DNA of 43,101 nucleotides from a virus. The translations under genes were made by a program, and so were the position numbers. This document shows, one piece after another, positions 1-43,101 of this stretch. Where the stretch lies: positions 1 through 43,101 of the IMG/VR virus record IMGVR_UViG_3300009168_000031; one strand, written 5' to 3'. The notes below the pieces were generated by a model. The model saw only the letters and a program-made list of their open reading frames with translations, was not told the origin of the DNA and made no database searches. The first letter of the stretch is position 1; each line of letters opens with the position of its first letter.

Positions 1-123
1 GACGATTCAGTTGGTGGCGGGCCAGTTCGTCTACAAGATTGGCGTCAACGAAGCGTTCTTGGGCAACGACTGGGAGGACTTGGCCGGTGACGAACGTAAA
101 GCGTTGCAGGACTTGGCTCTCAC
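1..123. repeat. Terminal direct repeat, left copy (circular contig overlap)
   Basis: Bases 1..123 are identical to 42979..43101. Both copies encode the same stretch of the portal protein in the same frame, so this is most simply an assembly overlap of a circular genome and not a biological terminal repeat. The unit genome is then about 42,978 bp. A packaged direct terminal repeat of 123 bp inside a gene cannot be excluded from one sequence. Confidence 0.93.
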
Positions 124-1432
124 GGAGTATCCGATTCGGATAGAGACCCCGCATCCTGTCAACGTGTTTCCGAGTCCGGACTTCGCCACGGACTACGTGC
201 CTTCAGAGTGCGCCGAGAAGTATGAGATGACGGTTGCGGCGGCGAAGGGTCTGTGTGAACGGAACGGGTGGAGCACCAGTTGGGCGAAGGACAAGAACCC
301 GAAGGACAAGGTTGAGTACGTGTCATGGTACTCAGCCGAGTGGCGGTGCGTGATTGTAGACGGGCATCCGGTACTGAAAGGGAAGGTCGCCCCGAACATA
401 CTTGGCTTCGTCCCGTACGTCATAGGCGGGGCGGGCATGGGCGTCATTGCATACGACGGGAACGTGAAGGACTACTACAAGGGCATCGTCGCCCCGAACA
501 AGGGGATGATTGACGTTGTGACGCAGACCCTTTCACAGTTGGTTCAGAGCAATGCTCACTTCGCGTACCCGAAGGTCATCCTTGAATTGGAGGACATGAC
601 CTCCGCCGAGCAGGTGAAGAAGGAGATTGGCGAGGAGTTCGACCTCAGTCCTTCGTCAGTGACGATTCTGCCGCCCGGAACGACGGCCAAGTACCTCGAA
701 TCGCAGGGTTCGGCACAGGCTCAGATGGTGCAGCAGCTCGCCATGCTTCTAGGTATCGCTTCGCCCCCAACCGGCATGGCCGGTGGTCAGATGACGGGCG
801 TGTACTCAGGGAGCTACGCCAACACGCGCATCGCCTACGAAAAGACGTGGTACAAAGACCCCTTCAAGATTCACGAGGACGTACTGGCTGTTGCCACAGG
901 CAGAGTCTACCAGATTATCAAGAACGTCATTCGCCATCCAATCAGTATGCTCCCCGCGTCAGTTGCGAAGGGCGAACCGGCCAAATTGACGCACATCGGG
1001 CCGGGGAACATCCCTAACTTCGCTTGCAAGGTTCGGCTGCTGGCCGACTCACCGGAAGCAGCGGACATCAAGAAGCACCTCGGCATCATGACCTTCCAAG
1101 CTGGACTCATGGACGCGGAAGGCGTACTCGTGCAGTACTACGACATGAGCAGGAAAGAAGCTGAGAACACGGTGGACAAGTGCATCGAGGACAAGGCCGT
1201 GCACAACAATCCGGCAGTGCTCGAAGCTATCGCCATCAAGTCGCTGGAGGAGACGGGCCAAGACGACATCGCTGCCTACATCAAGAACATGGGCTACCAG
1301 ATGCAGCGAGGTGGCGCGAGGCCGCATCCAGGGGCACAGTCGGAACCGGCGTCGAAGGTTGCGCCCGCGCAGACGCGACCGAGCGGCATGGAGGCGGGCG
1401 AGAATCCGACTCAGATACAGGCGATGCAATGA
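1..1432 (+). CDS. Portal protein, C-terminal part (start lies at 42647)
   Basis: This is the continuation of the portal gene across the circular join. The reading frame is open from the first bases and matches the frame of the ORF starting at 42647; joined, they give about 587 aa, a normal portal length. The portal forms the dodecameric ring at one head vertex through which DNA enters and leaves and on which the terminase docks. Support is positional and by composition: the gene directly follows the large terminase with an ATGA overlap, and a loop/stem-rich central part with many Tyr and Pro is followed by a Gly/Pro/Gln-rich tail. No short diagnostic motif exists for portals. The stop overlaps the ATG of the next gene (ATGA at 1429). 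Confidence 0.85.
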   Translation, partial: TIQLVAGQFVYKIGVNEAFLGNDWEDLAGDERKALQDLALTEYPIRIETPHPVNVFPSPDFATDYVPSECAEKYEMTVAAAKGLCERNGWSTSWAKDKNPKDKVEYVSWYSAEWRCVIVDGHPVLKGKVAPNILGFVPYVIGGAGMGVIAYDGNVKDYYKGIVAPNKGMIDVVTQTLSQLVQSNAHFAYPKVILELEDMTSAEQVKKEIGEEFDLSPSSVTILPPGTTAKYLESQGSAQAQMVQQLAMLLGIASPPTGMAGGQMTGVYSGSYANTRIAYEKTWYKDPFKIHEDVLAVATGRVYQIIKNVIRHPISMLPASVAKGEPAKLTHIGPGNIPNFACKVRLLADSPEAADIKKHLGIMTFQAGLMDAEGVLVQYYDMSRKEAENTVDKCIEDKAVHNNPAVLEAIAIKSLEETGQDDIAAYIKNMGYQMQRGGARPHPGAQSEPASKVAPAQTRPSGMEAGENPTQIQAMQ

Positions 1433-1674
1433 AGGAACAGCGGAGCGTGAGAGTAGCGCGTGGTATCGGGCGAACAGTGGAGCGCATCGCGTCCAAGGCG
1501 CAGAAGCCGAACGAACTCTATGGCGGGTGCCCCGACTACTCAAAGACAGAGTGGCGGGCGTTGGCGCTGGCGACGATGCAGAACCCCGAGAACGCGCTGG
1601 CACTGACTGAGAGGTTTGGTGGCGACTATCCCGCGTTCAAGACAGTAAGTGAGGCTCTACAGAGGTTGCTCTAA
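1429..1674 (+). CDS. Small basic protein between portal and head genes
   Basis: An 81-aa protein beginning MKEQRSVRVARGIGR, started by an ATG that overlaps the portal stop and ended by a TAA that shares a base with the next ATG. The N-terminal third is Arg/Lys-rich and the C-terminal half is predicted helical (ALALATMQNPENALALTERF). I do not recognise a family. Its tight coupling to the portal suggests a head-assembly or packaging accessory role, but that is inference from position only. Confidence 0.7.
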   Translation: MKEQRSVRVARGIGRTVERIASKAQKPNELYGGCPDYSKTEWRALALATMQNPENALALTERFGGDYPAFKTVSEALQRLL

Positions 1675-2567
1675 TGGCATTTTGGGACAGTACGAAATCA
1701 AATCAGTTCATACAGGACAGGAACGACCTTGTTGCGAAGCTGAGGCTCATCGAGTACAACCCGAACCTCGAAGCTGACAAGGCCGAGCTTGAGAGGCTGT
1801 CGCAGTCTCTTGAAGTCGTGCCGACGTGGGCGAACCCCATCCTCACGGCGCTCTTGAAGAACAGCATCACGAAGCTCCGGTACGACATCCAGAGAACCGA
1901 GGAGGACATCACCAAGCGGAAGGGGAACGCTATCGAGGGATGCGCCAACGCGGACGTGGCAAACTGGGCGTATGCGACCGACCTCATGGACAGGTCGTCC
2001 ATCGACGCGGGGTACACATCGACGGAGGAGACGCCCTCTGGCGTGGGCAAGGCGGTGGGCATAGGTACGGCTATGGCGTATGGTCTAGCGGGTGTTCCTT
2101 CAGCGATGGCAGGGGTGATGGGGGGACAGGCGGCGGCTACATTCCCGGCGCAGGAGCAATCCGGGTATGACCCGAGCCTTGCACAGTCGGGTATGTTCAA
2201 CATCCCCGGACGGTACAACGAGGTATCGAGTTGGGAGATGCCCGATAGCTACACCTTTGAGGCTGCCGAGGGCACGGAGCCGACGCAGTTGAAGGACTAC
2301 ATCCCCGCGCAATGGCTGAACAAGTACATGACGGGGAACGGGCTTCGCCCCATCGGAGCGCAGGAGGAGCTTGGCGGCGCGCAGCTGGCGCAGCTTCAGG
2401 AGCTTCAGGGGTGGTCAAAGAGCGGTAGTCCTCAAACACTGGAAGGGTATCTGGACGCCTCCGGCCAGTTTGGGACTCACTGGACGGACTACTACAACAA
2501 GGCGGTGAGCCTCATTCCCAAGCGGCAGAGGCAGATAGGACAGGCTCGGTACGCGGTACAGAGATAA
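1674..2567 (+). CDS. Putative virion structural protein (297 aa)
   Basis: The start ATG overlaps the preceding stop (TAATG), and the stop TAA overlaps the next ATG by one base. Residues about 10-90 are charged and helical (possible coiled coil). A Gly/Ala-rich hydrophobic stretch near residues 120-160 (KAVGIGTAMAYGLAGVPSAM) could be membrane-active, followed by a Gln/Tyr/Pro-rich half. Lying between portal and a giant LPD38-like protein, and with a possible membrane-active segment, it could be an ejected internal virion protein. That role is inferred; no family was recognised. Confidence 0.65.
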   Translation: MAFWDSTKSNQFIQDRNDLVAKLRLIEYNPNLEADKAELERLSQSLEVVPTWANPILTALLKNSITKLRYDIQRTEEDITKRKGNAIEGCANADVANWAYATDLMDRSSIDAGYTSTEETPSGVGKAVGIGTAMAYGLAGVPSAMAGVMGGQAAATFPAQEQSGYDPSLAQSGMFNIPGRYNEVSSWEMPDSYTFEAAEGTEPTQLKDYIPAQWLNKYMTGNGLRPIGAQEELGGAQLAQLQELQGWSKSGSPQTLEGYLDASGQFGTHWTDYYNKAVSLIPKRQRQIGQARYAVQR

Positions 2568-5500
2568 TGTGGTACGACCAGACGAGAGCCAAGAATCCTG
2601 AGTTTCTGCCTGAGCAGAACTGGGCGGCGAACTTCAAGGCGGGCATTCAGAATGTACGGTCTGCTGCCCGAGAGCAGGTAGACACGCAACGGCTCCAGAT
2701 GGAACAGTCGGAGTTGGAGCAGGCGCGGGCCTTTGGCTGCATGATGGCGGACTACCGGACGAAACAGGCCATGAAGTCTCGGGACTTCCAGATTGCCCAA
2801 CAGCAGATGCAGGGGGCTGAGAGGCAGAGACAGTGGGACGCACAGGCCGAGCAGGGCGACTTCTGGAAGAAGATGCGGGAGCAGGCCGTCACGAAGTTGG
2901 GTGACGAACTCCCGGCGGACACGGCCTCACAGGAACGGGCCATCGTCGCCAAGATGTACGAACTGGCATCGCTGGAAGCTCTGAAAACGGGCGACAGCGC
3001 GAACGCAACGGAGTACCGGAGGCGGGCCGAGATTGCGAGTGGTGTTGGACAGGCCACGGAGCAGGACTACGCCAGCGGCGTCGTGAAGCGTCCGGCAACA
3101 GCACCCGAAGCGACTACCGAGAAGGGTACAGCGCAGAAGGTTGCCGAAGGCATCGTCGGCGGCGTCAAGACTGTCGGGGAAGGCGTCTACAAGCATACCG
3201 CGCAGGACTGGTCAATCTTCGTCAATGCGGCTCAGATGCTTGCGAAGAAGGACGGGCTGGACGAGAACGAGCAAGCGTTTCTCGCGCTCGTGAAACAGCA
3301 CTCGGCTGAGTCTCAGGCCATGAAGGGGCCGACGAATGTGATGATGCACGAGGCCAAGGCTCCGCCGGACGAACTCTACGAGGCGTATGAGAACCTTGGG
3401 CTTGGGCGAACCCTTGTTGGCGAGATGACCTATCCGGGCTGGTATCTACTTGGTAGAGCCGGTTCGTTTCAGGGCCTCCGGGCCATCGTCGGGGAGAGAA
3501 CGGCGGTTGGTGCCACGGGCGCAGCGGCGCAGAAGATTGCCACCGGCGCGCTGTGGGCACCAGCGCAGTTGGAAGCGGCCATCGGCAAGCTGATTGCTCT
3601 CCCGTTCAAGGCTGTGGGGAAGGCTATCAGTGCGGCCACGGCGAAGCGGCTGACGCAGAAGGCTGTCCAGAACCCTGAGAAGATGGAGGCCATCCTACCG
3701 ACACTGGACAAGATTGCACAAGGCGGCGTACCGGACGCTGACGACATGGCGAAACTGGCCTCATTCGACGACGAAATGGGCAAGGCTGTGTCGGCTATAC
3801 CGGAGCCTGTCCCTACCGCTGCAAAACAGGCCACTGAGAAGGTAATCATCGGTGGTGGTGAGCCATACGACCCGATGAAGGCGATACTGGACTTCGGGGA
3901 TGTTGATGCCACGGTTGCCAAGCTCTACCCGCAGTCGCGTGAGAAAGCGGTGATGCGTGGCGTTGGGAAGATTCCGGGCATCGGGCCGGAGATTGCACGG
4001 CGCATCGACCCGTCCATGACGCCAAGACGAAGCATTGAAGCGCAGGCTGTCCAAGAGTATGCTGCCGTGTTCAATCATCGCATCAACGCTGAGGCTCCTG
4101 GGTGGAAGGCGATGGTGGAGCGCGTGGCTAATGCCAAGTTCCCCGGAGCTTCGTCTAAGAAGTACCTACAGATTGAAGACAGCATCGTCAAGAACACCGC
4201 TGCCGTACAGCCCAAGGTGAAGGGCGCATCAATGGCAATCGGTGACATCTTGGAGAAATCGGAGAACTACGTTCTGGACGAGCCAACTCAGGCCCTAGCA
4301 GACCTGTGGAAGCTGGTGCGGTCAAACGCAATCCGAGAGTATGAGAAGCGCGGGATGCACTTCCCCGCCGCGTTCCGGTTTCCAAGAATGGTGAAGGGGG
4401 CGCACGGCGAGCAGGTCGGCTTCCCGACTGTCCGGCTGAAGAAGCCCCGAAGCTACGAGACGATGATGGCCGGTAGGGAAGCGGGCGTCGAATACGTGGA
4501 CGACCCCGTGCAAGTCATACAGTCCTTCGTAGACGAAGTGACTCGCGTTGTCGCAGCTAATGACTTCCAGACCGTCGTCAAAGCGATGGGCAAGACGGCC
4601 TCGGAACGGGTGCCGGTCAGTATCAAGAACTGGCGCATGGCAACGGCGAACGCGGTCAAGGACATCAACTACTCCATAGCCACTGTCCGAAGAATGGCCG
4701 TCACTCCGAGGGGCGCGGAGAGTACCAAGTTCCTACAGTCGCAACAGGCGCGGTCGCTTGGCCTCATTGACCAGAGGGCACCGCAGTTGGCGCAGAGAAT
4801 CCGGGCGATGGTGGACATGCCCGCCGAGCAGCGGACGAAGGAAGCGACGGCGATAGTCAAAGAGCTTCAGGCGATGATGCCGTCTGTCCGCACGGAAGCG
4901 GCGAAGGCACGACTCGCCTACTCCAACGCGCTGCGCAGGGCGAAGGGGCCAAGGCTCGGTGCTGGCGAGGCTGGCACGAGGCATCCGGCCTTTACGGGCC
5001 GCATCTTCTCGAAGGAAGTCGCTACCACATTGGACGAACTCTTGCCGTCAAGGGCGGGGCGTGTCACCAACGCGACGCGGCAGGTTGCCGAGTTCTTGAG
5101 GACATCTGTGGCACAGTTGGACTGGTCTGCGTGGCTCTATCAGGGCCTTCCCGTGTTGGGACGCAGGCCGGACATTTGGGCCAAGGGTGTTGTCCAGTCT
5201 GTAAAAGCAGCGTTCAAGCCCGAATCCATAGCAAAGTTCTTTGCCGACCCGAAGCATGTAGCGTTCTTGTCGCGCAATCCAGACGTAGCGCAAGGCACGC
5301 ATGAATACTATGCCGGTAAGCCACTCATTGAGAAGTTGCCCGTTGTTGGAAAGGCGGCAGGAAAGGTTGTCGGTTTCTTCGAGCGCGGATTCGAGACGTT
5401 CGGAGACGCAGTTCGGATAATGATGGGCGAAGCCCTTGAGTCAGGCTTTGTGAAGGCGGGGGCAGAGAAGCAGTTGGGAACGTACGTCAACCGAATGACT

Positions 5501-6490
5501 GCCGTGATGAACAGCAAGGCACTTGGCATATCGGGCCAGCAGAGGGCCATCGAGTCCTCGTGGATAGCTTTTGCGCCAAGGTTCTTGCGGTCGTCGCTTG
5601 CCTACCTGGGCCTCATCTTCGAGAAGGGTATCACTGGGAATGAGGCACGCCGGTCACTGACGCAACTAGCCGCTGGCGGCACGGTGTCCTACGTCGGCTT
5701 CTGCGAAGCGATAGGGCAGGAACCGCATCTTGACCCCAGGGATGCCGACTTCTTCACCGTCAAGGTAGGGAATCGGAATATCGGTATTGGTGGCTTCATG
5801 CTGTCGTTCATCCGGTTCTTGGGCGACATAGAGGCTTCACTGACGAGCTATCAGGGCAACGAGCCGATGGACTTGCTCAACTTCCATCCGGTTGACTCGC
5901 GCAAGACGAATCCAATCATCAAGTACATATCGTCTAAGGCGAGTGTGCTGTCCTCACTGGTCATGGAAGGGGCAATCAAGCAGGACTATCTCGGCTATGA
6001 ATTGGAAGACCCCGAAGATTGGGCGCGGTGGTTGATTGTCGAGCACTCTCTACCCATTTCGTTGCAGAGCCAGTTCAGCAGCAAATACGAAGAAGCCCCG
6101 ACCAACAGAGTTGCCGTCTTTGCCGCAGAGCAGCTTGGCTTGCGCGTCTACCCCGATGAGCCGTTCTACGAGTTGGCCGACAAGTACGCACAGCAGGTCT
6201 ATGGGCAAGAGTGGGCGGACTTGTATCAGGCGACAAAGAGTGGCACCTACACCAAGTCGAAGAAGCAGAAAGACCTCATAGCGCACTTCCCCGACTTGAA
6301 GCAGGCGTACGAAGCATATCAACCGAAGGCTACGAAGCGGTGGCAAGCAGCGCATGGCCTTTCACCAGACGAAGACGCGGTGAAGGACCACTACGCTGAC
6401 AAACTCTATGGGAAGAAGTGGGATGACCTGACAAAAGAGCAGAGGCTACAGGTAGAGTCCTACCGCGCCTATGACGAAGCTACCCAGTAG
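2567..6490 (+). CDS. Giant virion protein with LPD38-like region (probable ejection protein)
   Basis: A 1307-aa protein, the longest in the genome. Residues 1-110 are Gln/Glu-rich and helical, as in coiled-coil ejection proteins. The middle is long, helical and charged. Residues about 990-1160 resemble the large polyvalent protein domain LPD38: an aromatic-basic motif (FAPRFLRSSLAYLG), then D-x-DFFTVKVGNRNIGIGG, then a NPIIKYISSKASVLSSLV segment and a proline-containing end (SLPISLQ). LPD domains are known from phage and conjugative-element proteins delivered with DNA. In the head module next to the portal, delivery with the genome or a role as internal virion protein is a reasonable inference. 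The assignment rests on remembered motif spacing and not on a search. Its last 11 bases overlap the antisense small gene. Confidence 0.7.
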   Translation: MWYDQTRAKNPEFLPEQNWAANFKAGIQNVRSAAREQVDTQRLQMEQSELEQARAFGCMMADYRTKQAMKSRDFQIAQQQMQGAERQRQWDAQAEQGDFWKKMREQAVTKLGDELPADTASQERAIVAKMYELASLEALKTGDSANATEYRRRAEIASGVGQATEQDYASGVVKRPATAPEATTEKGTAQKVAEGIVGGVKTVGEGVYKHTAQDWSIFVNAAQMLAKKDGLDENEQAFLALVKQHSAESQAMKGPTNVMMHEAKAPPDELYEAYENLGLGRTLVGEMTYPGWYLLGRAGSFQGLRAIVGERTAVGATGAAAQKIATGALWAPAQLEAAIGKLIALPFKAVGKAISAATAKRLTQKAVQNPEKMEAILPTLDKIAQGGVPDADDMAKLASFDDEMGKAVSAIPEPVPTAAKQATEKVIIGGGEPYDPMKAILDFGDVDATVAKLYPQSREKAVMRGVGKIPGIGPEIARRIDPSMTPRRSIEAQAVQEYAAVFNHRINAEAPGWKAMVERVANAKFPGASSKKYLQIEDSIVKNTAAVQPKVKGASMAIGDILEKSENYVLDEPTQALADLWKLVRSNAIREYEKRGMHFPAAFRFPRMVKGAHGEQVGFPTVRLKKPRSYETMMAGREAGVEYVDDPVQVIQSFVDEVTRVVAANDFQTVVKAMGKTASERVPVSIKNWRMATANAVKDINYSIATVRRMAVTPRGAESTKFLQSQQARSLGLIDQRAPQLAQRIRAMVDMPAEQRTKEATAIVKELQAMMPSVRTEAAKARLAYSNALRRAKGPRLGAGEAGTRHPAFTGRIFSKEVATTLDELLPSRAGRVTNATRQVAEFLRTSVAQLDWSAWLYQGLPVLGRRPDIWAKGVVQSVKAAFKPESIAKFFADPKHVAFLSRNPDVAQGTHEYYAGKPLIEKLPVVGKAAGKVVGFFERGFETFGDAVRIMMGEALESGFVKAGAEKQLGTYVNRMTAVMNSKALGISGQQRAIESSWIAFAPRFLRSSLAYLGLIFEKGITGNEARRSLTQLAAGGTVSYVGFCEAIGQEPHLDPRDADFFTVKVGNRNIGIGGFMLSFIRFLGDIEASLTSYQGNEPMDLLNFHPVDSRKTNPIIKYISSKASVLSSLVMEGAIKQDYLGYELEDPEDWARWLIVEHSLPISLQSQFSSKYEEAPTNRVAVFAAEQLGLRVYPDEPFYELADKYAQQVYGQEWADLYQATKSGTYTKSKKQKDLIAHFPDLKQAYEAYQPKATKRWQAAHGLSPDEDAVKDHYADKLYGKKWDDLTKEQRLQVESYRAYDEATQ

Positions 6491-6659
6491 CGGCAAGGGC
6501 GGTAAGACAAGCAATCAGGGCGAGGGCGAACACTAACTGCTTGCCAGTCATGGTAGCAGGGTCTTCCGCGCTCACCATGTTGCTCATCGGGTAGTGCCAA
6601 TTCCTCACGACACCGTAGGCGACCACTAGGCCAATCACCACAAACACAACAGCATCCAT
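6480..6659 (-). CDS. Small two-helix membrane protein, antisense (moron-like)
   Basis: A 59-aa ORF on the opposite strand to the whole head module. Two hydrophobic segments (AVVFVVIGLVVAYGVV near the N-terminus and LVFALALIACLTALAA at the C-terminus) flank a short polar loop, predicting a membrane hairpin. An in-frame ATG also lies at 6665, but the promoter just upstream (TTGACA, 16 nt, TAGACT) places the -10 exactly 6 nt before the ATG at 6659, the same geometry as two other phage genes, favouring a leaderless start at 6659. The TAGACTATGG sequence is shared with the CI-type repressor promoter, so lysogenic expression is plausible. The function is unknown; superinfection exclusion or host-envelope modification are typical for such genes but unproven here. 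Confidence 0.55.
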   Translation of the reverse strand: MDAVVFVVIGLVVAYGVVRNWHYPMSNMVSAEDPATMTGKQLVFALALIACLTALAATG

Positions 6660-6665
6660 ACCCAT

Positions 6666-6693
6666 AGTCTACACCACGGCGGCGACCTGTCAA
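6666..6693 (-). promoter_or_regulatory. Promoter of the antisense membrane-protein gene
   Basis: On the minus strand TTGACA (6693..6688) is followed by a 16-nt spacer and TAGACT (6671..6666). TAGACTATGG is identical to the -10 region of the repressor promoter at 24105..24110. It overlaps the plus-strand terminator stem. Confidence 0.5.
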
Positions 6694-6709
6694 GGCGTCG
6701 CCTTTTTTT
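6681..6709 (+). terminator. Rho-independent terminator after the head gene block
   Basis: GGCGAC (6681-6686) pairs with GTCGCC (6697-6702) around a 10-nt loop and is followed by seven T. It ends transcripts from the portal/LPD38 block before the scaffold gene, or attenuates read-through into it. Confidence 0.75.
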
Positions 6710-6753
6710 GTTGTGCGGGAAACCCGTAAAGGGATAACCGCAAAAGGAGACGA

Positions 6754-7491
6754 ATGGAACCCAAGACGGAGCTAACGCAGACATCTGCGGCCCCCCAAAC
6801 ACCACCGACACCCCCCGACTACAAGGCCCTGTACGAGGAAGCGGCTCTGAAAGCGAAACGGCTGGACGAGCTGGAGCCTCAGTACAAGAACCTGCAGCGG
6901 GACTTGAACAAGGCGCGACAGGCGCAACCGGCGTATGTCACTCGTGACGACCTAACCGCATCGGAGGACCGGATAGCACAGATGCTTGAGGCCGTGCGGG
7001 GCAGCGACGAGGACGACGAGGAAAAGCCCAAGCGCAAGCCCACCCCATCCGAGATTCTGAAGCAGCACAGAGAAGCGACGAAGCCTGCAACCTTCGACAC
7101 GTCCAAGCTGGACGAGATGGTTCAGGTCAAGACGTTCGAGGCGTTGCTGGACCTCAAAGGCATAGAGGCGTCCGACCCCGCTGTGATGGAAGCCCTTGAA
7201 TACGCGAAGGCGAACAACCTGTCTGTAGGAAAGACCGTCCAGCGTATCGAGAAGTCCGTCGAGAAGCGGGCGAAGGAAGCCGAAGTCAAAGAGGCGGCTA
7301 CACGCGAGGCTCTGAAGCAGCAGATAGCGAAGGAACAGGGGTGGACGGGCAAGGACGGAGGCCCCAACGCATCGGCGGACGACGTGACCCTTGAGGACAT
7401 CCGCAAGCACGCGAATGACCGGAACTGGACGCTCGCCAACGCCGACAAGATTGAGGCTGCATACAAGAAAGGCAAGTTTTTCGGGAGGTAA
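6754..7491 (+). CDS. Capsid scaffolding protein
   Basis: A 245-aa protein preceded by AAGGAGA. The N-terminus is Pro/Thr-rich and disordered. Residues 25-70 form a charged heptad-like helix (ALYEEAALKAKRLDELEPQY), an Asp/Glu-rich patch follows (RGSDEDDEEKPKRK), and the C-terminal half is Lys/Glu-rich helix ending in a basic tail. Highly charged, helical and directly upstream of the major capsid gene, it fits a scaffolding protein, whose basic C-terminus normally contacts the coat protein during procapsid assembly and which is then lost. Family membership is by composition and position. Confidence 0.8.
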   Translation: MEPKTELTQTSAAPQTPPTPPDYKALYEEAALKAKRLDELEPQYKNLQRDLNKARQAQPAYVTRDDLTASEDRIAQMLEAVRGSDEDDEEKPKRKPTPSEILKQHREATKPATFDTSKLDEMVQVKTFEALLDLKGIEASDPAVMEALEYAKANNLSVGKTVQRIEKSVEKRAKEAEVKEAATREALKQQIAKEQGWTGKDGGPNASADDVTLEDIRKHANDRNWTLANADKIEAAYKKGKFFGR

Positions 7492-7494
7492 CGT

Positions 7495-7534
7495 ATGGCT
7501 TCCAATGCCATGAATACGAGCCAACTGGCCTGCT
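7495..7534 (+). CDS. Major capsid protein, exon 1
   Basis: GGGAGGT at 7483-7489 precedes the ATG at 7495, which starts MASNAMNTSQLAC before an in-frame TAG just inside the intron. The 5' splice site is placed after T7534 because CCTGCT (7529-7534) pairs fully with an internal guide GGCAGG (7543-7548), with a terminal U-G pair as required for group I P1. Exon 1 carries 13 codons plus the first base of codon 14. Joined to 8194..9011 the coding sequence is 858 nt, a whole number of codons (285 aa). Confidence 0.72.
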
Positions 7535-8193
7535 AGGAATCTGGCAGGTAACGGGACTCAAATGCTGGAAACTCCTAAAGCCTTTCAGACTGACTAGGTG
7601 ATACTTGAAAGGATATGAATGGACAATCAGCAGCGTAAGGCAAGCGAAACTGACCTCGGCTGGCTTGCGGGGATGATAGACGGTGAAGGCACATTCATCT
7701 TCCACAAGCGGTGGTATAAGTCGAAGGACAGAGTCAACCCACGATACAGTATCGTTCCCACATTTGTCATAACCAATACGGCCCCTATAGCACTGGATAG
7801 GATGGTGCGCATACTGAACGAACTCGGTTTGGCGCACTACATCAGGTGGACCACCAGTTGCCGCAGGGACAAGACCGTCACGCGAAAGAAATGGGAGTTG
7901 TGGATTCAGGGATTCAGACGGCTCCCCCCCTTCCTGCAAGTGTTTCGTCCGCTGGTAACAATCAAGGCAGCAGCCATGGATGTCCTCTTGGAGTTTGTGG
8001 CCAGCCGCTCGGATGAAAGAGGACCATACAAGGGCGGTGAACACCCATATCTCCCGACGGATTTCGCGTTGGTTGACAAGTTGGCTCGGCTGAATAGGCC
8101 CTACGACTTCGCTTGAATCGCTCAGAGACTACATGTCCCGCTCGGGTTTTTATCCCGTGAAGGTATAGTCCAGCCTCTTTGGAAACATAGAGG
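7535..8193 (+). mobile_element. Group I intron in the major capsid gene
   Basis: A 659-nt intron. Hallmarks: P1 CCTGCT/GGCAGG across the 5' splice site; a P-element-like AATGCTGGAAACTCC at 7561; the R/S core CAGAGACTACA (8123-8133) and GGTATAGTC (8162-8170), whose GACTA and TAGTC form P7; and a P9 hairpin CCTCT/AGAGG at the 3' end. The 3' splice is set after G8193 because this restores the capsid frame (T+GT) and gives a partial P10 (exon GUUUC against 7537-7541). Moving it by one codon step in either direction gives a stop or a non-G intron end. It encodes a LAGLIDADG endonuclease at 7619..8116. Confidence 0.85.
7619..8116 (+). CDS. LAGLIDADG homing endonuclease encoded in the intron
   Basis: A 165-aa protein with one LAGLIDADG motif, LGWLAGMIDGEGTF, at residues about 14-27. 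The acidic residue in GEG is the metal-binding position, and the strand after it (FIFHKRWYK) is typical of the saddle-shaped DNA-binding sheet. Single-motif members act as homodimers that cut an intronless allele and so spread the intron. The start ATG has GAAAGGA upstream at 7607-7613. That site lies in the 3' arm of a 7-bp hairpin (CCTTTCA 7581-7587 with TGAAAGG 7606-7612), which would limit translation. The ORF ends just before the P7 strand, so ribozyme core and ORF do not clash. Confidence 0.9.
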   Translation: MDNQQRKASETDLGWLAGMIDGEGTFIFHKRWYKSKDRVNPRYSIVPTFVITNTAPIALDRMVRILNELGLAHYIRWTTSCRRDKTVTRKKWELWIQGFRRLPPFLQVFRPLVTIKAAAMDVLLEFVASRSDERGPYKGGEHPYLPTDFALVDKLARLNRPYDFA

Positions 8194-9011
8194 GTTTCGG
8201 GATTCCAGAGGTACAGGCGGCTCGTGCAATCCGAGCACTAGAGAAGGATTTGGTGCTCCAGAAGTGTGTCTGGACTGACTGGCGCGACCAGTTGAAGTTC
8301 GGAGACACGCTGAACATCCCCATCGTCCCCGACCTCGGCACGGCTGACGCGGTGAACCTGAACGCGGAACTGACGCTGAACGCGCAGAACACGACCAGAG
8401 TGCAGGTCATCATCAACCAGTGGAACTACAAGGCGGTGGGCGTTGGCTACCGCGAGATGATGGCGAACAAGCCTGAGTATCTGGACGACGCGACCGACAA
8501 GTGCATGTACTCGGTGGCGAAGGCCATCGACTACTACATCGCCGGTAAGTTCACGTCCCTCACCGCTGGTAACGTGGGCACGCAGGGTTCGGCCCTGACC
8601 GACGACGTTCTGCTGGAGGCGGTCGAGAACCTTGGCGAAGCGGACGTACCGGATGATGGCAGGCACCTGGTCGTGGACGTCGAGTCCGTCACTGACCTGT
8701 TCAAGATTGACAAGATTCTCCGCGACGACTACGTGAGCAAGGGCGCGGTGGAGTCAATCAACGGGTTCATCGGTCGGTCTGTGTACGGCGCGAAGGTGTG
8801 GCGGTCCAACAACCTCGTGGCTGCCAACACGTCCTACCACTGGGCGGCCATGTTCCACAAGCAGGCAATCGCGCTCATCCTGCAAAAGACCCCGGCTCTC
8901 AAGGCGTTCGACTGGCCTCAGAAGCACACCTCGGTCGTTGAGGCTCAGGCGTGGTTCGGCGCGAACGTCTCTCGGGCGACTTCCGGCTGTCTCATCAACA
9001 CAAGGTCGTAG
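8194..9011 (+). CDS. Major capsid protein, exon 2
   Basis: The bulk of the coat protein, 272 codons, read in frame from the 3' splice junction (CFGIPEVQAARAIRALEKDL...). It resembles HK97-fold phage capsid proteins of the P22-like/short class: an N-terminal helix, then KFGDTLNIPIVPDLGTAD, an E-loop-like region, and a long spine helix with DATDKCMYSVAKAIDYYIAGKF. It follows the scaffold gene and ends shortly before the glycosyltransferase gene. Without splicing, translation from 7495 stops after 13 codons, so capsid production depends on intron excision. An in-frame TTG at 8250 has no ribosome site and would cut the conserved N-terminal helix. Confidence 0.85.
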
Positions 9012-9031
9012 GTGACGAATAGGAGACGTGT

Positions 9032-9826
9032 GTGTATGACTTCTATGTAATCACCCCCTTGTATCAGGGGGTGGACGGTATCACCTGCTGGTGCGTCGAA
9101 CAGTCGCACCACGCGCTCGAAACCAAGGGTATCCGGTTCAAGTGGCTGCCGGGTTCTACGGGCAAGGGCGACGCGCTGATTGCCCGGTCTCGCTCGGTGG
9201 CGTGTACCGCCTTCCTCGAATGGGGAGAGACGGACTACATGGTGTTCCTCGACTCGGACATCATGTTCCAGCCCGCAGACCTGCTCCAGATTTATCAGGA
9301 CATGAAGGACGGGTACGACCTCGTAGGGGGCGTGTATCCGGTCAGGAACGGGAGCCAGATTTCGTCCTACTTCCACGGGGGCAAGGCCCCGGACGGGCCT
9401 CCCGGTGTCTATGAGTGCCAGTTCCTTTCAACCGGCTTCATGGGCATCAAGAAAGGTCTCTTGCGGAAGATGAAGGACGAGTTGAAGCTGCCGCTCTTGC
9501 ATCCGAACACGCAGGACATGATGTCGTACCCGTTCTTTCAGGACTGTCCATTCGTGAACGACGAACCCGACGAGTCCGGCAACAAGGACATCTGGCTCTC
9601 AGAGGACTGGTTCTTCTGTGAGCTGGCAAAGAAGGTCGGCGTCAAACCCCATCTGGACACGAGGGTGTTACTGGGGCATCAGGGCAACCGCATCTACACC
9701 GTTGCGGACATCGAGGAGTATCAGTCTCGGCAGAGAGAGGAAAAGGAAGCCGAGGCATTGAAGGAACGCTACCGCAAGGGTGACGTAGTTGACTACGTGG
9801 AAATGGGGAGTGAAGGATGCTCTTAG
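9032..9826 (+). CDS. GT-A-fold glycosyltransferase
   Basis: A 264-aa protein starting at GTG 9032, 6 nt after AGGAG; the nearby ATG at 9036 is out of frame. It has a nucleotide-sugar-type N-terminus (YDFYVITPLYQG), a LIARSRSVACTAFLEW helix, and the metal-binding DxD site in DYMVFLDSDIMF near residue 75. Further on are a GGVYPVRN stretch and a C-terminal LSEDWFFCELAKKVGV followed by LLGHQGN, matching the acceptor-side ED and metal-ligand His of GT-A enzymes. It would transfer a sugar from an activated donor. It is the first gene after the capsid and overlaps the next gene (LicD-like) by 10 nt, so the pair probably modifies one substrate, either a virion protein or the host surface; the substrate is not visible. 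Confidence 0.82.
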   Translation: MYDFYVITPLYQGVDGITCWCVEQSHHALETKGIRFKWLPGSTGKGDALIARSRSVACTAFLEWGETDYMVFLDSDIMFQPADLLQIYQDMKDGYDLVGGVYPVRNGSQISSYFHGGKAPDGPPGVYECQFLSTGFMGIKKGLLRKMKDELKLPLLHPNTQDMMSYPFFQDCPFVNDEPDESGNKDIWLSEDWFFCELAKKVGVKPHLDTRVLLGHQGNRIYTVADIEEYQSRQREEKEAEALKERYRKGDVVDYVEMGSEGCS

Positions 9827-10467
9827 ACAGAGACGTAGCAGCCAAGCTCCTCAGTGATACGTGCGACGTGCTGGAGAAGCACGCGGGGAAGAAGGGGTAC
9901 TGGGTTGATTCAGGAACGCTGTTGGGATTCGTTCGTGACAACGACATCAACCAGTACGACCACGACATCGACGTGCGGATACTACCAAACAAGGTTCCAG
10001 AGACGGATGAGGCGACGAAGGCCATCCTCGACGACCTGTGGGACATAGGCTACCGGCTGTTCGCCCCGAATGTGGGGCGACGGGCAGAGCTTATCTCCAT
10101 CTGGCGGTCTGAGGACTGGGTGCATCGCATCATGCTTGACCTGAAGTTCGCTCACACGGACGGGAACCTCGTCTGGGTGTACTGCTGGCCGAATCCCGCG
10201 TGTCTTGAACCGCCGAGGGTTCATGCGTACCCGGCCCGCTTCTTCCGAGAAATCGGAGAGGTGGAGTACCGGGGCAGGAAGTATCCGTGTCCCACGCCGG
10301 TCGAAGAATACCTTGTCCACCACTACGGGCCTGACTGGAGACAGTTCAAGGCACGGGCGGACGAGGCTGAGATGACCGACCTGAAGTGGGACTACATGAA
10401 GTCACCACCTTGTGCAATGGACGTTGACGCGCTGCTGGCGTTGAGGAAGCAACTGAAGGTGACATGA
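9817..10467 (+). CDS. LicD/fukutin-family nucleotidyl- or phospho-transferase
   Basis: A 216-aa protein with the LicD signature: WVDSGTLLGFVRDNDINQ at residues about 29-46 (G-T-L-LG..R), then DHDIDVRILP carrying the catalytic acidic residues of the nucleotidyltransferase-like core, and the family's C-terminal PTPVEEYLVHHYGPDWRQFK. LicD proteins move phosphorylcholine or phospho-sugars onto teichoic acid or lipopolysaccharide, and fukutin relatives add ribitol-phosphate. The ATG lies inside the glycosyltransferase gene, and the stop overlaps the next ATG, so translation is coupled. Coupling with a glycosyltransferase beside the capsid gene suggests glycan decoration of the virion or of the infected cell. 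Confidence 0.85.
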   Translation: MLLDRDVAAKLLSDTCDVLEKHAGKKGYWVDSGTLLGFVRDNDINQYDHDIDVRILPNKVPETDEATKAILDDLWDIGYRLFAPNVGRRAELISIWRSEDWVHRIMLDLKFAHTDGNLVWVYCWPNPACLEPPRVHAYPARFFREIGEVEYRGRKYPCPTPVEEYLVHHYGPDWRQFKARADEAEMTDLKWDYMKSPPCAMDVDALLALRKQLKVT

Positions 10468-10718
10468 GGACGCGAGAGGACGTATGGAACCAGCTCGAAA
10501 GGGCCGCGCTTCCGTCTTACGGGAAGGTGACGGTCGAGCTATTGCTGGACATCAGGGGGATGCTATGCCGCTGTATGAATACCGATGCGGATGCGGACAC
10601 GCCTTCGAGTCCTTTGGTAACCCAAGAGAAGCCCCCTGTCCCGAGTGCGGAAGCACCGCGCAGAGGACGTGGACGCCCGCGCGGGTCAAAGTCAAAGACG
10701 GCTACCCGAAGTGGGTAG
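10464..10718 (+). CDS. Small protein with AT-hook-like tail, overlapping a zinc-ribbon gene
   Basis: An 84-aa frame whose ATG overlaps the LicD stop. Residues 1-33 (MRTREDVWNQLERAALPSY...) lie in DNA used by no other gene and look like a normal small helical protein. The remaining 51 codons lie in another frame inside the FmdB-type gene at 10565..10807. This tail is Pro/Ser-rich and ends in RRGRGRPRGSKSK, which matches the AT-hook core GRPRGSK. The full length is read without interruption, so dual coding is possible. The tail could also be an unselected overlap. No family recognised for the N-terminus. Confidence 0.5.
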   Translation: MRTREDVWNQLERAALPSYGKVTVELLLDIRGMLCRCMNTDADADTPSSPLVTQEKPPVPSAEAPRRGRGRPRGSKSKTATRSG

Positions 10719-10807
10719 ACCGACTGGACGACTTCCAGAAGAAGCAAGTCGATGAGGGGCAGGAACCAACACTTCCGGCCCCTTCTGCAATCAAAGAGTG
10801 GGCATAG
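10565..10807 (+). CDS. FmdB-type zinc-ribbon protein (copy 1)
   Basis: An 80-aa protein beginning MPLYEYRCGCGHAFESF, the classic FmdB/CxxC_CXXC_SSSS N-terminus, with a second knuckle CPECGS near residue 30. Cys-x-Cys and Cys-x2-Cys would bind one zinc. Such proteins are common small accessory proteins with no settled molecular function. AGGGGG at 10554-10559 sits 5 nt before the ATG, which is why this start is chosen over longer in-frame ones. A second, divergent copy lies at 11855, so two FmdB ribbons bracket the beta-helix gene. Confidence 0.8.
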   Translation: MPLYEYRCGCGHAFESFGNPREAPCPECGSTAQRTWTPARVKVKDGYPKWVDRLDDFQKKQVDEGQEPTLPAPSAIKEWA

Positions 10808-10860
10808 GCCCAGTCCGAAGAACTCCCCAGGACAAGCTACGGGGGCGGTAAAAGGAGAAC

Positions 10861-11802
10861 ATGAGTCAGCAAGTGAATGTGTATCGCAAGCTCAAGCTAT
10901 GGCCGGGCTGTGTCGTAGAGGGGGCTTGGAACGGGTTTGACCGGAACAACAGGACGTACTACGTCAACAACATCTCTGGAAGTGCTTCGGCGGACGGTCT
11001 GTCGTGGAACTCGGCTATGAGCCAGTTGTCCTACGCGGTCACGGCGTCTGAAGCGTACCGCGCTATCCCGGCGAGTGCGACCAACGAGTACATCCGCAAC
11101 ACCATCGTCATGCAGGGCACGGGCACGACCTACACCGCCGTCAGTGCGCTGCCGAGCTACGCGGACGTTATCGGGTTGGGCGCTCCGCCCTTCGGTGACG
11201 GTGCGGGCATCGTGGTCATCGGTGACGCGACGGGCGCTGCGGACGGTGCGGCTGGTTCTACCCGAGGCTCGACGTGGACGAACATGCAGTTCGTCGGAGC
11301 GGGTTCGTACTACGCCATCGACCTCGCCATCGCCTACCGGACGATGTTCGAGATGTGCGCGTTCGGCGGCAACGCGAGTGCGGCGGCCTGCGCCATCGCG
11401 TTCAACGTGGTATCGGCCTCCGGCCTCATACTGCGCGACTGCAAGACCATCGCGCACGCGGCGTTCCCTGTCATCGGCTTCGCCATGTCCACCGCTGGTG
11501 GCAACTGGAACGAGTGCTTGATGGAGCGGTGCTACGCGAACGCCTCCACGACCGGCTACACCAACGTGGGCTACCTCCAGAACGGCTCAGTCGTTCGGGA
11601 CTGCTGGTTCTACGGTGGCACGACCGGCCTCAGTGACACGTCGGCGCAGACGAGTCTCAATGCCCTTGCTGCCTACAAGGACAACGTAGGTGCTGGTGGC
11701 ACGACTGGTATCACCATCACCAACGGCGCGGAACTCCGCGCTATGGGCAACTACTCTGTCGGCGCATCGACCTCGGCTCTGTACTACGCGCTTGGTGCGT
11801 AG
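10861..11802 (+). CDS. Right-handed beta-helix virion protein
   Basis: A 313-aa protein with AAGGAGA directly upstream. The sequence is almost free of charged helices and shows repeated short hydrophobic/Gly/Asn turns (IRDTIVMQG-like, TWTNMQFVGAGS, LILRDCKTI, VVRDCWFYGGTTGL) typical of pectate-lyase-like beta-helices in phage spikes and decoration proteins. Cys residues recur in the RDC turns. It probably sits on the virion surface, as a spike or capsid/tail decoration. No catalytic residues are identifiable. A hairpin terminator follows at 11810. Confidence 0.65.
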   Translation: MSQQVNVYRKLKLWPGCVVEGAWNGFDRNNRTYYVNNISGSASADGLSWNSAMSQLSYAVTASEAYRAIPASATNEYIRNTIVMQGTGTTYTAVSALPSYADVIGLGAPPFGDGAGIVVIGDATGAADGAAGSTRGSTWTNMQFVGAGSYYAIDLAIAYRTMFEMCAFGGNASAAACAIAFNVVSASGLILRDCKTIAHAAFPVIGFAMSTAGGNWNECLMERCYANASTTGYTNVGYLQNGSVVRDCWFYGGTTGLSDTSAQTSLNALAAYKDNVGAGGTTGITITNGAELRAMGNYSVGASTSALYYALGA

Positions 11803-11809
11803 GCTTCGC

Positions 11810-11840
11810 GGGGGAGGACTACCACTCCCCCACTTCTTTT
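11810..11840 (+). terminator. Hairpin/terminator after the beta-helix gene
   Basis: GGGGGAG (11810-11816) pairs perfectly with CTCCCCC (11825-11831) around an 8-nt loop and is followed by ACTTCTTTTCT. A moderate-strength intrinsic terminator or attenuator just ahead of the next ribosome site (AGGAGGG at 11844). Confidence 0.55.
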
Positions 11841-11854
11841 CTCAGGAGGGTTTC

Positions 11855-12118
11855 ATGCCAATCTACGAGTTTCGCTGTCCGTGCAACCACATGAGGGAAG
11901 CCCTGTTGACCATCGAGGAACGGGACACGCCTCAGACGTGCTTCTGTGGCGCGGCTATGAAGCGAGTGGCGTCCATCCCACAGCCCCCGGTGATGAAGCA
12001 GACCGGCAACGACATGGCTCTCGCGTCTCTGAATAGCAGGGACACGAAGCACATGAAGCCGGAGCAGATAGCGTCGGCGGTTCGTGGATTGGAGAGGCCC
12101 GAAAAGACCATCTACTAG
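11855..12118 (+). CDS. FmdB-type zinc-ribbon protein (copy 2)
   Basis: An 87-aa protein starting MPIYEFRCPCNHMREALLTI with a second metal site TCFCGAAMKRV near residue 30, the same plan as the gene at 10565. The C-terminal half is a flexible helical tail (MALASLNSRDTKHM). AGGAGGG lies 4 nt upstream of the ATG. It is likely a duplicated accessory gene. What it binds is unknown. A role in transcription or in virion assembly cannot be told from sequence. Confidence 0.8.
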   Translation: MPIYEFRCPCNHMREALLTIEERDTPQTCFCGAAMKRVASIPQPPVMKQTGNDMALASLNSRDTKHMKPEQIASAVRGLERPEKTIY

Positions 12119-12125
12119 GAGACAC

Positions 12126-12383
12126 ATGGACATCAAGTTCATAACCCAATGTCAGGCGTGCAACGGCACGGGTATCAGGACGTACAACGCGAGTCCGAAC
12201 GGGCCGCTTGTGACCGAAGACCCGTGTACGAAGTGCGGCGGCGACGGTGTGCGGGTGTTGGCGAAGGGCCTTGAAGGGACGTGGTTCGACGACGTGACCG
12301 ACAAGCTGGCCGACATCAAAGAGAAGGTTGACGAGAACGCCGCCACGCTCAAGGAAATCAAGGAACTCATAGACAAGCTATAG
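12126..12383 (+). CDS. DnaJ-type zinc-finger small protein with coiled-coil tail
   Basis: An 85-aa protein with two CxxCxGxG knuckles, CQACNGTGI and CTKCGGDGV, spaced as in the DnaJ cysteine-rich region (half of it). A 35-residue heptad helix follows (VTDKLADIKEKVDENAATLK), likely an oligomerising coiled coil. There is no J domain. AGGAGA at 12117 precedes the ATG. It may act as a minimal chaperone-like assembly factor for nearby fibre proteins, which is inference. A second phage protein of this finger type is at 30449. Confidence 0.7.
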   Translation: MDIKFITQCQACNGTGIRTYNASPNGPLVTEDPCTKCGGDGVRVLAKGLEGTWFDDVTDKLADIKEKVDENAATLKEIKELIDKL

Positions 12384-12395
12384 GAGTGTGTGTGT

Positions 12396-12761
12396 ATGAA
12401 GCTAACCAACGGCGACATCTTCTTCGCGGCTGAACCCTTGAAGGTTCTGCTGCGGCAACGGTTCCCTATCAAGACGAGTCTGGCTTTGACCAAGATGGCT
12501 CACAAGCTGGACGCGGAACTCAAGGTGATTGAGGAAGTCAGAACGGGACTGTTCTCGAAGTACGGGAGTCCACTTCCGAACGGATTCGCGGCTCCGAAGG
12601 ACGGCGACCCGAATCAGGCCGTGTTCTTGAAAGAGCACGCGGAACTCATGGCGCAGGAAGTCGAGGTTGACATCGAGAAGCTGAAGGTACTCGACCAACT
12701 CTCGGACGACGCCAAGATTGAGCCGTCTGTGCTCATGGCACTGGAAAAGTTCATCGAATGA
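12396..12761 (+). CDS. Conserved small phage protein (DUF1617-like)
   Basis: A 121-aa, mostly helical protein: KLTNGDIFFAAEPLKVLLRQ, then PIKTSLALTKMAHKLDAEL and a helix with EEVRTGLFSKYG. The pattern of a short strand followed by a leucine-rich helix and a K-lxkl-xxel-xxfee helix is what I recall of DUF1617 phage proteins. The match is from memory and tentative. The ATG at 12396 is 9 nt from AGGAG; an in-frame GTG at 12390 is only 3 nt away, so the ATG is preferred. The region between is a GTGTGTGT run. Confidence 0.6.
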   Translation: MKLTNGDIFFAAEPLKVLLRQRFPIKTSLALTKMAHKLDAELKVIEEVRTGLFSKYGSPLPNGFAAPKDGDPNQAVFLKEHAELMAQEVEVDIEKLKVLDQLSDDAKIEPSVLMALEKFIE

Positions 12762-12773
12762 TGAGGTGTGTGA

Positions 12774-13091
12774 ATGATAGTAGGAAGCGAACTCGCTTGC
12801 ACCATTACGATTGCAACGTCTACGACCGTCTCTGCTGCGGTTGACCTCGGCAGGAAGTACGAGACGATGCTTGTGTTGATTCCGACCATCACGTCCTCGA
12901 CACTGGCGTGCTACGGGGCGACCACGTTGGCCGGAACGTACTACCCGTTGGGGAACGCCGTGGTCATTTCGGCAACGACGGGCGGATACCTCGACATCTG
13001 GAACATTGGCGGGGTGCAGTTCATCAAGATTGTGTGCGGCACAGCACAGGAAGCCAACCGGACGTTCACGGTTTGGGGTGTGAGGTCTTAG
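12774..13091 (+). CDS. Small beta-rich virion-type protein
   Basis: A 105-aa protein, Thr/Val/Ile-rich with few charges (CTITIATSTTVSAAVDLGRK...), predicting a compact beta sandwich. GATGAGGTG lies upstream of the ATG at 12774. Its stop TAG directly abuts the next gene's ATG (13092), so the two are translationally coupled. Position between head-decoration and fibre genes suggests a tail or fibre accessory such as a receptor-contact or capping domain. No family recognised. Confidence 0.6.
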   Translation: MIVGSELACTITIATSTTVSAAVDLGRKYETMLVLIPTITSSTLACYGATTLAGTYYPLGNAVVISATTGGYLDIWNIGGVQFIKIVCGTAQEANRTFTVWGVRS

Positions 13092-14540
13092 ATGCCCCTC
13101 TCTCAACTGCAATTTGGACTGTCGCGCCTGAACTCTGTCTACACAGGAACGCTCGGCGCGATAACGCTGAGTGGCGCGGTAGCGGGCGGCGACCAGACAT
13201 GGACGAACGTAGGCGACATGACGTTCGCGGCTGGCTCCATCCTCGCCTCCGGCTCGACCAACGGCAACACGCTGCTGTTGCGCGCCAACGACACGACCCT
13301 GATGACCTTCACCACGGGAGCGACGGACACACTGGACATCGGGGCGCACTCAATCAGCGGTGACGTGACGGTAGCGTCCACCAAGGGCATCAACTTCGAC
13401 ACCTACGGCATCAAAATCACCGACACGTACATACAGTTCGGGGACGATTCGACAGCCTTGGGGCCGAAGCTGAAATGGAGCGACGTGGGCACAGTTGTTG
13501 TGCGGAACGCAGCCGACAATGCTAACGGTAGCCTTACAGTCTCCATTCTGTCTGCTAGTTCGTATGTCGCCCTTGCCACAGCGACAGGCATCTATGGCCC
13601 AAACACAGACAGCACATACTTCGATTTTCAGGTCAGAGACAACAGTGTTGGCAGAGTGGCAGTTGCCCGCGCACAGGGCGCAGCCGACCCGTACTTCATG
13701 GTAGGCCGAGACGACACGGGCGTGGCACTGAATACCGTCACCGATATGTTCTACCTACAGGCGGGCTCCGGTACGGGCAACAACGCGGCCAACTTCGGCC
13801 TCGGCGTCCCGTGGTACTTGGGCAACGCTGCCTCTGAGGTAGAGGAACGTGGCTCTATCGACCTCGTGCTGACCACGGCGACGAACGGTGCTGAAGCGGC
13901 GCAGTTCAACTTCAACGTACAGGCTGCGGGCGCGGCACCGTCTACCATCCTGTCGCTCTTGGGCAAGAGTGCCTTCATGGGCACGTCCGGTGCGCCTATC
14001 GCTATGGTAGTCGGCACGCCGACCTTCGCGCTCTACACGACCTGTGCTGACGAAGGCACGGGCAACGCGATTCCCTTCTACGTCAAGTCCACCATGACGG
14101 GTGCTGGCGGCTACGGCGCACGTTCACAGTTCGACATGACGGCGAACGTGGCTCTTGGTGGCTACGCCAACGCGCTGAAAGCCTACACGTCGTTCGGGGC
14201 AACTGGTAAGGTGACGGGGCTTGCATCCGCGTTCTGTGGCGAGCTTGCCTTGTCTGCGGGCACGACTGCGGGTTCGTATGCCGCACTCGAAGCCGAGCTT
14301 GTGGCAGCTACGGGCGACCCTGTTGGCGCATCGACTTCGTTCATCTACTGCAACGCGGGCGGCACTGGCTCCACAACGGTTATCGACGCGCAGGCGAGCC
14401 TGTTCTACTTCGGCCCCCAGTTGTCGGCGGGTGCTAACGGATTCATCGACACGGACATCACGGCGGGTACGCATTACGGCGGCATCCGCATCAAGATGCC
14501 CGACGGTTCTATCAAGTACCTCGCCGTCGTGAGCGCGTAG
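13092..14540 (+). CDS. Tail-fibre-like protein
   Basis: A 482-aa protein, almost all short beta turns rich in Gly, Thr, Ala and Asn. The N-terminus (MPLSQLQFGLSRLNSVYTG) is followed by repeated units such as LSGAVAGGDQTWTNVGDM and GIKITDTYIQFGDDSTALG. The C-terminus GGIRIKMPDGSIKYLAVVSA is a typical fibre end, a D-G-x-xKYL strand found at trimer tips. The likely role is a trimeric surface fibre that contacts the host. It directly follows the small beta-rich gene without spacer. A promoter for the next, separate unit starts right after its stop. Confidence 0.72.
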   Translation: MPLSQLQFGLSRLNSVYTGTLGAITLSGAVAGGDQTWTNVGDMTFAAGSILASGSTNGNTLLLRANDTTLMTFTTGATDTLDIGAHSISGDVTVASTKGINFDTYGIKITDTYIQFGDDSTALGPKLKWSDVGTVVVRNAADNANGSLTVSILSASSYVALATATGIYGPNTDSTYFDFQVRDNSVGRVAVARAQGAADPYFMVGRDDTGVALNTVTDMFYLQAGSGTGNNAANFGLGVPWYLGNAASEVEERGSIDLVLTTATNGAEAAQFNFNVQAAGAAPSTILSLLGKSAFMGTSGAPIAMVVGTPTFALYTTCADEGTGNAIPFYVKSTMTGAGGYGARSQFDMTANVALGGYANALKAYTSFGATGKVTGLASAFCGELALSAGTTAGSYAALEAELVAATGDPVGASTSFIYCNAGGTGSTTVIDAQASLFYFGPQLSAGANGFIDTDITAGTHYGGIRIKMPDGSIKYLAVVSA

Positions 14541-14545
14541 GGGGC

Positions 14546-14575
14546 TTGACAAAGTATCAACACTTATGGTAACAA
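14546..14575 (+). promoter_or_regulatory. Promoter of the secreted-protein unit
   Basis: A perfect -35 TTGACA at 14546-14551, then a -10-like TAACAAT around 14570-14576 (spacer 18-19). A small GGGGA/TCCCC hairpin (14584-14597) and a GGAGGG ribosome site follow. It lies immediately after the fibre gene stop and is the only TTGACA promoter noted inside the late region on this strand. Confidence 0.6.
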
Positions 14576-14612
14576 TCTTGGTAGGGGAAATCTCCCCACA
14601 GGAGGGAACAAG

Positions 14613-15011
14613 ATGAAAGGGTTGTGGTTTCTGTTGGTGTCGGTGTTGGTACTTATCCCAAGCACGGCCTATGCGGACGTGACGCTCGAAGGCGACATCG
14701 GGGCGGCGACCATCCGAGTCGAAGGCGAAGTCACCGGCGTCCAGTATGACGGGTACTCCGTCTACGCCAACCACGACGGGTACGCCTTAGTCTCGGTATT
14801 CGACGCCACGGAGCACGAATCGCTCACCATCCACGGGGACGTGGACTCGTACACCGTGGAGGTGGCCGTCAATGCTCAGGCAGAGGACATCGCGCTCTCG
14901 GAGGCGCAGCCTGCAAGGGTGACGCGCTCAGACGACGACGGCGGTGGTAAGACGCCTGCTGAGTTGAAGGTGTACGACTGGACGGGGCAGGACGTGTGGC
15001 TGTGGACGTAG
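14613..15011 (+). CDS. Secreted protein with cleavable signal peptide (moron-like)
   Basis: A 132-aa protein with a classical signal peptide: basic MKG, hydrophobic core LWFLLVSVLVLIP, and an STAYA cleavage site before DVTLEG. The mature part is about 110 aa, acidic and beta-rich with regular Val/Thr/Tyr strands (TIRVEGEVTGVQYDGYSVYA), resembling a small extracellular beta sandwich, and ends WTGQDVWLWT. It has its own promoter upstream and a terminator after the next small gene. This suggests an independently expressed gene acting outside the membrane, such as a lysogenic conversion or superinfection-exclusion factor. Function unknown. Confidence 0.7.
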   Translation: MKGLWFLLVSVLVLIPSTAYADVTLEGDIGAATIRVEGEVTGVQYDGYSVYANHDGYALVSVFDATEHESLTIHGDVDSYTVEVAVNAQAEDIALSEAQPARVTRSDDDGGGKTPAELKVYDWTGQDVWLWT

Positions 15012-15151
15012 GGCATGAAGCGGGACTCCGAGAGCAGATTGCGATTGACGAGGCCGAAGTGGAACGCATGTGGAAGCACGTTGAAGTGACCGTGCAGGCC
15101 ATCACGTCTCTCAAGGCGCACATCGCGGAGAACAAGGCGAAGCTAGAGTAA
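14996..15151 (+). CDS. Small coiled-coil protein
   Basis: A 51-aa frame from GTG 14996 (or GTG 15002) that overlaps the end of the secreted-protein gene. It is strongly helical with heptads (REQIAIDEAEVERMWKHVEV, then AITSLKAHIAENKAKLE). GCAGGA lies 3-4 nt before the first GTG. It fills the space up to the terminator at 15172. It could be a partner of the secreted protein or a short fibre/tail chaperone. No family recognised. Confidence 0.5.
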   Translation: MAVDVGHEAGLREQIAIDEAEVERMWKHVEVTVQAITSLKAHIAENKAKLE

Positions 15152-15171
15152 CCAAGTACCAACTCGGAACC

Positions 15172-15203
15172 AAGGGGGCATCGAAAGGTGCCCCCTTTCC
15201 GTT
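15172..15203 (+). terminator. Rho-independent terminator
   Basis: AAGGGGGCA (15172-15180) pairs with TGCCCCCTT (15189-15197), 9 bp, around TCGAAAGG, followed by TCCGTTT. It closes the secreted-protein unit that begins with the promoter at 14546. Confidence 0.78.
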
Positions 15204-15224
15204 TACCGGAGACACTGGAGGCAC

Positions 15225-15554
15225 ATGAGCGGACGCAGAACAACCATCAAGGCGCACGTCGCCCCCTACTACTTTCAGGGCGAGGACGCCTACTTCACAT
15301 TCGAGCATTACGTGGCGGGGGCACTGACCAACGCGACTGCCGCCCCGACCATCACGATAGACGCGCCGACGAAGGCCGCCCTGTTCTCGGCGCAGAACAC
15401 GAGCTACAACGCAACGGTGGGCTGCTACAAGTACGAGTGCGTCATACCGTCGAACGCCGTCTGCGGCTTCTACAAGTACCAGCTCTCGGCGGTCTATGAC
15501 TCCATCACGAACCTCGGCTGTTGGGGCGTGTTTGAAGTCAAGGAGAAGGTCTAA
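15225..15554 (+). CDS. Beta-rich tail accessory protein (Ig-like)
   Basis: A 109-aa protein: GRRTTIKAHVAPYYFQGEDA, then alternating beta strands (TITIDAPTKAALFS, YKYECVIPSNAV, GFYKYQLSAVYDS, LGCWGVFEVKEKV). This looks like a single Ig- or fibronectin-like domain, as found in phage tail and neck proteins. GGAGG lies before the ATG, and the stop TAA shares a base with the next ATG. Being coupled to the two large tail proteins suggests a head-tail joining or tail accessory role. No catalytic residues. Confidence 0.6.
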   Translation: MSGRRTTIKAHVAPYYFQGEDAYFTFEHYVAGALTNATAAPTITIDAPTKAALFSAQNTSYNATVGCYKYECVIPSNAVCGFYKYQLSAVYDSITNLGCWGVFEVKEKV

Positions 15555-16684
15555 TGGCTGCGCCTACTATCACCAGGGCCGCTTTCAGGGCCATCTTCAA
15601 CCGCAAGATTGGCGACAAGCCCATCTCGGTTACAACCACCACCGCCGGTGCTGATACTACCTTTGATACTGCGATTGCCACTGCGCTCATCGAGCACAAG
15701 TCCTTCACGGGTTCCGGCAACACTCTTGTCGGGAAGTGGTGCTTCGTTCCGGGCGCAATCACCTCCGGCACGAGCACAACCGGAGAGGAACGGAAGATTG
15801 TCAGCTTCGACCCCGTGACGGGCACGCTCGGATTCGACAGGGGCTTCACCGCGAGGGTTGCGACTGCCACCCCCATCGAGATTCATGCCAATCCCGTAGG
15901 GGACAAGCACGACATCTTCACGGACACTCTCAGGTGGGTGTCCATCAAGGGCCACTTCTTCAATCCCAGTTATGACGAGACGTTGTGGGGGCAGGAAGAA
16001 TACGGGGCTGAAGGCTCCGAGTTCAACAAGAGACTGTACGCCGTTCCGACTGCGTTTGTGAGGTTCCCTGACCGGATTTGGGTACAGGACGCCTACACAG
16101 GAACGCATACGGGAAGCGACGACGCGAGCGCACTGACGGATTCGGGGGCGGCATGGGTAACAAGCGAGCTGGTGGGGCTGACCATCTACAACAAGACGGA
16201 CGGAAGTTCGGGCACAGTCACGGCAAACACATCAACGACGGTCACCGCAACACTATCGGGCGGCACCGGCTCGGACTGGGACGCCGCCGACGAATACATC
16301 ATAGCGAAGCCTGACGCCATCCCAATCCTGCTGACCGACCTTCCAGGCAACGACTTCAGGATAACGAAGGCTGCCCACGAGGGCGCGTTCCAGTTCTACG
16401 CCGTCATTCCTGAAACGTACCTCATCAAGCTGGAAGGCAACGGGGCACTGACCGAGTTCACGACCGAGGCTTCAACTACCGAGCTAAGCAATCAGGAAGC
16501 CGACATCGTGTGCATCAAGGCTGCGGCCCTGTGGAAAGAGTTTCAGGCCGCGAGTTCTTCACCGAAGGACGCTGACAAGCTCTACGAGCAGGCCAACCGA
16601 TTCCACGGACTGTACGAGGAATCGCGGGGCGAGGCTCAGAAGCCCGTCCAGCGGCCCGGAATCAGCATCAGGTTCCCGCAATGA
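15554..16684 (+). CDS. Tail/neck structural protein (376 aa)
   Basis: A mixed protein. The N-terminal 200 residues are beta-rich. Residues about 175-250 form a Gly/Thr/Ser module (TLTDSG...WVTSELVGLTIYN and TVTANTSTTVTATL), a sequence type repeated in many phage structural proteins. The C-terminal 60 residues are helical (IVCIKAAALWKEFQAASSSP...ANRFHGLYEESR). A helical end like this suits an adaptor that inserts between portal and tail. Together with the 890-aa protein that starts at its stop codon (ATGA), it could correspond functionally to podovirus adaptor and nozzle proteins; this is inference. Confidence 0.6.
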   Translation: MAAPTITRAAFRAIFNRKIGDKPISVTTTTAGADTTFDTAIATALIEHKSFTGSGNTLVGKWCFVPGAITSGTSTTGEERKIVSFDPVTGTLGFDRGFTARVATATPIEIHANPVGDKHDIFTDTLRWVSIKGHFFNPSYDETLWGQEEYGAEGSEFNKRLYAVPTAFVRFPDRIWVQDAYTGTHTGSDDASALTDSGAAWVTSELVGLTIYNKTDGSSGTVTANTSTTVTATLSGGTGSDWDAADEYIIAKPDAIPILLTDLPGNDFRITKAAHEGAFQFYAVIPETYLIKLEGNGALTEFTTEASTTELSNQEADIVCIKAAALWKEFQAASSSPKDADKLYEQANRFHGLYEESRGEAQKPVQRPGISIRFPQ

Positions 16685-19353
16685 GACAGACAGTTCTATT
16701 CAAGGACAAGGACGGGCATGAGTACCCGTTCGAGCTTCAGGACGCGAAGCCACCGGCGGAGTCGTTCGCCTTCATGGACAGGAAGCTCGTGGCCTCTCAC
16801 TTCGCCACGAACGAGGTGGACTACAACAGTACGAGTCCAGAGGAAATCGGGCTGCGCGTGTCTCAGAGCGATTGGAGACGTGGGTTCGCGGACGAATACT
16901 ACGAGGACGAGCGTAAGTACGCTCACTCGGTCAACTGCGACGCGCGCTTCAAGGGGAGGGTCATACTCGCGCCGAAGAAGCAGACGGCGGTGTCGTTCGG
17001 CAACGCCTACGTGTGGGACGGGTTCGAGCTGTGGGACGACGCGAACAATCTGACCAACTGGGTAGAGACGCTTTTCGGTGCGGGCACGGTTCTGTCTCGT
17101 GACACGGCGAGCAAGCGGAGCGGAACGTACTGCGCCAAGCTGTTCACTACGGCCAACGGTGGCGACCTCAAGATAGTTCGCACGTTCACATGGAACGCGG
17201 GGTATCAGTCAAAGTCTGTCACGGCAAGCGTCTATTGCAAGCTCGATACACTGACTTCGTGTGCCGTGAAAATCGGTATCAACGACGGTGTGACCGATAC
17301 GTGGTCGAGTGCTTTGGGTACGGCTGGGGCGTACACGGCCTTGTCTGTCACAAAGACGATGGCGGCCAATGCCACCGCCTTGATAGTCACCATCTGGATG
17401 GCTTCGACCACGGACGCCGACCGGAACCTCTACGTCGACGACTTCAACATATCCAGCAACGCCACGACGGGCATCTTCGCTGCCACGACGCCACTCAAGC
17501 TCATGGACTTCGGCACGACGCTAGTGGCTGCGGTGGGAAAGACACTGTACACCACCACTGACGGCGCAAGCATTACAGCGCCTTACGGCTTCGAGAACGA
17601 CATCACCGACATCTGCGTGTTTGACAACTACCTCCACATTCTTCATGGCGCTGCGGTAGTGCCGCACTACACATCTGACTTGACGACCTTCACCCTATCC
17701 GGTGCCTACGGCGGTGTGACGGCCAACTACACCACGACGAAGAACACGGCGGGCGGGGCGACCTTCTACACCGCCTCCGACACGACCATCGAAGTCACGG
17801 ACTCCTCCGTGTTCACGGCTGGCGAGTACGCGGTATGGGATGCGGGACTGGACACCGAGGAGTACATCGAGACGGACAGCATCACGGACGGGGACACGAT
17901 AGTCGCTGTCCGCGCCAGACTCGGCTCCACGGCCTACGGGCACGAATCCGGCTCCACGATACGGAAGATTTCGGCTCTGGCGGGGGCCGTCTACATGGCG
18001 AACGTGGGCAACAAGCACGCCATGATTGCGGATACCACGGGCCAAATCCGTATCTCAGACAATCCCCTCAACAACGGTACGGCATGGTCTACGGCCTACA
18101 CACTGGACAACGACGACCGGACGATCACCGACTTGGTAGACGACCCGAACGGCAACTACCTGATTCTGAAGCAGGACGGCCCGTACTACCTCGATGAGGA
18201 CGTGACGCCCCTGCTGATTCAGGAAGCCCAGTCGGACGTGTCTACCACGGAGACGTACGAGGGCCATGTCTGGCAAGGCAGAGCGTACTTCCCGGGTGGC
18301 GTCAACAAGCTCCGAGTCTACGACCTCGCGGACGACATCTACGAGGATATATCAATCGTGGGCTTCGCTCCGGGCGACGAGGACATGGACGCCGAGGTTA
18401 CGGCAATCACCTCCGATGCCGACTATCTCTATGTGGCACTGGACAACGGCACGGAAGTCGAGATTCTGGCCGGACGGTACGAGACGATTGCTGGTACGAC
18501 CTCGTGGGTGTGGCATCCCATCTGGGAGAAGACCTCGAACGACATCGTGAGCATGTGCGTGTCGTCCGTCTCTGGTTCTAAGAGACTCTACGCGCTGACC
18601 GACACTTACACCGACGGCGTGCTCGTGTTCACTCTGCCCCAGTCCTACTCCGATGTTCTGTTGGAGTCCAGCTACGAGTTCGAGACTACGGGAACGTTTG
18701 TGACCCCGTGGTTCGAGACTGAGTTCTTCGAGCAGGACAAGTATTGGGCGAACCTCAAGGTCTCGGCCATGAACTTCTCTGGCTACACGTCCATTCAGGT
18801 GCACTACCAGATTGAGGGACAGGGCGAATGGGACGACACGAACGACTGGACGGAGCTTGGCTTCTGCGACGCCTCCGAGTTGTTCTCCTACACCGCGTCT
18901 CCGAGGGCGCTGGACTACCCCCCGCAGCAGGTCACGTCATTCGACATCAACGCGAGTGCGCGGGCCATCCGGTTCAAGTTCACCTTGAAAACCGCGCTGG
19001 ACGCTTCGACGACCGACGAGCTGAGTCCCGTCCTTCTGAGGTACGGGGTGTTCGCCAGAGTCGAGAAGAGCATCGGCGGCAAGGCCATGCCGGACGAGCT
19101 GATTGTCATGACGCTCTCGCTGCACGACGACCCGTTTATGAGGAACGGGACACAGATTCAGTACCCGGTAGGCGACCAGATACAGGACTTGCGGAGCCTG
19201 AGACGGGCGAGCGAGGCCCTGACACTGATAGGCCCCGACAGGATTGAGCGCAAGGTGAAGTTCTACCCCGGCGAGTTTCAATGCAGCTTGGACAGTGACT
19301 ACGAAGGTTCGTCTCCCGCGTTCGTGGCGAAGATGGCTTTGGAGGAGGTCTAG
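16681..19353 (+). CDS. Large beta-rich tail protein (890 aa), nozzle/hub candidate
   Basis: The second-largest protein, with its start overlapping the previous stop. Residues 1-110 are charged. Residues about 115-260 look like a carbohydrate-binding-type jelly roll (WDGFELWDDANNLTNWVETLFG...SGTYCAKLFTT...NLYVDDFNISS). Residues 270-640 hold repeated beta-blade-like units (TLYTTTDGASITAP, GAVYMANVGNKHAMIADTTG, RAYFPGGVNKLRVYDLADDI), suggesting a beta-propeller. Residues 650-800 form another beta domain. No tape measure is present, and in a podovirus-like particle this size and position fit the tail nozzle or hub. The sugar-binding fold suggests contact with host glycans. Confidence 0.6.
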   Translation: MRQTVLFKDKDGHEYPFELQDAKPPAESFAFMDRKLVASHFATNEVDYNSTSPEEIGLRVSQSDWRRGFADEYYEDERKYAHSVNCDARFKGRVILAPKKQTAVSFGNAYVWDGFELWDDANNLTNWVETLFGAGTVLSRDTASKRSGTYCAKLFTTANGGDLKIVRTFTWNAGYQSKSVTASVYCKLDTLTSCAVKIGINDGVTDTWSSALGTAGAYTALSVTKTMAANATALIVTIWMASTTDADRNLYVDDFNISSNATTGIFAATTPLKLMDFGTTLVAAVGKTLYTTTDGASITAPYGFENDITDICVFDNYLHILHGAAVVPHYTSDLTTFTLSGAYGGVTANYTTTKNTAGGATFYTASDTTIEVTDSSVFTAGEYAVWDAGLDTEEYIETDSITDGDTIVAVRARLGSTAYGHESGSTIRKISALAGAVYMANVGNKHAMIADTTGQIRISDNPLNNGTAWSTAYTLDNDDRTITDLVDDPNGNYLILKQDGPYYLDEDVTPLLIQEAQSDVSTTETYEGHVWQGRAYFPGGVNKLRVYDLADDIYEDISIVGFAPGDEDMDAEVTAITSDADYLYVALDNGTEVEILAGRYETIAGTTSWVWHPIWEKTSNDIVSMCVSSVSGSKRLYALTDTYTDGVLVFTLPQSYSDVLLESSYEFETTGTFVTPWFETEFFEQDKYWANLKVSAMNFSGYTSIQVHYQIEGQGEWDDTNDWTELGFCDASELFSYTASPRALDYPPQQVTSFDINASARAIRFKFTLKTALDASTTDELSPVLLRYGVFARVEKSIGGKAMPDELIVMTLSLHDDPFMRNGTQIQYPVGDQIQDLRSLRRASEALTLIGPDRIERKVKFYPGEFQCSLDSDYEGSSPAFVAKMALEEV

Positions 19354-19529
19354 TGAACAGGAACGTTGTCTGGCTCATTGTCGGCGTCATGGCACTGGGG
19401 GGTTCGCTGTACCTCTGCGCCATCGACAAGCTGTCGAGTGAAGTTGTGGCAACCATCCTCGGCGTGATTGCCAAAGGCTTCGTAGACGCATTGGGGGGGA
19501 AGGGGGAGCGCAATGCTCCGACTCCCTAA
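19353..19529 (+). CDS. Small membrane protein, holin candidate 1
   Basis: A 58-aa protein from GTG 19353, which overlaps the previous stop and is 4 nt after GGAGGAGG. An N-terminal hydrophobic helix (VVWLIVGVMALGGSLYLCAI) is followed by a short charged turn and a second weaker hydrophobic helix (VVATILGVIAKGFVDALGG), then a polar tail. A two-helix hairpin of this size just after the tail genes fits a small holin, which would permeabilise the membrane at the end of infection. Family unconfirmed. Confidence 0.6.
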   Translation: MNRNVVWLIVGVMALGGSLYLCAIDKLSSEVVATILGVIAKGFVDALGGKGERNAPTP

Positions 19530-19749
19530 GCCCTTCTGTGAGTTCTGTCGCACCGACGGCCAGTTCGACTACAACGAGCACCACGCCATCATGTGCGGCT
19601 TCGGCTTCCCTCTCTGGCTGTGGCCCTTCATCATCTGCCGGAATGCAGGCCCCGCTAACGACCTCTGGCTCTCTGAGCCGTGGTACATAGCGTTCGGGAT
19701 GCTACTCAGAGTCGCGCTCGGAATCGCCGTCGTGAAAGGGGTTCTCTAA
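19513..19749 (+). CDS. Membrane protein, holin/antiholin candidate 2
   Basis: A 78-aa protein overlapping the previous gene by 17 nt. The N-terminal CEFCRTDG plus later Cys and His residues hint at a metal site. Two hydrophobic segments follow (FGFPLWLWPFIIC and WYIAFGMLLRVALGIAVVKGVL). Flanked by two other small membrane-protein genes, it probably belongs to the lysis cassette. AGGGGGAG lies before the ATG. Which of the three forms the lesion cannot be told. Confidence 0.6.
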   Translation: MLRLPKPFCEFCRTDGQFDYNEHHAIMCGFGFPLWLWPFIICRNAGPANDLWLSEPWYIAFGMLLRVALGIAVVKGVL

Positions 19750-19991
19750 TGCCTCAGCACATCGACTACCAGGGCAAATCAGACCACGACCTGCTGGTGG
19801 AACTCGTGGCGCAGGGGAACTCCACAGTGGAGCGATTGAGGTCAATCGACGACCACCTCGACAAGCAGAACGGCAAGGTGGACGACAGTTGCAAGGACAT
19901 TGCGCGGCTCCAGACAATCAACAAGGCGTTCTACGGCGTGCTGGCCGTGATAGGCGGCGCGCTCATCAAGATATTTCTAGGAGGTGAGTAA
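19749..19991 (+). CDS. XhlA-like membrane-associated coiled-coil protein
   Basis: An 80-aa protein from ATG 19749, which overlaps the previous stop. The N-terminal 50 residues are a charged coiled coil (LVELVAQGNSTVERLRSIDD...LDKQNGKVDDSCKDIARLQT). One C-terminal transmembrane helix follows (AFYGVLAVIGGALIKIFLGGE). This is the layout of XhlA/hemolysin-type phage proteins that work with a holin at the membrane. It supports a lysis cassette at 19.35-20.0 kb. The stop overlaps the next ATG. Confidence 0.65.
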   Translation: MPQHIDYQGKSDHDLLVELVAQGNSTVERLRSIDDHLDKQNGKVDDSCKDIARLQTINKAFYGVLAVIGGALIKIFLGGE

Positions 19992-20434
19992 TGGCAACCT
20001 GTAGACGTTGTGGCTCAGAGGACATCGAAGAAGGCGGACCCGCCACCAATCCGGAGATACCGGAGGACTCGCCATTCGTGGCAGAGGGCAAGGCATTCAG
20101 AAGTGCCCGGAACGCAGACGACATCGCGGACTGGCGCTACTTCCGGTCCCGCATGGACGACGTGGACGAACTGTTCAGCGGCGCTCCGGCCAAAGAGCGC
20201 AAGGCGAAGAAGCTGGAAATCTACCACAAGCAGTGGATTGACGCGCCTAGTGCTGCTGACCCGGACGGCGCCTTCCACTATCAGAAGTACGGCCTCGGCG
20301 GTCGCAAGTGCGACAAGTCAGAGTACCCGGACTGCAAGATGCTGGGTTACGACCCCGCTAACTACCCGTGGCGGCGCGAAATCATCGCTGACCAGTGGTG
20401 GCAGGCCAACAAGCCTGATTGGTATCCCGCCTGA
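19991..20434 (+). CDS. Unknown protein with N-terminal zinc knuckle
   Basis: A 147-aa protein. The N-terminus CRRCGSEDIEEGG is a zinc knuckle, probably completed by Cys residues in GGRKCDKSEYPDCKML near residue 107. The centre is charged and helical with an RKAKKLEIYHKQWID stretch, and the C-terminus is aromatic-rich (NYPWRREIIADQWWQANKPDWYP). It occupies the place where an endolysin often follows holins, but I see no amidase, lysozyme, NlpC or peptidase motif. Function unknown. Confidence 0.6.
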   Translation: MATCRRCGSEDIEEGGPATNPEIPEDSPFVAEGKAFRSARNADDIADWRYFRSRMDDVDELFSGAPAKERKAKKLEIYHKQWIDAPSAADPDGAFHYQKYGLGGRKCDKSEYPDCKMLGYDPANYPWRREIIADQWWQANKPDWYPA

Positions 20435-20458
20435 CCCATACTCGGCATCACATCGCAT

Positions 20459-20491
20459 GGTTTCCGTGCCCCTAGCGCGCGATTTCAAGGC
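20459..20491. repeat. Dispersed 33-nt repeat, copy A
   Basis: Bases 20459-20491 match 34306-34338 at 29 of 33 positions (shared blocks GGTTTCCGTG and GATTTCAAGGC). Copy A lies in the gap after a stop codon and just upstream of the next ribosome site. Both copies could encode VSVxLARDFKA, but copy B follows a stop in that frame. Confidence 0.7.
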
Positions 20492-20509
20492 CATCTTGGG
20501 GAGGTGTGT

Positions 20510-20692
20510 ATGCAGTACCTACCACTGGCGCGGTGTACCGAGTGTCAGCAGTCGGGAAGGTGCGTCGCCTTCAAGGGGGCGACCGTCTGTTCCCACTGTC
20601 TGTCATTCGCCGTCGCCAAGTTGGTGAACGAGCACAAGTACAAGCACAAGAGGAGGGAGATTGAAGGTACAGCGAATAGAAGCCCCCTGTGA
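20510..20692 (+). CDS. Zinc-ribbon microprotein
   Basis: A 60-aa protein, MQYLPLARCTECQQSGRC..., with a second pair VCSHC at residues 28-32, giving a four-Cys zinc ribbon, and a basic tail (EHKYKHKRREIEG). GGGGAGG is 5 nt before the ATG. It overlaps the metallophosphoesterase gene by 32 nt in another frame. Small basic zinc ribbons like this often bind nucleic acid, but no target is evident. Confidence 0.65.
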   Translation: MQYLPLARCTECQQSGRCVAFKGATVCSHCLSFAVAKLVNEHKYKHKRREIEGTANRSPL

Positions 20693-21464
20693 CGGGGAAG
20701 TGCATCTCTACCTCGTCGGTGACGAGCACACCGGCACCAAGTACCACTCCGAGAAGGAGCTGGCGAAGACCATCAAGGCCATTCACGACGACCCCGCTGC
20801 AAGGTGGCTCGGCATGGGCGACGCCTGCGACTTCATCACACCCTCAGACCCTCGGTGGGACGGCGGCTCTATCTGCTCGTGGGTATCGCCCAACAACATC
20901 GCTCTGGACCAGGCTGACTACTACTGTGACGTGATGGCCCCCATCGCCTCGAAGTGTGATGGCAAGCTGGAAGGGAATCACGAGTTCGAGATTCGGAAGC
21001 ACTCGCACGTCGATGTCCAGAAGTACATCTGCGGGAAGCTCGGAATCACCGACTTGTCCTATCAGGCGTGGGTGCGGTACGTGTTCAAGCCCACGGCGAC
21101 ACAAAAGGTTGCTGTTGATACGGTGGTGAGCCACGGGGCGGGATGTGCGACTACCCGTGGCGCAAAGATGAATCGTCTGGAACGACTGATGGGCGCTTAC
21201 GACGCCGCAATCTTCGGCCACGGGCACGTGCATGATGTCATACTCCACGCGGGGAATCCATACCTGTACCTGACCCGCGACGGGAAGATAAAACAGCGCC
21301 GCAAGGTCGGGGCGATGACCGGCTGTTACTTCAGGACATACACTCAGGACGTGGAAAGCTCATACGGAGAAAGGCGCGGCTTTCCTCCCAATATCCTAGG
21401 TAGCCCGATGTTCACCATCTCCATCGACTCTCAGGCCAACCTCTCTATCTCAGTCACCGCCTAG
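20661..21464 (+). CDS. Calcineurin-like metallophosphoesterase
   Basis: A 267-aa protein from TTG 20661, 3 nt after GAGGAGGG. It carries all the dimetal-site motifs in order: D-x-H in LVGDEHTG (about residue 20), GD in LGMGDACDF (about 52), GNHE (about 104), the His of VVSHGAG (about 155) and GHGHVH (about 192). Such enzymes hydrolyse phosphomono- or diesters of nucleotides, nucleic acids or phospholipids. It is the last rightward gene before the leftward lysogeny cluster, with 2 nt between opposing stops. The substrate is unknown. Degradation of a host signalling nucleotide or an envelope phosphodiester are both possible. Confidence 0.85.
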   Translation: MKVQRIEAPCDGEVHLYLVGDEHTGTKYHSEKELAKTIKAIHDDPAARWLGMGDACDFITPSDPRWDGGSICSWVSPNNIALDQADYYCDVMAPIASKCDGKLEGNHEFEIRKHSHVDVQKYICGKLGITDLSYQAWVRYVFKPTATQKVAVDTVVSHGAGCATTRGAKMNRLERLMGAYDAAIFGHGHVHDVILHAGNPYLYLTRDGKIKQRRKVGAMTGCYFRTYTQDVESSYGERRGFPPNILGSPMFTISIDSQANLSISVTA

Positions 21465-21466
21465 CC

Positions 21467-21652
21467 TTAGGGTCGCCATCCTTTTTCAGCTATCGCCAAC
21501 CACTCCGAGAACGTCTTGGTTGTTGTTCCGTCAGGTGTGACCAGTGTACATCTCTGACCACCCTCGCCGTGTGCCACATGCCACAGGGCATCTATCTTCT
21601 GTACTGTAATCGCATGTGGCCCCGAGGCGAGTACGATGTTGTTGCCGTCCAT
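21467..21652 (-). CDS. Small unknown protein downstream of the YopX-like gene
   Basis: A 61-aa protein (MDGNNIVLASGPHAITVQKI..., ending AIAEKGWRP). It looks like a small beta hairpin followed by a helix (TTTKTFSEWLAIAEKG). It directly abuts the YopX-like gene and is therefore probably co-transcribed with it and the integrase. No family recognised. Confidence 0.55.
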   Translation of the reverse strand: MDGNNIVLASGPHAITVQKIDALWHVAHGEGGQRCTLVTPDGTTTKTFSEWLAIAEKGWRP

Positions 21653-22219
21653 CTACTTCACCCCCTTCATATTGTCCACCAACTCAGGGTTCTCGTGGAT
21701 GTCACCGACGACCTCGCACGAGCCATTGACTGTCACCAGTTCGTCGGGGTCTGATTCGGGGCCTACGAGCCACGTCGCCCGTCGTACATCCCAGTACACT
21801 GGACCATAAATGCCGAAACGAAACCCAAGGATGTCCCCTTCGTAGATGTCCACCCCATTCTTGCTCTTCAGGCCGGTGCACCATTCGAGTTCCATTCCAG
21901 GTGTCGAGAGCCACGAACCGCCGGTGTCGTCGTTGGCTAGGTACAGGCACCACGTATCGTGAATGAACAGGACGCCAATCGCGCTGCCAGACATGGTGTC
22001 CCCGTCGTACAGCATTCTCTTGCCATCCCACACCCGAAACTTCGGGTCACGACGGGTCCCAGCGTGCTTGCCACGTACAAGCGGCCTGCGCTGTACCAAC
22101 AATCCTGTTTGCTGCAACATGGTAGCAGTCGTCTGCGCCCATTCATCGACCTGTTGGTCGCTCGCCCCACGCATGAGTCTCATGCGCTCGGCTAGTATTT
22201 CGGTCAACTCATCTCTCAT
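21653..22219 (-). CDS. YopX-family phage protein
   Basis: A 188-aa protein. Residues about 55-188 carry the YopX pattern: KFRVWDGKRMLYDGD, then LEWCTGLKSKNGVDIYEGDI, a VYWDVRRATWLV strand and the closing CEVVGDIHENPELV. The first 50 residues form an extra helical N-terminus. YopX proteins are widespread in temperate phages of Gram-positive bacteria as a small SH3-like barrel with no established role. The gene starts 9 nt after the integrase stop on the same strand, so it is likely co-expressed with integrase. The ATG has GGGAGGCA upstream. Confidence 0.82.
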   Translation of the reverse strand: MRDELTEILAERMRLMRGASDQQVDEWAQTTATMLQQTGLLVQRRPLVRGKHAGTRRDPKFRVWDGKRMLYDGDTMSGSAIGVLFIHDTWCLYLANDDTGGSWLSTPGMELEWCTGLKSKNGVDIYEGDILGFRFGIYGPVYWDVRRATWLVGPESDPDELVTVNGSCEVVGDIHENPELVDNMKGVK

Positions 22220-22228
22220 CTTGCCTCC

Positions 22229-23266
22229 CTATAGCCTCATATTGTCCACTGGACTTGCCGTACGGTGCGCCTTCATGTAGTTGCTCTGCTCCGCTGCCTT
22301 CGTGTAGTGGCGCATCATGCTATGCGTCTTCCACCCGCCCATCGTCATCAGTGAACCCTCTCCCCCTCCGTTCTGTAGCCACATGATAGCCGCCGTGTTC
22401 CTGAAGGCGTGCACCACTCTCGGTACGTCAATCCCCATCCGCTTGCATTCCCTTTTCAATGAATGGTACAGGGCATCGCCCTTCAGCGGTTCGCCCTGCT
22501 CGTTGAGCCAGAGGTACGGACAGTCGATGTCTACACCCCTGCGCTTCTTCTTCCGGCTGACCAGTGCGGCCCGTGCGTCCAGATAGCGCATGAGAGCCGC
22601 CGTCGCCACATTCCCCAAACGTATCTTTCTCTCCACCCGCGTCTTTGACGACTCTGCCCGAATCGTGAGGTAGAAGTGCTGCTCGCGCTTCTTCTTGTCG
22701 TCCTCCTCCGTCGCTAGTTCCACGTCGTCCAGCCGGAGGTTGCACATCTCCATTCGGCGTGGGCCAGCGTCAACGAAGGCCAGTATCAGAGCCTTCATCC
22801 TCGCGGATATGAATGTCGCGTGCCCGCCGAAGCCCGCCACGAGGTCGTGCAGTTGGTCAGTGGCGTACGGCTGCACCGCCTTCTCCGGTATCCTCGGCCT
22901 CTCCACCTTCGTCATGGGACTCTTGGCAAGCTCCTCCTGCGCCACGAGCCACAGGAAGAACGTCTTGAGTGTGCGGAAGGCTTGGCCGACTGAGGCGGGC
23001 GCGTAGCGTTCCTTGAGGCCCAACAGGAACACGTTGATTACGTCCGGCGTGAGGCTCTTGACTTCGGTAACGCCCATCTGTTCGCAGAGGGGCAGGAGCT
23101 GGTCGAGCCAGAAGGCGTAGACCTCGATGGTCTTGGGGGCGCAGTTGACTTGCTTGGACAGCAAGAATCTGACCTTCGCCCTGACGAGTGGGTTTGGTGC
23201 AGTAAGTATGTCGCTGGTGTAGTTTCTGTTCCTGAGAGACTTCCGAAGCAGTGTATCAGTAGTCAA
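22229..23266 (-). CDS. int: Tyrosine-type site-specific integrase
   Basis: An integrase of about 346 aa. The N-terminal core-binding domain includes LLSKQVNCAPKTIEVYAFWL. The catalytic domain has the Arg in DAGPRRMEMCNLRLDD, the Lys in SSKTRVERKIRL, the H-x-x-R of VVHAFRNTAA, the aromatic/His position in GGWKTHSMMRHY and the nucleophile Tyr in MRHYTKA. It recombines attP with attB to insert or excise the prophage. The frame stays open through attP, but translation should begin downstream of the extended -10 promoter at 23297. TTG 23266 is used here; TTG 23164 with a GAAGG site is an alternative. The start is thus uncertain, the identity is not. Confidence 0.9.
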   Translation of the reverse strand: MTTDTLLRKSLRNRNYTSDILTAPNPLVRAKVRFLLSKQVNCAPKTIEVYAFWLDQLLPLCEQMGVTEVKSLTPDVINVFLLGLKERYAPASVGQAFRTLKTFFLWLVAQEELAKSPMTKVERPRIPEKAVQPYATDQLHDLVAGFGGHATFISARMKALILAFVDAGPRRMEMCNLRLDDVELATEEDDKKKREQHFYLTIRAESSKTRVERKIRLGNVATAALMRYLDARAALVSRKKKRRGVDIDCPYLWLNEQGEPLKGDALYHSLKRECKRMGIDVPRVVHAFRNTAAIMWLQNGGGEGSLMTMGGWKTHSMMRHYTKAAEQSNYMKAHRTASPVDNMRL

Positions 23267-23296
23267 ATCAAGTCTGGCGCACGTCCCACAATCCGT

Positions 23297-23305
23297 ATTA
23301 TACCA
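23297..23305 (-). promoter_or_regulatory. Extended -10 promoter for integrase
   Basis: On the minus strand TGGTATAAT, a perfect -10 with TGn extension. No good -35 is visible. It lies between attP and the integrase coding region, so it would stay with the gene after integration. Confidence 0.5.
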
Positions 23306-23316
23306 CGAATGAGAAA

Positions 23317-23363
23317 TGGGCAGTACTGGACTTGAACCAGTGACCTCCTGCGTGTGAAGCAGG
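23317..23363 (-). other. attP: attP core: 3' half of tRNA-Val(CAC)
   Basis: Read on the minus strand, the sequence gives a complete anticodon arm (CCTGC, loop TTCACAC, GCAGG; anticodon CAC), a variable region, a T arm (ACTGG, TTCAAGT, CCAGT) and the acceptor strand ending GCCCA. There is no 5' half. This is the usual design of a phage attachment core that restores the host tRNA gene upon integration. It sits directly upstream of the integrase gene. Confidence 0.88.
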
Positions 23364-23418
23364 TTGATATTTTGTGGATACTTTCGTGGCATTACTGCCA
23401 AGTGCGCCTATCCCCCTT

Positions 23419-24078
23419 TCATACCACGACTTCCCACGCAATGAGCTTCCCGAAGATTCGGGCATCGGCGGCGTCCATGCGCCCCCGCGTATTGGCGAGG
23501 GTGAACGTATCACCCATCTGTTTGACTCTGGCGACCCCGTACTGGTCGCCCGCGACGTACACCACTATGTCGTTGTGCTTGGGCACACCACCCTGATAGG
23601 CGTGGCTGTTCACGATGAGGATTGCGCCTGGCGGTATCTGTTCCAGGTCCTCGAATGGGCTGCTGTAGGCAGCGAGATGTTCCGGCTCCACCCCTTCCGG
23701 CGGAGCGTAATAGATTGTCCGCACTGGGATGCCCTCCTCTCCCGTGACCAAGCATTCCAACGGCAGTACCCGAATCTTCGCTACGCTGGCAGGAACCGAA
23801 CCCCTCGCCTTTTGGAGCGCCTGACGTAGCAAGTCCTCTATCGAGCCATCACCCGGCTTGTCCTCGACAAGCATCGGCAACAAATCCTTCACTGGTATCC
23901 TCAGCGGCCCCGCCATCTTTGACAAGATGTGTCCTGTAGGGTATTCACTGTACTTGCCCCGTACGATTTTACTGACAGTGCTCTCGTCTATCCCGCAGGC
24001 TTGAGCAAACTCTGTCTGTGAGCTGATACCCGCCAGCCTCCACAACCTCGGCAACTTCTCTCCCCAGTTCTGTGACAT
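23419..24078 (-). CDS. CI-type repressor (HTH plus S24/LexA-like domain)
   Basis: A 219-aa protein starting MSQNWGEKL with GGAGAGAGG upstream; a longer frame to 24123 overlaps the promoter and is rejected. Residues about 8-60 are an XRE helix-turn-helix (SQTEFAQACGIDESTVSKIV). Residues about 120-219 resemble the S24 self-cleaving domain: an AYSSPFEDLEQIPPGAILIV stretch supplying the Ser position, then NDIVVYVAGDQYGVARVKQM with the Lys. It would bind operators in the 24124-24253 interval, keep lysogeny, and be inactivated by RecA-stimulated cleavage upon DNA damage. Cleavage competence is inferred from the motif layout. Confidence 0.86.
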   Translation of the reverse strand: MSQNWGEKLPRLWRLAGISSQTEFAQACGIDESTVSKIVRGKYSEYPTGHILSKMAGPLRIPVKDLLPMLVEDKPGDGSIEDLLRQALQKARGSVPASVAKIRVLPLECLVTGEEGIPVRTIYYAPPEGVEPEHLAAYSSPFEDLEQIPPGAILIVNSHAYQGGVPKHNDIVVYVAGDQYGVARVKQMGDTFTLANTRGRMDAADARIFGKLIAWEVVV

Positions 24079-24104
24079 CTGCCTCTCTCCTGTTCTTACG
24101 CCAT

Positions 24105-24134
24105 AGTCTAAACACACTGTCAACTCGGTGTCAA
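24105..24134 (-). promoter_or_regulatory. Repressor promoter with operator half
   Basis: On the minus strand TTGACA (24134..24129), 18-nt spacer, TAGACT (24110..24105). A second TTGACA lies at 24123..24118. The -35 region sits in GGACTTGACAC (24138..24128), an exact inverted copy of the sequence around the divergent promoter. Confidence 0.62.
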
Positions 24135-24218
24135 GTCCCCTTCACTGCTACGGGCATCGGAATCCACCGCCGGTAGAGGAAAAGTCGGTTGCGTGTAGGA
24201 TTTAGTGTCTGCTAGGAC

Positions 24219-24247
24219 TTGACACACTCGGTACCATCTGCTAGTAT
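24219..24247 (+). promoter_or_regulatory. Early rightward promoter with operator half
   Basis: TTGACA (24219-24224), 17-nt spacer, TAGTAT (24242-24247), then 6 nt to the ATG at 24254, predicting a leaderless mRNA. The -35 lies in GGACTTGACAC (24215-24225). TCTGCTAG occurs at 24208 and 24237 and may be a second operator type (cro). Confidence 0.7.
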
Positions 24248-24253
24248 GAGGTC

Positions 24254-24541
24254 ATGGCGACAGTAAAGCAGATTCGGGACTGGCAAAGCAAGAGGGGGCT
24301 GAGAGATGAATACGTAGCGGGGGAGTTGGGAATCACACGACAGTGGTGGAACCACATCAAGAACGGTGGCGAGCCGGGGAAGAAAGCGGCGGCGGCCATC
24401 GCTCTCTTTTTGCCTTCGGAGTGGAAAGAAAATCAGATGAGGAGGGCCATATGGAACCTGAAGGCACAGTTATCGAAGGTTATTGCCTCGTTCGGTGGGG
24501 CCACGGCCCGCTTCTTCGGTTCGACTCTAGGCGGCAGGTAG
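24254..24541 (+). CDS. Cro-like HTH regulator
   Basis: A 95-aa protein: residues 1-55 form a small helix-turn-helix (RGLRDEYVAGELGITRQWWNHIKNG) followed by a basic, Ala-rich helix. It lies divergently to the CI-type repressor and starts 6 nt after the early promoter -10. It is therefore the expected Cro counterpart that shuts down repressor transcription at the onset of lytic growth. The last 30 residues overlap another gene (24451) in a different frame, so the functional part may be the first 65 residues. AT-hook or peptidase parts are absent. Confidence 0.75.
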   Translation: MATVKQIRDWQSKRGLRDEYVAGELGITRQWWNHIKNGGEPGKKAAAAIALFLPSEWKENQMRRAIWNLKAQLSKVIASFGGATARFFGSTLGGR

Positions 24542-24642
24542 AAGAAGACATCCCGAAAGGCCATCTGGAGATTGCCGAGGTCTACGAGGTCAAGACGACG
24601 GCGCGGCTCATGGCCGTCAAGGACGGGGTGCTAGTTGGCTAG
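24451..24642 (+). CDS. Small early protein
   Basis: A 63-aa protein starting MEPEGTVIEGYCLVRWGHGP, with GAGGAGG 5 nt upstream of the ATG. It overlaps the end of the cro-like gene by 91 nt. Beta-rich N-terminus and a C-terminal KTTARLMAVKDGVLVG. No family recognised. Its strong ribosome site is the main support. Confidence 0.6.
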   Translation: MEPEGTVIEGYCLVRWGHGPLLRFDSRRQVEEDIPKGHLEIAEVYEVKTTARLMAVKDGVLVG

Positions 24643-24754
24643 GCCCAAGCTCGGACCGCCGAAATATGAGAAGGAGGGGCGCACGTCCCAAATACGGCGG
24701 CTGAGAGTGGTATGGGGGCGGACTGCCAACGCCCCCAGGGAGGGAAAGAAATGA
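24635..24754 (+). CDS. Very small basic protein (39 aa), doubtful
   Basis: A frame from TTG 24635 that overlaps the preceding stop and ends in an ATGA overlap with the next gene, the coupling style of this operon. The product is basic (KLGPPKYEKEGRTSQIRRLR). The ribosome site is weak (GGACGGGG). It may simply be spacer. Confidence 0.3.
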   Translation: MARPKLGPPKYEKEGRTSQIRRLRVVWGRTANAPREGKK

Positions 24755-25128
24755 AGAAGCAAGCGACCATCACGGCGATGTTCTGTGACGAGTGCGGCAA
24801 GAGACAGGGGTGGCTTGAGAGGTGCATGGGCTGTGGCAAGGAAGTCTGCTACGACTGTGCCAAATCAGAGGGATGGGTCGATTACAAGTCTCAGTTGGGC
24901 TTTCAGCAGACTGGAGACGGCTTGTTCTGCCCCACCTGCGACAAGAACCCACCCAAGCCTGTCGCCACCATCCACGCACTCTACCGACAGTTGGCCGACC
25001 TCGAAGTCCAGATGGAACGCGAGTACAAGGCGTCAAGGGCGGCGGCTGAGTCCATCCACAAGAGAATCGCACGCGAGTGGGCATCCAGCGGTTTCAAGAC
25101 ACACGTCTACGCCGACAGCGACGACTAG
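24751..25128 (+). CDS. Zinc-binding small protein with helical tail
   Basis: A 125-aa protein. Cys pairs FCDECGK, CMGCGKEVCYDC and FCPTCDK form a B-box/RING-like pattern able to hold two zinc ions in the first 70 residues. A charged helix follows (LYRQLADLEVQMEREYKASR). The ATG lies 7 nt after AGGGAGGG. The paired ribbons resemble those in 38352. Possibly a nucleic-acid or protein-binding adaptor; no family name is certain. Confidence 0.65.
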   Translation: MKKQATITAMFCDECGKRQGWLERCMGCGKEVCYDCAKSEGWVDYKSQLGFQQTGDGLFCPTCDKNPPKPVATIHALYRQLADLEVQMEREYKASRAAAESIHKRIAREWASSGFKTHVYADSDD

Positions 25129-25135
25129 GAGAGGC

Positions 25136-25285
25136 ATGACAGAGAAGCGTCTGACACCACAGCAGAAAGCCATCGCGCATGAGTTCTGGAGGCTCGGCTT
25201 CAACGCGAGGGGCAAGCTGGACAAACTCGGTATCACAGTCAAGGAGGGGCATGAGAACGGTAATCAAGCTCTACGGGACGGCTGA
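25136..25285 (+). CDS. Small early protein (49 aa)
   Basis: MTEKRLTPQQKAIAHEFWRL, a short helix-turn-helix-like sequence (KAIAHEFWRLGFNARGKLDKLGI). AGGAGAGG lies directly before the ATG. It overlaps the next gene by 35 nt. Could be a minimal DNA-binding protein; unproven. Confidence 0.55.
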   Translation: MTEKRLTPQQKAIAHEFWRLGFNARGKLDKLGITVKEGHENGNQALRDG

Positions 25286-25352
25286 CGAGGTTCGCAGGGC
25301 ACTGGCGCAGATGTGCGCCGAGTGGGGCAACGTCTCCATCGGAGAGCTATGA
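25251..25352 (+). CDS. Microprotein (33 aa)
   Basis: MRTVIKLYGTADEVRRALAQ ending NVSIGEL, with a near-perfect AAGGAGGGG 3 nt before the ATG and an ATGA overlap with the SpoU-type gene. The beta-alpha-beta rhythm and size suggest a tiny accessory domain. It is too short to classify, but its translation signals are strong. Confidence 0.55.
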   Translation: MRTVIKLYGTADEVRRALAQMCAEWGNVSIGEL

Positions 25353-25789
25353 GGGGCTTCTACGGTGTCGGAGTCCTGAACATGAAGACCGGCATCAACT
25401 ACGGGACGCTGTTCCGGTCTGCCGCGTGCTTCGATGCTGACTTCCTGTGCCTGATTGGGCGGCGCTTCGAGCAGCAATGCTCCGACACGATGAAGACGCA
25501 GCGCCACATCCCGCTGTTCGAGTACAAGGACATCGACGACTTCCTTGAGCACCGGCCCTACGACTGTCAGCTCGTCGGCGCAGAGGTGGTAGCCGGTGCG
25601 CGCAACCTCGTAGATGTCATTCATCCCGAACGCGCCCTGTACCTCTTGGGGCCGGAAGACGGCTCGCTGCCACAAAGCCTGCTGGACAAGTGCCAGCTCG
25701 TCGTACGGATTCCGACGCGCTACTGCCTCAACGTGGCGGTGGCCGGAAGCATCCTGCTGTACGACCGGAAGGCAAAGGGGGGCGAATGA
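25349..25789 (+). CDS. SpoU/TrmH-type RNA 2'-O-ribose methyltransferase
   Basis: A 146-aa SPOUT-fold enzyme. Motif 1 is GINYGTLFRSAACF (Asn17, catalytic-type Arg23), motif 2 is ALYLLGPEDGSLP (about 100-112), and motif 3 is YCLNVAVAGSILLYDR (about 128-143). Together they form the knotted SAM-binding site. The family methylates a ribose 2'-OH in tRNA or rRNA. The length is the minimal catalytic domain with no extra RNA-binding domain, as in TrmL-like members. It is embedded in the early operon with ATGA overlaps on both sides, so it acts soon after infection. The target, possibly host tRNA wobble or a phage RNA, is unknown. Confidence 0.85.
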   Translation: MRGFYGVGVLNMKTGINYGTLFRSAACFDADFLCLIGRRFEQQCSDTMKTQRHIPLFEYKDIDDFLEHRPYDCQLVGAEVVAGARNLVDVIHPERALYLLGPEDGSLPQSLLDKCQLVVRIPTRYCLNVAVAGSILLYDRKAKGGE

Positions 25790-25986
25790 GATACGACGAG
25801 ATTGAACGGCTGGACAGGTGGAACGACGTGCACGACGAGCCGAAGGACGACGAGGATGTGTGTCTCTACTGCGGGAAGCCGTGCGAGGAGTGGAGCGAGC
25901 AGGGCGAACTCATCCACTACGAGTGCTACGCGGCGCGCCTCATGGACAGGGCCGACCTGCTGCACGACCAGAGGGAGGGGAAGTGA
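25786..25986 (+). CDS. Zinc-binding microprotein
   Basis: A 66-aa acidic protein (MRYDEIERLDRWNDVHDEPK) with CLYCGKPCEEW and later HYECYAARL, a treble-clef-like Cys/His set for one zinc. The start overlaps the SpoU gene stop. Unknown function. Confidence 0.6.
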   Translation: MRYDEIERLDRWNDVHDEPKDDEDVCLYCGKPCEEWSEQGELIHYECYAARLMDRADLLHDQREGK

Positions 25987-26156
25987 CGGACGAGAAGGGT
26001 GAAGCCGACAGACGGGTACTCATAGACATGGTGTCCTACAACAAGGGCCACATCGACGGGTACAACGAAGGGTACGCCGAGGGGTTGGCAAAGGGCGCAT
26101 TCGAGGCCGCGAAGCTGGCCTACACAGGGAGCCGACATGCACTCACAGAGGAATGA
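25983..26156 (+). CDS. Small helical protein
   Basis: A 57-aa protein from GTG 25983 overlapping the prior stop, with GAGGGAGGGG upstream. A repeated Gly/Tyr pattern (NKGHIDGYNEGYAEGLAKGA) resembles the G-Y-x-x-G repeats of short phage proteins. Unknown. Confidence 0.55.
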   Translation: MTDEKGEADRRVLIDMVSYNKGHIDGYNEGYAEGLAKGAFEAAKLAYTGSRHALTEE

Positions 26157-26319
26157 CTGGGCCTGTGACCAGTGTGGGGACACAAAGGAAACCGCGTCGG
26201 CGTCGCCCCCGACGCACTGGCGAGTCCTGCACTTGGTAGAAGGTGGCGACACTCTCAAGCGGTGGGATTTCTGTAGCACGGAATGTCTCTCGAAGTGGAG
26301 GGAGGAACACAAGGTATGA
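26137..26319 (+). CDS. TRASH/MYM-like zinc-finger microprotein (paralogue A)
   Basis: A 60-aa protein: CDQCGDTK, then WDFCSTECLSKWREEH. The FCSTEC-x2-KW pattern is that of TRASH/MYM-type knuckles. A shorter relative with FCSTECWLKWRED is encoded at 37853. The stop overlaps the next ATG. Likely a protein- or metal-binding adaptor; role unknown. Confidence 0.65.
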   Translation: MHSQRNDWACDQCGDTKETASASPPTHWRVLHLVEGGDTLKRWDFCSTECLSKWREEHKV

Positions 26320-26504
26320 GTGAACAGATAGACGAACAAAAGCTCAATGCGCTGGTAGCTGAGATTCTTGAGGCGAAGGCAAGAGCGAAGGCCAAACTGG
26401 AACACGCCCTGCTGTCCCTTGAGGATGAGGAGTATTGGGGGGCGATTGACGACTGCGAGAGCGCAATCGACTCGCTCTATTTCTTGGCTAAGAAGGAGTG
26501 GTAG
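26316..26504 (+). CDS. Small helical acidic protein
   Basis: A 62-aa protein (MSEQIDEQKLNALVAEILEA) formed of two helices, with alternating charged residues and a C-terminal CESAIDSLYFLAKKEW. ATGA-coupled to the previous gene. No family recognised. Confidence 0.55.
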   Translation: MSEQIDEQKLNALVAEILEAKARAKAKLEHALLSLEDEEYWGAIDDCESAIDSLYFLAKKEW

Positions 26505-27040
26505 TGGAAACCATCACGGTAACGAAAATCGTGGCGCAGACCACGAAGAACAACAAGCCCTTCCGCATCGTGAACGACGCCTACTACGTGTGGGACGAAG
26601 GGCTTATCAAGAGCCTCATTGAAGGACACACCTACGCGATAGAGCTTCGCGCCTCGGACAATCCCAAGTTCAAGCCGTCCATCATCAAGCTCGTGGAGCC
26701 TGACCACATCGTACCCAAGGACGAGACGAAGATTGCTGTGGGGCAGGCGAAGGCCGCACAGGACGGCTACACGGACAGAGAGGAGATGCGCCAGCGCAGC
26801 ATCGAGCAGCAGAGCGCCATGCACGACTTCGTGGCGCTCGAATGCGCGGGCTTCCTCGACGACATCTACTTCGACAAGGAACTGCTGGCGAACACGAAGC
26901 GGAAGATGGGCGAACTGCTTTCGACACACATCTTCGGGATAGCGTGCCACCAAGAGAAGGGACTTGTGGCGGCTGTGAAGGCCGAGGGCGGCGTTGAAGC
27001 CCTGACCGGCATGAAGGCTGCGAGGAAACCGAGTGGATAA
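26504..27040 (+). CDS. Possible OB-fold accessory protein of replication
   Basis: A 178-aa protein from GTG 26504 (AAGGAG 7 nt upstream). The first 65 residues are beta strands with aromatic and basic positions (VTKIVAQTTKNNKPFRIVND, AYAIELRASDNP), as in single-strand-binding OB folds. The rest is helical (REEMRQRSIEQQSAMHDFVA). Two genes upstream of the replicative ATPase, it could bind single-stranded DNA. The fold is a guess from pattern only. Confidence 0.55.
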   Translation: METITVTKIVAQTTKNNKPFRIVNDAYYVWDEGLIKSLIEGHTYAIELRASDNPKFKPSIIKLVEPDHIVPKDETKIAVGQAKAAQDGYTDREEMRQRSIEQQSAMHDFVALECAGFLDDIYFDKELLANTKRKMGELLSTHIFGIACHQEKGLVAAVKAEGGVEALTGMKAARKPSG

Positions 27041-27323
27041 GGCCGAGTGTCTTGCTCGGCACATCCCGTGGCCGTTGGGAGAATGTATCAGCGGCAGCGG
27101 TGACTTCACGCCGCACCCCAATGAGGAACGGTTCGACTTCCCGTGCTCGCAGACCTTCAGGGACTACTACAACGAGACGCCCGTAGAGGCAGAGGCTGTT
27201 GAACCCATCGTAGTCATTGAACCGGAATCAGACAAGCGGTATCAATCGCTCCGCGCCCAGTACATGAAGCTACAGAAACAGGTGGATGGGATGAAGGTGG
27301 AACACAAGGGAGTAGACGTATGA
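27033..27323 (+). CDS. Unknown protein upstream of the replicative ATPase
   Basis: A 96-aa protein from GTG 27033. The N-terminal half is Cys/Pro-rich (ECLARHIPWPLGECISGSGD), the middle is acidic, and the C-terminus is a basic coiled-coil segment (RYQSLRAQYMKLQKQVDG). Translational coupling to the ATPase gene (ATGA) suggests a helper or loader, without direct support. Confidence 0.55.
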   Translation: MDKAECLARHIPWPLGECISGSGDFTPHPNEERFDFPCSQTFRDYYNETPVEAEAVEPIVVIEPESDKRYQSLRAQYMKLQKQVDGMKVEHKGVDV

Positions 27324-28558
27324 ACAAGCCCACCATCACAGAGGGCACCGGCGTCTACTCCCTGAAGTGGGAGGAAGGCGTCGAGATTGACGTGACCCGT
27401 GCTCGACAGCACACCCGTGACGGTACAGTGACAGGCGAGATTGCCGTCCGCTCCGGCATCAACGGCACGTCAAAGCTCTTGCACCAGGCGCAGTTCAACT
27501 TCTCGTCTACGACGACGCGGAAGACGCTGCAAAAGACGCTTGAGGAGCGCGTCCACGACCCGAACATTGACTGGTACGTCGCCATCGAGCAGATGTGCCA
27601 CTACGTCGTCGAGTGGATGCGGCAGGGCGAACCCGTCCGGCTCCTCAACACGGAAGAACAGTTCACGAAGCCGGAGCATCTTATCTACCCGTTTCTGTTG
27701 AAGGACCAACCAAACGTGCTCTACGGGCTTGGGGAATCCGCGAAGTCCCTCATGGCATCCGTGTTTGCCATCGTCATGCTGCTGCCGTGGCAGGACAACC
27801 CTCTCGGCCTGATTCCGGGCAACAAGTCGGTCGTTCCCTTGGTGCTTGATTGGGAGACGTACCACGACGAGTACGGCTGGCGGTTGCAATGCCTCACCAA
27901 AGGACTGAAGCTGCCCTACATCGAGGTCCCTTATCGGCGGTGCGCTCTACCACTGGCCGACGACTTGGAAGCGATACAGAAGGTCATCCGAGAGGTCAAG
28001 GCTGGCTGCATCATCGTGGACTCGGTGGCTGCCGCCTCCGGTGGTGACTTGAACGCCGCCGATGTTGCCATCCGTCTATTCACGGCTATCCGGCAGCTCA
28101 ACGTCTCCTCAGTCCTGATTGCTCATACCGCAAAGGACCAAGAGGGGAAGAAGCACAGCATCTACGGGTCGGCGTTCTTCAACAACTACGCACGGCAGGT
28201 CTGGTACATGAAGCGCGAGAACGACGACGACCCCGACGAAATCCGAGTCGGACTGTTCCACGAGAAGCACAACAACACCAAGCCTCACCCGCCGGTGGGC
28301 TTCAAGTTTGTCTTCTGCGACGGCGCAACCATCGTCGAGAAGTCCGACATACGCGACTCCTACGACATGATACAGGAGCTTTCAGCGGGGTCGCGCATCC
28401 TCGCCTTGCTCAAAGGCGGGGCGATGAAACCGGCGGCGATTACCGAGGAGCTTGGAATACCTCAGAGCACTACGAGGATGAACCTCAAGAGACTGAAGCA
28501 AAGACATGTGGTCATTGCCTTGGAGGATGGGAGCTATGGTCTTTCTATTCAAGGTTAG
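27320..28558 (+). CDS. RepA/DnaB-like RecA-fold ATPase (replicative helicase) with C-terminal winged helix
   Basis: A 412-aa protein. Walker A is YGLGESAKSLM near residue 136 (unusual AKS in place of GKS/T). Walker B is GCIIVDSVAAASGG near 230. A sensor-like SVLIAHTAKDQEGKK (about 262-276) and later SAFFNNYARQVWYM fit the AAA_25/RepA group of hexameric helicase-type ATPases. Residues about 355-412 form a winged helix (ALLKGGAMKPAAITEELGI, RMNLKRLKQ). It is the only replication motor in the genome and is followed directly by an iteron cluster, which it may recognise through the winged helix. Host polymerase and primase would be recruited. Confidence 0.8.
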   Translation: MNKPTITEGTGVYSLKWEEGVEIDVTRARQHTRDGTVTGEIAVRSGINGTSKLLHQAQFNFSSTTTRKTLQKTLEERVHDPNIDWYVAIEQMCHYVVEWMRQGEPVRLLNTEEQFTKPEHLIYPFLLKDQPNVLYGLGESAKSLMASVFAIVMLLPWQDNPLGLIPGNKSVVPLVLDWETYHDEYGWRLQCLTKGLKLPYIEVPYRRCALPLADDLEAIQKVIREVKAGCIIVDSVAAASGGDLNAADVAIRLFTAIRQLNVSSVLIAHTAKDQEGKKHSIYGSAFFNNYARQVWYMKRENDDDPDEIRVGLFHEKHNNTKPHPPVGFKFVFCDGATIVEKSDIRDSYDMIQELSAGSRILALLKGGAMKPAAITEELGIPQSTTRMNLKRLKQRHVVIALEDGSYGLSIQG

Positions 28559-28652
28559 CGTCACATGTCAGCGTCACACCCCCTATAAGGGGGGTGGTGT
28601 GACGGTGACGTCACATGTAACGGGTGTGACGTCACATGTGACAACGAAGGGA
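28558..28652. other. Iteron cluster, candidate replication origin
   Basis: Five related sites fill the gap after the ATPase gene. GCGTCACATG (28558) and GCGTCACACC (28571) are inverted relative to GGTGTGACGG (28596) and GGTGTGACGT (28623). The 14-mer GTGACGTCACATGT occurs exactly at 28605 and 28626, 21 bp apart (two helical turns). Another GGTGTGACGG is at 28696 inside the next gene. The arms GTCACACC and GGTGTGAC flank CCCCTATAAGGGGG, giving an extensive hairpin. This could be an origin or an autoregulatory operator. Confidence 0.65.
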
Positions 28653-28659
28653 GAAGTCG

Positions 28660-29163
28660 ATGTTTACTCGTAACGCCAATGGGTGTGCGGTGATAGGTGT
28701 GACGGACAACCTGACGGAGCAGCGGTCGCCGGAGAACGGGTATGAGTTGCTGCTGGCGGCGGTCTTGGAGCAGGCGGCGTGGGACTACGGGCATCCGCAC
28801 CAGGCGACGCGGGTATGCGACGCACCGAGCAAGCAGGACGGGCCGGAGTGGGCGGACTACCGAGTCGGGCCGGAGGAAGTCATGGAGGCCCTGTTGGGGA
28901 AAGGGAACCTCGAAGTCTATCTTGCCGCAATGGACACACCGCTGACGGTGGACGAGCTTCGGTTGCAGTTCATGGTGAACCGGCTCCGTATGACGCGGGA
29001 CGAGGCAAAGGCCGCGCTCGCAGGCGGGGTAGTAGCGCACCGCCCCGCACCAACAAGGGCCATCGCGTGTCTGCAGTGCGGCAAGCCGTTCACCCACAGG
29101 AACACGAAGGCGAAGCTCTGTAGGGAATGTTATCTGCGGTCGGTAAGGGGGGGGGGAAGATGA
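28660..29163 (+). CDS. Early protein with C-terminal zinc finger
   Basis: A 167-aa protein with GGGAGAAG before the ATG. The N-terminal 90 residues are helical (NGYELLLAAVLEQAAWDYGH). The C-terminus carries IACLQCGKPFTHRNTKAKLCRECYLRS, a four-Cys zinc finger resembling ones in DNA-binding phage proteins. Its 5' end contains one iteron copy. Immediately after the candidate origin, it may be a replication initiator accessory or regulator; unproven. Confidence 0.65.
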   Translation: MFTRNANGCAVIGVTDNLTEQRSPENGYELLLAAVLEQAAWDYGHPHQATRVCDAPSKQDGPEWADYRVGPEEVMEALLGKGNLEVYLAAMDTPLTVDELRLQFMVNRLRMTRDEAKAALAGGVVAHRPAPTRAIACLQCGKPFTHRNTKAKLCRECYLRSVRGGGR

Positions 29164-29504
29164 ACGAGCAACAAGCATACGAGGAATATCAAGCTGGGAT
29201 TGATGAGGCTCAGGGCCAAGAAGCTGAGGCTATGGCAGCGTTGTCCGCGCAAGCTGAGGCAGAGAACGCCAATGCCCAGGCGATGAACGAGGACATACTG
29301 CTGACGGATGAGGAGATATACAAGGCGGTGAACCCACACACCCAAGCTCCATACAGACAACGATATGTGAACAGCTCCGACCGCGCCATCGCCAGCGCTC
29401 AGTTGGCGAAGGTTCACAAGTGGCTAGATGAACAGCCTTGGCTAGATGTCGTGATGGATGACAGGGTTTGGCAGGCCCTTCGCGCGGCAGGAGGTGTGAA
29501 GTGA
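29160..29504 (+). CDS. Small early protein (paralogue of the 32673 gene)
   Basis: A 114-aa protein. Residues 1-40 are Ala/Gln/Glu-rich. From residue 43 it parallels the protein at 32673: NEDILLTDEEIYKAV, IASAQLAKVHKWLDE, and an identical-type end WQALRAAGGVK. The DNA at the 3' ends is also similar and carries the ribosome site of the following gene. Function unknown. Confidence 0.65.
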   Translation: MNEQQAYEEYQAGIDEAQGQEAEAMAALSAQAEAENANAQAMNEDILLTDEEIYKAVNPHTQAPYRQRYVNSSDRAIASAQLAKVHKWLDEQPWLDVVMDDRVWQALRAAGGVK

Positions 29505-29824
29505 ACGAGAAGCGCATCTACGAGTGGCTACGGCCTGAGTTGAAGGGGAAGAAGTGGTGGGAAACACTGCGCGTTCTTGGTGGCAGCAAGCAGATTGCCG
29601 TGAAAATCGGGGGGAAGACGCACGAGATGGTCCTCCCACCCCTCGACTACAACACCCTGCACAACGAGGTCGTGCCGAAGCTCAAGGCAGAGGGCATCAG
29701 CGTCACATTTGCACACGACCACTGGTTCCTGCAACCGTGCGAGCCTCAGTTCGCTTGTGGGTTTGATAACACCGACTGGCGCGAGGCTTTGGACGCACTG
29801 CTGGCCGCGAGGGAGGGGAAGTGA
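29501..29824 (+). CDS. Unknown early protein (107 aa)
   Basis: Starts at GTG 29501 overlapping the previous stop, with GGAGGTG upstream. Alpha/beta pattern: KRIYEWLRPELKGKKWWETL, IAVKIGGKTHEMVLPPLDY, ISVTFAHDHWFLQP, and a C-terminal DWREALDALLAAREGK helix. It is compact and likely globular. No family recognised. Confidence 0.6.
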   Translation: MNEKRIYEWLRPELKGKKWWETLRVLGGSKQIAVKIGGKTHEMVLPPLDYNTLHNEVVPKLKAEGISVTFAHDHWFLQPCEPQFACGFDNTDWREALDALLAAREGK

Positions 29825-29931
29825 AACTCTACGACGATGAACGGGACGAGGGAATCAACATGGACATGGAGGAGTGGGTAGCCGCCGATATGGCCCAGCA
29901 GGCCCCCGTGGACAGGGCGGTGGAGGGATGA
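29821..29931 (+). CDS. Acidic microprotein (36 aa)
   Basis: GTG start overlaps the previous stop, and the TGA overlaps the next ATG, so the frame is fixed by coupling on both sides. The product (VKLYDDERDEGINMDMEEWV) is strongly acidic and helical. GAGGGGAA lies upstream. Unknown. Confidence 0.5.
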   Translation: MKLYDDERDEGINMDMEEWVAADMAQQAPVDRAVEG

Positions 29932-30203
29932 ACGCACTGACACACCCACAGACCCAGGCGCTCTTGGACGTCCGGAGGGATGGCGGCGAAACTGAATGGA
30001 TACGCACGCCGGTGTACGTGACCATGGGCACCATGCGGGCGCTGGAGCGACGGAGCCTCGTGGAGCTGCGACCTGACGCGCAGATGCCATGGTGCTTTAC
30101 CGATGTCAGACTCACCGCAACAGGGCGCGAGTATGTGTCCACGTTGGTAGCCTCGTGGTCTCCTACTGTGAGCGCGCCGGTGGCGAGAGAGGAGGGGGAG
30201 TAG
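29928..30203 (+). CDS. Small winged-helix-like protein
   Basis: A 91-aa protein with helix-strand order: THPQTQALLDVRRDGG, YVTMGTMRALERRSLVELRP, then DVRLTATGREYVSTLVAS, reminiscent of a winged helix with a typical L-T-x-x-G-R end. DNA binding is plausible but not shown. Coupled by ATGA to the microprotein upstream. Confidence 0.55.
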   Translation: MNALTHPQTQALLDVRRDGGETEWIRTPVYVTMGTMRALERRSLVELRPDAQMPWCFTDVRLTATGREYVSTLVASWSPTVSAPVAREEGE

Positions 30204-30452
30204 ATGGACTCCAATAACATAGCTGCTGTTGGCGCGTGGTTGCACGGGATACTGCCCCCGCGTGAATTGCGCCGCATCATCGAGCACGAGAGGCGGAGTG
30301 TCAGCCCCGCTTCCGACCTGTTTCTGCATCTTGAAATCAGCCTCTACGAACTACAGAGACTCCAGGTTGGGTGTATGCCAGACGCAAGGGGCCCATTGGG
30401 TTTCAGCCGAACAGAGGCCCGCCCCTCGGCGGAGAAGGGAGGGGGGAAGTGA
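30204..30452 (+). CDS. Small helical protein
   Basis: An 82-aa protein directly after the preceding stop, with GGAGGGGG upstream. The N-terminal part is helical (IAAVGAWLHGILPPRELRRI, LHLEISLYELQRLQ), the C-terminus is a basic Gly/Lys-rich tail. Unknown. Confidence 0.55.
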   Translation: MDSNNIAAVGAWLHGILPPRELRRIIEHERRSVSPASDLFLHLEISLYELQRLQVGCMPDARGPLGFSRTEARPSAEKGGGK

Positions 30453-30646
30453 CGCAACATGAAGTGAGTTGTCCCAAGTGTTCTGGCAGAGGTGCCATTC
30501 AAGTCCTCACCGGCAGTGGCACGGCACTGTTCTTTGAGGCGGTTCATTGCCCCCACTGCAATGGGCGCGGTGTGATTGAAATGCGTACGTGCTGGCGGCC
30601 AATAGACATTGACGGGAAGCCGACAGGCCCATGGCAAGAGCGGTGA
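30449..30646 (+). CDS. DnaJ-type double zinc-finger microprotein
   Basis: A 65-aa protein from GTG 30449 overlapping the previous stop (GGAGGGGGG upstream). Two CxxCxGxG knuckles, CPKCSGRGAI and CPHCNGRGVI, enclose a hydrophobic segment (VLTGSGTALFFEAVH), giving one complete DnaJ-type zinc centre and nothing else. Such fingers bind RNA or unfolded proteins. Related in type to 12126 but without the coiled coil. Confidence 0.65.
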   Translation: MTQHEVSCPKCSGRGAIQVLTGSGTALFFEAVHCPHCNGRGVIEMRTCWRPIDIDGKPTGPWQER

Positions 30647-31005
30647 TGCTCAGAATCGAACTCCCCGGCCTTCCGCCGAAGGAACTCTCACCGAACGCGA
30701 GGGTGCACTGGCGCAAGAAGGCGGACGAAACGAAGCTCTACAGGTGCGATACCGGCTGGCGCGCCATCTTCGCCAAGGACGGCAAGGACTGGCTCGCCCC
30801 CGACATGGCGAAGGTGGACGTGACGTTCGTGGTGCCGGACAAGCGGCGACGTGACAAGACGAACCTTGCCGCATCCTTCAAGGCGGCGCTGGACGGGCTG
30901 GTTGACGCTGGCGTCATCAAGGACGACTCGCACGACCACTGCGACGACCAGTACCACATCCGCTACGAGAAGGGCAAGAGCATGACGATTGTGGAGGTCT
31001 CGTGA
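30646..31005 (+). CDS. rusA: RusA-family Holliday junction resolvase
   Basis: A 119-aa protein from ATG 30646 (TGATG overlap); ATG 30631 in the same frame is an alternative. Signatures: ELPGLPPKELSPNARVHWRK near the N-terminus, VDVTFVVPDKRRRDKTNL supplying the first catalytic Asp region, and ALDGLVDAGVIKDDSHDHC with the paired Asp residues. RusA dimers cut four-way junctions symmetrically at CC sites, resolving recombination intermediates and helping packaging of branched DNA. Normal length for the family. Confidence 0.88.
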   Translation: MLRIELPGLPPKELSPNARVHWRKKADETKLYRCDTGWRAIFAKDGKDWLAPDMAKVDVTFVVPDKRRRDKTNLAASFKAALDGLVDAGVIKDDSHDHCDDQYHIRYEKGKSMTIVEVS

Positions 31006-31265
31006 AGCGCACTCCCATTCGGCGCATCGGCAAGGTGGGCGCGCAGAGAGCCAAGAACATGGCGAAGTGGAAGCGGGCACACCCAGTACCGGCAGTCTGC
31101 CCCCTCTGCGGCCATCCCCCTGATTGGCGCGGCATGGCGGTACACCACCGGAGGCATAGGTCACAGGGCGGCGACGAGAGCGAGGACAACCTGACGTGGG
31201 CCTGCGGGCCATGCCACGACGAGGAACACGGAATCAACGAACGAATGAACGGAGGGAAGGAATGA
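31002..31265 (+). CDS. HNH-type nuclease domain protein
   Basis: An 87-aa protein: basic N-terminus, then VCPLCGHPPDW, GMAVHHRRHRSQGG, and NLTWACGPCHDEEHG. The HH pair, the Asn and the second His/Cys set match the beta-beta-alpha-metal HNH motif with a structural zinc held by four Cys. In phages such small proteins include nickases and recombination nucleases. Coupled to rusA, so a role in recombination or packaging is likely. Confidence 0.75.
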   Translation: MKRTPIRRIGKVGAQRAKNMAKWKRAHPVPAVCPLCGHPPDWRGMAVHHRRHRSQGGDESEDNLTWACGPCHDEEHGINERMNGGKE

Positions 31266-31516
31266 CATTAGCGAAGGCTGGGCGAACACTACTCAACAAG
31301 CTCCTTGGCCGCTGGAAGTGGCAATGCGGCAAGTGCGGGTCGGAGGTTGTCTCCTACGCGGACTTCTGCCAACACTGCGGGGCAAAGCTCGTGTGGTCGA
31401 TATGCCCGCACTGCAACTCTGCCATTGCGCGGTGGGAAGGAGCCAACTTCTGCACCCGCTGTGGCCGCGAACTTGTACCCAGTGGGAACGAACGAATGGA
31501 GGGAAGCAAGGGATGA
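31262..31516 (+). CDS. Double zinc-ribbon small protein
   Basis: An 84-aa protein with two ribbons: CGKCGSEVVSYADFCQHCGAK and CPHCNSAIARWEGANFCTRCG, a tandem DZR-like arrangement. A basic helix precedes them. Such modules bind nucleic acid or protein partners. ATGA-coupled to the HNH gene. Confidence 0.68.
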   Translation: MTLAKAGRTLLNKLLGRWKWQCGKCGSEVVSYADFCQHCGAKLVWSICPHCNSAIARWEGANFCTRCGRELVPSGNERMEGSKG

Positions 31517-31740
31517 ACACTTGGGCAGTCATAGTCAGTATCGGTTGGTTCTGCTTCATCGCCGGGGCAGTGAGCGCCGAGATTGGGCAACCGCCACACA
31601 TGACCGAGCCGATAACCGTGCTGACGGTCGTGCAGACAATAATCACCCTCATGGCGACTTATCTCATGGGAATATGGTCGGTGAAGCCAGATGACAAGGC
31701 GGCTGCACGGGCTAGGGATAGACGAATGGAGGGGAGATGA
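31513..31740 (+). CDS. Small membrane protein of the early operon
   Basis: A 75-aa protein with two hydrophobic helices (WAVIVSIGWFCFIAGAVSA and ITVLTVVQTIITLMATYLMG) and a basic cytoplasmic tail (KAAARARDRRMEG). Early-expressed membrane proteins in phages often act in exclusion or in redirecting host functions. That is general knowledge, not evidence for this one. Confidence 0.6.
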   Translation: MNTWAVIVSIGWFCFIAGAVSAEIGQPPHMTEPITVLTVVQTIITLMATYLMGIWSVKPDDKAAARARDRRMEGR

Positions 31741-32084
31741 CCGAGAGCAACACGCGGAGATGGTGGCGAAGCAGGCTGAAGGGCTTTGCCATGAACATCA
31801 CGGGCAAGTCTCAGTTCGACGAGTGGGATTGCGACAGGCATGTGCTGGAAGGCTGGCTCTCCGACCTCATGGATACGCCGGAGCTGTCGCTGTCTGAATG
31901 GGCCGAGCAGAACGGCGGCAAGCTCGGCGTGTTTGTGAGCGCGACGACGCCGGTGCAGGGAACGCACTCATGCGGCGCGGTGAGTCCGGACTGGGAGCGG
32001 GGCTTCGCTATCGGATTCGAGAACGCAATCAACGCGATGGTCGATGACGGCTGGCGGAAGGTCGTGAGAATGGAGGGCAAATGA
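31737..32084 (+). CDS. Unknown early protein (115 aa)
   Basis: ATGA-coupled to the membrane-protein gene. Aromatic-rich beginning (RRWWRSRLKGFAMNITGKSQ), then LEGWLSDLMDTPELSLSEW and a GFAIGFENAINAMVDDGWRK helix. Compact alpha/beta pattern. No family recognised. Confidence 0.55.
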   Translation: MTESNTRRWWRSRLKGFAMNITGKSQFDEWDCDRHVLEGWLSDLMDTPELSLSEWAEQNGGKLGVFVSATTPVQGTHSCGAVSPDWERGFAIGFENAINAMVDDGWRKVVRMEGK

Positions 32085-32380
32085 CATTCGACGAGAACGG
32101 TATCTGTGTACTGGAATCAATCACGTCACCCGACGAGTGCGATGCGTACGTGGAGTTTCTTCGCCAAGAGGAGGCGCGTCACCACAACGCATACGAGGAT
32201 GCCTTGATAAGCATTGACTCGTGCGAGTTCATCGCCAACGCGGGGGGGCATCCCTTGTACCACAAGGCCGTTGCAGCCTTCTACGACTCGGCTGCTACTC
32301 GTCATCAAGCCGACCTCAAAGCTATCACCAAGCGGCTAAAGCAGATTGCGGCGCACAAGGCCAAGCTGGAGGGCAAGTGA
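32081..32380 (+). CDS. Unknown early helical protein (99 aa)
   Basis: ATGA-coupled on both sides. Predominantly helical (SPDECDAYVEFLRQEEARHH, and AATRHQADLKAITKRLKQIA) with a middle ISIDSCEFIANAGGHPLYH segment. Probably a small coiled-coil protein. No family recognised. Confidence 0.55.
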   Translation: MTFDENGICVLESITSPDECDAYVEFLRQEEARHHNAYEDALISIDSCEFIANAGGHPLYHKAVAAFYDSAATRHQADLKAITKRLKQIAAHKAKLEGK

Positions 32381-32676
32381 TATACGTGAGCGGGCCGTAC
32401 CGTGGCGATGTAGCGGCCAACATCGCTCGTGCGTGGCTCGTGGCGCAGGGCTTGTGGGCGAGAGGCTTCGCGGTTATCTGCCCCCACTGTAATTCGGCCT
32501 TCATGGACGGGGCCAACTTCATTCAGGGCGACTTGGACATCATCGAACGGCTGAGAGACGGTGACGCGCTCTACATGATGCGTGGATGGGAGCAATCGGA
32601 CGGTGCGTGCCTTGAGAGAGACTTGGCGCAACGCAAGGGACTACGAATCTACTACGAGGGGGTGGACGAGCCATGA
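32377..32676 (+). CDS. DUF4406 / nucleoside deoxyribosyltransferase-like protein
   Basis: A 99-aa protein from GTG 32377 overlapping the previous stop. VIYVSGPYRGDVAANIARAW at the N-terminus, AVICPHCNSAF, DIIERLRDGDALYMMRGWEQ and SDGACLERDLAQRKG follow the pattern of DUF4406, a relative of nucleoside 2-deoxyribosyltransferases with the SGPY and E-x-x-LA elements. Phage copies are usually small and of unknown substrate; nucleotide salvage or NAD/nucleoside sensing is possible. Confidence 0.75.
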   Translation: MIYVSGPYRGDVAANIARAWLVAQGLWARGFAVICPHCNSAFMDGANFIQGDLDIIERLRDGDALYMMRGWEQSDGACLERDLAQRKGLRIYYEGVDEP

Positions 32677-32936
32677 CGGACGACATACTGCTGACACCGG
32701 AACAATCCTTCTACGCGCTGAATCACGGCTACTACAAATGGGTAGCAGATGATAAGCCGTCCGGCAAACGGTCAGACTACGAGCGCGAAGCCATCTGCCG
32801 CGCTCAGGTGGCGAAGGTCACAGAGTGGGCCGAGGCAGAATGCCACGAACACCCCACAAGGGAGCCGTTCTTCCCTGTGCGCGCTGATTGCCCGTTGTGC
32901 TGGCAGGCCCTTCGTGCCGCAGGGGGCGTGGAATGA
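32673..32936 (+). CDS. Small early protein (paralogue of the 29160 gene)
   Basis: An 87-aa protein: DDILLTPEQSFYAL, ICRAQVAKVTEWAEAE and the C-terminus WQALRAAGGVE align with the protein at 29160. It carries an inserted Cys/His pair (ECHEHP...DCPLC) absent from that protein, suggesting it gained or kept a zinc site. Unknown function. Confidence 0.65.
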   Translation: MTDDILLTPEQSFYALNHGYYKWVADDKPSGKRSDYEREAICRAQVAKVTEWAEAECHEHPTREPFFPVRADCPLCWQALRAAGGVE

Positions 32937-33499
32937 CGCTACTCGGACGTGCGAAGCGGGCCATACAGCGGTTCCTCAGTAGACACGAGCCTGAGTTCGC
33001 CGTGCTCTACGTCACGCGAGACGAGGCGTGTGCTACGACCTCCGAGACGGGCGGGCCTATCACGCCAGCAGACATAGCCTCCATGTGGCAGGCCAAGGGC
33101 GAAGGCGGACGATTGCTGTCTCAGAGAGTGACGGCATGGATTGTCGCCAACTATGAGACGATGCGCGATGGGACGTGGCCGGACGTGAAGCCGGAGGAGA
33201 TACCGAGCCACGGAGGGGGCTTCCACCACTCCCCACACGAGATGCCGTGCATGTACGCTGCCGAGGTCTGGAAGCGCATACAGGAGTGCAACATCGACGG
33301 TGAGCTGTGTTGGGCCTACTACCAGGGGCGAGTGGTAACACTGACTCCCGATGTGTGCAGGCGCATCAACCGCGCCTTGGCCTACTCTGCGGGGTGGACT
33401 CGCAAGCGAGTGAGCTACAAGGAGTGGTGCGGGCACAGGTTCAAGCTGTCAATGCCCACAGAGACAGTCCGCCGATTTGACACGCGCACGAGTGTATGA
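32933..33499 (+). CDS. Unknown protein ending the early operon (188 aa)
   Basis: The last gene of the 24.25-33.5 kb operon. Alpha/beta pattern: FAVLYVTRDEACATTSETGG, IASMWQAKGEGGRLLSQRVT, MYAAEVWKRIQECNIDGELC and a basic SAGWTRKRVSYKEWCGHRFK. Many Cys and Trp. No family recognised. The -35 box of the next promoter (TTGACA) overlaps its final codons. Confidence 0.6.
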   Translation: MTLLGRAKRAIQRFLSRHEPEFAVLYVTRDEACATTSETGGPITPADIASMWQAKGEGGRLLSQRVTAWIVANYETMRDGTWPDVKPEEIPSHGGGFHHSPHEMPCMYAAEVWKRIQECNIDGELCWAYYQGRVVTLTPDVCRRINRALAYSAGWTRKRVSYKEWCGHRFKLSMPTETVRRFDTRTSV

Positions 33500-33505
33500 T
33501 ACAAT
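33477..33505 (+). promoter_or_regulatory. Strong promoter at the end of the early operon
   Basis: TTGACA (33477-33482), exact 17-nt spacer, TACAAT (33500-33505; 5 of 6 to consensus). This is the best sigma-70-type match in the genome. A terminator hairpin lies only about 20 nt after the predicted start point near 33512. Confidence 0.78.
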
Positions 33506-33530
33506 GGTCGTGCGTAGAAGTATGCTCAAG

Positions 33531-33551
33531 AGGGGCCGAAAGGCCCCTTTT
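33531..33551 (+). terminator. Immediate terminator/attenuator after the 33477 promoter
   Basis: GGGGCC (33532-33537), GAAA tetraloop, GGCCCC (33542-33547), TTTT. From the predicted start near 33512 this gives an RNA of roughly 40 nt, or an attenuator governing the genes beyond. Confidence 0.78.
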
Positions 33552-33566
33552 CATTTGGGAGGCCGA

Positions 33567-33797
33567 CTGGAGTTCACCTTCACGTTGGAGCCTATCCCCG
33601 CAGATACGGGCGGGGCGTACCGGAAAGCGGCAGTCGATGTGGTAATTGATTCCCGTGTGTCTCGCGAAGAACAGCTCCACTCAGCCTTCTACGAAGTGCT
33701 CTCGGCGTACCTTGACCCGCACGAGGACCGGAGAGATTTTTTTCTGGACGTGGCGGACACCCTAGTGGAAGCCTGCCGGGTGGTAGACGCCCCGTGA
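33567..33797 (+). CDS. Small protein after the attenuator
   Basis: Reading from LEFTFTLEPIPADTGG to the stop gives about 76 aa with a helical, acidic C-terminus (DFFLDVADTLVEACRVVDAP). GGAGG precedes an in-frame CTG at 33567, while the in-frame ATG at 33522 would place the hairpin inside the coding region. The start is therefore unsure. The N-terminal strand and middle (VVIDSRVSREEQLHSAFYEV) do not match a family I know. Confidence 0.5.
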   Translation: MEFTFTLEPIPADTGGAYRKAAVDVVIDSRVSREEQLHSAFYEVLSAYLDPHEDRRDFFLDVADTLVEACRVVDAP

Positions 33798-33897
33798 CGT
33801 TACGGACAATCTGACAGTCCAGCTTTGAGGATTTGGGGCTTTCTTGGTGGGTGTGGGCTTTGGGCTGCCTAGACATATACCTGGTGCTTGTGAGGAA

Positions 33898-33919
33898 GCC
33901 GCCTTCGGGCGGCCTTTTT
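33898..33919 (+). terminator. Rho-independent terminator
   Basis: GCCGCC (33898-33903), TTCG tetraloop, GGCGGC (33908-33913), then CTTTTT. A strong terminator placed just before the HNH gene. Confidence 0.85.
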
Positions 33920-33925
33920 GTTTCC

Positions 33926-34306
33926 ATGAGAGCAGAAGCCGCGATTGCTCGACGAAATCATTCAAGAATGACGACATACAAGAGGCTGATTCCCTCTTGC
34001 TGTTGGCCTGGGTGCGGTCGCTCACCAGTGGCATGTCACCACATTGTACCACTTCACTGGGGAGGCGAGGACCACTATAACAACTATATCTCGCTATGCC
34101 GCGCACACCACGATACCAATGGACACCATGCCTTCTTGTGGCGCGACGACTGGGAAGAACTCGCACGGGACTTATTCACCTACAAGTACATGGCCGAACT
34201 AACCCTGTTAGGAGTTACAGCGGACCAAAACATGGACGACGATACGTTCATTGCTGCGGTGGTGCGGGCAAAAGCCGAAGAAGCGGTGCCAACGGACGAT
34301 GATTAG
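33926..34306 (+). CDS. HNH endonuclease, probably free-standing homing type
   Basis: A 126-aa protein; ATG 33926 follows the terminator directly, and ATG 33968 (MTTYKRLIP) is an alternative. A zinc/HNH core: SCCWPGCGRSPVACHHIVPL, then HYNNYISLCRAHHDTNGHH. This supplies the His-His, Asn and His positions and four Cys. Lying between two terminators and at a strand switch, it looks like an autonomous insertion. The base after its stop begins a 33-nt repeat also found at 20459. It may cut a DNA site or assist packaging. Confidence 0.78.
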   Translation: MRAEAAIARRNHSRMTTYKRLIPSCCWPGCGRSPVACHHIVPLHWGGEDHYNNYISLCRAHHDTNGHHAFLWRDDWEELARDLFTYKYMAELTLLGVTADQNMDDDTFIAAVVRAKAEEAVPTDDD

Positions 34307-34338
34307 GTTTCCGTGGCGCTGGCGCGAGATTTCAAGGC
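34306..34338. repeat. Dispersed 33-nt repeat, copy B
   Basis: Begins at the last base of the HNH stop codon and matches 20459-20491 at 29 of 33 positions. In the HNH frame after the stop it would read VSVALARDFKA. Confidence 0.7.
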
Positions 34339-34355
34339 AAAGATGGGCATGGAAA

Positions 34356-34380
34356 GGGGCCGGTGTGCGGTCCCGGCCCC
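34356..34380. terminator. Inverted repeat between converging operons
   Basis: GGGGCCGG (34356-34363) pairs with CCGGCCCC (34373-34380), 8 bp. T-runs are short on both strands, so termination efficiency is uncertain. The same arms recur in the hairpin at 41193. Confidence 0.5.
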
Positions 34381-34386
34381 GTGGGG

Positions 34387-34566
34387 TTACTTGGCCTCTC
34401 GTCTCGCCCTGAGCCTTTCGACTTCCTCTGTGGGAACGTCCCACACGAAGCCCTGGTAGGTGATGTTCGTAGCGATTCTGCGGGCCTTGACGGTGCCCCG
34501 GTGGATACCGTCGGCCAGTGATTGCCGGGTGACTCCGATGGTACGGGCGGCGTCTGAGAGCTTCAC
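34387..34566 (-). CDS. Excisionase-like small HTH protein
   Basis: A 59-aa protein from GTG 34566 overlapping the preceding stop. KLSDAARTIGVTRQSLADGI is a MerR/excisionase-type winged helix-turn-helix, followed by VKARRIATN and a strand GFVWDVPTEEVERLRARR. Size and motif fit a recombination directionality factor, or a repressor of its own operon. It is the last gene of the leftward operon, about 11 kb from the integrase, so the Xis role is a suggestion only. Confidence 0.62.
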   Translation of the reverse strand: MKLSDAARTIGVTRQSLADGIHRGTVKARRIATNITYQGFVWDVPTEEVERLRARREAK

Positions 34567-34778
34567 TGTGCGGCCTCCGCGAAGATGCCTTGAAACTCTG
34601 CGAGGCTAAGAGGCTCGTAGTCAACAGCCTCGTGGCGCGGCGAGAATGCGGCCATGTCTGCGGCCCACGCGCTGCCAGTGCGGGCGAGAACGTCACGGTG
34701 CACGTCACACCGGCGTAGGGGAAGCCCGCCGTATAGGATAGTCTCATTCATCATCCGACTTGCCATTGTCTCTTTCAT
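34563..34778 (-). CDS. Unknown protein of the leftward operon (71 aa)
   Basis: MKETMASRMMNETILYGGLP, then a middle with RRCDVHRDVLARTGSAW and an acidic end LSLAEFQGIFAEAAQ. AGGAGGAGA lies upstream on the minus strand behind a GGGGG/CCCCC hairpin. No family recognised. Confidence 0.55.
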   Translation of the reverse strand: MKETMASRMMNETILYGGLPLRRCDVHRDVLARTGSAWAADMAAFSPRHEAVDYEPLSLAEFQGIFAEAAQ

Positions 34779-34794
34779 GTGTCTCTCCTCCTAT

Positions 34795-34810
34795 GGGGGT
34801 CTATGCCCCC
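34795..34810 (-). promoter_or_regulatory. Hairpin in the leader of the 34563 gene
   Basis: GGGGG (34795-34799) and CCCCC (34806-34810) with a 6-nt loop, just upstream of the AGGAGGAG ribosome site on the minus strand. No T-run on either side. One of three such gap hairpins in this operon. Confidence 0.4.
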
Positions 34811-34813
34811 GTG

Positions 34814-35395
34814 CTATGACTCGGCATTCTCGCGCTGCTGGTCGCGCAACTGGAGGAGCCGGTCCTCGGTGCCATCGACAACAAACCCGTCTGCCAGCGC
34901 GTCGGCGTCAATCTGTTCTGCCAGTGCGGTTAGCTCGGCGTCGGTCTTCTTGGTGAGGTCGTCGCGGTACATATCGAGCCAATCCGACGCATCGGTGTAT
35001 TGCAGGACGTCCGGCTCGCTCGCGTTCTCGCACTCGAACTCACAACGCTCCGCAATCTCGGCATCGGCGGCTTGGGCATCCTCGCTGAGATGTGCCACAT
35101 GATTGTGGCCGTCCCACACCGACTCGTACCCGGCAACGACGCGCTCGGCCAGTGGCAGTAGTTCGTGCATGAGCCGATTCGCGGCCTTGGCGGTGAACGT
35201 CGGGATACCATAGCGGCGGTCATGGCCGTGGTAAACCGAGAACGGAATCGCGCCGCCAATCTCCGCGTTGTAGGTGGCGTGCATGGTCTCGTGGCGCAGG
35301 CCCAGTTCGATGTACGCGCCCTGGGGTTCGTTCTGGCCGTGGTAGCGCCTCAACAGTTCCGTGGTTTCCGTGCATTCCCGAATTGTGACTGTCAT
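34814..35395 (-). CDS. Unknown acidic protein of the leftward operon (193 aa)
   Basis: Starts MTVTIRECTETTELLRRYHG with GAGGAGGGA 4 nt upstream on the minus strand; a longer frame to 35452 includes the leader hairpin and is rejected. The N-terminal half has His/Tyr-rich strands (GLRHETMHATYNAEIGG, PFSVYHGHDRRYGIP). The C-terminal half is very acidic and helical (AQAADAEIAERCEFECENAS, KTDAELTALAEQIDADALA). No catalytic motif recognised. The acidic helical part could mimic DNA, which is speculation. Confidence 0.55.
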   Translation of the reverse strand: MTVTIRECTETTELLRRYHGQNEPQGAYIELGLRHETMHATYNAEIGGAIPFSVYHGHDRRYGIPTFTAKAANRLMHELLPLAERVVAGYESVWDGHNHVAHLSEDAQAADAEIAERCEFECENASEPDVLQYTDASDWLDMYRDDLTKKTDAELTALAEQIDADALADGFVVDGTEDRLLQLRDQQRENAES

Positions 35396-35420
35396 GCTTC
35401 CTCCCTCCTCAAACTTTTTT

Positions 35421-35477
35421 CTAGTCCGCTCACTGAGCCCCGCTGCTGTCACCAGTGGGGCCGGATGAGGGGACTAG
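35421..35477 (-). promoter_or_regulatory. Two-stem structured leader in the leftward operon
   Basis: CTAGTCC (35421-35427) pairs with GGACTAG (35471-35477), enclosing GCCCC (35437-35441) with GGGGC (35457-35461). The outer arm covers the stop codon of the gene at 35474. It precedes the ribosome site of the 34814 gene and is followed on the minus strand by an A-run, so it is not a terminator there. Confidence 0.45.
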
Positions 35478-35773
35478 GGGTCAACGACCGCGCCACAGCC
35501 GGGGCACGCCGCACCTTCACATTGCATGGCGCGTATCTCCTCGGGCGTGTAGGTGCGGAGGCAGAACGGGCAGACCAACCCATGTCCCATGTCCTCAGCA
35601 ATCTCCATGCACGCCCAGACGTCGCCGTCGTCAATCTTCGCGCTATCAACCATGGCGAGGAAGACGACCTGTGACTCTGCGGCGTCGTGGTCAATGTTCG
35701 TGGTGCCTTGTGGCCGGAAGCGCCAATACAGCGAGTGCGCGTATACCAAGTGCTTGTTGCGATTGAGTATCAT
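35474..35773 (-). CDS. Zinc-ribbon protein of the leftward operon
   Basis: A 99-aa protein. The N-terminal 60 residues are alpha/beta (NKHLVYAHSLYWRFRPQGTT, ESQVVFLAMVDSAKIDDGD). The C-terminal CPFCLRTYTPEEI and CPGCGAVVDP form a four-Cys zinc ribbon. GAGGGAGG lies upstream on the minus strand. Likely a binding module; partner unknown. Confidence 0.6.
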   Translation of the reverse strand: MILNRNKHLVYAHSLYWRFRPQGTTNIDHDAAESQVVFLAMVDSAKIDDGDVWACMEIAEDMGHGLVCPFCLRTYTPEEIRAMQCEGAACPGCGAVVDP

Positions 35774-35804
35774 CTGTTTCCTCCCTCTTACTTACTCTCC
35801 GCCT

Positions 35805-35824
35805 AGCCGGTGTATGTCCCGGCT
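35805..35824 (-). promoter_or_regulatory. Hairpin in the leader of the 35474 gene
   Basis: AGCCGG (35805-35810) and CCGGCT (35819-35824), 6 bp perfect with an 8-nt loop. It sits in the 79-nt gap between two leftward genes, upstream of the ribosome site. Confidence 0.4.
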
Positions 35825-35852
35825 TCTCTCCCGTCATGGTGTACTAGCTGGC

Positions 35853-36044
35853 CTAGAACTCGACAATCTGCGCCTGATAGTAGTCGCGCAGCTCGATAGC
35901 GTACTTGCAGGCGTTGGCGTAGGTCGTGTACTGGCGCTGTCTGTGCGCCGGATAGAAACCGAGCTTGCCTTCATACCCGGCGACGACGTATGAGCGGCTC
36001 CCGCGTTTCAGTCCTATCTGCGTAACTCTGGCTTTCGGTATCAT
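35853..36044 (-). CDS. Small basic protein of the leftward operon
   Basis: A 63-aa protein starting MIPKARVTQIGLKRGSRSYV with GAGGAGGGC upstream. Basic beta-rich N-terminus followed by a helix (YTTYANACKYAIELRDYYQA), a pattern seen in small nucleic-acid-binding proteins. No family recognised. Confidence 0.55.
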   Translation of the reverse strand: MIPKARVTQIGLKRGSRSYVVAGYEGKLGFYPAHRQRQYTTYANACKYAIELRDYYQAQIVEF

Positions 36045-36057
36045 GTGCCCTCCTCGT

Positions 36058-36261
36058 CTATTCCGACCTATCACTAACTGATGTGCGAATCTGTCCATGT
36101 GCTTGCAGAGCGGCGATTGCATTGTCTCGGCTGAGAATCCGGCGCCCCATGCCCCCAGTGGCTTCGTTGTACGTCGGCGTATAGAGATACGTTCCGTCTC
36201 TCAGCTCCCGGGCTGACGCTATGTCGAAGGCGCTCCGGGCTGTGTTCCATATCCGCTCCAT
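36058..36261 (-). CDS. First gene of the leftward operon (67 aa)
   Basis: MERIWNTARSAFDIASAREL..., with a central GTYLYTPTYNEATGGMGR and a helical end (SRDNAIAALQAHGQIR). The ATG lies exactly 6 nt after the promoter -10 (TTTACT), predicting a leaderless mRNA and explaining the absence of a ribosome site. Function unknown. Confidence 0.6.
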   Translation of the reverse strand: MERIWNTARSAFDIASARELRDGTYLYTPTYNEATGGMGRRILSRDNAIAALQAHGQIRTSVSDRSE

Positions 36262-36267
36262 GCCCTA

Positions 36268-36297
36268 AGTAAATCACAACGGATTGCGGCCTGTCAA
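36268..36297 (-). promoter_or_regulatory. Promoter of the leftward operon
   Basis: On the minus strand TTGACA (36297..36292), 18-nt spacer, TTTACT (36273..36268), 6 nt, ATG (36261). It lies in the 128-nt divergent gap 36262-36389. I see no convincing plus-strand promoter in that gap. Confidence 0.62.
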
Positions 36298-36389
36298 TAC
36301 CATCCTTACGAACAACATGGAAGAATCTACCGGAGAATGCCATTTTCCTCGGGCGGGGTGGGGCATGAGTAACTTGTGTTGTGCTAGCT

Positions 36390-36812
36390 ATGAGTAAGCC
36401 TTTCGACACGATGGGTTCGTCTCGTGGCCGTTCGCGGCTACAGAAGCATGGGTACGCGCTGGTCACGCACACGATTGAAGCTGAGAGGCTGCTATTCAGG
36501 GAAGCCACGCTGGACACTGAAGGGCTGCCCCGGGAGCGCATAGACACAGGCAAGCTGCGCATGTGGCTGGACGTAGCCTCCATGATGTACCCGTACATCT
36601 ATCCCAAGATGGTTGACCTCGGGGAGCAGGCCAACTCAGCTCTGCTTGCATTGGCCAGAGCAATCGACGCCAGCTTGCCCAGTGGCCACCTTACTACTAA
36701 TAAGGATGACAACCCAAAGCTAACCCAAGGGGTTACTGCACTAGATGAGGGGGTTACGCCCGTCGATGGTTCGTTCGTGGAGCTGGACGTGCCGCGTGTG
36801 CCAGAGGATTGA
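36390..36812 (+). CDS. Unknown protein, weak terminase-small-subunit candidate
   Basis: A 140-aa protein starting MSKPFDTMGSSRGRSRLQKH. A basic N-terminus is followed by helices (YALVTHTIEAERLLFREATL, MWLDVASMMYPYIYPKMVDL, ANSALLALARAIDAS) and a disordered C-terminus. A small terminase subunit is expected upstream of terL, and this helical, basic-start protein is one candidate. The gap of 4.5 kb and lack of a clear HTH keep it tentative. The ribosome site is weak. No small subunit was identified with confidence anywhere. Confidence 0.5.
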   Translation: MSKPFDTMGSSRGRSRLQKHGYALVTHTIEAERLLFREATLDTEGLPRERIDTGKLRMWLDVASMMYPYIYPKMVDLGEQANSALLALARAIDASLPSGHLTTNKDDNPKLTQGVTALDEGVTPVDGSFVELDVPRVPED

Positions 36813-36896
36813 TGCGCCGAACGAAAACGGGGGCCGCCATCGTGTGTATATTCAAGGCTCCGCTTTGCTACGAGGAAATAGCTTCCCTTACATAAC

Positions 36897-36925
36897 TTGA
36901 CCTGTAGGGTATGACATGATAGAAT
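36897..36925 (+). promoter_or_regulatory. Promoter of the second rightward small-gene operon
   Basis: TTGACC (36897-36902), exact 17-nt spacer, TAGAAT (36920-36925): 5 of 6 matches in each box. A GGGTATGAC site lies inside the spacer at 36907 and recurs at 37012 and 37024. It is placed in the 140-nt gap 36813-36952, followed by GGGGGGAAG and ATG 36953. Confidence 0.75.
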
Positions 36926-36952
36926 GAGGGTATTACTATCAATGGGGGGAAG

Positions 36953-37420
36953 ATGTACAAGGACGTCACAAAGCAGCGGGAAGCTAACCGGAAGGCGCAG
37001 GCGAGGCGTCGGGGTATGACAGAGGGTATGACGGGGGTGATGGATGTCACACCCAAGGATGTAATACCCGACAGCCACCTTGCGCGGTCATGGAAGTCAG
37101 TGGCAGAGGCGCAGGCTGAGGGGAAGCTGGAGGCGATTGTGAGGGGTGTGGTGGCGAAGGAGCACGGTGGGCTTGTTCGTTGGGGATGTAGTGGGCCGCT
37201 GTTTCAGGAGATAGCCGAGGTGTGGTACGCGCCGAAGGCGTTACCGGATGACGCGGATGTGATGGGGCCGATGGCCGAGGAGTTCCTACCGGAGGAACTG
37301 GCGCGATTTGAGAAGGTGAGGGGGCGGAAGAACACGCTGGTGATTGCAAGGTTGCCGCAGGCTCAGAGGGACGAGCTGTACCGTGGGTTGCAGGCTTCGT
37401 ATTCAAGGAGGGGGGAGTGA
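36953..37420 (+). CDS. Basic DNA-binding-like protein (155 aa)
   Basis: The first gene after the 36897 promoter. Very basic N-terminus (MYKDVTKQREANRKAQARRR), then a Met/Gly/Thr stretch, an alpha/beta centre (LEAIVRGVVAKEHGGLVRWG) and a basic helical end (ARLPQAQRDELYRGLQASYS). The basic start suggests nucleic-acid binding, and two copies of GGGTATGAC within its own 5' coding region suggest possible autoregulation. No family recognised. Confidence 0.55.
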   Translation: MYKDVTKQREANRKAQARRRGMTEGMTGVMDVTPKDVIPDSHLARSWKSVAEAQAEGKLEAIVRGVVAKEHGGLVRWGCSGPLFQEIAEVWYAPKALPDDADVMGPMAEEFLPEELARFEKVRGRKNTLVIARLPQAQRDELYRGLQASYSRRGE

Positions 37421-37707
37421 TGGAACAACTTGGGTTGTCGAAGGATGAGTTGGTCAAGGCGATGGCTCCAGCGGGCGGTGTGTTGGGGGCTTTGCTTGAC
37501 GAGTGGGACACCCTGCGGGTTACGACGTGGAGCGATGGCCGCTGTGAGTTCTCGCGTCGGCCACTCGGAGGCAATCTGGAACTCGTCTTTGACAGGGGCG
37601 ACTTCGACGAGCGCGTGGGGATACCGGCGAAGCGCACACTCGTGAACCGTCTGAAGTGGTGGCTGTTTTGCAAGGTGTTCCCGTGCAGGATAGCGAAGTG
37701 GGACTGA
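37420..37707 (+). CDS. Unknown small protein (95 aa)
   Basis: TGATG overlap with the previous gene and AAGGAGGGGGG upstream. Helical N-terminus (EQLGLSKDELVKAMAPAGGV), then strands LRVTTWSDGRCEFSRRPLGG and a basic aromatic tail (KRTLVNRLKWWLFCKVFP). No family recognised. Confidence 0.55.
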   Translation: MEQLGLSKDELVKAMAPAGGVLGALLDEWDTLRVTTWSDGRCEFSRRPLGGNLELVFDRGDFDERVGIPAKRTLVNRLKWWLFCKVFPCRIAKWD

Positions 37708-37856
37708 TGTACGAGTACGTCCCGAAGGTCATTGGGAGTGTGCCCATCGTAGAGGTCAGGTGCCCGATATGTGACGGGGACATGGTGGAACCGCTATCGG
37801 AGACCGAGGACACATGGGAGTGTTGCCGGTGTGGTATGCAGTTTGAGGTGATATGA
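37707..37856 (+). CDS. Zinc-ribbon microprotein (49 aa)
   Basis: MYEYVPKVIGSVPIVEVRCP with RCPICDGDMVEP and WECCRCGMQFEVI, a clean four-Cys zinc ribbon. Overlaps both neighbours by TGATG/ATGA-type joins, which fixes the frame. Confidence 0.62.
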   Translation: MYEYVPKVIGSVPIVEVRCPICDGDMVEPLSETEDTWECCRCGMQFEVI

Positions 37857-37975
37857 CCTGTCCTTGTGGCTCTCCCGCGTTCATAGAATATAAGACGGCT
37901 GAGGGTACGTTCTGGTTCTGTAGTACGGAGTGTTGGTTGAAATGGAGGGAAGATGTATCGAGAAGTGGTGATTGA
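37853..37975 (+). CDS. TRASH/MYM-like zinc-finger microprotein (paralogue B)
   Basis: A 40-aa protein (MTCPCGSPAFIEYKTAEGTF) with WFCSTECWLKWREDVSRSGD at the end. CPC plus FCSTEC gives a metal site. The FCSTEC-x2-KWRE block is shared with the 60-aa protein at 26137. Start overlaps the previous stop. Confidence 0.6.
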   Translation: MTCPCGSPAFIEYKTAEGTFWFCSTECWLKWREDVSRSGD

Positions 37976-38144
37976 CGATGATGCGGCCTTGGCCCTGCCG
38001 AGGGATGGTTATCAGTGGGCTGTTATTCAGGCCGTAGCGACGGCGGCGAACAAGTTGGGTTTCGAGCAACGACCCGTCAAGAGCATCGAGTTCTGGCACA
38101 ACCCCGCCGAGCGCAATCTTCATGTGAAGCTGTTGGCCTACTAG
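37953..38144 (+). CDS. Small alpha/beta protein (63 aa)
   Basis: MYREVVIDDDAALALPRDGY, helix WAVIQAVATAANKLGFEQRP and closing strand ERNLHVKLLAY. GGAGGGAAG lies just before the ATG. The fold pattern is beta-alpha-beta. No family recognised. Confidence 0.58.
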   Translation: MYREVVIDDDAALALPRDGYQWAVIQAVATAANKLGFEQRPVKSIEFWHNPAERNLHVKLLAY

Positions 38145-38152
38145 GAGGGACA

Positions 38153-38365
38153 ATGATAGAGGCATTTGAGAAGGACTGTCCGGTCTGCAAACACAAGACG
38201 TTGATGAAGGGGCTGACCACGTGCGCGCCGGTGATGTCCCAAGACGAAGTGTGGGATATGTACTATGGCAAGCCGACGCGCTTCTACTGTTACGTCTGTG
38301 GAACGTCCTTTCGACAAGTCACCACGACGGAGTTGGTGAAGGAGGGAGAGGATGGGAAAGTGTGA
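38153..38365 (+). CDS. Zinc-ribbon small protein (70 aa)
   Basis: CPVCKHKTLMKGLTTCAPVM, then FYCYVCGTSFRQVTT. Two Cys pairs about 40 residues apart hold one zinc. AGGAGGG precedes the ATG. Overlaps the next gene by 14 nt. Unknown role. Confidence 0.6.
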   Translation: MIEAFEKDCPVCKHKTLMKGLTTCAPVMSQDEVWDMYYGKPTRFYCYVCGTSFRQVTTTELVKEGEDGKV

Positions 38366-38858
38366 GGTTTGTGGGAGAAAGGTGATTGGCCCTGACGAGT
38401 GTGCGATTTACTTTGAGGGCCACGGGGAACAACCGGCTGAAATCTGCGCGGTGTGCGGCAAGGTCTTATGCCACGACTGTTCAGGCGGGCGGCTGAGAAG
38501 CGACACCCGCGTCGTGCCTGACTACCTCTGTCCCACCCACTACGCTCAGGTCAAGGAGTACATCGAGGGGCTGAAGCCGAAGTGGTTTGTGCCATTCAAG
38601 GTAGTGCCTAGTGGGTATGGTGATGAGCCATTGGTCGACCACGACGCGAACGGCGCGCCATTTCGAGTCTGGGTGAACGGCAAGAAGTTCGTGCCGGAGG
38701 CTGAGAAGCCGAAGTTGCCGAGGGTGCAACCTGAATTGATGGGCTACACCATCGCCACCGAACACGGCGATATCCTTGTCTACAAGGCGGAGGCCGACGC
38801 TCTCTACGACCACATGAGGGAAGAACATGACGCCAGTCAACGTGCATGCGGTCACTGA
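38352..38858 (+). CDS. Multi-zinc-binding protein (168 aa)
   Basis: The N-terminal 60 residues hold many Cys/His (CEVCGRKVIGPDEC, ICAVCGKVLCHDCSGG, LCPTHYAQV), enough for two zinc ions in a B-box/RING-like cross-brace, similar to the early protein at 24751. Residues 75-168 form an alpha/beta domain with a short helical end (ADALYDHMREEHDASQ). A protein-interaction role, such as a ubiquitin-ligase-like fold without that activity, is conceivable; nothing more can be said. Confidence 0.58.
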   Translation: MGKCEVCGRKVIGPDECAIYFEGHGEQPAEICAVCGKVLCHDCSGGRLRSDTRVVPDYLCPTHYAQVKEYIEGLKPKWFVPFKVVPSGYGDEPLVDHDANGAPFRVWVNGKKFVPEAEKPKLPRVQPELMGYTIATEHGDILVYKAEADALYDHMREEHDASQRACGH

Positions 38859-38991
38859 GTCTTTGGAGGAGCTGGACCGACTGGTAGACGAGTGGGCGAG
38901 TGAGTGTTGCGGCTGCAACTTCAACGGGATAGTTGTCTATGCCATATCCTTCAAGGCGTGGTATCTGAGGAGGGGACATGGAAAAGGTTGA
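38827..38991 (+). CDS. Microprotein with Cys cluster (54 aa)
   Basis: MTPVNVHAVTESLEELDRLV with SECCGCNFNGIVVYA and a basic aromatic tail. The ATG lies inside the preceding gene, and its stop lies inside the next gene, in the operon's overlapping style. Helix plus Cys knuckle. No family recognised. Confidence 0.5.
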   Translation: MTPVNVHAVTESLEELDRLVDEWASECCGCNFNGIVVYAISFKAWYLRRGHGKG

Positions 38992-39190
38992 GTTGGTGGC
39001 GAGTCTTGCTGGTTCTCGGACGCCGGTGTCGTTTCCGCCGGATGGGGGGGCGAAGTTGGCCCTTGACATACCAGAGAGTGACGAGGACGCGGCGTACATG
39101 CTCAAGAAGCACTTTCTGAAGAAGGCCCTCAAGGTCACATTCGAGGTTCTGGATAACCCACCGGACACCCGCGAGACTGCGGGCTGCTGA
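38978..39190 (+). CDS. Small protein (70 aa)
   Basis: MEKVELVASLAGSRTPVSFP, then DGGAKLALDIPESDEDAAYM and LKKHFLKKALKVTFEVLDNP. An all-beta/alpha small domain preceded by AGGAGGGG. The last gene before the structured leader and C2H2 gene. Unknown. Confidence 0.58.
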   Translation: MEKVELVASLAGSRTPVSFPPDGGAKLALDIPESDEDAAYMLKKHFLKKALKVTFEVLDNPPDTRETAGC

Positions 39191-39196
39191 CTAGCT

Positions 39197-39315
39197 TCTC
39201 AGGTTCCGTCCTGAGAGGGTCAAGGGTTCGTCCACTGTCCCCTATCAGTGGACCTCTGGCGCTGACATGAAGGCCCGCCTGCCGGTGGGCGTAAACACCG
39301 GAGATATGACAGCGC
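39197..39315 (+). ncRNA. Structured leader ahead of the C2H2 gene (candidate RNA switch)
   Basis: Two perfect 7-bp hairpins (TCTCAGG/CCTGAGA at 39197/39210 and GTCCACT/AGTGGAC at 39230/39247) are followed by a three-part element. An outer GCGCTG/CAGCGC stem (39259/39310) encloses two mutually exclusive hairpins, GCCCGCC/GGTGGGC (39273/39284) and CCGGTG/CACCGG (39282/39296). The GAGGAG ribosome site lies 1 nt after the outer stem. This is the layout of a regulatory switch controlling the next ORF. No known riboswitch class was recognised. Confidence 0.5.
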
Positions 39316-39328
39316 GAGGAGTCAAGAC

Positions 39329-39490
39329 ATGGAGGCGATTATCGCACACGGCATACGGCAAGATGAAGCGGTGCGACTCCCCTGCCCGTTGTGCCAGTCA
39401 CCACACCTGTTCAGCAAGGACAGCCTGAAGAAGCACATTGAGGCATTTCACCACGCTCGTTGCGGGGACATTAGACCGCACGTGAACTAG
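39329..39490 (+). CDS. C2H2 zinc-finger microprotein (53 aa)
   Basis: GAGGAG lies 7 nt before ATG 39329. The protein contains CPLCQSPHLFSKDSLKKHIE followed by AFHH: Cys19, Cys22, His36 and His41 give C-x2-C-x13-H-x4-H with the usual hydrophobic Leu between, a classical single C2H2 finger, which is uncommon in bacteria and phages. N- and C-termini are short (MEAIIAHGIRQDEAVRL; HARCGDIRPHVN). Translation is probably controlled by the leader. DNA or RNA binding is plausible. Confidence 0.6.
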   Translation: MEAIIAHGIRQDEAVRLPCPLCQSPHLFSKDSLKKHIEAFHHARCGDIRPHVN

Positions 39491-39496
39491 CTTCCC

Positions 39497-39880
39497 CTCC
39501 CCTTCCTAGCAGGGGTGAATAGTCCTGCCGTTACAGGGACAACGCACGGGAAGGTGTGCCTATGACAGGCAGACGGTGGCTGTGCTAGGGGTCAGCTACC
39601 TGTATTACCTGCCGCGACTCTCTACGGGGACTCGCGGCGCACTATGGACCTTGCTCTGCGTGAGCAGGGAATGGAGGGGGCTTGGCACGGGATAACTAGC
39701 AGAGGGAAGCCGTGCCTCGTGGTCTAGAACACACCTGCCTCTGCACATCACCCCTGCCTCTTAGGATGCAGGGCGCGCACGGGGTGAGCCTTGTGACGGC
39801 TAATTGCGGGGCTACAAGGCCATCGCCACTGAGGGCTTCGCGGTGAGGTAGCTGCCCACCGGCCCCGTGACGCATATCAA
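39497..39880 (+). ncRNA. Large structured non-coding region (candidate ornate RNA)
   Basis: About 400 bases hold no plausible gene. Stems seen: GCAGG/CCTGC (39509/39524), TGCCT/AGGCA (39557/39567), GCCGCGA/TCGCGGC (39611/39632), TGCTC/GAGCA (39652/39662), GGCACGG/CCGTGCC (39684/39710), TCACCCC/GGGGTGA (39748/39781; CCCTGC/GCAGGG at 39752/39768 competes), GCGGGGC/GCCCCGT (39806/39862). All are on one strand in serial, nested order. No tmRNA tag, RNase P core or tRNA arm was recognised. The gene after it (39892) has its own AGGAGAG site. Confidence 0.5.
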
Positions 39881-39891
39881 GAGGAGAGAAG

Positions 39892-40206
39892 ATGGCAACG
39901 TATGTGAAACCGATTGTGTGCGAGAACTGCGGGGCGACAACTCCCGCGTTCATTCCCAAGGGGCAGACGGTTGACGACTTCATGCGGGCGACGAATTGCC
40001 CTGTCTGCGGCTGCAAGACGAAGCGGACGGAGTACCCGAGCACGCCTTCGTACCCGTGGGTATGGTATCCGTACTACTACCAGTACTACGTCTACCCGAG
40101 TGGGACTGGCGACCCGCTGCCGCAGCAACCGACCTATGTATGCGGTGGCAACAGCGACCCATGTGACGTAAACACGGTTGGCTATCTGGGCGGTCATCGC
40201 GCCTAG
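39892..40206 (+). CDS. Zinc-knuckle protein with Tyr/Pro-rich segment
   Basis: A 104-aa protein: CENCGATTPAFIP and CPVCGCKTKR form a zinc ribbon in the first 45 residues. A striking aromatic/proline tract follows (YPSTPSYPWVWYPYYYQYYV), then a Gly/Pro/Asn tail. AGGAGAG precedes the ATG. The tract is low-complexity and probably extended or aggregation-prone. It may bind proteins or form a structural scaffold. Function unknown. Confidence 0.6.
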   Translation: MATYVKPIVCENCGATTPAFIPKGQTVDDFMRATNCPVCGCKTKRTEYPSTPSYPWVWYPYYYQYYVYPSGTGDPLPQQPTYVCGGNSDPCDVNTVGYLGGHRA

Positions 40207-40258
40207 ACGCATCTTCAAGAAGGTATCTAATCCTCCCCTACCGTCTCGCATAGAAAAC

Positions 40259-40450
40259 ATGAGCAGGAGTTTCAAGCGACCCTTTGTGAAGGACAAGCCG
40301 ACGAATCGGTGGAAGGAAAAGCGGTTCGCGGCGAAGGCTGCCCGCAGGTCGGACTACGACGACGGGTGCCACTACAAGCGGATGTATCCGCAGTACAGGC
40401 TGGACGACGGGACGTGGTACTGGCCGACTGAGGAAGCTCGGAGGAAGTAG
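40259..40450 (+). CDS. Small very basic protein (63 aa)
   Basis: MSRSFKRPFVKDKPTNRWKE followed by KRFAAKAARRSDYDDGCHYK and an aromatic end. Strong positive charge suggests nucleic-acid binding. No clear ribosome site lies before ATG 40259, and in-frame alternatives upstream are no better. Confidence 0.5.
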   Translation: MSRSFKRPFVKDKPTNRWKEKRFAAKAARRSDYDDGCHYKRMYPQYRLDDGTWYWPTEEARRK

Positions 40451-40457
40451 GAGGGAC

Positions 40458-40766
40458 ATGAAGGTCACGATACCGGCGAGCCTTGAAGTGGGGGGAGTGG
40501 CGTACCGCATTCGATATGACGAGCAGGTGTTCCTGAGGCGTGAGGGCTTGGGCGGGCAGACTCGGTTCTCGGAGTTGGAAATCAGTCTGTCCGATGAGGT
40601 GGCCCCTGAGAAGCGGTCACACACCTTCCTGCACGAGATTCTGCACGCCATCGACGAGGAGTATTGCAACTCAAAGGCTCTCGACGAGAAGTCCACGGAC
40701 GCCATCTCAAGCGGCCTGCTGCAAGTATTGAAGCAACTGGGTATCGAGTTCGTATTCGAGGTGTGA
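40458..40766 (+). CDS. Small HExxH zinc-metallopeptidase-like protein
   Basis: A 102-aa protein: an N-terminal beta sheet (VTIPASLEVGGVAYRIRYDE, SELEISLSDEVAPEKR) is followed by a helix with TFLHEILHAIDEEYC, the HExxH zinc site near residue 60, and a C-terminal helix (SSGLLQVLKQLGIEFVFEV). This is the minimal ImmA/IrrE-like or phage metallopeptidase layout seen in many prophages. It could cleave a regulator or process a virion protein. GGAGGG precedes the ATG. Confidence 0.72.
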   Translation: MKVTIPASLEVGGVAYRIRYDEQVFLRREGLGGQTRFSELEISLSDEVAPEKRSHTFLHEILHAIDEEYCNSKALDEKSTDAISSGLLQVLKQLGIEFVFEV

Positions 40767-40767
40767 C

Positions 40768-40911
40768 ATGCCCTACAGGGTGGTCGGGAAGAAGGTCATG
40801 CACGAAGTCGGGGGCAAGTGGTCGGTGAAGCAGACGTGTACCTCCCACGAGAATGCGTTGGCTGCCGTGAGACTTTTGCATGCCAAGGGGTACGGTAGTA
40901 AGGGGAAATGA
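40768..40911 (+). CDS. Small conserved prophage protein (47 aa)
   Basis: MPYRVVGKKVMHEVGGKWSV, then CTSHENALAAVRLLHAKGYG: the V-G-K-x-V-xH-x-x-GGKW-x-VKQ-C-xSHENA-AAxRLL pattern recurs as a short protein in many phages and prophages, from what I recall. Function unknown. The stop overlaps the next ATG. Confidence 0.68.
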   Translation: MPYRVVGKKVMHEVGGKWSVKQTCTSHENALAAVRLLHAKGYGSKGK

Positions 40912-41090
40912 ACCTTGAATGGGATTCCCTACAACGGAGGATGGCGCAGGACGCGGCCCTGGAGAAATTCGAGGCTGCGGCTGCTGAACTGGAGGCGGCG
41001 AAGGTTGAGTATTGCGAGGCAATGGCCGCTTGGGAGTACCGATTCAACCTCGCCATGCTCTGCGCCCGATTGTCCTCCCGCCAAAATTGA
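40908..41090 (+). CDS. Small coiled-coil protein (60 aa)
   Basis: MNLEWDSLQRRMAQDAALEK, followed by AAAAELEAAKVEYCEAMAAW: continuous heptad helix. ATGA-coupled to the previous gene. In another frame the sequence stays open to 41193 and reads IYDERDDWVPYLDLRETLYP, which has coding-like composition but no start codon or ribosome site. A +1 frameshift is possible but unsupported. Confidence 0.5.
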   Translation: MNLEWDSLQRRMAQDAALEKFEAAAAELEAAKVEYCEAMAAWEYRFNLAMLCARLSSRQN

Positions 41091-41192
41091 CATCTACGAC
41101 GAGCGCGACGACTGGGTTCCGTATCTCGACCTCAGAGAGACCTTGTATCCCATCGGTGCTAACGGGCGGTTCCCTCCCCGCCCTTGCACATA

Positions 41193-41221
41193 GGGGCCGG
41201 TAGCTCCGGCCCCATTCTCTT
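41193..41221 (+). terminator. Terminator before the terminase gene
   Basis: GGGGCCGG (41193-41200), TAGCT, CCGGCCCC (41206-41213), then ATTCTCTTT. An 8-bp perfect stem with a T-rich tail. Its arms equal those of the inverted repeat at 34356. Confidence 0.72.
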
Positions 41222-41230
41222 TCCCCTCTA

Positions 41231-41265
41231 GGGGGCTAGTAGAGCCTTCACGGTTCCTAGCCCCC
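41231..41265 (+). promoter_or_regulatory. 9-bp hairpin immediately upstream of terL
   Basis: GGGGGCTAG (41231-41239) pairs perfectly with CTAGCCCCC (41257-41265); only 8 nt separate it from ATG 41274. There is no ribosome site between hairpin and start, so it likely affects terL translation or marks the RNA end. A promoter for terL was not found (TTGACA at 41087 lacks a -10). Confidence 0.5.
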
Positions 41266-41273
41266 ATTTCATT

Positions 41274-42650
41274 ATGAATGTACAACAGCCGATATGGGAT
41301 GCGGTCGGATTCAAGCCGACGCCACAGCAGGCACCGATAGTCGAGTCCGAGGCGCGCCAGAAGCTCATCTGTGGGGGCGTCCGGTCGGGCAAGTCTTACA
41401 CGTCCTCTATGGACGCCCTGCCCAAGATTGTCGTAGCCGACACGCAGGCCCTCTTGAAGAAGCGTCCCTGTGCCCTCTACTGGCTGATAGGACAGGACTA
41501 CGAGTCCTGTAGAGCCGAGTGGAACTATCTGACGGAAACGCTCTCCAAGCTCGGTCTGCTGGTCAAGGGCGGCGGGACGGCCATCGACCCGGGTGAGATG
41601 TTCTTGGCCGGTGGCTCACGCATCGCCACACGGTCGGCTCGGTATCCTGAGAAGATTGCGACTGAGGCGTGCGACGGCATCATGGTATGTGAGGCCGCGC
41701 AGATTTCATTCGAGATTTACCTGAGACTGCAAGAACGCTTGGCTCAGAAGCGTGGCTGGATGACGATGGCGGGCACCATCGAGACGCAGTTCTCGTGGTA
41801 CATCGACCTCTACAACCGCTGGTCGGGAGCGAACGAGGAAGATGCAAAGTCATTCTCTCTCCCTACGTGGTCGAACAACATCGTCTTTCCCGGAGGACTG
41901 AAAGACCCGGAGATTGTGAAGCTCCGTGAAGCCCCCGGCATGACCGAGGAACGCTTCATGGAACGGTACGGGGGAGTGCCGCAGAAGCCGAAGGGCTTGG
42001 TCGTCTACAACTTCTCGAACCCCATCCATGTCAGGAGCCTCGTATCAGATGGGTGTCCTCTCGGATTCGACCCGAACAAGAAGGTCTATCTGGCGGTAGA
42101 CCCCGGCTACGCAGGGGCGTATGCCGTCTTGGCGATTCAGGAGTGGGGCGAGCAGGTCGTCCTCGTAGATGAGGTCTACGTCCAGCAGAGAACCGTCGAG
42201 GAAGTCATCCTCATCTGCCAGCAGAAGCCGTGGTGGGGCTTGGTAGACGGTGGAGCAATCGACATCGCGGCAAAGCAGCATCAGGCCGACAGGTCACAGT
42301 TCGAGGTCTGGAGGGACAGGGGGCGGGTGCATCTGGAGATGGGCCGCATCCACTGGGACAAAGGGGGAGCCGAGGACGGGGTGAACCTCTTGAACTCCTA
42401 CTTCATGCCCAATCCGATAACGAAGCAACCGAAGCTGATTGTCAGTACGCGGTGCAAGGGACTGATAGCGGAGTGCGGCGGCGGGCCGTCTCCGGTTGAC
42501 CAAGGCGGGGCGTGGGTGAGGGGTGAGAACGGGAAGATTGTGGACAAGTGGAATCACGCAACGAAGGCAGTCGCGTACTGGCTTATGAACAGGTACGGAT
42601 TCAGCCGACAGGAGCGAACGGTACAGAAGATTCGGGCCGTTTACAGATGA
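41274..42650 (+). CDS. terL: Terminase large subunit
   Basis: A 458-aa protein with the packaging ATPase and nuclease. Walker A is GGVRSGKSYTSS near residue 35. The Walker B region is GIMVCEAAQIS near 137, where the usual Asp is Cys but the catalytic Glu is kept. A coupling-like motif MAGTIE follows near 160. The RNase H-like nuclease has AVDPGYAGAYAV (about 272), LVDGGAIDIA (about 324) and GGAEDGVNLLNSYF (about 366) supplying three acidic residues. It drives genome entry and cuts concatemers. It starts without a recognisable ribosome site behind a hairpin and overlaps the portal ATG by ATGA. Confidence 0.93.
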   Translation: MNVQQPIWDAVGFKPTPQQAPIVESEARQKLICGGVRSGKSYTSSMDALPKIVVADTQALLKKRPCALYWLIGQDYESCRAEWNYLTETLSKLGLLVKGGGTAIDPGEMFLAGGSRIATRSARYPEKIATEACDGIMVCEAAQISFEIYLRLQERLAQKRGWMTMAGTIETQFSWYIDLYNRWSGANEEDAKSFSLPTWSNNIVFPGGLKDPEIVKLREAPGMTEERFMERYGGVPQKPKGLVVYNFSNPIHVRSLVSDGCPLGFDPNKKVYLAVDPGYAGAYAVLAIQEWGEQVVLVDEVYVQQRTVEEVILICQQKPWWGLVDGGAIDIAAKQHQADRSQFEVWRDRGRVHLEMGRIHWDKGGAEDGVNLLNSYFMPNPITKQPKLIVSTRCKGLIAECGGGPSPVDQGGAWVRGENGKIVDKWNHATKAVAYWLMNRYGFSRQERTVQKIRAVYR

Positions 42651-43101
42651 AGAAACCTACGGTAGAGAGCATACAGGAGCGGGTAGCCGACTTCGAGGAG
42701 CACTGGAATCCGCTGCACACTGCCCAGAAGGAATGGCAGCAGTATTACAACCTCGAATACAAGGTGAAGCTCCCGAAGGACTTGGGTGCGGAGCAGTACA
42801 CGCCGAGAACGGCCTACGACTGGGTGAAGGTCGGCGTGAACAACTACATGCTCGACAACCCGATGGTGGAGGTTGCCCCACGGGACGACAAGGACACAGC
42901 CGAGCAGGACTCTATCGCAATGGAGACGTTCGGCAATAGTCTGTGGCAGCGGAACGCTGTCAAGGTCAGGGACAACGCGACGATTCAGTTGGTGGCGGGC
43001 CAGTTCGTCTACAAGATTGGCGTCAACGAAGCGTTCTTGGGCAACGACTGGGAGGACTTGGCCGGTGACGAACGTAAAGCGTTGCAGGACTTGGCTCTCA
43101 C
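42647..43101 (+). CDS. Portal protein, N-terminal part (continues at 1)
   Basis: ATG 42647 overlaps the terL stop (ATGA). It begins MKKPTVESIQERVADFEEHW and reads on through the repeated 123 bases into the frame at position 1. The early helical region with a TAYDWVKVGVNNYMLDNPMV segment fits the N-terminal wing of portal proteins. See the continuation at 1..1432 for the full-length interpretation. Confidence 0.85.
   Translation, partial: MKKPTVESIQERVADFEEHWNPLHTAQKEWQQYYNLEYKVKLPKDLGAEQYTPRTAYDWVKVGVNNYMLDNPMVEVAPRDDKDTAEQDSIAMETFGNSLWQRNAVKVRDNATIQLVAGQFVYKIGVNEAFLGNDWEDLAGDERKALQDLAL
42979..43101. repeat. Terminal direct repeat, right copy
   Basis: Identical to 1..123; see left copy. One copy should be removed to obtain the unit genome. 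Confidence 0.93.

What the first reader, a model, noticed from the sequence alone, without database searches (positions are those of the whole stretch)
39497..39880. About 400 nt of gene-free, hairpin-dense sequence: candidate large ornate phage RNA
In a genome where genes overlap by single bases, this stretch has no plausible ORF. It carries four perfect 7-bp stems plus several 5-bp stems in nested order on one strand. One or two 7-bp pairings are expected by chance in this length at this GC content, so the excess is moderate and covariation is needed. Large structured RNAs (GOLLD, ROOL and others) are known from phages, but I recognise none here.
Basis: partly seen in the sequence, partly recalled or inferred. 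Interest (0 to 1): 0.8.

Follow-up and report, generated by a model that had tools for sequence, protein, structure and literature searches.

The report
New structured RNA in uncultured phages
A 400-base gene-free stretch of an uncultured phage genome encodes a folded, pseudoknotted RNA whose helices are conserved by matching base changes in other phages, where it sits next to tRNA genes or packaging genes; it matches no RNA family in Rfam, and its function is unknown.

Summary
39491-39891 is the longest gene-free gap of the window, no ORF in it scores as coding, and it folds better than shuffles (z -2.85). Relatives settle the rest. A phage with 74% identical terminase (L002) has a gene-free region at the same place (z -5.6). 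A shared 3' two-hairpin module then turned up in L012 and L010. A covariance model built from those three, without the window, finds the window at 39747-39881 (49 bits, E 2.5e-10). A 5' pseudoknotted module is shared by window and L010. Further modules link L002 and L012 to two distant phages, L027 and L034, where the RNA abuts tRNA genes. Helices covary: 14 both-sided compensatory changes in pairwise modules, and 64 of 68 cells paired in a four-phage module. G-U pairs put the RNA on the + strand. Rfam (tRNA, GOLLD, ROOL included) finds nothing here; nor do annotated phages, plasmids or 85,000 genomes by the methods used. Best reading: a new family of free-standing, modular phage RNA in the tRNA-island position upstream of the head genes, working like GOLLD/ROOL without being a member. 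That it is a structured RNA is near certain; how it acts is inference.

The parts
39491..39881 (+). Structured noncoding RNA (inferred extent: from the stop codon of the upstream gene to the ribosome-binding site of the downstream gene)
   Evidence: Longest gene-free gap; fold z -2.85; homologous modules in L010, L002, L012
39491..39553 (+). P1 pseudoknot: CUUCCC 39491-39496 with GGGAAG 39548-39553, the latter the loop of hairpin P4 (39543-39547/39554-39558)
   Evidence: L010 has CUUGCC/GGCAAG, one both-sided compensatory change
39503..39591 (+). Loop-loop (kissing) helix UUCCUAGCA 39503-39511 with UGCUAGGGG 39583-39591, the latter in the P6 loop
   Evidence: 9 bp standard in both window and L010; conserved in sequence, so not covariation
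39525..39572 (+). P3 arm: CUGCC 39525-39529/GGCAG 39568-39572 and its extension 39531-39537/39559-39565
   Evidence: From the fold of L010 alone; three both-sided changes in the window, one broken pair
39575..39600 (+). P6 hairpin GGUGGCUG/CAGCUACC
   Evidence: 8 of 8 pairs kept in L010 (GGCGGGUC/GAUUCGCC) with three both-sided changes
39601..39747 (+). Middle part, absent from L010: hairpins 39611-39638, 39649-39669, 39684-39716, possible pseudoknot GCAGAGG 39699-39705/CCUCUGC 39738-39744
   Evidence: Single-sequence fold and perfect stems only; no comparative support
39752..39773 (+). 3' module hairpin hp1, CCCUGC...GCAGGG
   Evidence: Same hairpin in L002, L010, L012
39775..39873 (+). 3' module hairpin hp2, GCG-CACGGGG...CCCCGUG-(A bulge)-CGC, with an insertion of further hairpins in its loop (80 nt unaligned, against 19 in the model)
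   Evidence: Model R1 built without the window matches 39747-39881 at E 2.5e-10; pair 39777-39871 is G-C here and in L010, A-U in L002 and L012
39191..39328 (+). Second gene-free, hairpin-rich stretch just upstream, beginning with the same ACUAGCUUC as the main RNA; possibly part of the same locus
   Evidence: Fold z -2.7 for the stretch, 4th of 573 windows in the genome scan; resemblance to L012:1850-1910 is not significant
39892..40206 (+). Downstream gene, 104 aa with CxxC pairs; not shared by the other RNA-bearing phages
41274..42650 (+). Terminase large subunit, the landmark downstream of the RNA in window, L002 and (another terminase) L012
   Evidence: PHROG 2, E 2e-24

Best explanation
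The stretch encodes a structured noncoding RNA of about 385 nt on the + strand, a member of a phage RNA family that Rfam does not hold. The family is modular: a variable, pseudoknotted 5' part, a conserved two-hairpin 3' module, and optional further modules. It occupies the place upstream of the packaging and head genes where related phages carry tRNA genes. Most likely it is co-transcribed with its neighbours, freed by processing (tRNA ends or stable hairpins serving as cut sites), and acts in trans as a folded object in the late phase of infection, in the manner of GOLLD and ROOL. SHOWN: conserved RNA structure, strand, modularity, position, and independence from any one neighbouring gene. 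INFERRED: transcription as a discrete RNA, processing, trans action, and the GOLLD/ROOL-like mode.
For: (1) The homologous gene-free region in L002 folds at z -5.1 to -5.6 and that of L012 at z -4.8. (2) R1, trained on L012+L010+L002, finds the window independently. (3) Structures predicted from one sequence alone are kept in the other beyond a substitution-shuffling null: module A 18/18 pairs with 5 both-sided changes (p <= 0.0003), module X 17/17 with 3 (p about 0.004), 5' module from L010 onto the window 26/32 with 6 (p 0.0007). (4) Module A in four phages: 64 of 68 cells paired, up to three pair types per pair, and one U-G wobble kept in all four. (5) G-U pairs, C-A on the other strand, occur repeatedly in conserved helices, which fixes the strand. 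(6) Upstream and downstream genes differ in every RNA-bearing phage, so no single gene is the obvious target. (7) In L027 the RNA ends next to a tRNA, in L034 it begins about where a tRNA ends, and L012 carries a tRNA-like element inside the region. GOLLD and ROOL are likewise phage RNAs near tRNA islands; GOLLD has a conserved 3' and variable 5' region and sometimes carries tRNAs in its linker, and both rest on kissing loops (PMC12286853).
Against: No transcript data. The window itself folds only moderately better than shuffles. Taking the window's own local MFE as reference, its 5' fold is NOT supported (24/37 kept, 0 both-sided changes): only the L010-derived fold is. The middle third (39601-39747) has no comparative support. 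Few members (four firm, two more by the distant module A), so nothing is known about oligomer formation, and lengths vary from about 200 to 650 nt, unlike a cage-forming RNA of fixed design. In window and L010 the RNA runs right up to the ribosome-binding site of the next gene, which a cis-acting leader would also do.
Confidence: 0.5

Rival explanations
1. Cis-acting leader: the RNA forms co-transcriptionally ahead of the late (packaging and head) genes and controls them, as an antitermination element (put-like) or a translational or ligand-sensing leader.
For: Lies upstream of terminase or portal in all firm members and in window and L010 ends a few bases before a ribosome-binding site. HK022 put shows phages use nascent RNA structure this way (PMC9378689).
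Against: The gene directly downstream differs in each phage; in L002 and L012 about 280-330 nt more gene-free sequence follows the 3' module; no promoter-like site was found near it (sigma-70 type only); put elements are much smaller (from memory).
Confidence: 0.22
2. A cluster of decayed or very unusual tRNAs, or tRNA-like structures, that ordinary tRNA finders miss.
For: Related phages carry tRNA genes at this position, one degenerate enough that ARAGORN misses it; L012 has a tRNA-like element with canonical T-arm and acceptor; module A begins with a D-arm-like AGCUC...GAGU.
Against: The Rfam tRNA model finds the degenerate L027 tRNA at E 7e-7 but nothing in the window (E up to 10), L002 or L010, nor over module A in L027 and L034. 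No cloverleaf; conserved helices and loops are not those of tRNA; decay would not keep compensatory changes.
Confidence: 0.12
3. Packaging RNA (pRNA-like ring on the portal) or an RNA tied to the terminase.
For: Always near terminase or portal genes; loop-loop interaction, as in phi29 pRNA multimers (from memory).
Against: phi29 pRNA goes with a small protein-primed genome and its own ATPase (from memory); here genomes are about 43-46 kb with large terminases of at least two quite different kinds, and a close relative, L022, has no recognisable copy.
Confidence: 0.09
4. Chance hairpins or a DNA-level signal (cos/pac site, origin) rather than RNA.
For: Folding z on both strands is similar; several other places in this genome fold strongly.
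Against: Compensatory changes with G-U pairs on the + strand, and an independent model hit.
Confidence: 0.04

Closest known systems
GOLLD RNA
   Same: Phage-encoded, near tRNA islands, conserved 3' region with variable 5' region, tRNA sometimes inside, kissing loops (PMC12286853)
   Different: No match to the Rfam model; shorter (about 200-650 nt vs often more than 800); different sequence; oligomer formation untested
ROOL RNA
   Same: Phage and prophage RNA near tRNA islands, pseudoknots and kissing loops (PMC12286853)
   Different: No match to the Rfam model; different modules; length varies far more
phi29 packaging RNA (pRNA)
   Same: Phage RNA encoded near packaging functions, loop-loop pairing (from memory)
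   Different: Different size, structure, genome type and terminase type
HK022 put RNA
   Same: Phage RNA structure ahead of an operon (PMC9378689)
   Different: Lambdoid early-gene element, much smaller; no shared motif recognised
tRNA / tmRNA
   Same: Shares the genomic position, and L012 has a tRNA-like element next to the RNA
   Different: No tRNA or tmRNA model match in the window, L002 or L010

Membership tests
GOLLD (Rfam) | Match to the family covariance model | tested here: not met
   cmscan gathering on window, L002, L010, L012 and E up to 5-10 on the RNA regions: no match
GOLLD (Rfam) | Conserved 3' region with variable 5' region, phage-encoded, tRNA-island position | tested here: met
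   3' module in four phages, 5' parts differ; tRNAs in L027, L034, L029, L033 at the same place. Analogy only, since the model fails
GOLLD (Rfam) | Homo-oligomeric RNA cage | not testable with these tools
   Needs native gels or cryo-EM
ROOL (Rfam) | Match to the family covariance model | tested here: not met
tRNA | Cloverleaf / match to the tRNA model | tested here: not met
   ARAGORN none; cmscan E up to 10 none in the window, while a degenerate tRNA in L027 is found at E 7e-7
tmRNA | Match to the tmRNA model | tested here: not met
   Only the 18-nt T-arm of the L012 tRNA-like element matches (E 6.5e-4); nothing in the window
phi29 pRNA | Rfam match; small protein-primed phage | tested here: not met
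   No Rfam match; record is 43 kb with an ordinary TerL
Riboswitch / gene-specific leader | Constant association with one kind of downstream gene | tested here: not met
   Four members, four different downstream genes
CRISPR / TIGR-type repeat array | Regularly spaced direct repeats | tested here: not met
   No tandem repeats; only two short two-copy repeats

The most novel reading that the evidence does not exclude
A new class of tertiary-structured, possibly self-assembling phage RNA, smaller and more modular than GOLLD and ROOL, that replaces or accompanies the tRNA island ahead of the packaging genes in an uncultured phage lineage, showing that ornate phage RNAs arose or spread several times in the same genomic niche.
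Probability: 0.25. Interest if true: 0.85.

Novelty: new variant of a known kind. Interest (0 to 1): 0.62.

Why it matters
Only a few large structured phage RNAs are known, and those most like this one (GOLLD, ROOL) have no established function. A further family, with unrelated sequence but the same niche (tRNA island, near late genes), conserved 3' part, variable 5' part and a loop-loop contact, would suggest a recurrent need rather than oddities. The compact L010 version (about 200 nt) would be an easier object for structure work than GOLLD or ROOL.

Tried and rejected
Rfam at gathering and relaxed thresholds: nothing convincing. DNA similarity in phages and plasmids: nothing. Pattern scan of 85,000 genomes: 13 hits, none with hp1, judged chance. 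Pattern scans of viral contigs beyond L002, L010 and L012 gave only chance hits, mostly in coding sequence: L011, L014, L015-L020, L051. The L010 portal finds only itself. R1 finds no copy in other portal relatives or their whole records. The module X and A models find nothing significant in the window, so those modules are not claimed for it. The R3 match to L034 is insignificant by score (0.5 bits): L034 rests on the hand-made structural alignment, its near-identity to L027 (AUCUGCCAUGUG[U/C]AGAAA) and its place beside a tRNA. The R3 match to L027 alone is borderline (19 bits, E 0.056). A permuted-tRNA reading of module X + A was considered and dropped because no T-stem pairs. Kin genomes cannot be drawn for a virus record and a phylum survey needs a genome handle, so the host stays unknown.

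Full report
WHAT WAS CLAIMED AND WHAT IS THERE. A codon-usage gene model trained on the window's long ORFs leaves 39491-39891 as its longest uncovered gap, with no ORF inside scoring as coding. The + strand folds at -183 kcal/mol against -165.5 +/- 6.1 for shuffles (z -2.85); the - strand is similar. Perfect stems of 7 bp or more number 11 against 4.9 expected (2% of shuffles), or 7 against 2.1 within 100 nt (0.5%). This is a moderate excess, and other places in the genome fold as strongly. Energy alone would not settle it.

FINDING RELATIVES. The window is one virus record of 43,101 bases, with terminase at 41274-42650 and the portal gene split across the record's ends. A terminase search brought L002, 74% identical. 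It has a gene-free region of about 670 nt at the same place, after homologues of the window's small upstream genes, and this region folds at z -5.1 to -5.6. The two share CCCUGC-loop-GCAGGGCGC[A/G]CACGGG. Scanning 2.9 million viral contigs for it gave two more true cases, L010 and L012, and two chance hits. L012 is a 45.6-kb relative with a homologous portal but another terminase; L010 comes from a phage with a different portal.

INDEPENDENT TEST. A covariance model (R1) of the 3' module was built from L012, L010 and L002 only. Over 333 kb it finds the window at 39747-39881 with 49 bits, E 2.5e-10, with a large insertion in the loop of the second hairpin and both strands of the stem intact. 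Sequence contributes to that score as well as structure.

STRUCTURE AND COVARIATION. 3' module: hp1 plus hp2, whose stem carries a one-base bulge (A or U) at a fixed place. One hp2 pair is A-U in L002 and L012 but G-C in L010 and window, and another is C-G in L010 and L002 but G-C in window, with a mismatch in L012. 5' module (window and L010): P1 CUUCCC/GGGAAG against CUUGCC/GGCAAG; P6 GGUGGCUG/CAGCUACC against GGCGGGUC/GAUUCGCC with three both-sided changes; and a 9-bp loop-loop helix UUCCUAGCA/UGCUAGGGG, almost identical in both and so not evidence by covariation. Module X (L002 and L012): in an otherwise nearly invariant stretch, CAU/AUG becomes UGC/GCA, three adjacent pairs changed on both sides, with no both-sided change under sliding controls. 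Module A (L002 and L012): five both-sided changes over two hairpins, a GAGA loop kept, and no both-sided change under sliding for hp2. To avoid choosing helices by eye, I fixed the structure from the fold of one sequence and shuffled the substitutions in the other: module A p <= 0.0003, module X p about 0.004, 5' module from L010 p 0.0007 for both-sided changes. The same test of the 3' module between L010 and L012 alone is weak (p about 0.2-0.3), and the window's own local fold of the 5' part is not supported, so the L010-based fold is the one I use. Repeated G-U pairs, which would be C-A on the other strand, fix the + strand.

WIDER FAMILY AND THE tRNA ISLAND. Model R3 (module A) gave a borderline hit in L027 (E 0.056) in gene-free sequence whose end abuts a tRNA at 1282-1352, followed by tRNA-Gln and tRNA-Ala. 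L034 has the same element right after two tRNA-Gln genes. Aligned by structure, the four give 64 of 68 standard pairs, several pairs with two or three types, and one U-G wobble kept in all. R3 by itself does not find L034, so that member rests on the hand alignment. Other relatives (L029, L033, L036) carry plain tRNAs upstream of the portal gene, and L012 has a tRNA-like element, reported by ARAGORN with a four-base anticodon, inside its RNA region. The RNA thus sits in a tRNA-island position.

HOW IT WORKS (INFERENCE). The neighbouring genes differ in every RNA-bearing phage, so it is not a leader of one gene. It lies between small genes and the head operon, all on one strand, and no sigma-70-like promoter was found. 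I take it to be co-transcribed, cut out (tRNA ends would do this in L027 and L034), and to act as a folded object. The closest working model is GOLLD/ROOL: phage RNAs near tRNA islands, GOLLD with conserved 3' and variable 5' regions and sometimes tRNAs in its linker, held by kissing loops and forming cages of unknown purpose (PMC12286853). It fails the membership test for both families (no model match), so it is not filed under either. A cis-acting role in late expression is the main rival.

LIMITS. Few sequences; no expression data; host unknown (nearest cultured relatives are distant); the middle third of the window RNA has no comparative support; the 5' and 3' ends are inferred from neighbouring genes only.

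Noticed in passing
window 28540-28680: Strongest folding in the window (z -6.7): a near-perfect hairpin GCGTCACACCCCC...GGGGGGTGGTGTGACG followed by GTCACATGT..ACATGTGAC inverted repeats in a gene-free gap; looks like an origin or operator cluster.
   Followed up: partly
window 41190-41270: Two strong G+C-rich hairpins directly before the terminase gene; L002 and L022 also have a hairpin just before terminase.
   Followed up: partly
window 39191-39328: A second gene-free, hairpin-rich stretch just upstream (z -2.7 to -3.9), starting with the same ACTAGCTTC as the main RNA.
   Followed up: partly
L012:1752-1847: tRNA-like element with perfect acceptor stem and T-arm but a UUCG hairpin where the anticodon arm should be; ARAGORN calls a four-base anticodon.
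   Followed up: partly
L012:1700-1745: Possible H-type pseudoknot AAGUGU[GUUGC...]ACACUUC[GCAAC] just before the tRNA-like element.
   Followed up: no
L007:404-2749: Terminase large subunit interrupted by an insertion of about 330 aa (after GTFEG, before SLGWYPEYF) that looks like an intein.
   Followed up: no
L027:1282-1352; L032 near 1750-1830; L036 near 3110-3185: Degenerate phage tRNAs missed by ARAGORN (the L027 one scores E 7e-7 with Rfam tRNA, T-loop GUCAGCA; the other two only seen by eye).
   Followed up: partly
window ends 42548-43099 and 2-1432: The portal gene is split between the two ends of the record, so the record looks like a near-complete, circularly permuted genome.
   Followed up: partly
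window 9032-10467: Glycosyltransferase and LicD-like genes next to the capsid gene.
   Followed up: no
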